Below, one piece after another: positions 1 through 64,000 of a stretch of 64,000 nt of DNA. The translations under genes and the position numbers were made by a program. The stretch is taken from assembly GCF_028885415.1 (NCBI RefSeq), contig NZ_CP118527.1, forward strand, positions 3,224,001 to 3,288,000, in the 5' to 3' direction. Within the stretch, counting starts at the first letter, position 1. Each line of letters starts with the position of its first letter. The notes below the pieces were generated by a model, which worked only from the letters and a program-made list of their open reading frames with translations, searched no databases and had not been told where the DNA came from. The DNA comes from Streptomyces coeruleorubidus (GTDB lineage Bacteria; Actinomycetota; Actinomycetes; Streptomycetales; Streptomycetaceae).

Positions 1-15
1 GACTCATCGGCGGCG

Positions 16-513
16 CTACGAGACCGTCGGCGCCGGGGACGGGCCGGTCAGGCCCCGCTCCGCGCGCCAGCCGTCCACGATGGCCGCCTGGAGGCCGAAC
101 ATCTCGGCCTTCTCGTCCGGTTCCTCGTGGTCGTAGCCCAGCAGGTGCAGCACGCCGTGGACGGTGAGCAGCTGGAGCTCCTCGTCCATGGAGTGCTGCG
201 TGTCCGCTTCCTTGCCCTGCTTCTCCGCGACCTCGGGGCACAGCACGATGTCGCCGAGCAGCCCATGCGGCGGCTCGTCGTCGTCCTTGGACGGCGGGCG
301 CAGCTCGTCCATCGGGAAGGACATGACATCCGTGGGGCCCGGCAGGTCCATCCACTGGATGTGCAGCTGCTCCATGGCGGCGGCGTCCACGACGATCACC
401 GAGAGCTCGGAGAGCGGGTGGATGCGCATCCGCGCCAGCGCGTAACGGGCGATGTCGAGGATCGCCTGCTCGTCGACCTCGGTGCCGGACTCGTTGTTGA
501 CGTCGATCGACAT
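16..513 (-). CDS. ybeY: Endoribonuclease YbeY (rRNA maturation)
   Basis: A 165-residue protein of the UPF0054 family, a zinc-dependent single-strand RNase that acts in 16S rRNA 3'-end maturation and 70S quality control. The signature [11 protein letters not shown] lies at residues 119-129 and supplies the three zinc-binding histidines H119, H123 and H129. Length is normal for actinobacteria. It begins 14 bases after the phoH stop, so the two are almost certainly one transcript, as in many bacteria. No strong ribosome-binding site precedes the ATG, which fits translational coupling. Family identity is very secure; the exact start is slightly less so. Confidence 0.96.
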
Positions 514-527
514 GGTGCTGTGCTTGT

Positions 528-1595
<1,068 letters not shown>

Positions 1596-1780
1596 GGGCC
1601 GGCGCTGAAGGCCTGCGGTTCCTCCTCTTCACGGCCGCGTAGCTGAGGGCGGCCTCGCGATTCCCAGGGTACGACGGGGGACTGACAACGCCGTAGGGGT
1701 TTTGGGGTGGGGTTTGCAACCAGGGGCGACAGCGGCTCTCGACCGGGTTATTCGAGTGGTGGGTGGACATAGGCCGGGGT

Positions 1781-1800
1781 CCAGGGGCGGAGCCCCCTGG
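1781..1800. terminator. GC hairpin downstream of the PfkB kinase gene
   Basis: Arms CCAGGGG and CCCCTGG form a stem around a short loop, 14 bases past the kinase stop. There is no U-run, as usual for Streptomyces terminators. The sequence also resembles the interspersed 'GGGGCGGAGCCCCC' element common between Streptomyces genes. Confidence 0.55.
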
Positions 1801-1813
1801 TCGGCCAGGACGG

Positions 1814-2950
1814 TCATGCCGAGCGCCGGAACCCGATCGTCGGCACGGCCCGCCGCAAGGGCCAGGGCCTGACCAACTCCTCCGACACAAGCCCCGCCAG
1901 GAACCCGTACCGCCGCAACGCCGCCGGATCCTGCCCCTCCACCGACTGCACCCGCCGCCACCACGCCGCGATCTCCGACCACCCCGGCGCCGACAACGAC
2001 CCCCCGAACTCCTGCACCGACAGCGCCGCGGTCAGCCCGGCGAAGGCCAGCCGGTCCGCCAGCGGCCAGTCCGCCAGCGTGCCGGTGACGAACCCGGCGA
2101 CGAACACGTCCCCCGCCCCCGTCGGATCGAGCGCCGCGACCTCGATCGCCGGCACCTCCGCCGTCTCCCCCGTGCGCCGGTCCACCGCGTACGCGCCGTC
2201 CGCCCCGAGCGTGACCACCGCGAGCGGCACGTACTCGGTCAGCGCGTGCGCCGCCGCCCTTGGGCAGTCCGCGCCCGTGTACCGCATGGCCTCCTCCGCG
2301 TTCGGCAGGAAGGCCTCGCAGTGCCGCAGGTCGGGCAGCGCCGCCAGGTCCCAGGCACCCGTGTCGTCCCAGCCGACGTCGCCGAAGACCCGCGTGCCCT
2401 TGCTCGCGGCCTGGGCGATCCAGGGCGCGCTCACGCCGGGGGCGAGGGAGGCGACGGCGGCACGCGAGCGGGGCGGGCACTCGGGGGCGGGCTCCTCCGG
2501 GGGCGGCTCGTGGCCGTGCGAGACCATCGTGCGCTCCCCCTCGTAGGCCATGGAGACCGTCACCGGGGAGTGCCAGCCGGGCACCGTGCGCGACGGGGAG
2601 AGGTCGATGCCCTCGCCGTGCTCCAGGGCGTCCCAGCAGTAGTCGCCGTAGTGGTCGTCGCCGAAGGCCGCCGCGAGGGACGTCCTGAGGCCGAGGCGGG
2701 CCAGCGCGGTGGCCATGTTGGCGACGCCTCCGGGGCTCGACCCCATTCCGCGCGCCCAGGACTCGGTCCCGCGCACCGGGGCGGAGTCGAGCCCGGTGAA
2801 GATGATGTCGAGGAAGACGGTGCCGGTGAGATAGACGTCCCAGGGCGGGTCGTCCGGCGCGCGCAGCGGGGCGAGGGGATCGACCTGGGTCTGACGGTGC
2901 GATCCCTTTCCGGCCGGGCCCTTTCCTGCCGGGGCGGTGGACGCGATCAC
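1814..2950 (-). CDS. PfkB/ribokinase-family carbohydrate kinase
   Basis: A 378-residue sugar kinase of the PfkB superfamily. The N-terminal signature GGVANMATALARLG begins at residue 74. The C-terminal signature DPTGAGD at residues 275-281 contains the catalytic Asp and anion-hole Gly residues. The GTG start follows AGGGAG at good spacing, and the first 35 residues are an unstructured extension. The substrate cannot be read from sequence. The upstream neighbour on the same strand is a sugar-acid dehydratase-like enzyme, so a catabolic pair is possible. However, a glucarate dehydratase product is not a typical PfkB substrate, and no aldolase is nearby. Adenosine kinase or a nucleoside kinase is an alternative. 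Confidence 0.88.
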   Translation of the reverse strand: MIASTAPAGKGPAGKGSHRQTQVDPLAPLRAPDDPPWDVYLTGTVFLDIIFTGLDSAPVRGTESWARGMGSSPGGVANMATALARLGLRTSLAAAFGDDHYGDYCWDALEHGEGIDLSPSRTVPGWHSPVTVSMAYEGERTMVSHGHEPPPEEPAPECPPRSRAAVASLAPGVSAPWIAQAASKGTRVFGDVGWDDTGAWDLAALPDLRHCEAFLPNAEEAMRYTGADCPRAAAHALTEYVPLAVVTLGADGAYAVDRRTGETAEVPAIEVAALDPTGAGDVFVAGFVTGTLADWPLADRLAFAGLTAALSVQEFGGSLSAPGWSEIAAWWRRVQSVEGQDPAALRRYGFLAGLVSEELVRPWPLRRAVPTIGFRRSA

Positions 2951-3089
2951 GATGCGCTCCCTGACGTGGTGCGGACCAGGCCAGTGTGCACCACACCACC
3001 GACAACGTGACGCCGATCACGCCGGACCCACCCGTTCCGTCAGCTCGCGCCGGCCCCCGCGCGCCCCCTGGGCGACCGGTGAGCCGGCA

Positions 3090-4385
3090 CTACCAGCGGG
3101 GCATCGAGGGCGTCACCCACTCCGGGTCGGCGACCCGCATGGCCGCCGCGTCGTCGCGGTCCCGCAGCGCACCGTCGTCCAGCCACCGCCGGTGCAGTAC
3201 GGCCAGCCGCTCACGGTCGAGTTCCACGCCGAGCCCGGGCGCGTCGGACACGGTCACCTTGCCGCCCTCGAAGCCGAGCCGCTCGGTGAGCACGTCCTCC
3301 GACTGCCAGGGGTAGTGGGAGTCGCAGGCGTGGTGGAGGTTCGGGACGGTGGCCGCCACGTGGGTCATCGCGGCGAGCGAGATGCCCAGGTGGGTGTTGG
3401 AGTGCATCGACACGCCGACGCCGAAGGTGCGGCAGACGGCGGCGAGCTGCTGGGTGTTGCGCAGCCCGCCCCAGTAGTGGTGGTCGGAGAGCACCACCTG
3501 GACGGCGCCGCCGGCGCCCCTGGTGAACGCCTCCTTGATCTCGGCGAAGGTCGTCACGCACATGTTGGTGGCGAGCGGCACCCCGGTCCGCTCGGCGACC
3601 TCGGCCATGGCGGGGGTGCCGAGGGTCGGGTCCTCCAGGTACTCCAGGACGTCCCCGAGTTCCCGCGCCACCTTCAGCGAGGTCTCCAGGGACCAGGCGC
3701 CGTTGGGGTCGAGCCGCAGCGGGTGCCCGGGGAACGCCTCGGCGAGCGCCCGGACGGCCGCGATCTCCTCGTCGGGCGGGAAGACACCGCCCTTGAGCTT
3801 GAAGGAGGTGAAGCCGTACCGCTCGGTGAACCGGCGGGCCTGTGCCACTACGCCGGCCGGGTCGACGGCGGCTCCCCAGTCGTCCTTCTCGCAGGCGACG
3901 CCCTCCGGGTGCTCGGCCCACTTGTAGAACAGGTACGCGCTGTACTCGACGGCGTCGCGCACCTTGCCGCCGAGCAGCGCGTGCACGGGCAGCCCGAGGG
4001 TCTTGCCGAGGGCGTCGAGGCAGGCGACCTCGAAGGCGGAGACGACGGACAGCCGCAGCTTGTCGGCGGTCTGGACGCCGCGCAGCCCGCCGACGTCGAC
4101 GGCGTTCTCGACCCGGGAGGCGTCCACCGCGACCCGGTCCGCGACCGTGAACAGCCCGTTCAGGTCGCTGACCTGCCGTCCCTTCAGCCGCTCGGCGAAG
4201 GGCCGGGCCAGCTCCAGGTACTTGGTGTCGCCGTAGGTCTCCCCCACGCCCGTCACCCCGTCCGCCGTGACGACCTCGACGATCAGCCGGGGCGTGTACG
4301 GCTGGTGCACGCCCTGCGTGTTCAGCAGCGGCGGGTCCGCGACCAGGATCGGAGTCAGCCGTACGTCGGTGATGGCGAGGTTCAC
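3090..4385 (-). CDS. Enolase-superfamily dehydratase, glucarate dehydratase type
   Basis: A 431-residue member of the enolase superfamily, glucarate dehydratase-like subgroup, which abstracts a proton alpha to a carboxylate and eliminates water from a sugar acid. The GTG start at 4385 is preceded by GGAG eight bases away. An in-frame ATG at 4448 lacks such a site. Visible active-site elements are KLK (K196, K198), DPNGAW (D226, N228), E251 in LEDP, N275, D301 in SDHHYWGG and H328 in MHSNTHLG. The H/D pair and Lys pair are what D-glucarate dehydratases use. The true substrate (glucarate, idarate, galactarate or other) is not determined. A palindrome about 50 bases upstream is a likely operator. 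Confidence 0.85.
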   Translation of the reverse strand: MNLAITDVRLTPILVADPPLLNTQGVHQPYTPRLIVEVVTADGVTGVGETYGDTKYLELARPFAERLKGRQVSDLNGLFTVADRVAVDASRVENAVDVGGLRGVQTADKLRLSVVSAFEVACLDALGKTLGLPVHALLGGKVRDAVEYSAYLFYKWAEHPEGVACEKDDWGAAVDPAGVVAQARRFTERYGFTSFKLKGGVFPPDEEIAAVRALAEAFPGHPLRLDPNGAWSLETSLKVARELGDVLEYLEDPTLGTPAMAEVAERTGVPLATNMCVTTFAEIKEAFTRGAGGAVQVVLSDHHYWGGLRNTQQLAAVCRTFGVGVSMHSNTHLGISLAAMTHVAATVPNLHHACDSHYPWQSEDVLTERLGFEGGKVTVSDAPGLGVELDRERLAVLHRRWLDDGALRDRDDAAAMRVADPEWVTPSMPRW

Positions 4386-4857
4386 GGAGCGGCTCCTACG
4401 AGGTCGAGTCCCGCGGTGAGCGCGAGCATCCCCCCATGTAGACATCATCTACGTATGAGAATGGAGATTAAATACGCGAACAAGGACCGTCAACCGCCCG
4501 AAGCGGCCCGATTACCGGTGAACCTTGCGTGAGAGCCCAGGCGTCACGTCCCGGACGCGGAACTGCCGAGGAGCGGATCGTCGCCGTGATGCGCGAGATC
4601 CGGGCGAAGGTGGAAGCGACGGTTCCAGGGGCCGGGTCGATGCACTGGCGTTGGCGAGAACGCCCACGACGCCTTGCGAAAGGCGCTCGTTTACCCGGAC
4701 TTCACCGCACCAAACACAACGTGCGCCACATCACACCCTCCGGGTTAACTCGTACGACTACTTGCTTGATACAAATTGCCCGCGCGTTCCTGTCCGTCGA
4801 CGGTCGTCGCCCAATCCCCCTTCTCCCCCGCTCCTTTCGCACGCCCTGGGAACGCCC
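4386..4857. other. Intergenic regulatory gap between dehydratase and MFS genes
   Basis: About 470 bases without a convincing gene. The dehydratase end (4440-4480) is AT-rich for this genome and carries an inverted repeat. From about 4529 to 4640 one plus-strand frame has protein-like sequence (GTAEERIVAVMREIRAKVEA) that ends without domain structure. It may be a decayed fragment of a lost gene but could be chance. The rest shows no RNA gene or clear promoter to me. Confidence 0.5.
4438..4452. promoter_or_regulatory. Inverted-repeat operator upstream of the dehydratase gene
   Basis: The arms GTAGA and TCTAC are separated by five bases, in a local AT-rich patch 53-67 bases upstream of the dehydratase start. 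Size and spacing fit a GntR- or IclR-type dimer site, but no such regulator gene lies in the window. Repressor identity is inference. Confidence 0.45.
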
Positions 4858-6171
4858 GTGTTCGCCCCCCGCACCACCCCCTGGCCCCTCGTCGCCCTTT
4901 TCACGGCCGGGTACCTCGCCCCGTATCTGCTGCCGACCACCGTCGGCAGACTCGACTCGGGCCTTCCGCTCTCCGCCACCCAGGCCGGCGCCGTCGGCAG
5001 CGCTCTGCTGCTGAGTTCGGCGACCGCCGGATTCGCCCTGGCCTCACGGGTCGAACGGATCGGGGCCCGCACCCTCGCCCGGCTCGGGCTCGCGCTGGCC
5101 CTGCTCGGCTACGGCGTTGCCGCACTGACCACCGCCGTCCCGGCCGTCGTCGCAGGCGCGGTCCTCGGCGGGTTCGGCTCCGGCACGGCCACCACCGTCG
5201 CCGCCACCCTCATCGCCGCGCAGAGGGATCCGCACCGGGCCTCCACGGCCGGTCTGCTCACCGTCTCCGCCCTCGCGGGCGCCGTGTATCTGACGGTCCC
5301 GCACCTCGGTCCGGGGCACGGCCTGCCCCTGGCCGCGATCGCCCTCACGGCCCTGGCCGTGTGGCCGCTGACCGGCCGCCTGCCCGCCGGTACGCCCGCC
5401 ACGCCCACGCGGCACCACAAGGCACGGCTGCCACACGCCCGTTCGGGCCTGGTGCTGGCCGCCGCCATGGTGTGCTGGTCGCTCGCCCAGAACTCCCTGT
5501 GGGGCGTGAGCGGACAGATCGGACTGACCCAGGCCCACCTCGGCGAGGCCACCGTCGGTGCCGTCTTCGCCGTGGCGCTGGGCGCCGGACTGACCGGGGT
5601 CCTCGCGGCCGGCGCGCTCGGGGCGCGGCTGGGACGCGCGGTGCCGATCGGGGCGGGCACGGTCCTCATCGCCGGCTGCATCGTGCTCAGCGCCTCCGCG
5701 ACCGACCTGGTGAGCTTCGCGACCGGCGAGATCGCCTGGAACACCCTGTATCCGGTGGTGCTGTCGTACCTGATCGGGCTCGCCGCCTCGCTGGACCCGC
5801 GTGGCCGCTGGGCCGTGCTCGTCGGCTCGGCGTCCTCGCTGGGCACGGCCGCCGGGCCGCTCACCGGCAGTGTGCTGTCGGCGCAGGCCGGCTTCCCGGT
5901 CATGGGCGCGATCCTGGCCGCCGGTCTGCTGGTGGTCGCCCTGCCGATGACCGCTGTCGCCCTGCACACGAGCGGACGCCCGCTGCTTGCCGGGGCGATC
6001 CGCCGCCGCGGCGGCCACCCGGCCGCCCTGGTCGCCGCCACCACGGGCACCCGCACCGGCGCGGTCCCCGAGATCGGCGCTCCGGAACAGCCGGTGGTGG
6101 AGATCCCCCTGGACACCCCGGCCGTCCCGGCCCAGCGCGCCTACGGCAAGGCAGGGTCGGAGGTCCTGTGA
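4858..6171 (+). CDS. Major facilitator superfamily (MFS) transporter
   Basis: A 437-residue membrane protein with about twelve hydrophobic helices in two halves, typical of MFS permeases in the cytoplasmic membrane. The GTG at 4858 (V-FAPRTTPWP) is chosen because the first helix starts eight residues later and a GGGA lies just upstream. The open frame extends about 110 codons further 5', but that part is low-quality, non-hydrophobic sequence overlapping the regulatory gap. The second half contains a conserved stretch of small residues (VGSASSLGTAAGPLTGSVLS). The C-terminus is a hydrophilic tail. The substrate is unknown. The gene converges on adenosine deaminase with only 13 bases between stops. 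Confidence 0.85.
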   Translation: MFAPRTTPWPLVALFTAGYLAPYLLPTTVGRLDSGLPLSATQAGAVGSALLLSSATAGFALASRVERIGARTLARLGLALALLGYGVAALTTAVPAVVAGAVLGGFGSGTATTVAATLIAAQRDPHRASTAGLLTVSALAGAVYLTVPHLGPGHGLPLAAIALTALAVWPLTGRLPAGTPATPTRHHKARLPHARSGLVLAAAMVCWSLAQNSLWGVSGQIGLTQAHLGEATVGAVFAVALGAGLTGVLAAGALGARLGRAVPIGAGTVLIAGCIVLSASATDLVSFATGEIAWNTLYPVVLSYLIGLAASLDPRGRWAVLVGSASSLGTAAGPLTGSVLSAQAGFPVMGAILAAGLLVVALPMTAVALHTSGRPLLAGAIRRRGGHPAALVAATTGTRTGAVPEIGAPEQPVVEIPLDTPAVPAQRAYGKAGSEVL

Positions 6172-6184
6172 GGCCGCGGGTTCC

Positions 6185-7177
6185 TCAGCGGAACTCGTAG
6201 GCCTCCACCTCGGCGAGATACCGCGCCCGCAACTCCTCGTCGTCCTCCAGGAACGAGGCGAGGAAGGAGTTGCGGGCGAGCTCGCGCAGCCGCTCCTCGC
6301 CCAGGCCGAGGGTGTCGCGCACGGCGTCGAAGTTGTCACCGGCGTACCCGCCGAAGTAGGCCGGGTCGTCCGAGTTGACCGTGCACATGAGGCCGGCGTC
6401 CAGCATGGCGGGCAGCGGATGGTCGGCGAGGGTGTCGACGGTCCGCAGCCGGACGTTCGACAGGGGGCACAGCGTCAGCGGCACCCGCTCCCGCACCAGC
6501 CGCTCCACCAGCGCCGGGTCCTCCACGCAGCGCAGCCCGTGGTCGACCCGCTCGACGCCGAGGACGTCCAGGGCCTCGGTGATGTACTCCGGCGGCCCCT
6601 CCTCACCGGCGTGCGCGACCCGCCTGAGGCCGAGCGCGGCGGCGGCCTCGTACACCTCGCGGAACTTCGCCGGCGGATGCCCGACCTCGGCCGAGTCGAG
6701 GCCGACGCCGGTGATCCGGTCCAGGTACGGCTTGGCCGCCTGAAGGGCCGCCAGGGCCGACTCGGCGGACTCGTCGCGCAGGAAGCACATGATCAGCCGG
6801 GTCGAGACGCCGTGCTGTGACTCGCTGTCGCCCAGCGCCCGCCACAGCCCCTCGACGACCGTGCCGAGTTCCAGCCCGCGGCTGGTGTGGGCCTGCGGGT
6901 CGAAGAAGATCTCCGCGTGCCGCACGCCCTGGGCGGCGGCGCGTTCGAGGTAGGCGTTCGCGAGGTCCTCGAAGTCCCGCTCGGTGCGCAGGACGGCCAT
7001 GAGCTCGTAGTACAGGTTCAAGAACGACTGGAGGTCCTCGAACCGGTACGCCTCGCGCAGCTCGTCCGTGTCCGCGTACGGCAGCGTGACGCCATTGCGC
7101 GCGGCGAGCTCGAAAGCAAGTTCCGGTTCCAGGGTGCCTTCGATATGAAGGTGCAGTTCGGCTTTGGGGAGGGACAT
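6185..7177 (-). CDS. Adenosine deaminase family protein
   Basis: A 330-residue amidohydrolase that deaminates adenosine (or a related purine) in the cytoplasm. Metal ligands H9 and H11 are in AELHLHIEG. Further motifs are HAGEE, the LCPLSNV segment and the acidic VNSDDPAYFGG near the C-terminus. The ATG at 7177 is used because homologous proteins begin M-S-L-P-K-A-E-L-H. The open frame extends upstream only by overlapping RNase Z. It starts 20 bases after the rnz stop, so it is the third gene of the HIT-rnz-add operon. It might be an adenine or 6-aminodeoxyfutalosine-type deaminase, which sequence alone does not exclude. Confidence 0.9.
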   Translation of the reverse strand: MSLPKAELHLHIEGTLEPELAFELAARNGVTLPYADTDELREAYRFEDLQSFLNLYYELMAVLRTERDFEDLANAYLERAAAQGVRHAEIFFDPQAHTSRGLELGTVVEGLWRALGDSESQHGVSTRLIMCFLRDESAESALAALQAAKPYLDRITGVGLDSAEVGHPPAKFREVYEAAAALGLRRVAHAGEEGPPEYITEALDVLGVERVDHGLRCVEDPALVERLVRERVPLTLCPLSNVRLRTVDTLADHPLPAMLDAGLMCTVNSDDPAYFGGYAGDNFDAVRDTLGLGEERLRELARNSFLASFLEDDEELRARYLAEVEAYEFR

Positions 7178-7197
7178 CAATTCATCGTACGGGCGTA

Positions 7198-8103
7198 CTA
7201 CCGACGCTTCGGGACCGGCACCCGCAGCAGATCGTGCGCCACGGTCAGCTCCCCCTCGTACCCCGCCGCCCGTGCCTGCCGCTCGAACTCCTCCGGGTCG
7301 TGGTAGCGCTGGCTGAAGTGGGTCAGCACGAGGTGCCGCACACCGCCGTCCCGGGCCACCCGCGCGGCCTGACTCGCCGTCAGATGGCCGTGCTCCACGG
7401 CGAGTTGCTCGTCCTCGTCGAGGAAGGTCGACTCGATGACGAGCATGTCGCAGCCCTCGGCGAGCTCGTACACCCCGTCGCACAGCCGGGTGTCCATGAC
7501 GAACGCGAACCGCTGCCCGCGCCGCACCTCGCTGACGTCGTCGAGCGATACCCCGCCGAGCGACCCCTCGCGCTGGATCCGGCCGACGTCCGGCCCCTTG
7601 ATGCCGTACGCGGCGAGCCGCTCGGGCAGCATGCGGCGGCCGTCGTGCTCGATGATCCGGTAGCCGTACGACTCGATCGAGTGCGACAGTCTGCGGGCGT
7701 CCAGCGTGTACGACGGCGTGACCGCGAGCACGCCGTCCCCGTCGGCCGGGGCCTCGGTGATGAAGACGGTCGCGCGGTAGGGCGTGGCGAACTGGAGCCG
7801 CTCGTAGAAGCGCTGCCCGGACTTCGGGTAGTGGGCGGTGATCTCGTGCGGCACCTGGTCGAGGTTGATGCGCTGGATGACCCCGGGCAAGCCCAGTGCG
7901 TGGTCGCCGTGGAAGTGCGTGACGCAGAGCCGGTTCAGGTCGTGCGCGGCGACCCCGGCACGCACCATCTGGCGCTGCGTGCCCTCGCCGGGGTCGAACA
8001 GGATGCCCTCGCCGTCCCAGCGGAGCAGGTAGCCGTTGTGGTTGCGGTGGCGGGTCGGGACCTGGCTGGCGGTGCCGAGCACCACGAGTTCGCGTACGGA
8101 CAA
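7198..8103 (-). CDS. rnz: Ribonuclease Z
   Basis: A 301-residue metallo-beta-lactamase-fold tRNA 3' processing endonuclease (ElaC/RNase Z). The zinc motif THFHGDH is at residues 62-68, and a C-terminal HxxT/LTHFSQRY element supplies the last ligand. The start is a rare TTG six bases after the stop of the HIT gene. The next in-frame candidates would cut into the first beta strand ([19 protein letters not shown]), so the TTG is preferred. The position within the operon implies translational coupling. Confidence 0.93.
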
Positions 8104-8109
8104 GGCTGA

Positions 8110-8463
8110 TTACCCCGGAGGCCAGTCGAGGCCGCGGCCGCCGAGCACGTGACCGTGCACGTGCCAGACCGTCTGGCCGGCGCCGCTGCCGGTGTTGAAC
8201 ACGAGGCGGTAGCTGTCCAGCTTGTCCTCGTCGGCGACGGCCTGGGCCTCGCGGAGCACGTCCGCGGTGAGGGACGGGTCGGCGGCGGCGAGTGCGGCGG
8301 CGTTCTCGTAGTGCGCCTTGGGGATGATCAGGACGTGGGTGGGGGCCTGGGGGTTGATGTCGCGGAACGCGACGGTGGTGTCCGTCTGGCGGACGATCGT
8401 CGCCGGGATGGTTCCGGCGACGATTTTGCAGAACAGGCAGTCGCCCTGTGGCTCCCCTGCCAT
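8110..8463 (-). CDS. HIT-domain nucleotide-binding protein
   Basis: A 117-residue histidine-triad protein (HinT/PKCI branch) that hydrolyses nucleoside phosphoramidates. The zinc-like Cys pair in CLFCKIV opens the protein and the triad HVHGHVLGG lies near the C-terminus. The ATG at 8463 has an excellent GGAGG five bases upstream, so a longer frame from 8508 is rejected. It is the first gene of a three-gene operon with rnz and adenosine deaminase. Confidence 0.94.
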   Translation of the reverse strand: MAGEPQGDCLFCKIVAGTIPATIVRQTDTTVAFRDINPQAPTHVLIIPKAHYENAAALAAADPSLTADVLREAQAVADEDKLDSYRLVFNTGSGAGQTVWHVHGHVLGGRGLDWPPG

Positions 8464-8535
8464 TTTTCCTCCGGGGGTTGACCGAATGTGGGTGTCCGAC
8501 TCGGGCATCGTATCGTCGTCGGGTGCGGGTGGTTT

Positions 8536-8566
8536 GTGGCTGGTCGCGCAGTTCCTCGCGCCCCTA
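8536..8566. repeat. Interspersed Streptomyces GC repeat, copy 1
   Basis: About 31 bases reading GTGGCTGGTCGCGCAGTT and onward to CGCGCCCCTA. It lies at the 3' end of the tricorn gene and includes its TAG stop. The same element in reverse orientation lies at 26773-26802. CGCG arms can pair, so it may serve as a terminator. Such elements recur in Streptomyces intergenic regions. Confidence 0.7.
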
Positions 8567-11500
8567 AGTAGGCAGGCCTGGGGGCGTCTTTGCGGGTACT
8601 GTCTCCAGGCTTTCGAGCGCCATGCGAATGGCCTCGTCCAGTTGGGCGTCCCTGCCCGCCACGTAGTCCTGCGGACGCTGCACCACCTCCACGTCCGGAT
8701 CGACCCCGTGGTTCTCCACCCCCCACTCGTAGCCCTCCAGCCAGAAGGCGTACTTGGGTTGGGTCACCAGGGTGCCGTCCACCAACCGGTACCGGCTGTC
8801 GATGCCGATGACGCCGCCCCAGGTGCGGGTGCCGACGACCGGGCCCAGGCCGAGAGCCTTGATCGCGGCGTTGACGATGTCGCCGTCGGAGCCGGAGAAC
8901 TCGTTGGCGACGGCCACGACGGGGCCGCGGGGGGCGTCCTCGGGGTAGCTGTAGGGGCGCATGCCGCGGGGGACGGCCCATCCGACGATGCGGCGGGCGA
9001 GTTTCTCGACGACCAGCTGGGAGGTGTGGCCGCCGCGGTTCTCGCGGACGTCGACGACCAGACCCTCGCGGGCGACCTCGACGCGCAGGTCGCGGTGGAT
9101 CTGGGCCCAGCCGGGCGCCTGCATGTCCGGGACGTGCAGGTATCCGAGGCGGCCGCCGGACTTCTCGTGGACGTAGGCGCGCCGGTCGGCGACCCAGGCG
9201 TGGTACCGCAGCGGCTCCTCGTCCGCGACCGGGACGACGACGGCGTGCCGCGGGTCGCCGCCGCCGGACGGGGAGATGGTCAGCTCGACCGGCTTGCCCG
9301 CCGTGCCGATCAGCAGCGGGCCGGGCCCTGCCACCGGGTCGACCGGCTGTCCGGCGATCGCGAGGATGGCGTCCCCGGGGCGTACGGCGACGCCGGGCGC
9401 GGCCAGCGGGCTGCGGGCGTCCGGGTCGGAGGTCTCGGAGGGCAGGATGCGGTCGACGCGCCAACTGCCGTCCTCGTGGCGGGAGATGTCGGCGCCGAGC
9501 AGGCCCTGGCGGGGACCGCCGCCGAATCCCCCGCGCGGGGTGACGTAGGCGTGCGAGGTGCCGAGTTCGCCCTGCACCTCCCACAGCAGGTCGACCAGGT
9601 CGTCGTGGGTGGCGAGCCGGTCCACGACCGGCCGGTAGCGGTCGAGGACGCCGGCCCAGTCGACGCCGCTCATGTCCGGCCGCCAGAAGTGGTCCCGCAT
9701 GATGCGGCCGTTCTCGTCGAACATCTGCCGCCACTCGGCGGCCGGGTCGACGAACTGGCGTACGCGGCCCAGGTCGACGGTGATGTTGGTGTCGCTGTCG
9801 TCGTCGTTCGAGGCGCGCCGGTCGCTGGGGACGACCTTCAGCCGCCCGTCGGTCCACAGCAGCACCCGCTTGCCGTCGCCGCTGACCTCGAAGTGGTCGG
9901 CGTCGACGGCGAGATGCTCGACGCGCTGCTGGGCGAGGTCGTACCGCTCCAGCTCGGACTTGGGGTCGGGGTCGTCCGGGGTGGCCCGGGACGCGCCGAG
10001 CACACCGGCGACCGGGTGGCGCAGCCACAGGACGCCGTCCTTGGCGGCCCGCAGGTTGGAGTAGCGGGCGGCCTCGACCGGGAAGGGCACGATGCGGTCG
10101 GCGAGGCCTTCGAGGTCGATGCGCGTGGTGGGGGTGCCCTCGCTGTCGGGGGTCTCCTCCCGGTCGGGCGTCTCGAAGGACCGGCCGTGCCGCTGCGGCC
10201 CGAACGGGGAGGGTGTGGTGGCCGCGAGCGTGATCAGATGCGGCCGGGCGCCCTCCACGAAGGCCAGGTCGAAGACGTGCTCGTCGTAGACCGGGTCGAA
10301 GGAGCGGGTCGACAGGAACGCGAGGTGCTTGCCGTCCGTCGTGAACGCCGGCGCGTAGTCCTGGAAGCGCAGCGGGGTCGCCTCGGTGACCGACAGGTCG
10401 GTGGTGTTGGCGAGCTTCAGCTGGCACAGGGGCCGCGGACCGGGGTGGGACCAGGCGAGCCAGGAGGAGTCGGGCGAGAAGACGAGCCCGGACACATCAC
10501 CGTCCTCGCTGCGGTCGACCTCCCGCACCTCACCCGTCTCCCTCTCGACGAGCAGCAGGCGCCCGTCGTGGGAGGCCACGGCCGCGCGGCTGCCGTCCGG
10601 TGCCATGGCGAGGTCCAGCACCCTGCCGAGCTGCCCGGCGGCGAGCCGGCGCGGTGTCGCACCCGGGGCGAGGCCGGTGGCGGGCGCGAACTCCAGGGCG
10701 TCGTCGCCCTCGGCGTCCGTCACCCACACCACCCATTCCTCGCCGTCCGCGCGGAACGCCCGCGGCAGCCGGGCCCGCACCCCGGGCGTCGCGGCCAGGG
10801 CGCGGGCCGGGCCGGAACGGTGGGTGACCCAGTGGACGCAGCCGCGTACGGACACGGCGCTGCCGCGCGCGGTGTGGTCCGGGGACGCCGACCCGAACCA
10901 GCGGGAGGCGTTCACCGGGAACGGCTGGAGATCGACGCGCTGGCCGCCGAGCCGCACCTCCAGCCGCCGCGGCTCGGCCCCGTCCAGGTCGTCCAGCACC
11001 CACAGCTCACCGGCACTGGAGTAGACGACACGGGTGCCGTCGGTCGCGGCATGCCGGGCGTAGAAGCCGTCGAGCGGGGTGTGCCGACGCAGGTCGGACC
11101 CGTCGGCGAGGGAGGAGTACAGCGCGCCGGTGCCCTCGTGGTCGGACAGGAAGGCGACTCGCTCCCCCACCCACAGCGGGTACTCGATGTTCCCGTCCAC
11201 CCCCTCGTGGAGCCGTACGAACTCGCCGTCTCCATCAGGGTCGATCCACAACTTCCCGGCGGTACCGCCCCGATACCGCTTCCACCAGGCGGCCTCGCGC
11301 CCCATCGGCGCGGACAGCAGGACGACACTCGGCCCGTAGGCGATGTCACCGACCGGCCCGTACGGCAGGGTGGTGGCCGGGCCGCCGTCGAGCGGCACGG
11401 CACGCGCCCAGGTGCGGCGCAGGCTCGCCTGCCCCTGGGAGCTGATCGCGAGTACCTTGCCGTCCGGGGTCCAGCCACGCACCTGGGTCTTCAGACTGCC

Positions 11501-11764
11501 CCAGTGCGTCAGGCGCTTGGCGGGGCCGCCGTCGACCGGGGCGATGTGCACCTCGGGGGCGCCGTCGCGGGTCGAGGTCCAGGCGACGGTGGTGCCGTCG
11601 GGCGAGATACGGGGCAGGGTCACCGGCACGTTGTCGGCGCTGACCCGCCAGGCCCGTCCGCCGTCGAGAGGAGCGAGCCACACGTCGTCCTCGGCGGTGA
11701 AGGCGACCAGGTCACCGTGCACGTGGGGGAACCGGAGGTAAGCAGGCGATGCGGACTGTGTCAC
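8564..11764 (-). CDS. Tricorn protease homologue (S41 family)
   Basis: A 1066-residue protein with the full tricorn architecture. An N-terminal beta-propeller region (about residues 1-650) has repeated SPDG-type blades such as ISPDGTTVAWTS and FSPDSSWLAWS. It is followed by a tricorn C1 region, a PDZ domain (about 760-850) and an S41 peptidase domain at the C-terminus. The nucleophile Ser is expected in NEFSGSDGDI near residue 958, as in archaeal tricorn (S965). Family members trim peptides released by the proteasome, which actinobacteria possess. The GTG start has a weak ribosome-binding site. No signal peptide is seen, so the protein should be cytoplasmic. Confidence 0.93.
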   Translation of the reverse strand: MTQSASPAYLRFPHVHGDLVAFTAEDDVWLAPLDGGRAWRVSADNVPVTLPRISPDGTTVAWTSTRDGAPEVHIAPVDGGPAKRLTHWGSLKTQVRGWTPDGKVLAISSQGQASLRRTWARAVPLDGGPATTLPYGPVGDIAYGPSVVLLSAPMGREAAWWKRYRGGTAGKLWIDPDGDGEFVRLHEGVDGNIEYPLWVGERVAFLSDHEGTGALYSSLADGSDLRRHTPLDGFYARHAATDGTRVVYSSAGELWVLDDLDGAEPRRLEVRLGGQRVDLQPFPVNASRWFGSASPDHTARGSAVSVRGCVHWVTHRSGPARALAATPGVRARLPRAFRADGEEWVVWVTDAEGDDALEFAPATGLAPGATPRRLAAGQLGRVLDLAMAPDGSRAAVASHDGRLLLVERETGEVREVDRSEDGDVSGLVFSPDSSWLAWSHPGPRPLCQLKLANTTDLSVTEATPLRFQDYAPAFTTDGKHLAFLSTRSFDPVYDEHVFDLAFVEGARPHLITLAATTPSPFGPQRHGRSFETPDREETPDSEGTPTTRIDLEGLADRIVPFPVEAARYSNLRAAKDGVLWLRHPVAGVLGASRATPDDPDPKSELERYDLAQQRVEHLAVDADHFEVSGDGKRVLLWTDGRLKVVPSDRRASNDDDSDTNITVDLGRVRQFVDPAAEWRQMFDENGRIMRDHFWRPDMSGVDWAGVLDRYRPVVDRLATHDDLVDLLWEVQGELGTSHAYVTPRGGFGGGPRQGLLGADISRHEDGSWRVDRILPSETSDPDARSPLAAPGVAVRPGDAILAIAGQPVDPVAGPGPLLIGTAGKPVELTISPSGGGDPRHAVVVPVADEEPLRYHAWVADRRAYVHEKSGGRLGYLHVPDMQAPGWAQIHRDLRVEVAREGLVVDVRENRGGHTSQLVVEKLARRIVGWAVPRGMRPYSYPEDAPRGPVVAVANEFSGSDGDIVNAAIKALGLGPVVGTRTWGGVIGIDSRYRLVDGTLVTQPKYAFWLEGYEWGVENHGVDPDVEVVQRPQDYVAGRDAQLDEAIRMALESLETVPAKTPPGLPT

Positions 11765-11809
11765 TCGATCACCCTATGCAGGGAGGACGTCGTGCGGACA
11801 GGGTTCGGA

Positions 11810-12367
11810 TCACTTGCCCTCGACGGGGCGGCAGTCCGGGTACCGATCGCACCAGATGGTCTGTGTGACGGTCACGGTGACGGTGGGTCCTGGCTGCCCG
11901 TTCGAGGGCCCACCGCCCACGGGCGGCGGGCTGGTGGCGTTGCAGTCGCCGAGCCCGTCGACCTCGAACCACACCTTGCCGTCCACCTTGGCGGTGATGT
12001 TCCCGCGCACACAGGCGCCGTCCACGGCGTGGGTGACCTTGCCGTCGACCGTGATGTCCTTCCCGTCCTCCGTCTCACCCTCACAGTCGACGGTGGCGAC
12101 GGTCTTCTCACTCGCCGAGGGCGACGGCTTCCCGCCCTGGCCGTTGTCCCCGTAGGAAGCGGTGCACGTCAGCCAACGCACGCCCGCCTTCTGCCGGTTG
12201 AGCTCCTTGGTCACGGCCTCGTCGGTGGTGTACGCGACGGACGCGGAGCTGATCCCGGCACCGGGTTCACACGCGACGGCGCCGCCGACGGCAGCCACCG
12301 CGAACGCCGCCGCGATCGCCACCCTACGGTTGCGCGGCCCTCGCCAAATCCTCCTCAATGCCCCCAT
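11810..12367 (-). CDS. Secreted or lipoprotein-like hypothetical protein
   Basis: A 185-residue protein of unknown function. The N-terminus has basic residues (RRIWRGPRNRR), then a hydrophobic stretch ending AVGGAVACEP, which is a signal peptide whose AVAC could act as a weak lipobox. The mature part has about seven cysteines, two VDGK-type repeats, a PPPVGGGPS linker and a C-terminal CDRYPDC, suggesting disulphides outside the cell. It lies between the tricorn gene and a VOC gene with its own spacing, so co-transcription is uncertain. I do not recognise the family. Confidence 0.75.
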   Translation of the reverse strand: MGALRRIWRGPRNRRVAIAAAFAVAAVGGAVACEPGAGISSASVAYTTDEAVTKELNRQKAGVRWLTCTASYGDNGQGGKPSPSASEKTVATVDCEGETEDGKDITVDGKVTHAVDGACVRGNITAKVDGKVWFEVDGLGDCNATSPPPVGGGPSNGQPGPTVTVTVTQTIWCDRYPDCRPVEGK

Positions 12368-12478
12368 GGAGGGCAGCCTGCCACCGTCGGGGGCGGGGCG
12401 GTAGAGCGCAAATGGCCACGCGGCGTTGATGCGGGGGCGGGGCGTTGCGCAGCCCGGCGTATGCGCCCGGCCAAGCCG

Positions 12479-12871
12479 TCAGCCGCGCAGCAGTAGCCAC
12501 TCCTGGAGTTCCACCAGGTTGCCTTCCGGGTCCTTGAGGTGGGCGACGCGCAGGCGGTTGGTCAGGAGGGCCGGGCCGTGCAGGATCGTGGCGCCGCGCA
12601 GAGTGATCTCCTCGCAGTAGGCGTCCAGGGCGTCGACGCGCAGGACGACCAGGGAGCGGTGGCCGTTCGCCGTGTCGCCCAGCTCGTCCAGCATCTCGGC
12701 CATCATCGAGCGGTCCTGCAACGCGATCCCCGCGGATCCCACCGCGGGGCTGAACTTCTCGTACGGCCCGTCCACCGCCCCCGACTGCGGCTTGAGGCCG
12801 AGGACCTCGCCGTAGAAGTGGTAGCAGGCGGCGAAGTCGGTCACGAGCAGTCGTACCTGTGCGAGTTCCAC
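12479..12871 (-). CDS. VOC (glyoxalase/bleomycin-resistance fold) protein
   Basis: A 130-residue single-domain vicinal-oxygen-chelate protein with two beta-alpha-beta-beta-beta modules. The first module contains VTDFAACYHFYGEVLGL and the second ends AHLKDPEGNLVELQEW, including the usual terminal Glu metal ligand. The GTG start follows GGAGG at close spacing. It sits just downstream of rsmE (17-base gap), so it is likely the last gene of the hrcA-dnaJ transcription unit or a sub-operon. Substrate unknown. Confidence 0.88.
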   Translation of the reverse strand: MELAQVRLLVTDFAACYHFYGEVLGLKPQSGAVDGPYEKFSPAVGSAGIALQDRSMMAEMLDELGDTANGHRSLVVLRVDALDAYCEEITLRGATILHGPALLTNRLRVAHLKDPEGNLVELQEWLLLRG

Positions 12872-12888
12872 GGTGCCTCCGAGAAGGG

Positions 12889-13629
12889 TCAGGTCCAGCG
12901 GCCGGTGCGAGCCAGGAGCACGGCCACGGCCGCGGTCCCGGCAGTCGATGTGCGCAGCACACTGCGCCCGAGGCGATACGCCTTGGCCCCCGCTTGTGCG
13001 AACAGCGCCAACTCCTCCGGCGCCACGCCCCCTTCGGGCCCCACCACCAGCACGATCTCACCGGACGACGGCAGTTCGGCCGTCGCCAGCGGCTCGTCCC
13101 CGCTCTCGTGCAGCACGGCGGCGAAGTCGGCACCGGCCAGCAGCGCAGCGACCTGCTTGGTCGTCGCCACCTCCGCGACCTCGGGGAACCGCACCCGGCG
13201 CGACTGCTTCCCGGCCTCCCGGGCCGTCGCCCTCCACTTCCCCAGCGCCTTCGCCCCGCGCTCGCCCTTCCACTGCGTGATGCAGCGCGCCGCCGCCCAC
13301 GGCACGATCGCGTCGACGCCGACCTCGGTCATCGTCTCGACGGCCAGCTCCCCGCGGTCCCCCTTGGGCAGTGCCTGGACGACGGTCACCCCGGGCTGCT
13401 CCGGCGGCTCCTCGGTCACCGGGTCCAGCCGGACGATCAGCCGGTCCTTGCCCTCGGTGTCGAGCACGACACCGTCCGCCCACCGCCCGGCCCCGTCCGT
13501 GAGGACGACGTCCTCACCGGGCCGCAGCCGCTTCACGGAGACGGCGTGCCGTCCCTCCGGACCGTCGAGGACATGGCGTCCGCCCCCGGCCGAGTCGAAG
13601 TGCTCGACCACGAACACCGGAGCTGTCAT
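12889..13629 (-). CDS. rsmE: 16S rRNA (uracil-1498-N3)-methyltransferase
   Basis: A 246-residue SPOUT-family methyltransferase that methylates U1498 of 16S rRNA. The N-terminal PUA-like part (about residues 1-75) precedes the knotted domain, where LVVGPEGGVAPEELALF forms the SAM-binding knot and LGRSVLRTSTAGTAAV the C-terminal loop. The ATG overlaps the stop of the preceding monooxygenase by four bases (ATGA), indicating translational coupling. Placement downstream of dnaJ is conserved in many actinobacteria. Confidence 0.94.
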   Translation of the reverse strand: MTAPVFVVEHFDSAGGGRHVLDGPEGRHAVSVKRLRPGEDVVLTDGAGRWADGVVLDTEGKDRLIVRLDPVTEEPPEQPGVTVVQALPKGDRGELAVETMTEVGVDAIVPWAAARCITQWKGERGAKALGKWRATAREAGKQSRRVRFPEVAEVATTKQVAALLAGADFAAVLHESGDEPLATAELPSSGEIVLVVGPEGGVAPEELALFAQAGAKAYRLGRSVLRTSTAGTAAVAVLLARTGRWT

Positions 13630-14747
13630 CGGACTCCGCCTCCGCCCGACAACGCTGTCAGCGCCGCGGCGAGTTCACCGGCCAGCACCTCCACCAGCTG
13701 CCCGGCGGGCATCTCCCGCGCCATCCGGTGCCCCTGCCCGGCCCACAGCGCCATGCCCTGCGCGTCACCCGCCTTGGCGGCGGCCTTGCGCAGCGGCGAG
13801 GTGAGGTGGTGGATCTCGGGATAGGCGGCGGGCGCGTACGGGCCGTGCTCGCGCAGGAAGCGGTTGACCAGGCCGCGCGCCGGGCGCCCGGAGAAGGCCC
13901 GGGTCAACTCCGTACGCACGAACAGGGGGTTGGTCAGCGCCTGCTTGTGCACGGCGTTCGCCCCCGACTCGGCGGTGGCGAGGAACGCGGTGCCGAGCTG
14001 GGCCGCGCTCGCGCCCGCCGCGAGGACCGCGGCGATCTGACCGCCGCGCATGATGCCGCCGGCGGCGATGATCGGGATGCTCACGGCCTCCCGGATCTGG
14101 GCGACCAGCGACAGCAGCCCGATGCCGGAACCGTCCGTCTCGGGGATGTCCCGGTGCGTGCCCTGGTGGCCGCCGGCCTCGACGCCCTGCGCGATGACCG
14201 CGTCCGCGCCCGCGCGCTCGACGGCCCGGGCCTCGTCGGGGGTGGTCGCGGTGACCAGGACGAAGGTGCCGACCCGGTGCAGGGCGTCGACGACCTCCCG
14301 GGTCGGCGTGCCGAAGTGGAACGACACCACCGGCACGGGGTTGTCGCGCAGCACCGCGAGCTTGGTCTCGTAGCCGTCGTCCCGGCCGCTGTCGGGGTCG
14401 CCGAGCTCGGCCTCGTACCAGGAGGCCTCGCCGGCCAGCTGGTGGGCGTAGACGTCGATGGCGGCGGCATAAGGGGGCGCGGCGCCAGCCGCTCCGGTGG
14501 AGCCGGTGCTTGCACCGGGGTACTCCGGCTGCGGCATGAAGAGGTTCACTCCGAAGGGCCTGCCGGTGAGGCTGCGGAGCTGCTTGATCTCCTGGTACAT
14601 CCCGTCGGCGGTCTTGTACCCGGCGGCGAGGAACCCGAGTCCGCCCGCCTCGCACACGGCGGCGGCGAGCTTCGGTACGGAGACGCCGCCCGCCATGGGG
14701 GCCTGCACGATCGGGTGCGGGAAGAGATCGGTCAGCGCGGAGGACAT
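13626..14747 (-). CDS. Nitronate monooxygenase (2-nitropropane dioxygenase family)
   Basis: A 373-residue FMN-dependent TIM-barrel enzyme oxidising alkyl nitronates. The N-terminus has APMAGGVSVPKLAAAVCEAGGLGFLAAGY. VEAGGHQGTHRD supplies the catalytic His region and IPIIAAGGIMRG the phosphate-binding loop. It lies between dnaJ (213-base gap) and rsmE (4-base overlap). The link with rsmE and heat-shock genes has no obvious metabolic reason. It may protect against nitronate toxins such as propionate 3-nitronate (known for the family). Confidence 0.9.
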   Translation of the reverse strand: MSSALTDLFPHPIVQAPMAGGVSVPKLAAAVCEAGGLGFLAAGYKTADGMYQEIKQLRSLTGRPFGVNLFMPQPEYPGASTGSTGAAGAAPPYAAAIDVYAHQLAGEASWYEAELGDPDSGRDDGYETKLAVLRDNPVPVVSFHFGTPTREVVDALHRVGTFVLVTATTPDEARAVERAGADAVIAQGVEAGGHQGTHRDIPETDGSGIGLLSLVAQIREAVSIPIIAAGGIMRGGQIAAVLAAGASAAQLGTAFLATAESGANAVHKQALTNPLFVRTELTRAFSGRPARGLVNRFLREHGPYAPAAYPEIHHLTSPLRKAAAKAGDAQGMALWAGQGHRMAREMPAGQLVEVLAGELAAALTALSGGGGVR

Positions 14748-14850
14748 GACCGCATGTTGTCACGTCCTCCGAACAACTCCGAAACCGGCCTGCCGTGTGG
14801 CATAGACCAGAGGAAAAGCCACCCGTCGGCCTCCGGGGAGCCGACGTCAG

Positions 14851-14903
14851 CGCCCGTTGAACGCGTCCTTCAACCGAGAGAACAAACCTTGCTGCCCGGG
14901 CTG
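14851..14903. repeat. Partial duplicate of the dnaJ 3' end
   Basis: A 53-base copy of the last coding bases of dnaJ (14965-15017) with a single mismatch, lying 114 bases further downstream. The offset is 38 codons, so the copy remains in the dnaJ frame, still reads [15 protein letters not shown] and ends in its own TGA at 14847-14849. It is separated from the functional end by a GC hairpin. Confidence 0.9.
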
Positions 14904-14913
14904 ACTGTGCCTG

Positions 14914-14931
14914 CCCGGGGGCCGACCCCCG
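14914..14931 (-). terminator. GC hairpin after dnaJ
   Basis: A perfect seven-base stem (CCGGGGG / CCCCCGG) with a four-base loop, 30 bases past the dnaJ stop and between the two copies of the dnaJ 3' end. It may attenuate transcription into the nitronate monooxygenase gene. There is no U-run. Confidence 0.5.
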
Positions 14932-14960
14932 GACCCCCAGCAGTAGCCGGGCCGTCGGCA

Positions 14961-16097
14961 TCACCGCCCGTTGAACGCGTCCTTCAACCGAGAGAACAAC
15001 CCTTGCTGCCCGGGCTGGAACTGCCCCTGAGGCCGCTCCTCGCCGCGCAGTTTGGCCAGCTCGCGCAGGAGGCGCTCCTGCTCGACGTCGAGCTTGCTCG
15101 GGGTCTGGACCTCGACGTGGACGATGAGGTCGCCGCGTCCGCCGCCGCGCAGATGCGTGACACCGCGGCCGTGCAGCGGGATCGACTGGCCGGACTGGGT
15201 GCCGGGCCGGATGTCGACCTCCTCCAGGCCGTCCAGCGTCTCCAGCGGCACCTTCGTGCCGAGGGCGGCCGCGGTCATCGGGAGCGTGACCGTGCAGTGC
15301 AGGTCGTCGCCGCGCCGCTGGAACTGCGAGTGGGGCAGTTCGTGGATCTCGACGTACAGGTCGCCCGCGGGGCCGCCGCCGGGACCGACCTCGCCCTCGC
15401 CGGCGAGCTGGATGCGCGTGCCGTTGTCGACACCGGCGGGGATCTTCACGGTCAGCGTGCGGCGGGAGCGGACGCGGCCGTCGCCGGCGCACTCCGGGCA
15501 GGGGGTCGGGACGACCGTGCCGAAGCCCTGGCACTGCGGGCAGGGGCGGGACGTCATGACCTGGCCCAGGAAGGACCGGGTGACCTGCGACACCTCACCG
15601 CGGCCGCGGCACATGTCACACGTCTGCGCGGAGGTGCCCGGCGCCGCGCCCTCACCGTTGCAGGTGTTGCAGACGACCGCCGTGTCGACCTGGATGTCCT
15701 TCGTCGTGCCGAAGGCCGCCTCGTCGAGCTCGATCTCGATGCGGATCATGGCGTCCTGGCCGCGGCGGGTGCGCGAGCGCGGACCGCGCTGCGACGCCGT
15801 GCCGAAGAACGCGTCCATGATGTCGGAGAAGTTCCCGAAGCCGCCGGCCCCGAAGCCGCCCGCGCCGCCGCCTCCGGCCTGCGAGAGCGGGTCGCCGCCG
15901 AGGTCGTAGACCTGCTTCTTCTGCGGGTCCGACAGCACCTCGTAAGCGGCGTTGATCTCCTTGAACCGCTCCTGGGTCTTCGGATCGGGGTTGACGTCCG
16001 GGTGCAGCTCGCGCGCGAGCCGCCGGAAGGCCTTCTTGATCTCTTCCTGCGACGCGTCGCGGCGCACGCCGAGTACGGCGTAGTAGTCCGTGGCCAC
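14961..16097 (-). CDS. dnaJ: Chaperone DnaJ (second actinobacterial type, DnaJ2)
   Basis: A 378-residue Hsp40 co-chaperone of DnaK. The N-terminal J domain carries HPD in [11 protein letters not shown], followed by a short G/F-rich linker. The zinc centre has four CxxCxGxG repeats ([32 protein letters not shown]), then the C-terminal substrate-binding barrels. Its GTG start overlaps the hrcA TAG by one base. It is the copy co-transcribed with hrcA and so under CIRCE control, distinct from a dnaK-operon dnaJ expected elsewhere. The 3' end is duplicated just downstream. Confidence 0.96.
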
Positions 16098-17113
16098 TAC
16101 GACTCCGCCAGGATCTGTCCGACGTACCGTGCCACTGCGCGTACCGCTCCCATCGTTCCCGGGTAGTCCATGCGGGTCGGTCCGACCACGCCGAGCTTGG
16201 CGACAGCCTCGCCGCCCGAACCGTAGCCGACCGACACGACGGACGTGGAGTTGAGTCCTTCATGGGCGTTCTCATGACCGATACGTACGGTCACGCCCGG
16301 ATCCTTCGCCTCGCCGAGCAGCTTGAGGAGCACGACCTGCTCCTCCAGCGCCTCCAGCACCGGCCGGATCGTGAGGGGGAAGTCATGACCGAAGCGGGTC
16401 AGATTGGCGGTGCCGCCGATCATCAGCCGCTCCTCGTTCTCCTCGACGAGTGTCTCCAGGAGAGTGGAGAGCACCGTGGAGACCGTACCCCGGTCCTCGT
16501 GCTCGAACGCCTCCGGCAGATCCTCCACCAGACTGGGCACATCCGTGAAACGGCGGTTCGCGACACGGCTGTTGAGCCGCGCGCGCAGATCCGCCAGCGA
16601 GGCCTCTCCGAAGGGCGCCGGGCAGTCGACCACGCGCTGCTCGACCCGCCCGGTGTCCGTGATCAGCACGAGCATCACGCGCGCGGGCGCGAGGGAGAGC
16701 AACTCCACATGCCGCACGGTCGAGCGGGTCAGCGACGGGTACTGCACGACGGCGACCTGGCGCGTGAGCTGCGCGAGCAGCCGCACCGTACGCGCCACGA
16801 CGTCGTCGAGGTCGACGGCGCCCTCGAGGAAGTTCTGGATCGCGCGCCGCTCGGGCGCGGTCATCGGCTTCACGCCGGCCAGCTTGTCCACGAACAGCCG
16901 GTAGCCCTTGTCGGTGGGGATGCGCCCGGCGCTGGTGTGCGGCTGGGCGATGTACCCCTCGTCCTCCAGGGCCGCCATGTCGTTGCGGACGGTGGCCGGG
17001 GAGACGCCGAGGTTGTGCCGCTCGGTGAGGGCCTTGGAGCCCACCGGCTCCTCGGTGCCGACGTAGTCCTGGACGATGGCGCGCAGCACCTGAAGCCTGC
17101 GTTCACTGAGCAT
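16097..17113 (-). CDS. hrcA: Heat-inducible transcription repressor HrcA
   Basis: A 338-residue HrcA repressor that binds CIRCE elements and represses dnaJ/groE-type heat-shock genes. An N-terminal winged helix (about residues 1-75, including the recognition region [19 protein letters not shown]) is followed by the dimerising GAF-like domain. The ATG at 17113 follows GGAGGTG at ideal spacing. A perfect CIRCE repeat lies 49 bases upstream, so the operon is autoregulated. Confidence 0.97.
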
Positions 17114-17161
17114 TCGCGCACACCTCCAGAAGTCGTCCGCCTGGTGTCCTGCCTGTCGTGC

Positions 17162-17188
17162 CTGGCACTCTGCGCGTGCGAGTGCCAG
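17162..17188. promoter_or_regulatory. CIRCE operator (HrcA-binding site)
   Basis: CTGGCACTC, nine bases, then GAGTGCCAG: a perfect 9-9-9 inverted repeat matching the CIRCE consensus core GCACTC-N9-GAGTGC, with GC-shifted outer bases. It lies upstream of hrcA-dnaJ. It is also about 100 bases from the divergent MBL hydrolase start, so effects on that gene are possible. Confidence 0.95.
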
Positions 17189-17284
17189 CATTCCCCGCCC
17201 AGTGTACGGCGGTGGGGTACACCCCCGGCAAGGCTGGTCGCGCGCTGTCGTGCCCCGGGCGGGGGTCACCGCTAGCGTCGCCGT

Positions 17285-18016
17285 ATGACGGTGACTTGGG
17301 AAGAGCTCGGGTGGGAGCGGGTGGCCGCCGGGGTGGGGAGGTGTCGGCTTCCGGTGTGGGACTGCACGGCGGGGCTGGTCGCCGGTGAGGGCGCGGTACT
17401 CATGATCGACGCGGGGTCGAGCCCGGCCGAGGGCGCGCGGTTGCGCGAGCAGGCGCAGTCGCTCACCGGTGACCATGTGACGCATCTCGCGCTGACCCAT
17501 CCCCACTTCGACCATGTCTTCGGGGCGGCGGCGTTCACGGACGCGGAGGTCTTCGGCGCGGTGGGCGTGGACGCGGTGCTGACGCGCGTACGGGACCGCG
17601 AGGAGCTGCGGGCGGACGCGGTGCGCAACGGCCTGGCGGAGACCACCGCGCAGGAGTCGGCGGACCGGCTGGTTCCGCCCCGCCACCTGGTCTCCGGGGA
17701 GTGGACCCTCGACCTGGGCGGCGGGCGCCAGGTGCTGCTGGCGAACGTGGGCCCCGGGCACACCGCGCACGATCTGGCGGTGCTGGTGCCGGGTGATCCG
17801 GAGGTGGTGTTCTGCGGCGATCTGGTCGAGGAGTCCGGCGAGCCGCAGGCGGGCCCCGACGCCGTGCCGTCGCACTGGCCGGCCGCCCTGGACCGGCTGC
17901 TCGACCTGGGCGGGCGGGACGCGCTGTACGTGCCCGGTCACGGAGCGGTGGTGGACGCGGCGTTCGTCCGCGCCCAGCGGGACACGCTGGCGGCGCGTTT
18001 CGGCGTGTCTCCGTGA
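17285..18016 (+). CDS. MBL-fold metallohydrolase
   Basis: A 243-residue single-domain metallo-beta-lactamase-fold hydrolase. The zinc motif HPHFDH is at residues 72-77. Later ligands are in GPGHTAHD and FCGDLVE, with the final His in VPGHGAVVD. The closest general type is the glyoxalase II/beta-lactamase-like hydrolases of unknown substrate. It is divergent from hrcA, and the DUF3097 gene follows 31 bases downstream on the same strand, so the two probably form an operon. Confidence 0.88.
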
Positions 18017-18047
18017 CCGCCCGCCGGCTTTCCCTATCGTCATTCGA

Positions 18048-18851
18048 ATGCGCCAGTACTCGCCCGATCTCACCCCGCCGTGGAAGAAGCCGCAGCAGCC
18101 GGTGCCCGAGGTTCCGGCGGAGCCGGGTCTGGTCGTCGAGGAGGCCGGGACCGGCTTCTGCGGCGCGGTGATCCGCTGCGAGGCGGGCACGGTGACACTG
18201 GAGGACCGCTTCGGCAAGCACCGGGTGTTCCCCATGGAGCCGCGCGGCTTCCTCCTGGAGGGCAGGGCCGTGACGCTGGTCCGCCCCTCGCCCGCCGGCC
18301 CCGCGCGTCCCACCCGCACGGCCTCCGGTTCGGTGGCCGTACCCGGCGCCCGCGCGCGCGTGGCCCGCGCCGGGCGCATCTACGTCGAGGGCCGGCACGA
18401 CGCCGAGCTGGTCGAGAAGGTCTGGGGCGACGACCTGCGCATCGAGGGCGTGGTCGTGGAGTACCTGGAGGGCGTCGACGACCTGCCGTCCATCGTCGAG
18501 TCCTTCGCCCCCGGCCCCGACGCCCGCCTCGGCGTCCTGGTGGACCACCTGGTGCCGGGCAGCAAGGAGTGGCGCATCGCCGAGTCGGTGACGAGCGACC
18601 ACGCCCTGGTCGTCGGCCACCCCTACATCGACATCTGGGAGGCGGTGAAACCGTCGTCCCTGGGCATCGAGGCGTGGCCCCGGGTTCCTCGCGGCCAGGA
18701 CTGGAAGACGGGGGTGTGCAGGGCCCTGGGCTGGCCGGAGAACACGGGGGCGGCCTGGCAGCGGATCCTGTCGGGGGTCCGGTCGTACAAGGACCTGGAG
18801 CCGGAACTGCTGGGCAGGGTGGAGGAACTGATCGACTTCGTGACGGCCTAG
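18048..18851 (+). CDS. DUF3097 family protein
   Basis: A 267-residue protein of the actinobacterial DUF3097 family, function unknown. The start ATG ([15 protein letters not shown]) is chosen from family-like sequence; upstream frame sequence belongs to the preceding gene. A Pro-rich N-terminus leads into a small beta domain (about residues 25-85), then an RNase M5/TOPRIM-like stretch with [17 protein letters not shown] and [15 protein letters not shown], where the spaced Glu and Asp resemble a TOPRIM metal site (inference). No signal peptide or membrane segment is seen. Confidence 0.82.
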
Positions 18852-18863
18852 CTGCGGGCATGC

Positions 18864-18882
18864 GTGCCGCCTGGGGCGGCAC
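18864..18882. terminator. Convergent terminator hairpin
   Basis: An eight-base stem GTGCCGCC / GGCGGCAC with a three-base loop, just after the DUF3097 stop and before the convergent hemW stop. It could serve both strands. Confidence 0.6.
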
Positions 18883-18956
18883 CCGTCCCACAGAGAGCGG
18901 CACCTGGTCGCGCCGAGTTGCGCATCGCCCCGGCCCCGGCACAGACGCCGAGCACC

Positions 18957-20198
18957 TCAGTCCACCAGATCACGCACGACCCCGTCCGCCAGCAACCGCC
19001 CGCGCAACGTCAGTACAGCCCGCCCCTCCGCATACGGCCCCTCCTGGAGCAGCCCTTCGGACAAGGCCCGCCGAGACGCCGCAAGCCCCTCCTCCCGCAG
19101 CAACGACAACGGCACACCTTCCCGCAGCCGCAACTCCAGCAGAATCCGCTCGACCCGCCGGTCCTCCTCCGACAGCACCTCACGCCCGGCCCCAGGCGAC
19201 CGCCCCGCCGCCAGCGCCCCCGCATACGCCCCGGGATGCTTCACGTTCCACCACCGCACCCCGCCCACATGACTGTGCGCGCCCGGCCCGGCCCCCCACC
19301 AGTCGGCCCCCCGCCAGTACAGCTCGTTGTGCAGACACCGCCCCGCCTCCGAGGTCGCCCAGTTCGACACCTCGTACCACTCGAAGCCCGCGCCCGAGAG
19401 AACCTCGTCCGCGATCAGATACCGGTCGGCATGCACATCGTCGTCGGTCATCGGCACCTCGCCCCGGCGGATCCGACGCGCCAGCTGCGTCCCCTCCTCG
19501 ACGATCAGGGCGTACGCGCTGACATGATCCGGCCCGGCCCCCAGCACCGCGTCCAGTGACGCCCGCCAGTCGTCGTCGGACTCCCCCGGCGTGCCGTAGA
19601 TCAGGTCGAGATTCACATGCTCGAACCCGGCCGCACGAGCCTCGGCCACACACGCCTCCGGCCGTCCCGGCGTGTGCGTGCGGTCCAGCACCTTCAGCAC
19701 ATGCTGCCGCGCACTCTGCATGCCGAACGAGATCCGGTTGAAGCCCCCCTCGCGCAGGGCGGCCAGATACGCCGGATCCACCGACTCCGGGTTCGCCTCC
19801 GTCGTGACCTCGGCGTCCTCCGCGAGCCCGAACTCGTCGCGGACGGCCGCAAGCATCCGCACCAGGTCACCGGCATCGAGCAGCGTCGGCGTACCCCCGC
19901 CCACGAACACCGTACGAACCGGACGCGGGTCGTCACCCAGCACCTTCCGGGCCAGCCGGACCTCGTCGACCAGCGTCTCGGCGTAGTTGTCACGCGAGGC
20001 CAGCACACCACCGGTGCCGCGCAGCTCGGTCGCCGTGTAGGTGTTGAAATCGCAGTAGCCGCAGCGGGTCGCGCAGTACGGAACGTGCAGGTAGAACCCG
20101 AGCGGGCGGTCGGCGGCCCCGGCGAGCGCGGACACGGGAAGTGCGCCGTCGTCGGGGACGGGCTCGCCGTCGGGGAGTGCGGAAGGCATACGTTCCAT
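18957..20198 (-). CDS. hemW: Radical SAM protein HemW (heme chaperone)
   Basis: A 413-residue radical SAM enzyme of the HemN/HemW group. The 4Fe-4S motif is YCATRCGYC with C42, C46 and C49, followed by the SAM-binding FVGGGTPTLL. It lacks the extended N-terminal trip-wire of true HemN and has the HemW C-terminal domain, so a role as heme-insertion chaperone is more likely than oxygen-independent coproporphyrinogen dehydrogenase. Often annotated as HemN. A second ATG three codons in is an equally good start. Confidence 0.92.
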   Translation of the reverse strand: MERMPSALPDGEPVPDDGALPVSALAGAADRPLGFYLHVPYCATRCGYCDFNTYTATELRGTGGVLASRDNYAETLVDEVRLARKVLGDDPRPVRTVFVGGGTPTLLDAGDLVRMLAAVRDEFGLAEDAEVTTEANPESVDPAYLAALREGGFNRISFGMQSARQHVLKVLDRTHTPGRPEACVAEARAAGFEHVNLDLIYGTPGESDDDWRASLDAVLGAGPDHVSAYALIVEEGTQLARRIRRGEVPMTDDDVHADRYLIADEVLSGAGFEWYEVSNWATSEAGRCLHNELYWRGADWWGAGPGAHSHVGGVRWWNVKHPGAYAGALAAGRSPGAGREVLSEEDRRVERILLELRLREGVPLSLLREEGLAASRRALSEGLLQEGPYAEGRAVLTLRGRLLADGVVRDLVD

Positions 20199-20216
20199 TG
20201 TCCAGTACCCGCGCGG

Positions 20217-22526
20217 TCACTCTGCCTGGAGCACCAGCAGCGCCAGATCGTCGGCCGGGGGCCGCGCCCCGAACTCGTGCACCAGCCGCCTGATCCGCTC
20301 GGCTATCAGCTCCGCGTCCAGCCCCGCGCACCCTGCCAGCGCCGTCGCGAGCCCGTCCCCGTCGTCGAACTGGCGGGAGCCGGAGCGGCGCTCGGTCACA
20401 CCGTCGGTGACGCACAGCAGGGTGTCGCCGGACCGCAGCTCGAAGGTCTCGCTGGTGTACGTGGCGTCCTCGATGACGCCCAGGAGGGTTTGGGGCCGCG
20501 CGGCCGTGTGGACCTCGCCGCCCGCCCCGAGCACAAGGGGCAGCGGGTGCCCGGCGGAGGCGACGGTGCAGCGGACGCCGCCGTCGAAGGGGACCAGCTC
20601 GCCGTACAACAGGGACAGGAAGCGCGTCTGGGGGCCGTCGCCGGGCGGGGTCGGGCGGGCGCCGGCGGCCACCAGCGCGCGGGCCGCCGCGTCCGCGGCC
20701 TCCGTGGCGTCGTCGAGCAGGAGCTGGTTGAGACGGTCGAGGACGTCGGCGACCCGATAGCCCTCACGGGCCAGCAGCCGCAGCCAGGGCCGGGCCAGGC
20801 CGATCACGACAGCGGCCTCCGGACCCTTGCCCTGGACGTCGCCGACGGCGAAGCACCAGCGGCCGTCACCGGCCGGGAACAGGTCGTAGAAGTCGCCGCT
20901 GGGCCCGCCCTTGTCGCACGGCTCGTAGACGAGGGCGCTGCGGACCCCGGGGATCTCGGCCACGGCGCCGGGCAGCAGTCCGCGCTGGAGTACGGCGCTG
21001 ATGGTGGCCTGGCGGGCGTACTGGCGGGCGGCGCCGATGGCGAGCGCGACCCGGCGGCTGAGGTCCTCGGCGAGGCCGGTGATCTCGTCGGGGAAGCCGG
21101 CGACACCGGACCGTCCGATGACGAGGGTGCCCAGCGGGCGTCCCCCGGCGACGAGCCGGTACGCGAGGGCCGAGCCCGGTTCGCCGGGCTCGTCACCGAG
21201 CGCCTCGCCGGGCCAGGGGTAGTCGACCGGCCCGGAACCCGACGGGTCGGACGGGTGCGGCGCGGCCTTCTCCAGGGCCCGGCGCAGCTCCTCGATGCGG
21301 TTCTCGCTGCCGTGCCAGACCCGGGCCAGCCGGGGCCCGCCGCTCCAGCCGCCGCCGGTGGCCTCGTCCTCCAGCCACACCGCGCACCAGTCGGCCAGCC
21401 GGGGCACGATCAGCTGCCCTGCGAGGGCGGCGACCAGGTCCTCGTCGAGCTGTCCGGCGAGGAGGTCGGAGGCCTCGGCGAGGAAGGAGAGGGCACCGCG
21501 GCCCAGCCAGGCACCGTCGCGTCCGTCGCGGCCGTCGCAGTCCTCGTACCGGTCCCGCCAGTCCCGCAGGTCGTGCCAGTCGCGCAGGTCATGGGAGCCG
21601 CCAGGGTCATACAGGTCCCTTGAATCGCGCGCGTCCCGCAGGGGATGCCCACCCTGTCGCTCGGTCGCGCCGGCTCTGGCACGCCGCCGGCCCTGCTCCC
21701 CCTCCCGGTCGTCCCGTCCGTGGGGCGGTTCCGGCGCCAGGATCTCCGCCATCCTCAGCCCGTGCGCCAGCGCGTGCTCCCCGGCGTACGCCTCGATCTG
21801 CTCGGCCGCCGCGCAGCCCCCGGCGGGCAACCGCGCCCATACGGTCTTCCGGCCCGTGCGGTAGGTGATGCCCCAGGCCTCGGAGAGGGCGCCGACGAGC
21901 CGCAGGCCGCGCCCGTACTCCGGGGTGTCGTGCGGCGTTTCCGGCTCGCCGCCGCGAGGGGCGCGTGAGGGGTGGTGGTCGGAGACCTCGACGAGGAGCG
22001 CGGCCGTGTCCGTGCCGTCGCATTCCAGCCGGCACTCCAGCTCGACGTCGGTGCCGGCGTGCACGACGGCGTTGGTGACCAGTTCGCTGACGACCAGCAG
22101 GGCGTCGTCGGCGAGACGGTCGGTGAGGTGCTCGGCGCCGGGCAGGCCGAGCCCGGTCCACTCGGCGAGCGCCGCGCGCACCACGGCGCGGGCGGCCCCC
22201 GGGGCGACGGAGCTGCCGGACAGGGTCGCGTACGCCCGCGCGTGCTCCTTCGCAGGCGCCTCGGAAGCGACCCCGACCGCCTCCGAAGCGAGCACCGGTG
22301 CCTCCAAAGCGACCACAGGCCCCTCGGAAGCGGGCACCGGCCCCTCGGAAGCGGGCACCGGCGCCTCGCAAGACGATGCACACTCCTCGGAGACAGCCCC
22401 CTCGTGCACGGGCACAGGCATCTCCGAAGCGTGGGCAGGCGCCTCTGAGGCACGGGAAGCGGTCTCCCGTTGCGTCGGAATGGCCCCCATGGACAGCTCC
22501 CCGGGCAGTTCGTACGAATACGCCAC
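20217..22526 (-). CDS. PP2C (SpoIIE) phosphatase with RsbW-like ATPase and GAF-like domains
   Basis: A 769-residue multidomain regulator. Residues about 1-95 are Ala/Pro/Glu-rich with heptapeptide-like repeats. Residues about 100-230 form a GHKL ATPase of the anti-sigma-factor-kinase type (N-box ELVTNAVVHAG near 145, then GRGLRLVGALSEAWG). A hydrophilic RD/WD-rich linker follows (about 270-345), then a GAF-like region (about 365-500). The SpoIIE/PP2C phosphatase occupies about 530-769 and has metal sites in GDFYDLFP (near 542), GDVQGKG (near 560), VTDGV and DDLALL. This is the 'kinase plus phosphatase in one chain' layout of partner-switching regulators controlling anti-anti-sigma factors. 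It is divergent from the poly-HAMP kinase with only 66 bases between starts, so the two may be co-regulated or act in one pathway. Confidence 0.9.
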   Translation of the reverse strand: MAYSYELPGELSMGAIPTQRETASRASEAPAHASEMPVPVHEGAVSEECASSCEAPVPASEGPVPASEGPVVALEAPVLASEAVGVASEAPAKEHARAYATLSGSSVAPGAARAVVRAALAEWTGLGLPGAEHLTDRLADDALLVVSELVTNAVVHAGTDVELECRLECDGTDTAALLVEVSDHHPSRAPRGGEPETPHDTPEYGRGLRLVGALSEAWGITYRTGRKTVWARLPAGGCAAAEQIEAYAGEHALAHGLRMAEILAPEPPHGRDDREGEQGRRRARAGATERQGGHPLRDARDSRDLYDPGGSHDLRDWHDLRDWRDRYEDCDGRDGRDGAWLGRGALSFLAEASDLLAGQLDEDLVAALAGQLIVPRLADWCAVWLEDEATGGGWSGGPRLARVWHGSENRIEELRRALEKAAPHPSDPSGSGPVDYPWPGEALGDEPGEPGSALAYRLVAGGRPLGTLVIGRSGVAGFPDEITGLAEDLSRRVALAIGAARQYARQATISAVLQRGLLPGAVAEIPGVRSALVYEPCDKGGPSGDFYDLFPAGDGRWCFAVGDVQGKGPEAAVVIGLARPWLRLLAREGYRVADVLDRLNQLLLDDATEAADAAARALVAAGARPTPPGDGPQTRFLSLLYGELVPFDGGVRCTVASAGHPLPLVLGAGGEVHTAARPQTLLGVIEDATYTSETFELRSGDTLLCVTDGVTERRSGSRQFDDGDGLATALAGCAGLDAELIAERIRRLVHEFGARPPADDLALLVLQAE

Positions 22527-22592
22527 AGTCGATGCCGACAGGGTGACAGACTGGCCACGCCCATAAGCGCCGAGTTACCGAAGTGGGCCGCC

Positions 22593-26681
<4,089 letters not shown>

Positions 26682-26772
26682 GCAGCGCGGCCGGCCACCC
26701 CGAAGGCGCCGGAACCCGAACGCCTGCGCGCAGAGGCCCAGGACCTACGACGCCGAGTGGATGGAAGCTCTT

Positions 26773-26802
26773 GGGGGCGCGGGGAACTGCGCGAGCAGCC
26801 AC
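26773..26802. repeat. Interspersed Streptomyces GC repeat, copy 2
   Basis: Reverse-orientation copy of the element at 8536-8566, reading GGGGGCGCGGGGAACTGCGC and onward to GCAGCCAC. It lies in the 161-base convergent gap between the kinase and acyl-CoA ligase genes. The CGCG arms can form a hairpin, so it may double as the terminator. Confidence 0.75.
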
Positions 26803-26842
26803 AACGAACCCGCAGCCGCCGACGAATCCCCGCGCCGCCCCC

Positions 26843-28717
<1,875 letters not shown>

Positions 28718-28906
28718 GACATCCTCCGGGCCCGCGACAGTGCGGCTGGCTCAGGTGCGGCTGGTTTTCACTCACGAGCTGCTGTTCGCGAGCTGTTGTT
28801 TAACTCACGAGTAACTATCGAGCAGGGATCAGAGTAAAGGTCGACCGGCCGCTGCGTAAGGGTCCGCGGCCTGTCACTTCCTACAGAGAGCTACCCCGCA
28901 TACGCA
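28718..28906 (-). promoter_or_regulatory. Upstream region of the acyl-CoA ligase gene with direct repeats
   Basis: Between the ligase start and the lepA terminator there are three spaced copies of a CTCACGAG-like motif (around 28772-28810; the middle copy degenerate) and a doubled GTGCGGCTGG (28741-28764). These could be regulator sites (for example a TetR-type fatty-acid regulator), but no promoter hexamers are clear. Confidence 0.35.
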
Positions 28907-28942
28907 CAGGGGCCCGCCGCACTTTCGCACGACGCGCCCCTG
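28907..28942 (-). terminator. lepA terminator hairpin
   Basis: Arms CAGGGGC and GCCCCTG with an inner GC-rich loop, about 40 bases beyond the lepA stop. Confidence 0.55.
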
Positions 28943-28981
28943 TTCTACCCGGTTTGCGGTGTAACCCGCGGTAACCCGTGA

Positions 28982-30850
28982 TTACTTCTTGCCCTTGCCC
29001 GACCCCGCACTGTCATCGCTCGACAGGACGGCGATGAACGCCTCCTGCGGAACTTCCACGGAACCCACCATCTTCATCCGCTTCTTGCCCTCCTTCTGCT
29101 TCTCCAGCAGCTTCCGCTTACGGGAGATGTCACCGCCGTAGCACTTGGCGAGGACGTCCTTGCGGATGGCGCGGATGGTCTCGCGGGCGATGACCCGGGA
29201 GCCGATGGCGGCCTGGACCGGCACCTCGAAGGCCTGCCGCGGGATGAGCTCCTTGAGCTTGGCGACGAGCCGCACGCCGTAGGCGTACGCCTGGTCCTTG
29301 TGGGTGATCGCCGAGAAGGCGTCGACCTTGTCGCCGTGCAGCAGGATGTCGACCTTGACCAGGCTGGAGGTCTGCTCGCCGGTGGGCTCGTAGTCGAGGG
29401 AGGCGTAACCGCGGGTCTTGGACTTCAGCTGGTCGAAGAAGTCGAAGACGATCTCGGCGAGCGGGAGGGTGTAGCGGATCTCGACCCGCTCCTCGGAGAG
29501 GTAGTCCATGCCGAGCAGGACACCGCGCCGGGTCTGGCACAGCTCCATGATCGAGCCGATGAACTCGCTGGGCGCCAGGATGGTGGCCCGCACGACCGGC
29601 TCGTAGACCTCCGAGATCTTGCCCTCGGGGAACTCGCTCGGGTTGGTGACCGTGTGCTCGCTGCCGTCCTCCATGAGGACGCGGTAGACCACGTTCGGGG
29701 CGGTCGCGATCAGGTCGAGACCGAACTCGCGCTCAAGCCGCTCCCGGATCACGTCCAGGTGCAGCAGGCCGAGGAAACCGACGCGGAAGCCGAAGCCCAG
29801 GGCGGCGGAGGTCTCCGGCTCGTAGACCAGCGCGGCGTCGTTGAGCTGGAGCTTGTCGAGGGCCTCGCGCAGCTCCGGGTAGTCCGAGCCGTCCAGGGGG
29901 TAGAGGCCGGAGAACACCATCGGCTTGGGGTCCTTGTACCCGCCGAGCGCCTCCTGGGCCCCCTTGTACTGGCTGGTGACGGTGTCACCGACCTTGGACT
30001 GGCGGACGTCCTTCACGCCGGTGATCAGATAGCCCACCTCGCCGACGCCCAGGCCGTCGGCCGACAGCATCTCCGGCGAGTTGGTGCCGATCTCCAGCAG
30101 CTCGTGCGTGGCGCCCGTGGACATCATCTTGATGCGCTCGCGCTTGTTGAGCTGCCCGTCGATGACACGGACGTACGTCACCACGCCCCGGTAGGAGTCG
30201 TAGACGGAGTCGAAGATCATGGCACGCGCGGGGGCGTCCTTCACGCCGACCGGGGCCGGGACCTGCTCGACGACCTTGTCCAGCAGCGCCTCGACACCGA
30301 GCCCGGTCTTGGCGGACACCTTGAGCACGTCGTCGGGCTCGCACCCGATGAGGTGGGCGAGCTCCTCGGCGAACTTCTCCGGCTGCGCGGCCGGCAGGTC
30401 GATCTTGTTCAGCACGGGGATGATCGTGAGGTCGTTCTCCATCGCCAGGTACAGGTTGGCGAGGGTCTGCGCCTCGATGCCCTGGGCGGCGTCGACCAGG
30501 AGGATGGTGCCCTCACAGGCGGCGAGCGATCGCGAGACCTCGTAGGTGAAGTCGACGTGCCCCGGGGTGTCGATCATGTTCAGGATGTGCGTGTTGCTCT
30601 TGTCGTGGGACGGGGCCCACGGGAGCCGCACCGCCTGGGACTTGATCGTGATGCCGCGCTCACGCTCGATGTCCATGCGGTCGAGGTACTGAGCACGCAT
30701 CTGCCGCTGCTCGACCACTCCGGTCAGCTGGAGCATCCGGTCGGCGAGCGTGGACTTGCCGTGGTCGATGTGCGCGATGATGCAGAAGTTGCGGATCAGA
30801 GCCGGGTCGGTACGGCTCGGCTCGGGCACATGGCTAGGGATCGCGGGCAC
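28982..30850 (-). CDS. lepA: Translation elongation factor 4 (LepA)
   Basis: A 622-residue translational GTPase (EF4) implicated in ribosome back-translocation or initiation-complex assembly. The N-terminal G domain has [17 protein letters not shown] and NKIDLPAA. The EF-G-like domains and the LepA-specific C-terminal domain ([19 protein letters not shown] and onward) follow, ending in a basic tail. The GTG at 30850 ([16 protein letters not shown]) is chosen because the frame further upstream has no family character; about 24 residues then precede the G domain, usual in Streptomyces. Divergent from rpsT. Confidence 0.96.
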
Positions 30851-30915
30851 GCAGGGTCCTGATTCTTGAGGCGTCCGCAGTGTCTGCGGTCTCGGGTCGG
30901 ATCGATACGTAGCCT

Positions 30916-30942
30916 CCATGGTCCCACGGGTGGGGACCATGG
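30916..30942. promoter_or_regulatory. Long inverted repeat between lepA and rpsT
   Basis: A perfect ten-base palindromic arm, CCATGGTCCC / GGGACCATGG, around seven bases. It lies 66 bases upstream of the lepA start and just upstream of the putative rpsT promoter. It could be an operator for a dimeric regulator or a leader hairpin of lepA mRNA; I cannot tell which. Confidence 0.5.
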
Positions 30943-30948
30943 ACGGGT

Positions 30949-30978
30949 TTGGGCCATGAATGAGCCCGCTGGTACCGT
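30949..30978 (+). promoter_or_regulatory. Putative rpsT promoter
   Basis: TTGGGC, 18 bases, TACCGT: a reasonable housekeeping-sigma promoter. The predicted start is around 30985, leaving a 5' leader of about 100 bases before rpsT. Confidence 0.5.
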
Positions 30979-31088
30979 GGGGGGCTGTGCCTCATGCCCT
31001 CTCGCAGGAGGCACTCCTCAAGAAATCACCCGGTACAGACCGTGCGGCACCCGTGCGGCCCCGTGCCAGAACCTGAGAAGGCTCATTC

Positions 31089-31355
31089 GTGGCGAACATC
31101 AAGTCCCAGATCAAGCGGATCAAGACCAACGAGAAGGCGCGGCTGCGCAACAAGGCCGTCAAGTCCTCCCTCAAGACCGCGATCCGCAAGGCCCGTGAGG
31201 CTGCTGCCGCGGGTGACGCCGAGAAGGCCACCGAGTACCAGCGCGCTGCCGCGCGTCAGCTCGACAAGGCCGTCTCGAAGGGCGTCATCCACAAGAACCA
31301 GGCTGCCAACAAGAAGTCGGCGCTGGCTCAGAAGGTCGCCGCGCTCAAGGGCTGA
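31089..31355 (+). CDS. rpsT: 30S ribosomal protein S20
   Basis: An 88-residue, Lys/Arg/Ala-rich helical ribosomal protein, beginning [20 protein letters not shown] and ending in the AxKVAALKG tail usual for S20. The start is GTG, with a modest GAGAAGG upstream. Monocistronic: it faces a strong terminator and is divergent from lepA. Confidence 0.98.
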
Positions 31356-31475
31356 CATCTGATGTGACGCCGGAGGGAATCGAGCGGGCCCTCTCTCATC
31401 CGCTCCCGTCCGGCACCCCTCGGGTCCGCGCGCGGCCTGCGTTCGCCACGCGGGCGCGGATCCAGCAGCTTGAAG

Positions 31476-31524
31476 CGAAGGCCGGGCGCCCTCCTGTTCC
31501 CCATGGGAGGGCACCCGGCCTTCG
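31476..31524. terminator. Strong bidirectional terminator between rpsT and SnoaL-like gene
   Basis: The arms CGAAGGCCGGG-GCCCTCC and GGGAGGG-CCCGGCCTTCG pair over about 18 bases around a ten-base loop. It lies in the convergent gap. Confidence 0.85.
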
Positions 31525-31530
31525 GCCTGT

Positions 31531-31926
31531 TCAGGACCAGAATTCGTTGTTCTTGTCGATGTCCTCGACACACTCGTCGATGTCGGTGAACTTGTCTCCG
31601 ACGATCCGGAAGATGAGGCATCCGGTGTCGTCCAGGCGCTTGCCGTTGCGCTCGGCAGTGAAGCGGGTCATGCCGACCGCGTGGCCGCGTCCGTCGACAG
31701 CGGTGCCGATCAGTTCGGCACGCGCCGTCCCGTTGGTCTCCGCGCCGAGCCGCTCGTACATCTCGATGATCGAGTCAACCCCTTTGAAGTCGCCCGACAA
31801 CGGGTGATCTCCGGGTACGTGGTGTGTGGCGTCCCCGGCGATCAGCCCGCGCAAGGTGTCCATGTCACCGCGCGAGAAGGCCTCGAATCCCTTGCGGACC
31901 AGCGCTGCGTGCGGGTGTTCAGCCAT
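31531..31926 (-). CDS. SnoaL/NTF2-like protein
   Basis: A 131-residue protein with the SnoaL-like (NTF2) cone fold: helix ALVRKGFEAFSRGDMDTLRGLIAGDATHHVPG, then beta strands including DKFTDIDECVEDIDKNNEFW. Family members bind small polyketide-like ligands or act as isomerases; no reaction can be assigned. The ATG at 31926 is preferred over upstream in-frame codons that read into non-homologous sequence; GGAGAGG lies 11 bases upstream. It is monocistronic and convergent with rpsT. Confidence 0.83.
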   Translation of the reverse strand: MAEHPHAALVRKGFEAFSRGDMDTLRGLIAGDATHHVPGDHPLSGDFKGVDSIIEMYERLGAETNGTARAELIGTAVDGRGHAVGMTRFTAERNGKRLDDTGCLIFRIVGDKFTDIDECVEDIDKNNEFWS

Positions 31927-32107
31927 GTCCTTCGCCACCTCTCCATCACTGGGCGAGTACGGCTGACTCTCCCGATTCTCCCTCCGGACGGCTCTCGCGG
32001 CACAGTGAGAAACCCGGGTGAACACGGCGCCTGGTTCCGTGACAGCGAGGGGAACCTGCTGGGGATCGGGGAGCCGGTCTTGTGAGCGGAAGGTGATTGG
32101 GGGCTAT

Positions 32108-32135
32108 GGGGCCTGCCGGGATTACCCCCGGCCCC
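32108..32135 (-). terminator. holA terminator hairpin overlapping its stop codon
   Basis: Nested arms GGGGCC/GGCCCC and GCCGGG/CCCGGC enclose the TAA stop of holA (32122-32124), so the hairpin starts within the last codons. Confidence 0.5.
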
Positions 32136-33111
32136 TGGACCGCGCCGCCCGCGCGATGGTGACCACCGCCTTCTCCAGGGCGTACCCGGGATCGTCCCCG
32201 CCGCCCTTCACTCCCGCATCCGCCTCGGCCACCGCCCGCAGCGCCACGGCCACCCCGTCCGGAGTCCAGCCCCGCATCTGCTGCCGCACCCGGTCGATCT
32301 TCCACGGCGGCATGCCCAGCTCCCGGGCGAGATCGGCCGGCCGGCCGCCCCGCGCCGACGACAGCTTCCCGATCGCCCGGACGCCCTGCGCCAGCGCACT
32401 CGTGATCAACACCGGCGCCACCCCGGTCGACAGCGACCAGCGCAACGCCTCCAGCGCTTCCGCCGCCCGCCCCTCGACCGCCCGGTCGGCGACCGTGAAG
32501 CTCGACGCCTCGGCCCGGCCCGTGTAGTACCGCCCGACGATCGCCTCGTCGATCGTCCCCTCGACATCCGCGACCAGCTGCGAAACCGCCGACGCCAGCT
32601 CCCGCAGATCGCTCCCGATCGCGTCGACGAGCGCCTGGCACGCCTCCGGCGTGGCGGACCTGCCCGTCGCCCGGAACTCCTGCCGTACGAACGCCAGCCG
32701 GTCCGCCGGCTTCGTCATCTTCGGGCAGGCCACCTCGCGCGCCCCAGCCTTGCGCGCCGCGTCGAGCAGCCCCTTGCCCTTGGCCCCGCCCGCGTGCAGC
32801 AGCACCAGGGTGATCTCCTCGGCGGGCGCCCCGAGATACGCCTTCACGTCCTTGATCGTGTCGGCCGACAGGTCCTGCGCATTGCGTACGACGACGACCT
32901 TGCGCTCCGCGAAGAGCGAGGGACTCGTCAGCTCGGCGAGCGTGCCGGGCTGCAACTGGTCCGGGGACAGGTCCCGTACGTCCGTGTCGGCGTCGGTGGC
33001 CTTCGCGGCGGCCACCACCTCCTGCACGGCACGGTCGAGCAGCAGCTCCTCCTGGCCCACGGCGAGCGTCAGCGGGGCGAGAGGGTCGTCATTCGCAGTC
33101 TTCCTGGCCAT
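32122..33111 (-). CDS. holA: DNA polymerase III delta subunit
   Basis: A 329-residue delta subunit of the clamp loader, which opens the beta sliding clamp during replication. It shows an N-terminal AAA+-like fold without a P-loop (LAVGQEELLLDRAVQEVVAAAK at the start), a lid region and a C-terminal collar with ALRWSLSTGVAPVLITSALAQGVR. The ATG at 33111 (MARKTANDDPLAP) is chosen by family similarity; alternative ATG 33123 or TTG 33141 add a few residues, and no clear ribosome-binding site decides. Position near rpsT is conserved in many bacteria. Confidence 0.93.
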   Translation of the reverse strand: MARKTANDDPLAPLTLAVGQEELLLDRAVQEVVAAAKATDADTDVRDLSPDQLQPGTLAELTSPSLFAERKVVVVRNAQDLSADTIKDVKAYLGAPAEEITLVLLHAGGAKGKGLLDAARKAGAREVACPKMTKPADRLAFVRQEFRATGRSATPEACQALVDAIGSDLRELASAVSQLVADVEGTIDEAIVGRYYTGRAEASSFTVADRAVEGRAAEALEALRWSLSTGVAPVLITSALAQGVRAIGKLSSARGGRPADLARELGMPPWKIDRVRQQMRGWTPDGVAVALRAVAEADAGVKGGGDDPGYALEKAVVTIARAARSRGRG

Positions 33112-33156
33112 CGCGACAAGCATCCCACGCGGCACTGACAACGGGTCCCGAAGGGC

Positions 33157-33411
33157 TTACGGCTCCTCCCGCCACCCGTCCCACTCCCCCGCGAACCGGT
33201 CCAGCTCCCCGGGATCCAGCCGCTCTTCCTCGTCCCTCAGGACGACCAGCCACTGCGCGTCCTCGGCATCGTCCTCGCCGGCCAGCGCGTCCCGCACGAG
33301 CTGCGGCTCCTCGACGACGCCGAAGCGCTCCGGGAGCGCCTGCGCCACTTCTTCCGCCGCGTCCCTGTCGGGCAGCACCAGCACATGTCGTACATCACTC
33401 ACGCCGGCCAT
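33157..33411 (-). CDS. Small acidic hypothetical protein
   Basis: An 84-residue acidic protein (MAGVSDVRHVLVLPDRDAAE) with predicted beta-alpha-beta-helix content and a Trp-rich C-terminus (EWDGWREEP). The first half, VLVLPDRDAAEEVAQALPERFG, resembles RraB-type RNase E inhibitor folds, but only weakly; this is inference. It lies 45 bases upstream of holA and is probably co-transcribed with it. The start at 33411 lacks a strong ribosome-binding site. Confidence 0.65.
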   Translation of the reverse strand: MAGVSDVRHVLVLPDRDAAEEVAQALPERFGVVEEPQLVRDALAGEDDAEDAQWLVVLRDEEERLDPGELDRFAGEWDGWREEP

Positions 33412-33444
33412 TGTCCGACACCCCACCGCGGCCGAACCGCCGGC

Positions 33445-34326
33445 TCAGCTCTTGCGGACGACCTGCACATCGAGGTCGACCTTGATGCTCGGTCCCACCA
33501 CCGCGATGCCACGGGCCAGCATCGTCTGCCAGCTCACCGTGAAGTCGTCCCGGTGCAGTTCGGTCGTGGCCCGGCAGGCCGCCCGCACCTCGCCCTCCAT
33601 GCCGTTGCCCAGCCCCAGGTACTCCGTGTCCAGCGTGACCGTCCGCGTCACGCCGTGCAGCGACAGCGCCCCCGTCACGGCCCACCGGTTCCCGCCCTTG
33701 TGCACGAACCGTTCGCTGTAGAACTCGAGGGTCGGGAACTTCGCGACGTCCAGGAAGTCCGCCGACCGCAGGTGGTCGTCGCGCATCCTCATGTTGGTGT
33801 CGATGGACGCCGCGTCGATCACCACGTGCATCGCCGAATGCTCCAGCGGCTCGGTGATCCGTATGACTCCCGCGAAGGACTTGAACTGTCCGTGGATCCG
33901 GGCCAGTCCGATGTGCCGCGCGGTGAAGCCGATCGAGGAGTGCGCCGACTCGATCTCCCAGTCGCCGGGCTCCGGCAGCTCCGGCGGCCGGGCCACCTGG
34001 AGCGTCACGTCACCGAGCGACGCGAGCGAGTTCTCGGCGACCTGCGTGGTCGCCCGGTACGGCGTGTACCCCTCCGCCGACACGGCGAGCCGGTACTCCC
34101 CAGCGGGCACCGTCGTCACGAACGCCCCGAACGGATCCGCTCCCCCGCTGACCACCGGACGCCCCATGGCGTCGGTGAGCGCGAACTCCGCGTGTCTGAC
34201 CGGTTCGTTGACCGGGTCGAGCGCCCGGCAGGCCAGCACCCCGGCGCTCGGCGGCATCGGCACCGCCGCCAGGGGGCTCGTCCGTTGCACCCGATTGGTT
34301 CGGCTTCCCAGCCAGCGGCCGATCAT
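33445..34326 (-). CDS. YceI family protein with N-terminal carboxypeptidase-regulatory-like domain
   Basis: A 293-residue two-domain protein. Residues about 25-125 form a beta-sandwich like carboxypeptidase regulatory domains (AGEYRLAVSAEGYTPYRAT). From about 130 a YceI lipocalin-like barrel follows (WEIESAHSSIGFTARHIGLARIHGQF to the end), a fold that binds polyisoprenoids. No signal peptide is evident, so this version seems cytoplasmic. The ATG follows GAGGTG. The gene is likely monocistronic. Ligand unknown. Confidence 0.88.
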   Translation of the reverse strand: MIGRWLGSRTNRVQRTSPLAAVPMPPSAGVLACRALDPVNEPVRHAEFALTDAMGRPVVSGGADPFGAFVTTVPAGEYRLAVSAEGYTPYRATTQVAENSLASLGDVTLQVARPPELPEPGDWEIESAHSSIGFTARHIGLARIHGQFKSFAGVIRITEPLEHSAMHVVIDAASIDTNMRMRDDHLRSADFLDVAKFPTLEFYSERFVHKGGNRWAVTGALSLHGVTRTVTLDTEYLGLGNGMEGEVRAACRATTELHRDDFTVSWQTMLARGIAVVGPSIKVDLDVQVVRKS

Positions 34327-34540
34327 CTGGACACCTCGCGCGACTCGAAGTCAGCTGTTTGATCACTCTTCACCGAGGAGGCATTCGACCACCGATGAGG
34401 CTTTCGAGGCAACACGGGACCACATCACGGGAATCCAGCACTTGTGCTGGGACTACGCACGAGTAGCACCATGTGGGCCAAGTGGGGTTCCTGGCCCCTC
34501 CGCCCCTTCCACCCTCGCTACTCCATCGCCCTTTTCCTCC

Positions 34541-34582
34541 CCTCTTGCACCTCTGGTCCGGCCTCTTGCACCTCTGGTCCGG
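34541..34582. repeat. 21-bp tandem duplication after the NAT gene
   Basis: Two identical 21-base units (beginning CCTCTTGCACC) lie at 34541-34561 and 34562-34582, ending one base before the NAT stop codon. This is in the 257-base gap between the YceI and NAT genes, which otherwise shows only pyrimidine-rich sequence. Confidence 0.9.
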
Positions 34583-34583
34583 A

Positions 34584-35423
34584 TCAGGTCTCCCGGCCGG
34601 TGCCCCGAACCGTCGGCACCGAGCCGAGCTCGATACCGAACCGCTCCCGGTACACCCCGAGCACCTCCTCGTCCGTCCCCAGCTCCCGCTCCTCCCGGCT
34701 GCCGTCGGCCCCGGTGACCGTGAGCCTGCGGCCGCTGAGCGTGATCCTCCCTCCGTCCTCCGTGACCCGCGAACAGACCAGCGACCGCGTGAAGTGCGAC
34801 ACCGGCGACGTGCTGTGCCACCACACCCCAGCCACGAAGTCCCCGAGCACCCTCGGCCGCACCTCCAGGCGGTACTGCGGTCTGCCGTCGCGGATCACGT
34901 CCAGGTCCGCCGCCTCCACCGTGTCGTGCCCACCGCGCACCCCGGCCGCGTCCGGCTGCGCCTCCACGATCCGGAACGTGCCCCCGGGATCCTGCTGTTC
35001 CCCTCTCTCCCCGAACGCCAGCGGCAGATGGCTGTGCGCCCCGAACCCGACGTCGGCCAGCCAGTCACCCCCGTCCACCGTCCGCACCCGCAGCACGAGA
35101 TGGTCGTACGGGATCCCGAGCCGCTCCTCGTCCCCGTAGACCCGCGCCGCGAGCAGCGCCACGTCGTACCCCAGCGCGGCGAGCAACATCCCGAAGGCGC
35201 CGTTGAGTTCGTAGCAGAACCCGCCCCTCCGGGCGCCCACCACCTTGTCCAGCAGCCGCTTCTCCTCCAGCACGATCTCCTCGCCGAGATGGATCGACAG
35301 GTTCTCGAACGGCACGGTCCGCAGGTGGCGCAGGTGCAGTTCGCGGAGCACGTCGACGGTGGGCCACGCCGGGTGCTCGACTCCCAGACGGCGGAGATAG
35401 GCATCAACCTGTGCTGCGTTCAT
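34584..35423 (-). CDS. Arylamine N-acetyltransferase
   Basis: A 279-residue NAT-fold enzyme that transfers acetyl groups (acetyl-CoA) to arylamines or hydrazines. The full catalytic triad is visible: C70 in RRGGFCYELNG, H108 in PYDHLVL and D124 in LADVGFG. It could alternatively act as an amide synthase closing an ansamycin-type macrolactam, but no polyketide cluster is nearby, so a housekeeping or detoxifying NAT is likelier. It lies just downstream of comEC (4-base gap between stop and start) and may be co-transcribed. Confidence 0.92.
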   Translation of the reverse strand: MNAAQVDAYLRRLGVEHPAWPTVDVLRELHLRHLRTVPFENLSIHLGEEIVLEEKRLLDKVVGARRGGFCYELNGAFGMLLAALGYDVALLAARVYGDEERLGIPYDHLVLRVRTVDGGDWLADVGFGAHSHLPLAFGERGEQQDPGGTFRIVEAQPDAAGVRGGHDTVEAADLDVIRDGRPQYRLEVRPRVLGDFVAGVWWHSTSPVSHFTRSLVCSRVTEDGGRITLSGRRLTVTGADGSREERELGTDEEVLGVYRERFGIELGSVPTVRGTGRET

Positions 35424-35427
35424 ACCC

Positions 35428-38181
35428 TCAGTCTCGCGCCACCCTCAGCCCTCCGCCCCCTCCTACGACCGCCAGTGCGCCGTCCCGGTCCGTCCGCAGC
35501 ACCGCCGCACCCCCGGCGCGCAGCGCCGCGACCGTGCCGGGCGCCGGATGCCCGTACCGGTTGTCCGCACCGCAGCTGATCAGGGCCAGCCGCGGGGCCG
35601 CCCGGCGTATCAGGCCGGGATCCTGGTAGGCCGAGCCGTGGTGGGCGACCTTCAGCACGTCCACGCTCTGCAGGTCCCCGGCCGCCGGTGATCTCGCCAG
35701 CGCCCGCTGGGCCGGGGGCTCGAGGTCCCCGAGGAGCAGCAGACGCAGTCCTGCCGACCGGACCAGCATGGCGACGCTGGCGTCGTTCGGCCCCTCCGGC
35801 GCCGGGTGGGCCGGGAGCAGCTGCGGATGCGAGCCCGGTGGCGGGGCCGGAGGCGGGCTCGGGGGTGGCCACACCACCTGCCAGGACAGCTCTCCGGTGC
35901 GGCGCTGCTCCCCGGCGGCGGCCCGCGTCACGGGTACCCTCCGGGCCGCCGCCTGTCTCCGTACGAACGCGGCCTGGTCCGCGGGCTCTTCGAAGCCGGT
36001 CGTCTCGATCGCGCCCACCACCCGCCCGCGCAGCACACCGGGCAGGCCCGCCACGTGATCGGCGTGGAAGTGGGTGAGCACGACCAGCGGAATCCTGGTG
36101 ATGCCAAGTGAGCGCAGGCAGTGGTCGACGAGCTGCGGATCGGGTCCCGCGTCCACCACCACCCCGGTGCCCTGGCCCGCCGCGAGCACCATGGCGTCGC
36201 CCTGCCCCACGTCGCACATCACAAGCCGCCAGCCGGGCGGCGGCCAGCCCGTGACCACCCGGGTCAGCGGCGGCGGCTGCACCACCACCAGCACCAGCGC
36301 CAGGCCGCAGACCCCGCACCACCAGGGATGCCCGAGCAGCCGCCGCCCCACGAGCAGCACGACCAGGGTCACGGCCGCGAGCAGCGCCGCACCCGCCCAA
36401 CTGCCCGGCCAGTCCACCCCTGCTCCCGGCAGCGCCGCCCCGGTACGGGCCACCTCAGCGATCCACTCGGCGGGCCAATGCGCGCACCACGCCAGGGCCT
36501 TGGCCACCGGCATCGCCATCGGTGCCGTGACCAGTGCCGCGAAGCCCAGCACGGTGGCCGGCGCGATCGCGAACTCCGCGATCAGATTGCACGGCACCGC
36601 CACCAGGCTCACCCGCGCCGACAGCACGGCGACGACGGGCGCGCACAGGGCCTGCGCGGCGGCAGCGGCGGCCAGCGCCTCGGCGAGCCGCGGCGGCACC
36701 CCGCGCCGACGCAGCCCGGCGCTCCAGCGCGGCGCGAGCGTGAGCAGGGCGCCGGTGGCCACGACGGAGAGCAGAAACCCGTAACTCCGCGCCAGCCACG
36801 GGTCGTACAGCACCAGCAGCAGGACCGCCGTCGCCAGCGCCGGGATGAGTGACCTGCGGCGGCCGGTCGCGAGGGCGAGCAGCGCGACGGCTCCGCAGGC
36901 CGCGGCCCGCAGCACGCTCGGATCCGGTCTGCACACGATGACGAACCCGAGTGAGAGCACGCCTGCGAGCACCGCGGTCGTCCGCAGGGAGACACCGAGG
37001 CGGGGCGCGAGCCCCCGCCGCTCGACGTGCTGCGCCAGGCCCGGCGGCCCGAGCAGCAGGGCGAGCAGAATCGTGAAGTTGGCCCCGGACACGGCGAGCG
37101 TGTGCGTGAGGTCGGTCTCCTTGAACGCCTCCTCCAGCTCCGGGGTGATCCGCGAGGTGTCCCCCACGACCAGCCCCGGCAACAGCGCCCGGGCATCGGC
37201 CGGCAGCCCGTCGGTCGCCTCCCGCAGCCCGGCCCGCAGCCGCCCGGCGAGCCGCTGAGCAGCCGAGGGCTCCCCCACCACCTCCGGTTCGGCCTGGCCC
37301 CGCACCCGCAGCACGGCCGCGACCCGGTCACCGCCCGTCATCGCGGGCGCCAGCCGCGCGCTGACCCGCAGCCGCGTCGACGGCAGCAGCCCCAGCCACG
37401 GCGACCGCACGGGCCCACCGGCGGCCGCCCGCCCACCCTCGACAGACCCGTTGGCGGACGCCGACCGCCCATCCCCGACGGCCCCGGTCGCCCCACCCAC
37501 GGGTACAGGCCTCCCATCCCCGACGGCCCCGGTCGCCCCACCCGCAGACACCGACCGCCCACCATCGGCAGCCCGACCGGCCGACCCCACGTCGACGATC
37601 ACCAGCACCGGCGCCCGCGTCGCCACCGTCGCGCCACCCGCCTCCTGAACGCGCCGCACATCGGCGTCGATCAGCACGGCGGTCGGAGCGACGTGATCGC
37701 CCCGGACCCTCGGCCGGGTGAGCCGGGGGTCGGAGGTGAGCTCGACCTCGGCGGTCACCGTCGCGTACTCCCGCGCCAGACCCGGCACGGGCCCCCGGCG
37801 CAGATCCGCCCCATGCAGCCCGGCCGAGGCGGCAGCCGCGGCCACGCACAGCAGCACAGCTGCGGCCGACGCTCGCGACCATGAGGCCCACCCTGCTCGC
37901 CGGGCCATCGGCAGCAGGCCGACGGCGGCCAGACAGCCGACCACGATGCCCAGAACCCACCCCGGCGATGCGTCCAGCACCAGTGCGGCCGTGCCCCAGG
38001 CCGCGAGGGCGGGTGGGACGAGCCGCAGGTCCGTGGGTCCTTCCTGCCGCGGACGGGAGCTGCCCAGCCGCTTCCCGGAGGAGGCGTGCACGGACGACCG
38101 GGCGGGAGCGGCCGACGCGGCGGTGAAGGCCTCGGGCGTCGCCTCGTCCCGCCCCGTCGGCAGGTCACGGGTGCTCCTCAT
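35428..38181 (-). CDS. comEC: ComEC/Rec2 family DNA-uptake channel protein
   Basis: A 917-residue membrane protein. It has a soluble N-terminal extension, then N-terminal helices and a DUF4131/OB-like region (about 50-300), a multi-helix Competence domain (about 330-590) and a C-terminal MBL hydrolase domain with THFHADHVAGLP. This is the family of the inner-membrane channel for transforming ssDNA. The role in Streptomyces, not known to be naturally competent, is unclear. Unusually, the DUF4131 part carries Gly/Ala-rich 15-residue repeats. Its ATG overlaps the comEA stop by four bases. Confidence 0.92.
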   Translation of the reverse strand: MRSTRDLPTGRDEATPEAFTAASAAPARSSVHASSGKRLGSSRPRQEGPTDLRLVPPALAAWGTAALVLDASPGWVLGIVVGCLAAVGLLPMARRAGWASWSRASAAAVLLCVAAAAASAGLHGADLRRGPVPGLAREYATVTAEVELTSDPRLTRPRVRGDHVAPTAVLIDADVRRVQEAGGATVATRAPVLVIVDVGSAGRAADGGRSVSAGGATGAVGDGRPVPVGGATGAVGDGRSASANGSVEGGRAAAGGPVRSPWLGLLPSTRLRVSARLAPAMTGGDRVAAVLRVRGQAEPEVVGEPSAAQRLAGRLRAGLREATDGLPADARALLPGLVVGDTSRITPELEEAFKETDLTHTLAVSGANFTILLALLLGPPGLAQHVERRGLAPRLGVSLRTTAVLAGVLSLGFVIVCRPDPSVLRAAACGAVALLALATGRRRSLIPALATAVLLLVLYDPWLARSYGFLLSVVATGALLTLAPRWSAGLRRRGVPPRLAEALAAAAAAQALCAPVVAVLSARVSLVAVPCNLIAEFAIAPATVLGFAALVTAPMAMPVAKALAWCAHWPAEWIAEVARTGAALPGAGVDWPGSWAGAALLAAVTLVVLLVGRRLLGHPWWCGVCGLALVLVVVQPPPLTRVVTGWPPPGWRLVMCDVGQGDAMVLAAGQGTGVVVDAGPDPQLVDHCLRSLGITRIPLVVLTHFHADHVAGLPGVLRGRVVGAIETTGFEEPADQAAFVRRQAAARRVPVTRAAAGEQRRTGELSWQVVWPPPSPPPAPPPGSHPQLLPAHPAPEGPNDASVAMLVRSAGLRLLLLGDLEPPAQRALARSPAAGDLQSVDVLKVAHHGSAYQDPGLIRRAAPRLALISCGADNRYGHPAPGTVAALRAGGAAVLRTDRDGALAVVGGGGGLRVARD
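37467..37556 (-). repeat. 45-bp repeats inside comEC
   Basis: Two adjacent 45-base units (15 codons; GGATGAVGDGR) encode a Gly/Ala-rich loop in the extracytoplasmic part of ComEC, with degenerate flanking copies. The length is in frame, so copy number can vary without breaking the gene. Confidence 0.8.
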
Positions 38182-39332
38182 GGCCGTACGAGATTCCGCA
38201 GGTCGGCGAAGCGGCGGTCGCCGATCCCGTTCACCTCGCGCAGCTCGTCCACGGAGCGGAACCCGCCGGCTTGCGTGCGGTAGTCGATGATGTGCTGCGC
38301 CAGCACCGGGCCGACACCCGGCAGGGTGTCGAGCTGGTCCGCGGTGGCCGTGTTGAGGGAGACGGGAACCCCTGGCATCGCGCCGCCCGCCGCCGCACCG
38401 GCCGTGCCTCCGGCAGCCGTACCGCCCGCCCCGGTCCCCACGGCGGGAGCCGGGCCCCCGACGATCACCTGCTCGCCGTCCACGAGGAAGCGGGCGCGGT
38501 TGAGACCGTCGGTCTTCGTGCCGGGCTTCACCCCGCCCGCCGCGCGCAGCGCGTCCGCGACACGCGAGCCGGCCGGCAGCCGGTGGATTCCGGGTTCACG
38601 GACCTTGCCGCCGACGTCCACGACGATCTCGGGCCCTCCTGCGGCACCTGTCGCCTTCGCCGCCCCTGCGGGCGCGCCCGGTCCTCGTTCCGGCCCGGCC
38701 TGTCCGCTCTGTCCCGGCTCCCCGTACGGTGCCGCCGCCCGCACCACCTCGGGCGGCCGTACGGACTGGGTCCGGCCGGCCCAGAAGTGCTGCACGGCGA
38801 ACGCCGCGGCGACGACGAGCACCATCGTCAGCGCGAGCACGCTCCGCCGCTCCAGGCCACACCTGGCCTGCAACCACAGGGGCATGCGCTCCCGCACCGC
38901 GAGCCCGGCCCGCTCCCGCCAGGCCCCTTCCCCGAGGCGGTCGTCCCCGCCGCCTGCCCCGGTGCCCGCCCCACCGTCGACACCGACAGGGACGCGGGCG
39001 GGGACACCGACTGACTCCACATCAGGACCCACACGTGGTCCCGCAGCAGCCTCCTGCCGATCGAGCCCTCGCCGAGCACGTCCTCCACCGGCCGTCTCCT
39101 CGGGCTCGGGCGGACCATGGCCCGACTCCCGCCGCTCCCCGGCCCGTTCGGCATGCTCGCCGAACAGCGCCTCCGCGCGTCGGCGGAGTTCCTCCGCCGA
39201 GGCCTGACGATGCCGTGCCCGGCCGCGTGCGACAGGCCGGTGACGGCGGTGACGGATGCGGCCGTCGGACGCCGGTCCACGGCCCGGCCCGCTGGTCGCA
39301 GTCGCTGTGCGTGAACGTGATCGAAGTGCCAT
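38178..39332 (-). CDS. comEA: ComEA family helix-hairpin-helix DNA-binding protein
   Basis: A 384-residue competence-type DNA receptor. The N-terminal region is Arg/Gly-rich and cytoplasmic, one transmembrane helix (SVLALTMVLVVAAAFAVQHF) lies at about residue 160-180, a SLBB domain (VVDVGGKVREPGIHRLPAG) follows, and tandem HhH motifs (LNTATADQLDTLPGVGPVLA) lie at the C-terminus. Length exceeds Bacillus ComEA because of the long cytoplasmic head. The ATG at 39332 is a choice of convenience; no good ribosome-binding site is present. It precedes comEC with a 4-base overlap. Confidence 0.9.
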   Translation of the reverse strand: MALRSRSRTATATSGPGRGPASDGRIRHRRHRPVARGRARHRQASAEELRRRAEALFGEHAERAGERRESGHGPPEPEETAGGGRARRGLDRQEAAAGPRVGPDVESVGVPARVPVGVDGGAGTGAGGGDDRLGEGAWRERAGLAVRERMPLWLQARCGLERRSVLALTMVLVVAAAFAVQHFWAGRTQSVRPPEVVRAAAPYGEPGQSGQAGPERGPGAPAGAAKATGAAGGPEIVVDVGGKVREPGIHRLPAGSRVADALRAAGGVKPGTKTDGLNRARFLVDGEQVIVGGPAPAVGTGAGGTAAGGTAGAAAGGAMPGVPVSLNTATADQLDTLPGVGPVLAQHIIDYRTQAGGFRSVDELREVNGIGDRRFADLRNLVRP

Positions 39333-39451
39333 GCGACGAGGATCGGCCACTTCGGCACCCTCGCGATGATCTTGGTCAATTCCCGGGGACGACCGCCGGC
39401 TTGTGGATAACTCGGCCACCCACCCGGGTGATCAGAGCCCGCCGTAACCGT

Positions 39452-40297
39452 TCACTGCGGCGAAACCACGACCCCCAGCAACCCGGGCCCCGTGTGCGCC
39501 CCGATCACTGCGCCGACCTCGCTGACATGCAGATCGGCAAGCCCCGGCACCCGTGCCCGCAACCGGTCGGCGAGGGCCGACGCCCGGTCCGGGGCGGCGA
39601 GATGGTGGACGGCGACGTCGACCTGGGCACTGCCCGCACGCTCGGCCGCGATCTCCTCGAGGCGGGCGATGGCCTTCGAAGCGGTCCGCACCTTCTCCAG
39701 CGGTTCGATACGGCCGTCGGCCAGTTGCAGCAGCGGCTTCACCGCGAGCGCCGAGCCCAGCAGGGCCTGCGCGGCACCGATACGGCCGCCGCGGCGCAGG
39801 TAGTCGAGGGTGTCGACGTAGAAGTAGGCGGACGTGCCCGCGGCCCGCTTCTCCGCGGCGGTGACGGCCTCGTCCACCGTGCCGTCCGACTCCGCGGTGT
39901 GCGCCGCGGCGAGCGCGCAGAAGCCGAGCGCCATCGCGATCATGCCGGTGTCCACCACCCGCACCGGCACCGGCGCCTGCCGCGCGGCGACGACGGCCGC
40001 GTCGTACGTGCCGGAGAGCTCGGCGGACAGATGGAGGGAGACGATGCCGGTGGCGCCGGACTCGGCGACCTTGCGGTAGGTCTCCTCGAAGAGGGCGGGA
40101 CTGGGCCGCGAGGTCGTCACCGGGCGCCGCTTCTGCAAAGCCTGGGCGAGGGCGCGGGTCGAGATCTCGGTGCCCTCCTCCAGCGCCCGGTCGCCGAGGA
40201 CGACGGTCAGAGGTACCGCTGTGATGCCGTGACGCTCCATCGTCCGGGCCGGCAGGTAGGCCGTTGAATCGGTGACGATCGCGACATGGCGGGACAT
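39452..40297 (-). CDS. DegV family fatty-acid-binding protein
   Basis: A 281-residue DegV-fold protein that binds a fatty acid for the FakA/FakB acyl-phosphate system. The N-terminal HVAIVTDSTAYLP and the TSRPSPALFEETY segment carry the conserved lipid-headgroup Ser and Thr residues. Located upstream of comEA on the same strand with a 119-base gap. The FakA kinase partner is not in the window. Confidence 0.93.
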   Translation of the reverse strand: MSRHVAIVTDSTAYLPARTMERHGITAVPLTVVLGDRALEEGTEISTRALAQALQKRRPVTTSRPSPALFEETYRKVAESGATGIVSLHLSAELSGTYDAAVVAARQAPVPVRVVDTGMIAMALGFCALAAAHTAESDGTVDEAVTAAEKRAAGTSAYFYVDTLDYLRRGGRIGAAQALLGSALAVKPLLQLADGRIEPLEKVRTASKAIARLEEIAAERAGSAQVDVAVHHLAAPDRASALADRLRARVPGLADLHVSEVGAVIGAHTGPGLLGVVVSPQ

Positions 40298-40369
40298 GAG
40301 CTGGAGGTTACCTGCCGTAGTGCCCGTGCGGCAGCCCGGCCCCCGTGCCCTGTGCCGCGAGTGGCCGGA

Positions 40370-41131
40370 TCAAGTGGTGCTCTCGGGGCGGGGCTTCTTC
40401 TGCCAGGGGTAGGTGGGGCGCGGGCCCGGCGGGGTGATGGCGGGTCGTGCCGGCTCCTGGGCCGGGCTCGACTGCGGGGCTTCCGGCCAGGTCTGCCCGG
40501 CCGTGGCGGCATCCGCGGCGGGTGCCTCGGGCCACGGCGGCGAGGCGGGCGGGGGCGTCGGAGAAGAGGCGGTCCGGGACTCAGGGGTCGTCGTCCAGTG
40601 CCGCAGCGCCCCGGACTCCAGGTCGATCTGCGCGCTGAGCGAGTCCAGGTCGTCGTCGGCGAAGCGGCGGGCGCGGTCGCGGGCCGCCCAGCGCAGCGAG
40701 TCCGCCGAGTGCGTGATGCGTTCGGTGCGCTCGCGCAGCTCGGGCAGCCGCTCGGCGAGCGCGGTGCGGTCCGGCTCGGACTCCAGACGCTTCAGCTCGT
40801 CGTCCAGCTCGTGTCCATGGGCGCTGAGCCGTTCGAAGAGGCCGAGGGACTCCTTCAGGGACTCGTCCTCGGCGACGGCCGCCTGCAGCGCGTCCTGCGT
40901 GGCGCGCATCGAGGTGCGCAGCTTCAGCCGGAGCTGGGCGAGTTCGCCCGCGGTGCCGGGCTGGGCGAAGGACTTGGCCCGCAGTGTGTGGTCCTCGACC
41001 GTGCGGCGGGCCTGGGTGATGCCGCGGTCCACGCCGCGCTTGGCGGCGCCGACCACCTTCACCGTGGCGTACGCCCCGAGCCCGAGGAAGAGCACGACGA
41101 GCAGGGCGAAGACTGCGATCACTGCTTCCAC
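40370..41131 (-). CDS. Membrane-anchored coiled-coil hypothetical protein
   Basis: A 253-residue protein with one N-terminal transmembrane helix (VIAVFALLVVLFLGLGAYATVKVV, in part residues 4-24), then a long charged helical region (about 35-175) rich in E, R and L with coiled-coil spacing, and a Pro/Ala-rich C-terminal tail (WPEAPAADAATAGQTWPEAP). The GTG start follows GAGGAGG. No catalytic motif is visible. The layout is like other actinobacterial membrane-tethered scaffolds, but I recognise no family. Confidence 0.8.
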   Translation of the reverse strand: MEAVIAVFALLVVLFLGLGAYATVKVVGAAKRGVDRGITQARRTVEDHTLRAKSFAQPGTAGELAQLRLKLRTSMRATQDALQAAVAEDESLKESLGLFERLSAHGHELDDELKRLESEPDRTALAERLPELRERTERITHSADSLRWAARDRARRFADDDLDSLSAQIDLESGALRHWTTTPESRTASSPTPPPASPPWPEAPAADAATAGQTWPEAPQSSPAQEPARPAITPPGPRPTYPWQKKPRPESTT

Positions 41132-41270
41132 AAGGGCTCCTCCTCAGGACGTCACGGCACCTCACGTCGCTCTTCAACGGTAAACGCAGCGGGCAGGCCC
41201 GGAGTTCCAGAAAAACCCCCGAACCTGCCCGTAGGGGACCACCCCGAGAGCGGTCCGCAGTGCCTGTCGG

Positions 41271-44144
<2,874 letters not shown>

Positions 44145-44198
44145 GATCCTCAAAGCTCCATCGATCGTCTCTGCCTGCGGCTGTGGGGTTCGGGAAAC

Positions 44199-44224
44199 GA
44201 AAAATCCCCTCGCACAGGAGGGGA
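44199..44224 (-). terminator. leuS attenuator terminator
   Basis: A seven-base stem (TCCCCTC / GAGGGGA on the plus strand) with a six-base loop, followed in the minus direction by TTTTT. It lies about 55 bases upstream of the leuS start and downstream of the leader peptide, so it would stop leuS transcription when formed. Intrinsic terminators with a U-run are unusual in this genome. Confidence 0.85.
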
Positions 44225-44237
44225 CGCCGCGCCGATT

Positions 44238-44265
44238 CCGGCCACTCGACTCGTCCGGTGGCCGG
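44238..44265 (-). promoter_or_regulatory. Pause or specifier hairpin of the leuS leader
   Basis: Perfect eight-base arms CCGGCCAC / GTGGCCGG around a 12-base loop, between the leader peptide stop and the terminator. This is the usual position of hairpin 1:2 in amino-acid attenuators. Confidence 0.7.
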
Positions 44266-44271
44266 GACTGA

Positions 44272-44310
44272 TCAGCGCGGCCCGCTAAGCAGAAGGCGTA
44301 CGGCACGCAT
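44272..44310 (-). CDS. Leucine leader peptide of leuS
   Basis: A 12-residue peptide [12 protein letters not shown] with three consecutive leucine codons CTT-CTG-CTT, CTT being rare in such GC-rich genomes. The ATG lies six bases after TACCCT, so the message probably starts at the ATG itself. Downstream come a pause hairpin and an intrinsic terminator, the standard architecture of translation-dependent attenuation in which slow leucine decoding permits read-through into leuS. Expression is inference. Confidence 0.75.
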
Positions 44311-44316
44311 GGCGTT

Positions 44317-44322
44317 AGGGTA
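44317..44322 (-). promoter_or_regulatory. -10 box of leuS leader transcript
   Basis: TACCCT on the minus strand, ending seven bases before the A of the leader ATG, which makes the leader peptide message leaderless. No good -35 box is visible. Confidence 0.5.
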
Positions 44323-44549
44323 CCGCAGGCCCCCAGCGCGCCGCGACGCGCTTCCGGTGGGCCGTCTCGTTGCCCAAAAAGCTGAACCAAGGTCAAAAGT
44401 TACTTCGCGTAACAGTCACTAAGGGACATCACAACAACCGCATTGTCCTTTGATAACAACGCAATAACTCAAACCTCGTACTCATCGGTATGGCGCGGCT
44501 TAGAGTGCGGCAGCGGGACCGCTTTCCCGAACCGCTCGGAGTTGCCCCC
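44323..44549. promoter_or_regulatory. Divergent regulatory region between leuS leader and redox operon
   Basis: About 230 bases, of which 44390-44480 are distinctly AT-rich for this genome. An inverted repeat GTTAC-N5-GTAAC lies at 44398-44412. The patch is a plausible operator and promoter for the cytochrome b operon, but I cannot assign convincing -35/-10 boxes. Confidence 0.4.
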
Positions 44550-44615
44550 ATGAACCCTCATCGCAGTAACAGCCCGCTACACCCGGTCACCGGGATGTGG
44601 GGAGGCCGGTCGTGA
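44550..44615 (+). CDS. 21-codon upstream ORF ahead of the cytochrome b gene
   Basis: An ATG with GGAG eight bases upstream encodes MNPHRSNSPLHPVTGMWGGRS. The stop TGA overlaps the GTG start of the cytochrome b gene (GTGA), giving tight translational coupling. The downstream gene's own GGGGAGG lies within this ORF. Translation is inferred from these features only. Confidence 0.5.
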   Translation: MNPHRSNSPLHPVTGMWGGRS

Positions 44616-45877
44616 CGAACTACGACTCCACGGCAGACGACACGTTCGCCGATTTCCTCAACTTCGGCGTCGGTGTGCTGTCCCTCGTGTGCCTGTCCTG
44701 CTCGGTGATCTGGGGGCTGGTCGCCCAGGACCGGATCCTCCTCGACGCGCGCAGGCGCATCCTGGCGCAGGCCGTGCACCGGACGACGGCGGTCGCCTCG
44801 ATCGTCTTCCTCCTGATGCACATCGGAGTCAAGCTGGCGCTCGCGCACACCACGTGGGTCGCGGTGTTCATCCCCTTCGGTCTCATCGCCAGCGACAACG
44901 ACGAGCTCATGGGCCGGTCGTTCCTCGTCGGCCTCGGCACCCTGGCCAGCATGCTCATGATCTTCGTGGGCGTCACGGGCGTGCTGCGCAACCGCTTCGC
45001 GTCCCCGGCGCCCGTCGCGGCCCGCTGGCGGGCCATGCACATGCTGGCCTACCCGGCCTGGTGCGCCGCCCTGGTCCACGGCCTCTACGCGGGCCGCCCG
45101 GCCAAGCCGATCTTCGTCATCCTGTACTGCCTGTCCCTGGCCGGCGTGGCCGGAGCCCTCGCCCTGCGCGCCGCTCCGCGCCCGGTCAAGCGCAAGGTCG
45201 CCGACAAGTTCGCCGAGCTCATCGGGCCCGGGGACGGTCTGGGCCGCCGGGACCTGGAGGAGAGCCGGGCCCGGGCGGGCACCGGCTCCGCGCTGCCCGG
45301 CTACGAGGGCCGGGGCACGCCCGTGGGGGCCACGGCCTCCCCGTCGGGGCCGCTGTACGAGAAGGCGGAACGCCCCTCGGCCAAGGAGCCCGCGAACGGC
45401 TTCGCCGCGGCCTACCGGGCCGTCTCGAGCCCGCCCGTGGGCCGGCAGGCGTTCGCACCGGGGCCGACCGACCGCATGGAGCTGCCGCTGGACATGCAGC
45501 CCACCGAGGCCATCCCGACCGTGGACGGCCCCTCCAGCACCTCGGGCAACTGGCCGATCCCGTCCCCGCCACCGGTCGGCGAGGCCCCACCGTCGGCCTA
45601 CGACCCGCTCCAGGACACGGGCTTCAACATCCCGCCCTACGACCCCCTGCAGGACACCGGACAAAGCATCCCGGCCTATGGCAATCCAGGCGCCGCCGGC
45701 TATGGATCGAGTGACGTGTACGACACGGGTGAGACGAACGCCGTCTACGACACGTACTACCCGAACGACACGTACAACAGCGGTCCCGCCACTGAAACAC
45801 TGCCCGGTGCGTCCTACGACTTCGACGCACCGGGATCGGGCGAACCTTGGAACACGCCTTCCGGAGGCTTTAAGTGA
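44612..45877 (+). CDS. Di-heme cytochrome b-like membrane protein with low-complexity tail
   Basis: A 421-residue protein. Four to five transmembrane helices lie within residues 15-186. Helix 2 carries H56 and H70 and helix 4 carries H143 and H156, spaced 14 and 13 residues, which fits bis-heme binding as in cytochrome b561/ferric reductase-like folds. Residues about 190-421 form a cytoplasmic Pro/Gly-rich tail with two copies of a YDPLQDTG repeat. The GTG at 44612 follows GGGGAGG. It overlaps the NuoF-like gene by four bases. The annotation of heme b is inference from the His pattern; the family is otherwise unnamed to me. Confidence 0.8.
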   Translation: MTNYDSTADDTFADFLNFGVGVLSLVCLSCSVIWGLVAQDRILLDARRRILAQAVHRTTAVASIVFLLMHIGVKLALAHTTWVAVFIPFGLIASDNDELMGRSFLVGLGTLASMLMIFVGVTGVLRNRFASPAPVAARWRAMHMLAYPAWCAALVHGLYAGRPAKPIFVILYCLSLAGVAGALALRAAPRPVKRKVADKFAELIGPGDGLGRRDLEESRARAGTGSALPGYEGRGTPVGATASPSGPLYEKAERPSAKEPANGFAAAYRAVSSPPVGRQAFAPGPTDRMELPLDMQPTEAIPTVDGPSSTSGNWPIPSPPPVGEAPPSAYDPLQDTGFNIPPYDPLQDTGQSIPAYGNPGAAGYGSSDVYDTGETNAVYDTYYPNDTYNSGPATETLPGASYDFDAPGSGEPWNTPSGGFK

Positions 45878-47490
45878 ACGAGGCTTTGCCTGACGTACCC
45901 GAAGTCCGCGTGGTCGGTCTTCCCCAGCTCACGTCCGGCTTCGACCTTGTCGATCGGCTCGATCTGCCCATGCACCTGAAGGTGCACGGGCCGCTCGAGC
46001 CGATGGGCGGCGAGCAGCTCGCGCAACTCGCCGAACGCATCAACCTGAAGGGCCGCGGCGGCGCGGGCTTCCCCTTCCACAAGAAGCTGCGCTCGGTCGC
46101 CGAGGCCGCGATCAAACGCGGCGTCCGGCCGGTCGTCGTCGTGAACGGAAGCGAGGACGAGCCGGCCTGCCGCAAGGACACGGTGCTGATCAACCGTGCT
46201 CCCCATCTGATCCTGGACGGCGCACTGCTGTGCGCCGAGGCGCTGGGTGCCCGCACGCTCGTGGTGGGGGTCACCCGTGAGTCCACACAGCGCTCCATGG
46301 AGGCCGCGCTGGCCGAACGCGGCCTCAGCAACGGCCGCAGATCGGCACTGCGCGCGCGTGTGCAGCGCAACCCGGTCCGCATGGTCACCGGCGCCGCCGC
46401 GTCGCTGATCCGCTCCATCGACGGCGGCCCGGCCATCCCGCCGGGCCGCAAGGTCAGCGCCTCGCAGAACGGCGTCGGCGGCGCGCCCACGCTGCTGTCC
46501 AACGCCGAGACCTTCGCCCAACTGGCCATCGCCGCCCGCATCGGCCCGGAGCGCTACGGCAACACCGGCCTGTACGACGAGCCGGGCACCGTCATGCTCA
46601 CGGTCTCCGGGGCGGTAGCCCGCCCCATGGTGATCGAGGTCCCGACGGGCGTGCCGCTGCGGTACGTCCTCCAGCTCGCCGGCGCCCCGCCGGTGCCGCA
46701 GGGCGTGCTCACCGGCGGCTACCACGGCAAGTGGATCGACGCGGCGACGGTCAACGAGGCGATCGTCTCCCGCAACTCCCTGGACGCGGTGGGCGGTTCG
46801 CTCGGCGCCGGCGCGATCCTGCCGATCACTCAGGAGACCTGCCCCCTGGGCGAGTCACTGCGTGTCACCCAATGGCTGGCGGAGGAGAGCGCGGGCCAGT
46901 GCGGCCCCTGCTACCTCGGCCTGCCGGCCGCCGCGCGCGGTCTGGAGGACATCCTCAACGGCGGCGGACCGGCCGCCCTGGAAGCCCTCAAGCAGGTCGC
47001 CAAGAACGTGAAGCGGCGCGGCGCGTGCTCGCACCCCGACGGCTCCGCGATGTTCATCGAGTCGACCATCAAGGCGTTCACGGACGACTTGGCCGCCCAT
47101 GTCCTCGGAAACGGCTGCGGACGGCCCGTGGAGGGCGTTCTGCCGCTCTTCGAGGGCGGCAGGGCCCCTACGGGCCTCCCGGGCGGCGGTGAGTCCGAGG
47201 AGAACGGCCCCAGCCGCCAGAAGATCTACGTCGACTGGACACTGTGCCGGGGCCACGGCCTGTGCGCGGACATCCTCCCCGAGGTGTTCCAGCTCGGCGC
47301 CGACGGCTTCCCGACCGTGGCGCAGGCGCAGGTGCCGCGGTACGCCGAGGCCAAGGCTCTACGCGCGGTGCGCCGCTGTCCGGCGCTGGCCCTGCGCATC
47401 GAGGAGGACACGCGCGCTCAGGGCGGCGCGCCGTCCCGCAACCTCCCGGTCCTGTCCCAGGGCCGCGGCCGCCGCGCTCTCGGCCGCTGA
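45874..47490 (+). CDS. NuoF-like flavoprotein fused to a C-terminal ferredoxin
   Basis: A 538-residue protein. The NADH/FMN domain (about 40-235) has the GRGGAGF nucleotide-binding loop at residues 60-66. SLBB-like and Fe-S regions follow. In NuoF the cluster motif is SCGxCxPC; here it reads SAGQCGPC, so the first Cys is Ala and only C343, C346 and C385 remain. The C-terminal ~70 residues are a P450-type 3Fe-4S ferredoxin (CRGHGLC, then RRCPAL). It could transfer electrons between NADH, the ferredoxin and the upstream cytochrome b. Its GTG start overlaps the preceding stop. Confidence 0.87.
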   Translation: MNEALPDVPEVRVVGLPQLTSGFDLVDRLDLPMHLKVHGPLEPMGGEQLAQLAERINLKGRGGAGFPFHKKLRSVAEAAIKRGVRPVVVVNGSEDEPACRKDTVLINRAPHLILDGALLCAEALGARTLVVGVTRESTQRSMEAALAERGLSNGRRSALRARVQRNPVRMVTGAAASLIRSIDGGPAIPPGRKVSASQNGVGGAPTLLSNAETFAQLAIAARIGPERYGNTGLYDEPGTVMLTVSGAVARPMVIEVPTGVPLRYVLQLAGAPPVPQGVLTGGYHGKWIDAATVNEAIVSRNSLDAVGGSLGAGAILPITQETCPLGESLRVTQWLAEESAGQCGPCYLGLPAAARGLEDILNGGGPAALEALKQVAKNVKRRGACSHPDGSAMFIESTIKAFTDDLAAHVLGNGCGRPVEGVLPLFEGGRAPTGLPGGGESEENGPSRQKIYVDWTLCRGHGLCADILPEVFQLGADGFPTVAQAQVPRYAEAKALRAVRRCPALALRIEEDTRAQGGAPSRNLPVLSQGRGRRALGR

Positions 47491-47495
47491 GCACG

Positions 47496-47532
47496 CCTAC
47501 GGCGGGCTTCCCTCAGGGAAGCCCGCCGTAGG
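47496..47532 (+). terminator. Terminator of the redox operon
   Basis: A perfect 17-base stem (CCTACGGCGGGCTTCCC and its complement) with a three-base loop, starting six bases past the NuoF-like stop. Confidence 0.85.
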
Positions 47533-47558
47533 CGCACGGACACCGCACACACCGCACA

Positions 47559-47600
47559 TGAAGAAGGCGGGCCATCCGATCGGATGGCCCGCCTTCTTCA
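47559..47600. terminator. Second, bidirectional terminator next to tRNA-Ala
   Basis: A 42-base perfect palindrome (TGAAGAAGGCGGGCCATCC arms) that begins 8 bases below the 3' end of the minus-strand tRNA and backs up the redox-operon terminator from the other side. Confidence 0.85.
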
Positions 47601-47607
47601 TCTTCTG

Positions 47608-47680
47608 TGGAGCTAAGGAGAATTGAACTCCTGACCTCCTGCATGCCATGCAGGCGCTCTACCAACTGAGCTATAGCCCC
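47608..47680 (-). tRNA. tRNA-Ala (anticodon GGC), copy 1
   Basis: A 73-base cloverleaf. The acceptor stem GGGGCTA / TAGCTCC contains the G3:U70 wobble that defines tRNA-Ala, the D-arm has AGCTCAGTTGGTAGAGC, and the anticodon loop ATGGCAT is on a CCTGC/GCAGG stem. The T-arm loop TTCAATT and A73 are present. CCA is not encoded. A promoter-like TTGGTG-N18-TAAAGT lies about 40 bases upstream. Confidence 0.98.
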
Positions 47681-47718
47681 TTGCTGTGTCCCTCCGGGTT
47701 TCCCCGGCGGCGACGCCA

Positions 47719-47748
47719 ACTTTACTGGTCCACCGGGCCCAACACCAA
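47719..47748 (-). promoter_or_regulatory. Putative promoter of tRNA-Ala copy 1
   Basis: TTGGTG, 18 bases, TAAAGT on the minus strand, 39 bases upstream of the mature tRNA 5' end. Confidence 0.5.
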
Positions 47749-47808
47749 ATCGATTTCACCTCGTACGGGGATGCCCGCTATGCCGGATTTGCACCAGCCC
47801 TGCGGGCT

Positions 47809-48042
47809 CTACGCCGTGACGAACGAATAGAACCGCTTGAGCGTGCAGTGCTCCTCCAGAAGCCGGCCGTAGATCGGCTCACCCTCCAGCTCGCGGTACG
47901 TCTCGATCGGGTCGCCCTTTATGATCAGCGCCCGCGCGCACTCCTCGCACCAGTACTGGTAGTCGGGATTGATCGGCTCCATGTCGCGGACGATCGGAGT
48001 CCCGCTGCCACACCAGTCGCATTTCCGCCTGTGTGCACCCAT
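47809..48042 (-). CDS. 77-residue zinc-ribbon-type hypothetical protein
   Basis: A small basic/acidic protein with two Cys pairs, CDWC (residues 8-11) and CEEC (32-35), which form a likely zinc site; the rest is LEGEPIYGRLLEEHCTLKRF with a third Cys. It follows the 37-residue zinc-ribbon gene by three bases, so both are one operon, between two identical tRNA-Ala genes. No function known to me. Confidence 0.7.
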   Translation of the reverse strand: MGAHRRKCDWCGSGTPIVRDMEPINPDYQYWCEECARALIIKGDPIETYRELEGEPIYGRLLEEHCTLKRFYSFVTA

Positions 48043-48045
48043 CGA

Positions 48046-48159
48046 TCAGCTCCAGCTGTGGCCGCAGGCCGTGCACACGTAGGAGACCCCGCCGTTGTCG
48101 CCGAGCATCTGGGCCACGTGCGCGGATCCGCAGGAAGGGCAGCTGAGGCGGGTGGACAT
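48046..48159 (-). CDS. 37-residue mini zinc-ribbon protein
   Basis: A very small protein with CPSC (residues 7-10) and CTAC (29-32), the four-Cys pattern of a zinc ribbon (rubredoxin-like knuckles), ending in CGHSWS. AGGGA lies just before the ATG. It is immediately upstream of the 77-residue Cys-pair protein. Such zinc ribbons often bind RNA or DNA, but that is inference; no homologue is named. Confidence 0.65.
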   Translation of the reverse strand: MSTRLSCPSCGSAHVAQMLGDNGGVSYVCTACGHSWS

Positions 48160-48378
48160 ATCCCTTGTCAATGCTGCTCCGAGGAGGTGGTCGACCTCCT
48201 GGATGCTCGCAGGCATCGCTACTCCCTCCCGTCGGGCCGCGCCCCCTTCCGGCCGTTTGATTCTGCCACGGCCGGAGCAATACGGTCAGCGACGCCTCAG
48301 TACCAGTCCGGACACAGCGGGCGTCGTGACCGTAGAGGTATACGCCTGAGCGGGCCCGAGTGACTCAACGCCGGGCAC

Positions 48379-48410
48379 GAAAAATCCCGCCCCCTGGACG
48401 GGAACGGGAT
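48379..48410 (-). terminator. Terminator of tRNA-Ala copy 2
   Basis: ATCCCG / CGGGAT arms with an inner GC stem, then TTTT in the minus direction, eight bases past the tRNA 3' end. Confidence 0.75.
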
Positions 48411-48417
48411 CTTGACG

Positions 48418-48490
48418 TGGAGCTAAGGAGAATTGAACTCCTGACCTCCTGCATGCCATGCAGGCGCTCTACCAACTGAGCTATAGCCCC
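48418..48490 (-). tRNA. tRNA-Ala (anticodon GGC), copy 2
   Basis: Identical over 73 bases to the tRNA-Ala at 47608-47680, including the G3:U70 pair and GGC anticodon. A putative promoter TTCACT-N18-TAAAGT lies at 48553-48582, and the roughly 60-base leader includes the hairpin CATGCGGC / GCCGCATG. Confidence 0.98.
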
Positions 48491-48552
48491 TCGCCATGCG
48501 GCGGAGCCGCATGATGATTCTGTCTCCCCGCCTGGCGGGGCGAACAAGAAGA

Positions 48553-48582
48553 ACTTTAGCCTGCGACCTGCCGGAAAGTGAA
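48553..48582 (-). promoter_or_regulatory. Putative promoter of tRNA-Ala copy 2
   Basis: TTCACT, 18 bases, TAAAGT on the minus strand. The same TAAAGT -10 box and spacing occur before copy 1. Confidence 0.45.
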
Positions 48583-48591
48583 ATCCGGGGG

Positions 48592-49260
48592 TCAGTCGTC
48601 GTCGCCGAGCACCGGTTCCGGCAGGGTGCCGGCGTTGTGCTCCAGCAGGCGCCAGCCGCGGGCGCCTTGACCGAGGACGGACCAGCAGCAGTTGGAGAGT
48701 CCGCCAAGGCTCTCCCAGTGGTGGGGATCCAGGGCGAGGAGGCGGCCGATGGTGGTGCGGATGGTGCCGCCGTGGCTGACCACGACGAGCGTGCCGTCCT
48801 CGGGGAGCTTCTCGGCGTGCCGCAGCACCACGGGGGCGGCGCGGTCGGCGACCTCGGTCTCCAGTTCGCCACCACCGCGGCGCACCGGCTCGCCGCGCTT
48901 CCACGCGGCGTACTCGTCGCCGTGCCGGGCGATGATCTCCTCGTGCGTCAGGCCCTGCCAGACACCCGCGTAGGTCTCGCGCAGCGCCTCGTCGTGGGTC
49001 ACGTCGAGGCCGGTGAGCGCGGCGAGCTCGGCGGCCGTGTTCGCGGCCCGCTTCAGGTCGGAGGCGATGATCGCGTCCGGCTTCAGGGAGACGAGCAGCC
49101 GGGCGGCGCGGCGGGCCTGGCCGACGCCGGTCTCGGTGAGCTCGACGTCCGTGGTGCCCTGGAAGCGGCGCTCCACGTTCCACGCGGTCTGGCCGTGCCG
49201 CCAGAGGATGACGCGGCGGCCCCGGCCCTTGCCGGCGGACGCCTCACTGAAGGAGGTCAC
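48592..49260 (-). CDS. Histidine phosphatase family protein (GpgP-like)
   Basis: A 222-residue phosphatase with the RHG motif (WRHGQTAWN) and the second catalytic His in VVSHGGTIR. The order nadD-rsfS-phosphatase matches mycobacteria, where this gene is the glucosyl-3-phosphoglycerate phosphatase GpgP; substrate here is inference. The GTG overlaps the rsfS stop by four bases. Confidence 0.88.
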   Translation of the reverse strand: MTSFSEASAGKGRGRRVILWRHGQTAWNVERRFQGTTDVELTETGVGQARRAARLLVSLKPDAIIASDLKRAANTAAELAALTGLDVTHDEALRETYAGVWQGLTHEEIIARHGDEYAAWKRGEPVRRGGGELETEVADRAAPVVLRHAEKLPEDGTLVVVSHGGTIRTTIGRLLALDPHHWESLGGLSNCCWSVLGQGARGWRLLEHNAGTLPEPVLGDDD

Positions 49261-49703
49261 CGCCAGTCACCGTCCAGCTCCGCCGCCTCCTCGGCCGCCT
49301 GCAGCTTGGCGTGCTCCTCGGCCTTGCCGCGGGTGGCCTTGGCGTCCTCGGGCAGCTCCAGCTCGGGGCAGTCCTTCCACAGCCGCTCCAGGGCGTAGAA
49401 GACGCGCTCCTCGCTGTGCTGGACGTGGACGACGATGTCGACGTAGTCGAGCAGCACCCAGCGGGCCTCACGGTCGCCCTCGCGGCGCACCGGCTTGGCA
49501 CCGAGCTCCTTGCTGAGGCGCTCCTCGATCTCGTCGACGATCGACTTGACCTGGCGGTCGTTGGGCGCGGAGGCCAGCAGGAAGGCGTCCGTGATGGACA
49601 GCACGTCACTGACGTCGTAGGCGACGATGTCGTGTGCCAGCTTGTCGGCGGCCGCCTGGGCGGCGGTGTTGATCAGCTCGTGAGAGCGGTCGGTCACGGT
49701 CAC
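49257..49703 (-). CDS. rsfS: Ribosomal silencing factor RsfS
   Basis: A 148-residue RsfS/Iojap protein that blocks subunit joining on the 50S under starvation. The signature ADKLAHDIVAYDVSDVLSITDAFLL and EARWVLLDYVDIVVHV region is present, and the C-terminal tail is acidic and variable. Located between a terminator-flanked LCP gene and the phosphatase gene. Confidence 0.95.
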   Translation of the reverse strand: MTVTDRSHELINTAAQAAADKLAHDIVAYDVSDVLSITDAFLLASAPNDRQVKSIVDEIEERLSKELGAKPVRREGDREARWVLLDYVDIVVHVQHSEERVFYALERLWKDCPELELPEDAKATRGKAEEHAKLQAAEEAAELDGDWR

Positions 49704-49761
49704 TACAAGGCTTTCCGTCGGCGGTCACTTGCCCCCAAGGGTCTCACGGACCGCCGACAGC

Positions 49762-49792
49762 CCCCCACGCGATTACGGCAATCACGTGGGGG
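49762..49792 (-). terminator. Terminator between LCP gene and rsfS
   Basis: Eight-base arms CCCCCACG / CGTGGGGG with an inner GATT/AATC pair; it starts about 15 bases past the LCP stop, implying that rsfS needs its own promoter or read-through. Confidence 0.6.
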
Positions 49793-49806
49793 CGCGCCGC
49801 TTGCGC

Positions 49807-51501
49807 CTAGTCGGACGACGGCTTGTAGTCCTGGCCGAGAACCACGGCGACGTCGGCGCTCGTGGAGATCCTGCCCTTGGTGACGGAGCCCGCGGGCAGG
49901 CCCAGGGTCTTGGCGACCTCGGCCGCGTCGGCCTTGTCGGCGGCGTCGGCGTAGGTGACCTTGGACGTGGCCTGGGCGGTGCCGGGCGTGCCGCCCTCCA
50001 GGAAGGTGAAGCCGCCGTTGAGGAGTACGACGCGGGCCTTTTCCGTGTTGTCCTTCACGCCGCTGGCGTTCTGGACGGAGACGCTGACGGCGGCGTCCTT
50101 GTCGGGGCTCTTGGCGGTGCCGCCGAGGACGTTCCTGACCACGCCCGCGCTCGCCTGGGCACTGAGCGTGCCGTCTGTCCGGACCGGCAGCAGGTCCGTT
50201 TTGTAGTCGCCGCCCTTGGCGAGGTCGGAGAGGCCGGCGAGGAAGGAGCCGAGGTCCTTGTCGGTCAGGGACGGGTCCAGGATCTGCGCCAGCGTCTGGA
50301 TCGTGGTCGTCGCCGCCTGCGGGTCGGAGGACATCTTGCGCAGCACGCCCTGCAGGACCTGGCCGAAGCGCTCCAGCTGGGCGTTCTGGGCCTCGCCGGG
50401 GGCGCGGTAGGTGGCGTAGGCGACGGCCATCTTGCCGCTGAGGGTCTGGTCCTTGCCCTGGTTGACCAGGGGGGCCGCGCCCTTCTTCTTGGCGTCGGGG
50501 TCGGGGACGTCCGTGTTGGTGTCGACGTCGATGTTGCCGATGAGGTCGACGAGGTTTTGGAGGTAGGGGGTGTCCAGGCGCCAGGTGCCCTCGATGTCGG
50601 TGCCGAGGACCGTGTCGAGCGCGTCGCGGGTGCCGTCGGAGCCGTCGTCCTCGACCGACTTGGCCAGCGTCGTCGTGGTGCCGTCGTCGCTGGTCAGGGC
50701 GAGGGAGTTGGGCAGCAGGACGGTGGTGCCCCGCTTGGTGGTGGTGTTGTCGACGAGGAGGGCCGTGGCGGTGCCGCCGCCCTTGGTGTCGTGCAGGTGG
50801 ACGACGATCACGTCGCGCTTCTGCGCGCCCGCGGCCGTCGCGGTGCCCGTCGCGGAGTCGTCGGAGGACAGGCCGGGCAGCTTCCCCGCGTACCAGAGGT
50901 AACCGACGCCGCCGACCGCGGCGAGCGCGAGGACGACAACCAGGGCGACGATCCGGCTGCGGGCGCGGCGCCGGGCCTCCTCGCGGCGCTCGGTGCGGTT
51001 CTCGGTGAACTTCAGCCAGTCGATGACGTCTTCGGAGTTGTCGTCGGGCTCCTCGACGAACGCGAACTGTTCGGTGTGGTACTCCGGTCGGGACCGGTCG
51101 CGGGCCTCCTCGTCGTCGGCCGGGCCCGCCTGCTGCGGGATGTGGGCGGTCTGTTCGGCGACGCGGGGCTGCTGGGCCGTGCCGGCACCGGCCGCGGCCT
51201 GGCCATAGGGGTCGTGGGACGCGGTGCCGCCCTGGTGCTGCCCGGCAGCGTAGGGGTCGTAGGAGCCGTGGACGGGCTGTTGTTGACCGCCGCCGTAGTC
51301 GTACGCCGGCGGGGGCTGCTGCCCGGCCGAGGCGTACGGGTCGTAGCCGTAGCCCTGCTGTTGCTGCTGGGCGTACGGGTCGTACGTCTGCTGCTGGGTC
51401 TGCTGTGCCGGGACCTGGCGGTAGACAGGCCGGCCGTACTCGTCGTAGCCGACGAGCTCGTACTGGTCGCCCCCGTACCCCGGGTCGTATCGGTCGTTCA
51501 C
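49807..51501 (-). CDS. Divergent LytR-CpsA-Psr (LCP)-type protein with LytR_C domain
   Basis: A 564-residue membrane protein. Residues 1-180 are a Gln/Tyr/Pro-rich cytoplasmic head (YDPYAQQQQQGYGYDPYA), one helix spans about 183-202, and an LCP-like extracytoplasmic domain and a C-terminal LytR_C domain follow. LCP enzymes ligate glycopolymers to peptidoglycan. The Arg residues expected in DSR and QQR motifs are missing (HLHDTKGGG, NAQLERFGQVL), so the active site is atypical. It occupies the position of S. coelicolor PdtA (from memory), implicated in spore-wall polydiglycosylphosphate transfer. The GTG start follows GAGAGGGG. Confidence 0.8.
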   Translation of the reverse strand: MNDRYDPGYGGDQYELVGYDEYGRPVYRQVPAQQTQQQTYDPYAQQQQQGYGYDPYASAGQQPPPAYDYGGGQQQPVHGSYDPYAAGQHQGGTASHDPYGQAAAGAGTAQQPRVAEQTAHIPQQAGPADDEEARDRSRPEYHTEQFAFVEEPDDNSEDVIDWLKFTENRTERREEARRRARSRIVALVVVLALAAVGGVGYLWYAGKLPGLSSDDSATGTATAAGAQKRDVIVVHLHDTKGGGTATALLVDNTTTKRGTTVLLPNSLALTSDDGTTTTLAKSVEDDGSDGTRDALDTVLGTDIEGTWRLDTPYLQNLVDLIGNIDVDTNTDVPDPDAKKKGAAPLVNQGKDQTLSGKMAVAYATYRAPGEAQNAQLERFGQVLQGVLRKMSSDPQAATTTIQTLAQILDPSLTDKDLGSFLAGLSDLAKGGDYKTDLLPVRTDGTLSAQASAGVVRNVLGGTAKSPDKDAAVSVSVQNASGVKDNTEKARVVLLNGGFTFLEGGTPGTAQATSKVTYADAADKADAAEVAKTLGLPAGSVTKGRISTSADVAVVLGQDYKPSSD

Positions 51502-51517
51502 CGGTGCCCCTCTCGGC

Positions 51518-52246
51518 TCACTCGCCGCGGTACAGCTCGCGCTTGTCGATGTAGCGCACGACTCCGTCCGGCACCAGATACCAGATGGGGTCGCCCTTGG
51601 CGACTCTCGCACGGCAGTCCGTGGAGGAGATGGCGAGGGCGGGCACCTCGACGAGGGAGACGCCGCCCTCCGGGAGTCCTGGGTCGTTCAGGTGGTGGCC
51701 CGGCCGGGTGACCCCGATGAAGTGCGCGAGGGAGATCAGTTCCTCGCTGTCCCGCCAGGTGAGGATCTGGGAGAGCGCGTCGGCGCCGGTGATGAAGAAC
51801 AGGTCCGTGTCGGGGTTGAGCGCGCGCAGGTCGCGCAGGGTGTCCACGGTATAGGTGGGGCCGCCGCGGTCGATGTCGATGCGGCTCACGGAGAACTGCG
51901 GGTTCTCCGCGGTCGCGATGACCGTCATCAGGTAGCGGTCCTCGGCCGGGGAGACGCTGCGGTGGCTCTTCTGCCAGGGCTGGCCGGTGGGGACGAAGAC
52001 CACCTCGTCGAGGTGGAACGCCGCGGCGACCTCGCTGGCCGCCACCAGGTGCCCGTGGTGGATCGGGTCGAAGGTGCCGCCCATGACGCCGAGGCGGCGC
52101 TTGCCCGGTTGGGGCCGGCCGGTTCCGGGGCCGTCGATCTGGCGGTGCGCCGTGGCGGCACGGCGGGGCTCCGAGTGTCGCTCGGTGCCGCTCGCCGTGT
52201 CCTGTGCCGGGTCGTGCGGCGTCTCGTTCGCCGGACCGGTAGGCAT
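51518..52246 (-). CDS. nadD: Nicotinate-nucleotide adenylyltransferase
   Basis: A 242-residue NadD that adenylates nicotinate mononucleotide in NAD biosynthesis. The ATP-binding [12 protein letters not shown] and the [10 protein letters not shown] motif are visible. The start is ambiguous: ATG 52246 (MPTGPANE) has AGGA just upstream; ATG 52261 and the minimal ATG 52084 at the start of the GGTFDP domain are alternatives. The 50-residue N-terminal tail is low-complexity. Confidence 0.92.
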
Positions 52247-52329
52247 GTCCTGCTCTCCCATGCGTGCAGACCCTACCGGCCCTGCCTGAGGGGTCCCGGG
52301 GGCTCCCCGCGCGGGGCGCCCTGCCGGGC

Positions 52330-52494
52330 TCAGCGGTCGCGGTTGAAGCGGGTGGTGATCCACAGCATGAGCAGCAGGATGAAAAGGGCGGCGCCACCGG
52401 TGAGGAAGGGGCTGAGGCTCTCGTGGTTTCCGCCGTGCTCCTCGCCCTCGGCGGCGAGGGTGACCAACTGGGCAGCGGTGCTGTGGAAGCTCAT
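52330..52494 (-). CDS. 54-residue single-pass membrane protein
   Basis: [20 protein letters not shown] and so on: a short acidic/His head, then one helix ([18 protein letters not shown]) and the end NRDR. Positive-inside rule suggests an outward N-terminus. It lies upstream of nadD on the same strand. The initiation site is weak. Function unknown; typical for actinobacterial short membrane proteins near nadD. Confidence 0.75.
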
Positions 52495-52656
52495 CTTCGG
52501 CAGGACCTATCGGTGTGGGCGGGTTAAAGACGTCGGCTCATCGTAAGCGGGCGCCCCGACCGCGATCACCCCGACTCCGCCTGTTCGTGACACGGAGGCG
52601 GTGCCTGCTCCCGCCCGGCCCGGTCCCGGGGCCCGGCGGGGAACCTTCCCGGTGCC

Positions 52657-52818
52657 TCAGTCGTCCTTCCGTCTGTAGCCACGCAGCAGGAACCACGCGG
52701 TCAGCACACAGCCCAGGATCATCACGAGCAGTACGTACCGCAGCATCCCCGGCCCCCCTTGCCGGTCGGCGGCGGTCGCGGCCTCGGCGAGCCAGGCGGC
52801 TGCGGGGTGGTGCTCCAT
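52657..52818 (-). CDS. 53-residue single-pass membrane protein
   Basis: MEHHPAAAWLAEAATAADRQ, then one transmembrane helix (YVLLVMILGCVLTAWFLL) and a basic tail RGYRRKDD. GGAG lies nine bases before the ATG. An internal ATG just before the helix could also be used. Divergent from the M48 protease. Function unknown. Confidence 0.7.
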   Translation of the reverse strand: MEHHPAAAWLAEAATAADRQGGPGMLRYVLLVMILGCVLTAWFLLRGYRRKDD

Positions 52819-52930
52819 GGCGGTGGTCTCCTTCGCTGTACTGCCCGACCACCGTAACTCCGCCTAGGCTGGGCTCTGCCTCGGGGAAGCAAAAGGCCGC
52901 ACAAGGGGCCGTAAAGGTCACACGACGCAC

Positions 52931-54067
52931 ATGGGGGAAGACATGTCCGACGGCCACGAGCACAACGGGCACGAGAACGTGCCGAGCAGGCAGCGCAGGC
53001 GCTTCCCCGGAATCTCCTCGCGTACGTACGAGCATCCGGCCGACCGCTCCGCCCTGGTGGCGCTGCGCAAGCTGAGCGGTTTCGATACGGTGTTCAAGGC
53101 GCTCAGCGGCCTGCTGCCCGAGCGCAGTCTGAGGCTGCTGTTCCTGTCCGACTCGGTGCGGGTGTCGGACCAGCAGTTCGCGCATCTGAACGTGATGCTG
53201 CGGGACGCCTGCTACATCCTGGACCTGGAGAAGGTCCCGCCGATGTACGTGAACCAGGACCCGCAGCCGAACGCGATGTGCATCGGCCTGGACGAGCCGA
53301 TCATCGTGGTCACGACGGGGCTCGTCGAGCTGCTCGACGAGGAGGAGATGCGGGCGGTCGTCGGCCACGAGGTGGGGCACGCGCTGTCCGGGCACTCGGT
53401 CTACCGGACGATCCTGCTGTTCCTGACCAGCCTCGCCGTCCGGGTCGCCTGGATCCCGCTGGGCAACCTCGCGATCATGGCGATCGTGACCGGGCTGCGG
53501 GAGTGGTTCCGCAAGTCGGAGCTGTCGGCGGACCGGGCGGGGCTGCTGGTCGGGCAGGATCCCCAGGCGTCCATGCGGGGCCTGATGAAGATCGCGGGCG
53601 GCAACCACCTGCACGAGATGAACGTGGACGCGTTCCTCGCCCAGGCCGATGAGTACGAGGCCGGGGGCGACCTGCGCGACTCGGTGCTGAAGATCCTGAA
53701 CGTGCTGCCCCGCTCCCACCCCTTCACCACGGTGCGGGCGGCCGAGCTGAAGAAGTGGGCCGAGTCGCGGGACTACCAGCGGATCATGGACGGGCACTAC
53801 CCGCGGCGCGACGAGGACAAGGACACCTCGGTCCGGGACTCCTGGCGGGAGTCGGCGGACCACTACACGACCCATGTGAAGAGCTCCAAGGACCCGCTGA
53901 TGAAACTGGTCACCGACCTCGCCGGTGGCGCCGGCGACCTGGGCGACCGCGTCCGCCGGGGCTTCGGCGGCTTCACGAACTCGGCTCAGAAGCCGCCCCG
54001 CGGGCCTGAGACGCCGGGCCCGTCGGACTCCCCGGGAGACGACCGGCCGCCGCGCGACGACGGCTGA
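52931..54067 (+). CDS. M48 family zinc metalloprotease
   Basis: A 378-residue peptidase with the zinc motif VVGHEVGHALSGH and a distal SELSADRAGLL supplying the third ligand, the layout of the M48 (HtpX/Ste24) family. Hydrophobic segments flank the motif (TILLFLTSLAVRVAWIPLGNLAIMAIV), so it is membrane-associated. A His-rich acidic N-terminus and a Pro-rich C-terminus are unusual. ATG 52931 is used, but ATG 52943 with GGGGGAAG upstream is equally possible. Confidence 0.9.
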   Translation: MGEDMSDGHEHNGHENVPSRQRRRFPGISSRTYEHPADRSALVALRKLSGFDTVFKALSGLLPERSLRLLFLSDSVRVSDQQFAHLNVMLRDACYILDLEKVPPMYVNQDPQPNAMCIGLDEPIIVVTTGLVELLDEEEMRAVVGHEVGHALSGHSVYRTILLFLTSLAVRVAWIPLGNLAIMAIVTGLREWFRKSELSADRAGLLVGQDPQASMRGLMKIAGGNHLHEMNVDAFLAQADEYEAGGDLRDSVLKILNVLPRSHPFTTVRAAELKKWAESRDYQRIMDGHYPRRDEDKDTSVRDSWRESADHYTTHVKSSKDPLMKLVTDLAGGAGDLGDRVRRGFGGFTNSAQKPPRGPETPGPSDSPGDDRPPRDDG

Positions 54068-54086
54068 CGACGGCTGACGACGGCTG
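54057..54086 (+). repeat. 10-bp triple tandem repeat at the M48 gene end
   Basis: Three copies of ACGACGGCTG, the first ending on the stop codon of the protease gene. It lies in the 85-base convergent gap. Confidence 0.9.
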
Positions 54087-54152
54087 AGGCACCCGTAGGA
54101 GCGTCGGGAGGGCCACAGCGCCCCGGAGAGGCCGACCGGCGGACAGCCCGGC

Positions 54153-55223
54153 TCACACCTTCGGCTGTGCGCTCTTCGCCAGGGAGCCGCACAGGGCCGT
54201 GGCGCTGCCCGTGGCGTAGGGGTCCGTGCCGGCGGGGCCGCCTTCCTTGGCCGTCTGGCCGGCCAGCAGGGGGCGCAGGTGGTTCGTGGAGTCCTCGGCG
54301 CAGGAGAGCGGGCCGGCCTGGACGTAGGAGACGACGAGCTGGGCCTGGTGCAGGCGCAGGTCGTCGCGGTCGAAGCGGAAGTGCAGCTCGCGGCGGACGG
54401 TGAACAGGGACGCCTCGGCCTTGTCACCGGCCCCGGCCGGCCGCAGTGCGTACACGAACGTGTGGTCGGCGGTGACCTCGAGCGTCGACGAGTCGGCCTC
54501 GGACGCCTGGAGCGTGCCCTGGACCCGCACCTTGCGGTCGGCCAGCTCGGCGCGGGAGGGGTCGAAGCGGACGAGCCACCCGGTGGGCGCGTGGCGCCCG
54601 TCCGCGGTGGGGCGGGCGAAGCTCTGATCGAACTGGTCCAGCTGGTCGGGGGCCAGCAGGACGCGGACGGCCCGGACCTCACGGCCCGTGAGCACGTCCG
54701 GGTCGAGGGCGGAGCGGACGATGTAGTCCTTGGCCGTGGTCAGGGCGCTGACGACCTGGCTGTCCGAGAAGTGCGCAGTGCGCCGCGAGGCGGGCAGCGG
54801 CACGCCCTCCGCGCCGGTCTTGAACTGTGCGGCGGGGCTGCGCTCGTACAGGTACGCCGTGTCGGCCGTGCCGGGCACCTTGCCCTCGGGGGCCAGCGGG
54901 ATGACGGTCATCCGCAGCGGTTCGGCGGACTCCTGGGCGGCGGGGGTCTGGTAGGGGTGCCGTACACCCATGTAGATCGCGGTGCCGAAGGCGATGGCGA
55001 TCAGCAGGACCAGGACCAGCGCCTGCCGGGACATTCCCCGGCGCAGGGGCGGGGCGCGGCGCACGGCGGGCGCGTGGTCGCTGATGCGCTCCTGGGCGGA
55101 GTACTCCTGGAGGCGGGCAGCCCGGACGAACGACTCGTCGAAGACGACGGATCGGTACTCGTCCTCTCCACCTCCGGGACCGCCCTCGGGTGTCCCCTCA
55201 GGTGGGTCTCCAGGCCCGCCCAT
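54153..55223 (-). CDS. SCO2583-like membrane protein with SVVFDE motif
   Basis: A 356-residue protein. The cytoplasmic N-terminus has EDEYRSVVFDESFVRAARLQ (residues about 20-39), one transmembrane helix (ALVLVLLIAIAFGTAIYMGV) follows at about 67-86, and the rest is an extracytoplasmic domain with two Cys near the end. It resembles what is called the SCO2583 family (from memory), found beside spore-wall genes. It shares the N-terminal motif with the adjacent gene. No enzymatic motif is seen. Confidence 0.8.
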   Translation of the reverse strand: MGGPGDPPEGTPEGGPGGGEDEYRSVVFDESFVRAARLQEYSAQERISDHAPAVRRAPPLRRGMSRQALVLVLLIAIAFGTAIYMGVRHPYQTPAAQESAEPLRMTVIPLAPEGKVPGTADTAYLYERSPAAQFKTGAEGVPLPASRRTAHFSDSQVVSALTTAKDYIVRSALDPDVLTGREVRAVRVLLAPDQLDQFDQSFARPTADGRHAPTGWLVRFDPSRAELADRKVRVQGTLQASEADSSTLEVTADHTFVYALRPAGAGDKAEASLFTVRRELHFRFDRDDLRLHQAQLVVSYVQAGPLSCAEDSTNHLRPLLAGQTAKEGGPAGTDPYATGSATALCGSLAKSAQPKV

Positions 55224-55312
55224 ATCTTCAGGGTAGGTCGCCGGAAGCTCGGGTAAACGCCCTGCTGCACCACAAGTTCTGACAGGTCCTCACCAGGACG
55301 GGCGGGTTCCGG

Positions 55313-55906
55313 TCAGGGGGAGGGCGGGATCACCGAGACGGCCGGCCGGGAGTAGTCCGCGGAAGCGGAGGGAGTCGCCCCGCTGCTCTGTTCCAGCCCG
55401 GTCGAGGTGGGCGCCGGCACGGTGTCCTGGCGGTTGGAGGACGCGCCCCGGTAGACCGCCGTGAAGGCCAGCGCGACCATGCCGATGCCCATCACGAGGG
55501 CGAGCAGCCAGGCGACGGGGCGGTGCCAGCGGACCTGTTTGGAGTACGGCCCCGTGCCGCCGTAGCGGTCCTCGAGGAGGTCGGAGTCGTCCAGCTCGTC
55601 CAGCTCGGGATCATGGCCGAAATCGCCGTGGCCGTCCGGGCCGTACCCGTCGTCGTACCGCTCGCCTCTGGAGTGCGCGCGGCGCGCCTCCGCCTCGGCT
55701 CTCGCCTTGGCGGCGGCCAGGAGGCGCTCCACGGCGGTCGGCTCGTGCACCACGGCCGCGCGTACGAAGGCCTCGTCGAAGACCACGGAGGCGAACTCTT
55801 CGTCCGACACCCCGTGGTCGTGGTCGTCGTCGGGCTCCCGGCCGTCAGGAAACGGCGTGCCCCCCACGTCCTCCGGCACTGTTCCAGAGTAGACCTGGGG
55901 GGTCAT
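55313..55906 (-). CDS. SCO2584-like membrane protein with SVVFDE motif
   Basis: A 197-residue protein with the cytoplasmic motif EEFASVVFDEAFVRAAVVHE (about residues 36-55), a charged helix (ERLLAAAKARAEAEARRAHS), an Asp/Gly-rich stretch, one helix (PVAWLLALVMGIGMVALAF) and a short Ser/Pro-rich outside tail. It resembles the SCO2584 family named for spore-wall biosynthesis (from memory). Same motif as its neighbour, 89 bases downstream. Confidence 0.8.
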   Translation of the reverse strand: MTPQVYSGTVPEDVGGTPFPDGREPDDDHDHGVSDEEFASVVFDEAFVRAAVVHEPTAVERLLAAAKARAEAEARRAHSRGERYDDGYGPDGHGDFGHDPELDELDDSDLLEDRYGGTGPYSKQVRWHRPVAWLLALVMGIGMVALAFTAVYRGASSNRQDTVPAPTSTGLEQSSGATPSASADYSRPAVSVIPPSP

Positions 55907-56038
55907 TTTGGGCAGACGGTATGGAAATTCATCCGCCGGTTGAGACGGCGTTCACAGGGTGCCGAACGGCGCACGCCCGGCCGGTCCGCCCCTGCCGCAC
56001 ACACATGCGCCGCTTTACATACCCACGTGGCAGGCGGC

Positions 56039-57325
56039 TCAGCGCCGCACGTGCCCGTCCCCGGTGACGATGTACTTGGTGCTGGTCAGCTCCGGCAGAC
56101 CCATCGGGCCGCGGGAGTGCAGCTTCTGGGTGGAGATGCCGATCTCCGCGCCGAAGCCGAACTGGCCGCCGTCGGTGAAGCGGGTGGAGGCGTTGACGGC
56201 GACCGTGGTCGAGTCGACCAGCTGGGTGAAGCGGCGGGCGGCCTGCTGGGAGGTCGTGACGATGGCCTCGGTGTGGCCGGAGGTCCACAGCCGGATGTGC
56301 TCGACGGCCTTGTCCAGCGAGTCCACCACGGCCGCGGCGATGTCGTACGACAGGTACTCCGTCTCCCAGTCCTCGGCCGTCGCCTCGACGACCGTGGCCT
56401 TGGAGTCCTTGGCGTAGGCCAGGACGCGCTCGTCGGCGTGCACGGTGACCCCGGCGTCGGCCAGGGCGTCCAGGGCCCGCGGCAGGAACTCGGCGGCGAT
56501 GTCCTGGTGGACCAGGAGGGTCTCGGCGGCGTTGCAGACGCCGACTCGCTGGGCCTTGGAGTTGATCAGGATCTCGACGGCCATGTCGAGGTCGGCCTGG
56601 GCGTCGACGTAGACGTGGCAGTTGCCGGTGCCGGTCTCGATGACCGGGACGACCGACTCCTGGACGACCGTGTTGATCAGGGAGGCGCCGCCGCGCGGGA
56701 TGAGCACGTCGACCAGGCCGCGGGCGCGCATCAGCTCGCGCACGCTGTCGCGGCTCTCGCCGGGCACGAGCTGGACGGCGTCGGCGGGCAGCCCGGCCCC
56801 GCCCACGGCGTCGCGCAGGACGCGCACGAGGGCGGTGTTCGACTGGTACGCCGAGGAGGAGCCGCGCAGCAGGACCGCGTTGCCGGACTTCAGGCAGAGG
56901 GCGGCGGCGTCGACCGTGACGTTCGGCCGGCCCTCGTAGATGATCCCGACGACGCCGAGCGGCACGCGGACCTGGCGCAGGTCGATGCCGTTGGGCAGCG
57001 TGGAGCCGCGCACGACCTCGCCGACCGGGTCGGGCAGCGCGGCGACGTCGCGCACGTCGGAGGCGATGGCGCGGACCCGCTCGGGGGTGAGCGTGAGCCG
57101 GTCGATCATGCCCTCGCTGATGCCGGCCTCGCGGGCCTTGGCGACGTCCTTGGCGTTGGCCTCGACGATCTCGCTCGTGCGGACCTCCAGCGCGTCCGCG
57201 ATGGCGAGCAGCGCGTCGTCCTTGTCGGCCCGCGGCAGCGGCGCGAGGCTCGCGGCGGCGGCCTTGGCGCGGTAGGCGGCCTCGGTGACCGGGGACATGG
57301 AGTCGTACGGCGAAAGCGTGGTCAT
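56039..57325 (-). CDS. proA: Glutamate-5-semialdehyde dehydrogenase
   Basis: A 428-residue ALDH-fold enzyme that reduces glutamyl-5-phosphate with NADPH in proline biosynthesis. The catalytic Cys lies in [12 protein letters not shown], and [17 protein letters not shown] near the C-terminus is the typical ProA motif. The start is MTTLSPYDS; a second ATG (MSPVTEA) ten codons later is possible and no Shine-Dalgarno decides. proB lies 690 bases upstream, with one small conserved gene between. Confidence 0.96.
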
Positions 57326-57421
57326 GAGGGAAGCGTAGTGTGCCGGGCCGGACCGTTCACCGCTCGTTCCACACCCCGAGACGCTTGCCGAGACACTTCC
57401 CGAGACAGCTGCCGGACCGGG

Positions 57422-57889
57422 TCAAAACGGATGGACTCCGACCGGTGACGCCGGCGGCGGCCCGTAGCCCTCGGCGATGCGCTGGTGGTAGGTCGCGCGG
57501 TCGATGACCTCCAGGCCGACGATCTCCCAGGGCGGCAGCCCGGCGGTCTGCCGGTGCTCGCCCCACAGGCGCAGGGCGACGGCGGCCGCGTCGTGCAGGT
57601 CGCGCGCCTCCTCCCAGTAGCGGATCTCCGCGTGGTCGACCGCGTACCGGCTGGTCAGGAGGAAGGGGTGGTCGTGGGCGAGCTGCTCCAGGGCGCGCCG
57701 CACCTCGGGCAGCGGGGCCTCCTTGCCGGAGACGCTGAGGGTGACGTGCCACAGGCGCGGGGTGTCCGCGGGTTCCTCGCCCTCGTACCGGTCGCCGGCC
57801 GCCACGCTCGTCAGGGCCCGCTCCTCACCGGCCGCGCGGGAGCCGGCACCGCCACGGGACGTCGTGGCCCCAGAGCGCACTCGTCTCAC
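57422..57889 (-). CDS. 155-residue conserved hypothetical protein between proA and proB
   Basis: A small soluble protein with a disordered Arg/Gly-rich N-terminus (MRRVRSGATTSRGGAGSRAA) and a compact domain from about residue 46 (PRLWHVTLSVSGKEAPLPEV, HAEIRYWEEARDLHDAAAVA). The GTG start has an excellent AAAGGAGG five bases before. Function unknown; linkage with proline genes suggests co-expression only. Confidence 0.75.
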   Translation of the reverse strand: MRRVRSGATTSRGGAGSRAAGEERALTSVAAGDRYEGEEPADTPRLWHVTLSVSGKEAPLPEVRRALEQLAHDHPFLLTSRYAVDHAEIRYWEEARDLHDAAAVALRLWGEHRQTAGLPPWEIVGLEVIDRATYHQRIAEGYGPPPASPVGVHPF

Positions 57890-57980
57890 GACGGCCTCCT
57901 TTGCACAGTGGCGCTGCTGCGGAATATGTCCCCGAGACAAAGTTGAGCAGGCCGCAGGAGATCGCGTGGCGGTTTTGCGG

Positions 57981-58006
57981 AACGTCCACCACCGGGGGCG
58001 GACGTT
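57981..58006 (-). terminator. Possible proB terminator
   Basis: Arms AACGTCC / GGACGTT, 8 bases past the proB stop, with a 12-base loop. No U-run; modest. Confidence 0.35.
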
Positions 58007-58014
58007 TCGACACA

Positions 58015-59142
58015 TTACGGGTGCAGGAGCACCAGGTCGTCCCTGTGTACGACCTCGCGTTCGTACGCGGGTCCGAGTTCCCGAGCCAGTTCGCGGGTGG
58101 AGCGGCCGATCAGCCGGGGGATCTCCTTGGCGTCGAAGCTGACGAGCCCGCGGGCCACGGCCCGACCCGTGGCGTCCCGCAGCTCGACCGGGTCGCCGGC
58201 GCTGAATTCGCCCTCGACGGCGGCGATCCCGGCCGGCAGCAGCGACTTGCGGCGCTCCACGACGGCCTGCACGGCACCGTCGTCCAGGGTGAGGGCGCCC
58301 TGCGGGGTGGAGGCGTGCTGGAGCCACAGCAGCCGGTCGGCGGAGCGCTTGCCGGTGGGGTGGAAGTAGGTGCCGGTGTCCTGGCCGGACAGGGCGTCGG
58401 CCGCGTGGACGGCGCTGGTGAGCACGACGGGCACGCCGGCGGCGGCCGCGATCCGGGCGGCCTCGACCTTGGTGACCATGCCGCCGGTGCCGACGCCGGC
58501 CTTGCCCGCGCTGCCGATCTGGACGCCCGCGAGGTCGGACGGGTCGCGCACCTCGGCGATGCGGGAGGTGCCGGGCTTGCCGGGGTCGCCGTCGTAGACG
58601 CCGTCCACGTCGGACAGCAGCACCAGCAGGTCGGCGCGGGCGAGGTGGGCGACGAGGGCGGCGAGACGGTCGTTGTCGCCGAAGCGGATCTCGTCCGTGG
58701 CGACGGTGTCGTTCTCGTTGACGATCGGGAAGGCGCCCATCGCGAGCAGCTTGTCGAGGGTGCGGGAGGCGTTGCGGTGGTGGGCGCGGCGGCTCATGTC
58801 GTCGGAGGTCAGCAGGACCTGGCCGACGCGGACGCCGTAGCGGGCGAAGGAGGCGGTGTAGCGGGCGACCAGCAGGCCCTGGCCGACGCTGGCGGCGGCC
58901 TGCTGCCGGGCGAGGTCCTTGGGGCGGCGGCGCAGGCCCAGCGGGGCGAGACCGGCGGCGATGGCTCCGGAGGAGACCAGGACGATCTCGCGCTCACCGC
59001 CGCTGCGGACCTTGGCGAGCACGTCGACCAGCGCGTCCACGCGGTCGGCGTCCAGGCCGCCCGACGCGGTCGTCAGCGAGGAGGACCCGACCTTGACGAC
59101 GATCCTGCGGGCCTCGCCCACGGCCTGCCTTGCCCCTGCCAC
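58015..59142 (-). CDS. proB: Glutamate 5-kinase
   Basis: A 375-residue ProB: amino-acid kinase domain (VVKVGSSSLTT near the N-terminus, then VNENDTVATDEIRFGDND and GTGGMVTKVEAARIA) plus a C-terminal PUA domain, where PUA is known to modulate proline feedback. It phosphorylates glutamate in proline synthesis, with proA downstream. The long repeat-rich region upstream is its promoter zone. Length is normal. Confidence 0.96.
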   Translation of the reverse strand: MAGARQAVGEARRIVVKVGSSSLTTASGGLDADRVDALVDVLAKVRSGGEREIVLVSSGAIAAGLAPLGLRRRPKDLARQQAAASVGQGLLVARYTASFARYGVRVGQVLLTSDDMSRRAHHRNASRTLDKLLAMGAFPIVNENDTVATDEIRFGDNDRLAALVAHLARADLLVLLSDVDGVYDGDPGKPGTSRIAEVRDPSDLAGVQIGSAGKAGVGTGGMVTKVEAARIAAAAGVPVVLTSAVHAADALSGQDTGTYFHPTGKRSADRLLWLQHASTPQGALTLDDGAVQAVVERRKSLLPAGIAAVEGEFSAGDPVELRDATGRAVARGLVSFDAKEIPRLIGRSTRELARELGPAYEREVVHRDDLVLLHP

Positions 59143-60241
59143 GTCGCCGTCCGTCCCCTCGCGTCGATTCGGTCGCTCACCTGGAAATCTACGGGACGGG
59201 CGGACGGGACGCGGCGCCGGTCCACGCTACGGACGGTACGACTCGCGTCACGGCACGGTGGCCGCCCTCCCGCTCCGCGGAGAGGCGCGTGCGAGGCCGA
59301 CCGTGCGGGCTCTCCCGGGCACGGTGTGCCCCTGGGCGTGCCCGCGACGCCCCCAGGCAGGTTCACACCGGGCACGCGGCCCCGGCCACCCCGCAGGCCG
59401 CCACCGGGCACGCGGCCCCGGCCCCATCCCGCAAACCGCCACCTCATACAGCCCGTGGCCCGCCCGCAACCGGCTACGTACGACGCTTGCCCGACCCGCC
59501 TGCCACGCCCGCAGGCGCCACCGGGCAACGACTCCGACCCACCCCGCGGGCCGCCACCAGGCACGCGACCCGGCCCTCGCCCAGCCCGCAGCGGGCCACG
59601 GCCCCCGCTCCCCCGACCCGCCTGCCACTCCACCACGCAGGCAGCCACCGGCCCCGCCCTCGACGGCCCCAGGCGGTTCACCACCGGCCCACGCCCCGAC
59701 GCCCCCACACAGGTTCGCCACCGGCCACGCGGCCCCGGCCCACCCGCGCCGCACCGCGCAGACCGCCACCGGCCACGCGGCCCCGGCCCACCCGCGCCGC
59801 ACCGCGCAGACCGCCACCGGCCACGCGGCCCCGGCCCACCCGCGACGCACCGCGCACGGAACGTCCCCGACCGGCCTGCCACGCCCTGCATGCGCCGCTG
59901 GGCACACGGCCCACCCCCCACTCCACAGGGCCGCCACCGGACACACGACCCCGACCCGCCCCGCAGCGGGCCACGCCCCCCACTCCCCCGACCCGCCTGC
60001 CACGCCACCCCGCAGGCCGCCACCCGACCGCGACCTCGCCCTCGGCCGCCCCCGGCGCACCACGCACGCCACTCCCCGGCCCACCCACAGCCCCACACCA
60101 CACCCCCCTCCCGACCCGCCACCCACACCCCCGCGGCACGCCGCCCACGCCGCCCCGGACACGCGCGTGTCGTCGGGAGGTCGCCGCGCGTTAACCCGGG
60201 CGGCCGACCTCCGCCGACCCGACGCCCCTGGAGTGACCGCA
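59143..60241. repeat. 1.1-kb GC-rich degenerate repeat region
   Basis: No credible gene: frames stay open only because of extreme GC and the predicted proteins are simple Arg/Pro/Ala/His or Gly/Arg strings. Two repeat classes are visible: GCCACCGGCCACGCGGCC-type units, and CCGACCCGCCTGCCACGC-type units near 59487, 59616, 59868 and 59990 whose CCTGC/GCAGG can pair. It separates the divergent proB and polymerase genes and must hold both promoters; I cannot identify them. Confidence 0.75.
59717..59856. repeat. 48-bp tandem repeat, about three units
   Basis: Units begin at 59717, 59765 and 59813, the last diverging near its end (CGCGACGCACC against CGCGCCGCACC). Unit spacing is exact, and 48 bases equal 16 codons, but the surrounding frame is not gene-like. 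Confidence 0.92.
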
Positions 60242-62299
60242 GTGCCCCTACCTCTCCCCCGTCCACCGGCCCTGCTGAAGGGGCTGGTCACCATCGTCCT
60301 GGCCGCCGCGTTCGCCGCTCAGGCGGTCGCGGCGCTACTGCCCCACGTGCCGCTGCTGCTCGCCGCGACCGCCGTCTCCCTGGCCACCGAGGGTGCCCTG
60401 TACCGGTGGCAGCGCGGCGTGCTGTCGCTGTTCGCCAAGTCGCACGCGGACATCACGGTGCGGCACGTCCTGCGGGACCTGCTGCTGATCGTCGGCCTGC
60501 TGCGGCTCGGCGAGCAGGACCGGGAGACCGTGTACGCCCCGCTCGTGGCCGGACTGCTCGCCTTCTACGTGCTGCACTGCGCGATCCAGGCGATCTCCAT
60601 GCTGGTACGCCGGACCCGCACCCTGCCGGTGGTGACCCGGAACATCGACGCCTCGGCGCTGCGGCTGTCCAAGGCCCCGTCCGCGCTGCTGCGCCGCCCC
60701 GGCCACCGGCTGCTGGTGTTCGGCCTGCCGGCGACGGCCGGGCTGCTGGCCGCCGCGCCGGGCGACGAGCCGGTGTACGCGGCCGCGGGCATCGCGCTCT
60801 CCCTCGGGCTCGCGCTGACCGGCCTCGGCGCCCTGCTCGTCCGGCTGCTGCCGGGACGCCGCCCGGCAGGCGAGCAGGAGGTGCTCGACTGGTTCGACGC
60901 GTGGCTGGCCGAGTACCGGCCGACCGTGGGCCTGTACTTCTCCGGCGGTGCCTCCTCGGCCTACCAGGCGAACATGTGGCTGGAGCCGCTCGCCGAGATC
61001 GACGGGAAGCCGGTCATCGTGCTGCGCGAGCGGTTCATGGTGCAGAAGATCGCGGCGACGGACATCCCGATCGTCTGCCTGCCGAAGGTGTCCACGCTGA
61101 TGCGTCTTGAGCACTCCACGCTCCAGGTGCTCATCCACCCCTCGAACTCCGGCAAGACCTCCCAGGTGCTGCGCATCCCCACGATCAGGCACACCTTCGT
61201 CAACCACGGCGAGAGCGACAAGCTGTCCTCCTGCAACCCGTACGCGAAGGCGTACGACGAGGTGTGGGTGGCCGGGCCCGCCGCGCGCGAGCGGTACGCG
61301 CTTGCCGAGGTGGGCGTCGAGGACAAGGACGTGGTGGAGACGGGCCGCCCGCAACTGGACGCCGTACGGCCCTACGCGGGCCCGCCGACGGGGACGTACA
61401 CGACCGTCCTGTACGCGCCGACCTGGGAGGGCTGGGACGGCAACCCCGGCAACACGTCGTTGATCGCGGCAGGCGAGAACCTGGTGCGGGCGCTGCTCGC
61501 GGACCCGGGCGTGCGGCTGCTGTACAAGCCGCATCCGCTGACGGGATCGGTGGACCCGCGCGCGGGCGCGGCCGATCTGCGCATCCGGGAGCTGATCCGG
61601 GCGGCCAACCGGGAGCGGACGGGGCCGCGTCGCCCCACGACCGGTGCCGAACTCGCCCGCCTGACCGAGGAACTGGACCGGCTCACCACGGCCGTCTTCC
61701 GGCCCGGGGCCGACACGGTGGAGCGGATGCGGGTGCAGTCGGCGCCTGAGCCGGGCCGGGCCGAGGCGGTGGCACGGGCGACGGCGGCCTGGGAGGAGGC
61801 GTACTGGGCCTCGCTGCCGGAGGGCGAGCACCAGGTCATCACGGACGCCCGGCCCGCGCTGTACTCCTGCTTCGACGTGGCCGACCTGCTGATCAGTGAC
61901 GTGTCGAGCGTGATCAGCGACTTCCTGGCGAGCGAGAAGCCGTACGCGGTGGCGAACACCAGCGGGCTGCCCGAGGAGGCCTTCCGTGCGGCGTTCCCGA
62001 CGGTGGCGGCGGCGACCGTGCTGACGCCGGACGCGGCCGGGGTGCCGGGCCTGCTGGAGACGGTCCGGCACCCGGAGAAGGACGAGTTGGCAAAGGCACG
62101 CGCCGCGTTGAAGCTGCGCCTGCTGGGCCCGGCCGATCCGCCGTCGCAGGAGCGCTTCAACGCGGCCGTACGGGCCCTGTGCGCCGAGGCCCGGGCCCAC
62201 CGGGCACGGGTGGCGGAGCGCCTGACGGCGGAACTGCCCGGCCAGCGCACGGAGTCGGCGAGCGACGGGGCGGGCCTGCCGACGGCCGCACCGCGCTAG
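60242..62299 (+). CDS. CDP-glycerol glycerophosphotransferase-like polymerase
   Basis: A 685-residue membrane-associated enzyme. Several hydrophobic helices (about residues 10-205) precede a Glyphos_transf (teichoic acid polymerase-like) domain with HTFVNHGESDKLSS, VLYAPTWEGW, YKPHPLTG and DVSSVISDFLASEKPYA, the usual motif set. It should build a phosphodiester-linked glycopolymer, with a polydiglycosylphosphate of the spore wall as a candidate by comparison with the S. coelicolor PdsA region (from memory). The GTG at 60242 follows GGAG. A continuous frame further upstream through the repeat region is rejected. Confidence 0.86.
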   Translation: MPLPLPRPPALLKGLVTIVLAAAFAAQAVAALLPHVPLLLAATAVSLATEGALYRWQRGVLSLFAKSHADITVRHVLRDLLLIVGLLRLGEQDRETVYAPLVAGLLAFYVLHCAIQAISMLVRRTRTLPVVTRNIDASALRLSKAPSALLRRPGHRLLVFGLPATAGLLAAAPGDEPVYAAAGIALSLGLALTGLGALLVRLLPGRRPAGEQEVLDWFDAWLAEYRPTVGLYFSGGASSAYQANMWLEPLAEIDGKPVIVLRERFMVQKIAATDIPIVCLPKVSTLMRLEHSTLQVLIHPSNSGKTSQVLRIPTIRHTFVNHGESDKLSSCNPYAKAYDEVWVAGPAARERYALAEVGVEDKDVVETGRPQLDAVRPYAGPPTGTYTTVLYAPTWEGWDGNPGNTSLIAAGENLVRALLADPGVRLLYKPHPLTGSVDPRAGAADLRIRELIRAANRERTGPRRPTTGAELARLTEELDRLTTAVFRPGADTVERMRVQSAPEPGRAEAVARATAAWEEAYWASLPEGEHQVITDARPALYSCFDVADLLISDVSSVISDFLASEKPYAVANTSGLPEEAFRAAFPTVAAATVLTPDAAGVPGLLETVRHPEKDELAKARAALKLRLLGPADPPSQERFNAAVRALCAEARAHRARVAERLTAELPGQRTESASDGAGLPTAAPR

Positions 62300-62387
62300 C
62301 GGACAGGACGACGAACCAACCGAGGAAACAACCGACGAACCAACCGCGGGGCCGTGGGCGATCGACCCACCGGCCCCGCGCCCGCGT

Positions 62388-63596
62388 TCACGCTGCCTGC
62401 CGCACCTCGCGCGATGTCAGCACCCGCCGCGCCTTGCGTACCGCTCGGCGTACGAACGTGTCGACGCCGCCCTCGCGGTAGCCCGGGAAGGCCCGGGCCT
62501 CGCGCGGCTCGGCGAGGTACACCGAGTCGGGGATGCCCGCGGCGCGGTCGCGGAAGTGCGGATAGGCCAGGTAGACGCGGCGGCCCTTCTTCTCCAGGAG
62601 GGCCGCCGCCTGCTTCTTGGCCTTGACGAACTTCACGACGTCCAGCAGCAGTTCGGGACGCTGCTCGGCTACCAGGTGCAGCCGCAGCCGCTCGTGGACC
62701 TTGAGGCGCTGGGCGACGCCCTCCGTCCAGTACGCGTCCATCAGCGGCTTGGCCAGCTCGAACTTGTGCCGGCGTATCTCCTCGCTGTCCGTCAGGTACT
62801 TCGGCCCGAACTGCGGCAGCAGCGTGACGAGGAACGGCCGGACCATCAGCTGGTCGCGCCGGCCGCTCGCGGGGACGAGCTCGGCGATGAGGTTCATCAG
62901 GGCCCGGGCGGAGTCGAAGCGCAGCGTGTAACTGCCGCTCTTGGTCACGTGCTTGCCGTCGTCCCGGCCGACCAGGTAGTAGCAGGTGTGGTCGGCGACC
63001 ACGGAGACGCCGTCCGCCCGCAGGTACGCCTCCATCGTGAACAGCGCGTCCTCGCCGGTGAACAGCGACTCGTCGAACCGCATGCCGTGCCGGTCGAGCA
63101 GCTCGCGGCGGAACAGCTTCTGCGCGCTGAGCGTGAACTTGATGTTGGACGAGAAGACGTCCGTCCGCTCCACCGTCTTGCCCCACATGGACTTCGGCGC
63201 CGAGCGGTTGACGCCCTCGACCTTGCCGAGGACGACGTCCGTCCCGGCCCGGTCGGCCATGTCGACCATCCGCTCCAGGGCCTCCGGGCCCAGCCGGTCG
63301 TCTGCGTCGAGGAAGAAGACGTAACGCCCGGTCGCCTTGCCCAGACCGACGTTGCGCGGGCCGCTGGGGCCGCCGGAGTTCTCCTGCCGGATCACCAGGA
63401 CGTGCATGGGAGCGCGCTCGGCGAACTCCTCCAGGTACTCCCCCGTACCATCCGTCGATCCGTCGTCCACCGCGATGACCTCGATGCGCTCCGGATCGAT
63501 GGTCTGTGCCTCGACGGACGAGAGGCACTCGATCAGATATGGCATCGCTTCGTACGCCCCGATGATCACGCTCACATCAGGCTGCGCAACGGACAC
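62388..63596 (-). CDS. Family 2 glycosyltransferase
   Basis: A 402-residue GT-A glycosyltransferase. VSVIIGAYEAMPYLIECLSS opens the nucleotide-binding fold, AVDDGSTDGT gives the UDP-binding Asp, FLDADDRLGPEAL the DxD metal site, and FTGEDALFTMEAYLRADG the catalytic-base region. The C-terminal ~150 residues are helical and may bind membrane or partner. The GTG start follows GGGGGAAA. It is convergent with the polymerase-like gene; both probably serve the same envelope glycopolymer. Confidence 0.9.
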   Translation of the reverse strand: MSVAQPDVSVIIGAYEAMPYLIECLSSVEAQTIDPERIEVIAVDDGSTDGTGEYLEEFAERAPMHVLVIRQENSGGPSGPRNVGLGKATGRYVFFLDADDRLGPEALERMVDMADRAGTDVVLGKVEGVNRSAPKSMWGKTVERTDVFSSNIKFTLSAQKLFRRELLDRHGMRFDESLFTGEDALFTMEAYLRADGVSVVADHTCYYLVGRDDGKHVTKSGSYTLRFDSARALMNLIAELVPASGRRDQLMVRPFLVTLLPQFGPKYLTDSEEIRRHKFELAKPLMDAYWTEGVAQRLKVHERLRLHLVAEQRPELLLDVVKFVKAKKQAAALLEKKGRRVYLAYPHFRDRAAGIPDSVYLAEPREARAFPGYREGGVDTFVRRAVRKARRVLTSREVRQAA

Positions 63597-63650
63597 GTTT
63601 CCCCCTAGTCAATGGGATATTCCCCCCGTATCGCCTCATTCGCTACTTGG

Positions 63651-63678
63651 TAGACGAGTGATCGGGACAAGCGGTTGC
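63651..63678 (-). promoter_or_regulatory. Possible ECF-sigma promoter of the GT2 gene
   Basis: GCAACC, 16 bases, CGTCTA on the minus strand, about 55 bases upstream of the GTG. The AAC and CGTC elements with 16-17 spacing fit sigma-E-type cell-envelope-stress promoters; no experimental support. Confidence 0.35.
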
Positions 63679-63740
63679 CTCAAACACACGTATTAGTGAG
63701 TCACCTCACATGGTGAACCGACAGGAAGCGGGAACGAGAA

Positions 63741-63782
63741 AGAGTTCGGCCCCCGAGGAACGCTCCTCGGGGGCCGAACTCT
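63741..63782 (-). terminator. Strong terminator of the right-edge gene
   Basis: A perfect 19-base stem (AGAGTTCGGCCCCCGAGGA and complement) with an ACGC loop, 18 bases past the TGA of the partial gene. Confidence 0.88.
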
Positions 63783-63800
63783 GAAGCGGGCGGCGGCGGT

Positions 63801-64000
63801 TCAGCCCGTGCCGACGCCGTCCGTGTCACCGGCGGAGGACACCCGCTGCCCGGGCACGGCATTCGCCAGTTCCGTCTCGGCGGTGGCGGCCGCGATCCGT
63901 GACTCCTGGCCGACGTTGCGCGTCTCGGCCTTGATCGCGAGGTTCGCGACCGCGGTGTTGAACTGGTCGATGGAGGCCGGCTCGTCCGGGCCCAGCAGGT
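63801..64000 (-). CDS. C-terminal end of an unidentified gene (partial)
   Basis: The last 66 codons of a minus-strand gene cut by the window edge, ending TGA at 63801-63803. The sequence (LLGPDEPASIDQFNTAVANL, AIKAETRNVGQESRIAAATA) is helical and hydrophilic, with a Gly-rich tail. Good codon bias supports it as real. Product not identifiable from this fragment. Confidence 0.7.
   Translation of the reverse strand, partial: LLGPDEPASIDQFNTAVANLAIKAETRNVGQESRIAAATAETELANAVPGQRVSSAGDTDGVGTG

What the first reader, a model, noticed from the sequence alone, without database searches (positions are those of the whole stretch)
44550..47490. Cytochrome b plus NuoF-ferredoxin fusion: candidate undescribed membrane redox system
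Seen: a multi-helix protein with His pairs 14 and 13 residues apart, typical of bis-heme b proteins, overlaps by four bases a NuoF-like flavoprotein fused to a C-terminal 3Fe-4S ferredoxin. A coupled 21-codon ORF and a dedicated double terminator frame them. NuoF normally works inside complex I with NuoE and NuoG; none is here. Inference: a two-gene route from NADH (or ferredoxin) to membrane heme, possibly for reductive chemistry or quinone reduction. The unusual tail of the cytochrome (YDPLQDTG repeats) may bind the partner.
Basis: partly seen in the sequence, partly recalled or inferred. Interest (0 to 1): 0.82.

Follow-up and report, generated by a model that had tools for sequence, protein, structure and literature searches.

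The report
NAD(P)H-to-heme electron export gene pair
A Streptomyces two-gene unit with relatives across actinobacteria most likely carries electrons from NAD(P)H inside the cell, through a complex-I-like flavoprotein and its attached ferredoxin, to a two-heme membrane protein that passes them outward; it is a rewired variant of an electron-export system already described in outline.

Summary
A bis-heme b-type membrane protein (GTG 44612 or 44597 to 45877) overlaps by 4 bp a NuoF-like flavoprotein fused to a C-terminal ferredoxin (45874-47490). All four His are invariant in an alignment of 46. In 150 Streptomyces genomes, 108 of 116 fused-type hits have the cytochrome just upstream; in 80 named loci a six-frame search finds it in 79. 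In other actinobacteria the unit is usually a distinct ApbE, the cytochrome, the NuoF-like protein and a separate ferredoxin (ApbE in 20, ferredoxin in 18 of 25 loci). The fused form is one clade without that ApbE. Meheust et al. 2021 reported MsrQ-like cytochrome clusters with a NuoF-like subunit, so the kind is known. Not in the passages I read: the ferredoxin partner, the ApbE-free fused form, loss of one N3 cysteine beside a near-invariant His, and loss of the E. coli E183-equivalent in 140 of 140 fused-type proteins. The 21-codon ORF is a remnant of the cytochrome gene's 5' end. Best reading: NADPH (or NADH) to FMN, Fe-S, ferredoxin, two hemes, then an unidentified outside acceptor. Cofactors, nucleotide and acceptor are inferred.

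The parts
44550..44615 (+). 21-codon ORF MNPHRSNSPLHPVTGMWGGRS, GTGA-overlapping the cytochrome start: remnant of the ancestral 5' end of the cytochrome gene
   Evidence: in L102, L106, L204, L213 and L216 the frame runs from the homologous ATG straight into the cytochrome with an extra N-terminal helix; the 21-codon form is shared by L004 (the window's own locus), L089 and L090
44612..45877 (+). bis-heme b membrane cytochrome, ferric-reductase-like, 5 helices (alternative start GTG 44597)
44747..44839 (+). helix with H61 and H75 (numbered from 44597)
   Evidence: AlphaFold helix 51-81; invariant His
45011..45085 (+). helical stretch with H148 and H161 (numbered from 44597)
   Evidence: AlphaFold helices 139-148 and 151-163; invariant His
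45287..45874 (+). mostly disordered, acidic, Pro/Gly-rich C-terminal tail, predicted cytosolic
   Evidence: low pLDDT; composition and loop charges
45599..45661 (+). two YDPLQDTG repeats
   Evidence: motif counts
45874..47490 (+). NuoF-like FMN/Fe-S flavoprotein fused to a C-terminal ferredoxin
46036..46524 (+). Complex1_51K FMN/nucleotide domain; A174-A175 where E. coli NuoF has E182-E183
46861..47100 (+). N3-type Fe-S region: C343, C346, C385 kept, first Cys replaced by A340, H387 near-invariant in the family
47224..47400 (+). Fer4_15 ferredoxin domain, C-x2-H-x2-C...CP
47494..47534 (+). 19-bp hairpin starting 3 bases after the stop codon, possible terminator without a T run
47559..47600 (.). 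second strong hairpin, between the pair and a convergent tRNA-Ala

Best explanation
A two-protein transmembrane electron-export reductase. The NuoF-like protein takes a hydride from NADPH (perhaps also NADH) on FMN, passes single electrons through an atypical N3-type Fe-S cluster to its fused ferredoxin domain, which docks on the cytosolic side of the five-helix cytochrome; electrons cross by the inner heme (H61/H148) and outer heme (H75/H161) to an extracytoplasmic acceptor. It works like the cytosol-to-outside half of MsrQ-like flavinylation systems and of NOX or ferric reductases, but with a complex-I-type module in place of the FAD/NAD domain. Elsewhere in actinobacteria the same core sits with ApbE; in many Streptosporangiales loci with DUF4142 and DUF1996 genes; in many Micromonosporaceae loci with a thioredoxin-like and a CcdA/DsbD-like gene. 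In Streptomyces no acceptor gene was seen alongside. Shown: gene architecture, conservation, candidate ligand residues, one clade for the fusion. Inferred: cofactor content, direction, pairing of His across helices, docking, nucleotide choice, acceptor.
For: Adjacency: 108 of 116 fused-type hits in Streptomyces; 76 of 80 named loci by gene calls, 79 of 80 by six-frame search; 30 of 35 class-wide loci L034-L068, with none at the control loci L069 and L070. Four His invariant in 46 of 46 and present in 120 of 120. A ferredoxin gene accompanies the NuoF-like gene in 18 of 25 class-wide separate-type loci and in 8 of 8 Streptomyces paralogue loci; the same domain is fused here, so ferredoxin and flavoprotein probably act together. 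Fused form is one clade, support 100/99. Loop charges mostly place the C-terminus and the H61/H148 ends inside. E. coli NuoF E183 aligns to A175; the position is A, S, G or R, never E, in 140 of 140 fused-type proteins. E. coli His400, which interacts with the N3 iron (PMC8357420, section read), aligns to H387. Meheust et al. [quoted passage not shown]
Against: I found no biochemistry for any member. The window cytochrome is below the Pfam cut-off and Foldseek gives no significant hit for it. No acceptor gene lies next to the Streptomyces pair. The separate-ferredoxin group keeps the E183-equivalent in 13 of 32, so NADPH use is not a family-wide inference, and the window has Ser, not Arg, at the F203-equivalent. 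One loop predicted outside (163-171) carries two positive charges. Seven of 25 separate-type loci have no recognised ferredoxin gene. Four NuoF-like copies in Streptomyces have no cytochrome nearby (L123, L124, L127, L128, six-frame), so the flavoprotein may also act without it. The interface and cofactor distances could not be modelled.
Confidence: 0.62

Rival explanations
1. A non-pumping NAD(P)H:menaquinone reductase: the cytochrome reduces quinone in the membrane instead of passing electrons outward.
For: MsrQ is called the quinone-binding subunit of its system in PMC8238504 (passage); several bis-heme b folds in the match list act on quinone (b6f, bc1, formate dehydrogenase N).
Against: Relatives cluster with ApbE, DUF1996/DUF4142 or thiol-redox genes rather than with known quinone enzymes. 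I made no search for a quinone site.
Confidence: 0.2
2. An NADPH-oxidase-like superoxide generator that uses O2 as the outside acceptor.
For: The aligned structures include SpNOX, NOX5, NOX2 and DUOX.
Against: Many FRD-fold proteins do not make superoxide (established knowledge); partner genes differ by family, which fits several acceptors better; no O2-site residue was tested.
Confidence: 0.08
3. A soluble NAD(P)H:ferredoxin reductase serving P450s or other cytosolic enzymes, with the cytochrome a separate or regulatory partner.
For: The ferredoxin motif resembles P450-partner ferredoxins (recalled); four NuoF-like copies have no cytochrome nearby (L123, L124, L127, L128).
Against: Cytochrome adjacency is near-universal in the loci examined, often with a 4-bp overlap (52 of 76 adjacent pairs), and is shared by the separate-ferredoxin relatives.
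Confidence: 0.07
4. Electrons flow inward: an outside donor reduces the hemes, and NuoF-Fd makes NADPH or reduced ferredoxin.
For: NuoF-type modules are reversible in general (established knowledge); many Micromonosporaceae loci carry thiol-redox genes.
Against: Would need a low-potential extracytoplasmic donor; none was recognised among the neighbours that I examined.
Confidence: 0.03

Closest known systems
MsrQ-like flavinylation-associated system (Meheust et al. 2021, eLife, PMC8238504; abstract and passages read)
   Same: PF01794-type membrane cytochrome with two heme sites, broadly in Actinobacteria; in 31 reported clusters accompanied by a NuoF-like PF10589 protein; NAD(P)H proposed as donor
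   Different: the window has no ApbE or FMN-binding gene beside it, carries a fused ferredoxin, and its cytochrome scores below the PF01794 cut-off
Complex I subunit NuoF
   Same: FMN/nucleotide, SLBB and 4Fe-4S domains; complex I rows of the Foldseek list align at 2.5-4.6 A rmsd over about 380-437 columns
   Different: scores 165 bits against an equivalog cut-off of 559; first N3 Cys and E182/E183-equivalents replaced; no NuoE or NuoG beside it
HydB/NfnB/StnB of bifurcating hydrogenases and transhydrogenases
   Same: NuoF core with further Fe-S domains; among the top structural matches
   Different: alignments that run past the NuoF core have rmsd of about 14-16 A; Fer4_15 tail; no hydrogenase or transhydrogenase gene beside it
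NADPH oxidases, STEAP and ferric reductases (FRD superfamily)
   Same: two His pairs 13-14 apart on two helices (general FRD feature recalled); similar helix arrangement
   Different: no fused FAD/NAD domain; electrons would come from a separate NuoF-Fd protein

Membership tests
MsrQ-like flavinylation system | PF01794-type bis-heme membrane protein | tested here: inconclusive
   window 18.8 bits versus cut-off 28; homologue L043 38 bits; four His invariant
MsrQ-like flavinylation system | cytosolic NAD(P)H module, PF00175 or NuoF-like PF10589 | tested here: met
   PF10589 62.9 bits, PF01512 107 bits
MsrQ-like flavinylation system | apbE or FMN-binding gene in the cluster | tested here: not met
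   whole-genome Pfam searches place ApbE and FMN_bind only at about 0.75, 1.90 and 7.60 Mb, each beside its own PF01794+PF00175 reductase; the pair lies at 3.27 Mb
Complex I NuoF | equivalog score TIGR01959 | tested here: not met
   165.2 against 558.65
Complex I NuoF | NuoE and NuoG partners | tested here: not met
   the overlapping gene is the cytochrome; the flanking genes scanned are leuS, a histidine phosphatase and RsfS
Complex I NuoF | four Cys at N3 | tested here: not met
   A340 in place of E. coli C351
MsrQ proper (methionine sulfoxide reductase) | molybdopterin partner MsrP alongside | tested here: not met
   flanking genes scanned by Pfam are leuS, a histidine phosphatase and RsfS, with tRNA-Ala genes between
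Bifurcating HydB/NfnB type | NuoE-like [2Fe-2S] domain or subunit | tested here: not met
   no such domain in the protein or in the flanking genes scanned by Pfam
FRD superfamily (NOX, STEAP, ferric reductase) | two His pairs 13-14 apart on two helices | tested here: met
FRD superfamily (NOX, STEAP, ferric reductase) | FRD fold | tested here: inconclusive
NADPH oxidase or ferric reductase enzyme | fused FAD/NAD-binding domains | tested here: not met
   no such Pfam domain in the cytochrome; its tail is mostly low-confidence
any of these | heme b, FMN and Fe-S content, substrate | not testable with these tools
   needs purified protein

The most novel reading that the evidence does not exclude
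A flavinylation-independent, NADPH-specific electron-export enzyme in which a complex-I-type NuoF with a three-Cys-plus-His N3 cluster and a fused His-type ferredoxin replaces the flavin domain of NADPH oxidases and ferric reductases. It would be a natural counterpart of engineered NADPH-accepting NuoF variants, with interchangeable outside partners: ApbE-type, DUF1996/DUF4142 or thiol redox.
Probability: 0.35. Interest if true: 0.72.

Novelty: new variant of a known kind. Interest (0 to 1): 0.52.

Why it matters
If right, about seven in ten Streptomyces species (110 of 150 sampled genomes) and relatives across the Actinomycetia carry a membrane electron-export unit whose donor, route and acceptor are unassigned. 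It would give a function to many proteins now named 'NuoF family' (names seen) that are not complex I, offer a natural test of what sets NADH versus NADPH choice in NuoF folds, and link two domains of unknown function (DUF1996, DUF4142) to redox work.

Tried and rejected
Rejected: complex I fragment; partner of the three FMN_bind-ApbE loci of the same genome (each has its own reductase); 21-codon ORF as a leader designed for the pair (one search shows homology to the cytochrome's 5' end, though it may still couple translation); YDPLQDTG as a family-wide docking motif; the NTPSGGFK end of the cytochrome as a purely functional motif (its SGG codons overlap the GGAGG ribosome site of the next gene).

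Led nowhere: literature by locus tag (the tags SCO2572-SCO2574 were my guess); sequence match of the cytochrome in the PDB (none) and Foldseek alone (no significant hit); search for FMN-binding proteins in the divergent loci (nothing; sensitivity not controlled, so weak). Weak point: my gene calls come from a simple position-specific GC script and miss or truncate genes, e.g. L046, L057, L120, L132, L178; the six-frame check is the better count. The ApbE query is one protein of the cytochrome-linked type and is insensitive to ordinary ApbEs (one search does not find the one in L176).
Full report
What is there. The window is part of a single-contig 9.41 Mb chromosome; the closest named homologues are Streptomyces. 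Divergent from leuS lie two genes on the + strand. The first encodes a membrane protein that ends at 45877; the second starts inside its stop codon at GTG 45874 and ends at 47490. The second carries Complex1_51K, SLBB, NADH_4Fe-4S and Fer4_15 domains but scores only 165 bits against the 559-bit equivalog cut-off for NuoF. The first has five hydrophobic helices and His at 61, 75, 148 and 161, numbered from GTG 44597. Most loop charges put H61, H148 and the tail on the cytosolic side; the short loop 163-171, predicted outside, has two positive residues against that.

Start and 21-codon ORF. Homologues start at the codon that corresponds to GTG 44612, giving 421 residues. The 21-codon ORF 44550-44615 overlaps that start as GTGA. 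In five loci whose cytochrome frame could be followed upstream (L102, L106, L204, L213, L216) a homologous ATG, in four of them after the same GGAGTTGCC stretch, opens directly into the cytochrome and encodes an additional N-terminal helix. The 21-codon form occurs in L004 (the window's own locus), L089 and L090, and a 28-codon form in L010. Only 10 of the 53 loci tried and 8 distinct loci matched my search motif, so this rests on few loci. The simplest account is a change in this clade that cut the first helix off and left the old start as a short coupled ORF.

Conservation. Genus survey: in 150 Streptomyces genomes (the window's included), 116 hits above 400 bits in 110 genomes; 108 of the 116 have the cytochrome upstream on the same strand within 2.5 kb. 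The eight exceptions: in G204, G273 and G302 the cytochrome hit lies on another contig; G242:C130 ends at its contig edge; in G257 the two matches overlap by more than my filter allowed; G243 and G253 are second copies without it; G123 has no cytochrome hit. Twenty-nine hits of 400 bits or less were left out of that count. By genome, 112 have both, 3 only a NuoF-like hit and 3 only a cytochrome hit. Class survey: 142 of 197 genomes have any match at 1e-30, complex I included (not all rows were printed). I chose by hand 35 places with scores above those typical of complex I (L034-L068): a six-frame search finds the bis-His cytochrome in 30, in L057 1.8 kb downstream rather than upstream, and not in L041, L052, L065, L066 and L067, nor at the controls L069 and L070. 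Eleven of those loci supplied seeds of the profile and match it by construction. Named loci: the best 80 of at least 550 from genome contigs; 76 have the cytochrome immediately upstream by gene calls, 52 of these with a 4-bp overlap, and 79 have the fused ferredoxin; the six-frame search finds the cytochrome in 79, the exception being L183, which begins near a contig end. The cytochrome alignment has 46 rows, all four His invariant, with G40, R62, P93, G114, R131, Y152 and R191. In the wider phylum 17 of 246 genomes match a separate-type query at the strict level of 1e-70, five of them outside the class.

Two architectures. In divergent actinobacteria the unit is ApbE - cytochrome - NuoF-like - ferredoxin: of 25 loci (L041-L064 and L068), ApbE was recognised in 20, the cytochrome in 23, a ferredoxin gene in 18 and all three in 15. 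In 8 Streptomyces paralogue loci of that type the ferredoxin follows in 8 and ApbE is found in 7 by gene calls, 8 by six-frame search. ApbE, Ferric_reduct and Fer4_15 assignments were checked by Pfam on examples. Genomes can hold more than one copy: 21 Streptomyces genomes with a fused-type hit also have a hit of 400 bits or less; of those pulled, most but not all are of the separate type (L123 is fused). On a 75-row tree of the NuoF part, the 39 fused rows form one clade (100/99) which, rooted on complex I and the other outgroup rows, lies among separate-ferredoxin rows. No ApbE of the cytochrome-linked type was found in the 80 named loci; the one ApbE there, in L176, belongs to an ordinary reductase/FMN_bind/ApbE trio upstream of the fused pair. 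So the fused clade has lost or never had the linked ApbE; the order of events is not resolved.

Changing outside partners. In fused loci of Streptosporangiales-type organisms, DUF1996 lies within three genes in 19 of 26 (L177-L201 and L203) and DUF4142 in 20 of 26, upstream in Streptosporangiaceae and downstream in Actinomadura. In 39 loci L138-L176, mostly Micromonosporaceae, a thioredoxin-like gene is that close in 28 and a CcdA/DsbD-like one in 20. In 15 Streptomyces loci none of these was found (family names from Pfam on one example each). The three FMN_bind-ApbE loci of the window's genome each carry their own reductase.

Active-site changes. By alignment with E. coli NuoF, E183 corresponds to A175. 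It is A, S, G or R in all 140 fused-type proteins, E in 13 of 32 separate-type and in 5 of 5 others. The 140 are the window protein, 118 of the 120 homologues listed (two fell to a length filter) and 21 loci; four of them (P0163, P0165, P0166, P0187) have no recognised ferredoxin motif. Ten of the separate-type rows are cut at the N-terminus by my gene calls. That E. coli E183 contacts the adenosine ribose and that its replacement lets NuoF use NADPH is recalled from Morina et al. 2011, of which I saw only the title in a reference list (not held). F203 is R in 89 of the 140 and S in 48, the window included. The first N3 cysteine (E. coli C351) is A, S or T in 171 of 172 family rows and R in one; H387 is His in 170 of 172. 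In E. coli the residue at that place, His400, interacts directly with the N3 iron (PMC8357420, section read). A His-assisted three-Cys cluster is therefore a reasonable inference, not a result. Three related proteins without the cytochrome (L065-L067) also lack this Cys but have no His there, which speaks against a strict replacement. The fused ferredoxin has the motif in 136 of 140, with His at the variable place in all 136; in 26 separate ferredoxins it is R in 9, H in 8, Q in 6 and F, Y or E in one each.

Tail. Fused-type cytochromes have longer tails than separate-type ones (median 207 versus 29 residues, 92 and 29 proteins), but some fused-type ones (L131, L133, L136) have almost none in my gene calls. 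DPLxDTG is confined to a part of Streptomyces.

Literature. PMC8238504 (abstract and passages) describes 1797 MsrQ-like flavinylation clusters, 31 with a NuoF-like protein. Its clusters are defined by ApbE or FMN-binding type genes, so a form without them would be missed. In the passages on MsrQ-like systems that I saw no ferredoxin is named, and the word Streptomyces does not occur in the main text. PMC11334425 has no occurrence of NuoF in its main text (passages read). My ten text searches cover open-licence papers only; I saw no study of this pair.

Verdict. A real, widespread electron-transfer pair of unassigned function; a new variant of a described kind. The acceptor is the main unknown.

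Noticed in passing
L177-L201 and L203 (DUF1996 in 19, DUF4142 in 20 of 26 loci): DUF4142 and DUF1996 genes flank the fused pair in Streptosporangiales, on either side depending on family: a link of two unknown-function domains to a redox module.
   Followed up: partly
L138-L176 (28 of 39 loci): A thioredoxin-like gene, and in 20 loci a CcdA/DsbD-like membrane gene, lies near the pair, mostly in Micromonosporaceae.
   Followed up: partly
L083:5474-6532: The window's genome encodes a protein with three FMN-binding domains next to ApbE and a ferric reductase, like the published multi-flavinylated class.
   Followed up: no
L123, L124, L127, L128: NuoF-like copies in Streptomyces genomes with no cytochrome found in about 12 kb by six-frame search.
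   Followed up: partly
L176:785-6470: An ordinary reductase/FMN_bind/ApbE trio lies directly upstream of a fused cytochrome/NuoF-Fd pair in a metagenome-assembled genome.
   Followed up: yes
window 47607-47680 and 48417-48490: Two tRNA-Ala genes with the same anticodon (GGC) on the minus strand, about 0.8 kb apart, with small ORFs between.
   Followed up: no
L034:8405-9310: A PF03640 secreted-repeat protein follows the pair in one Streptomyces.
   Followed up: no
G123:C1:186093-187215: The NuoF-Fd homologue appears split over two reading frames in this Streptomyces genome.
   Followed up: no
separate-type loci, e.g. L041, L045, L061: A short one-helix Ser/Thr-rich protein precedes ApbE; no FMN-binding protein was found nearby (weak search), so the ApbE target is unclear.
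   Followed up: partly
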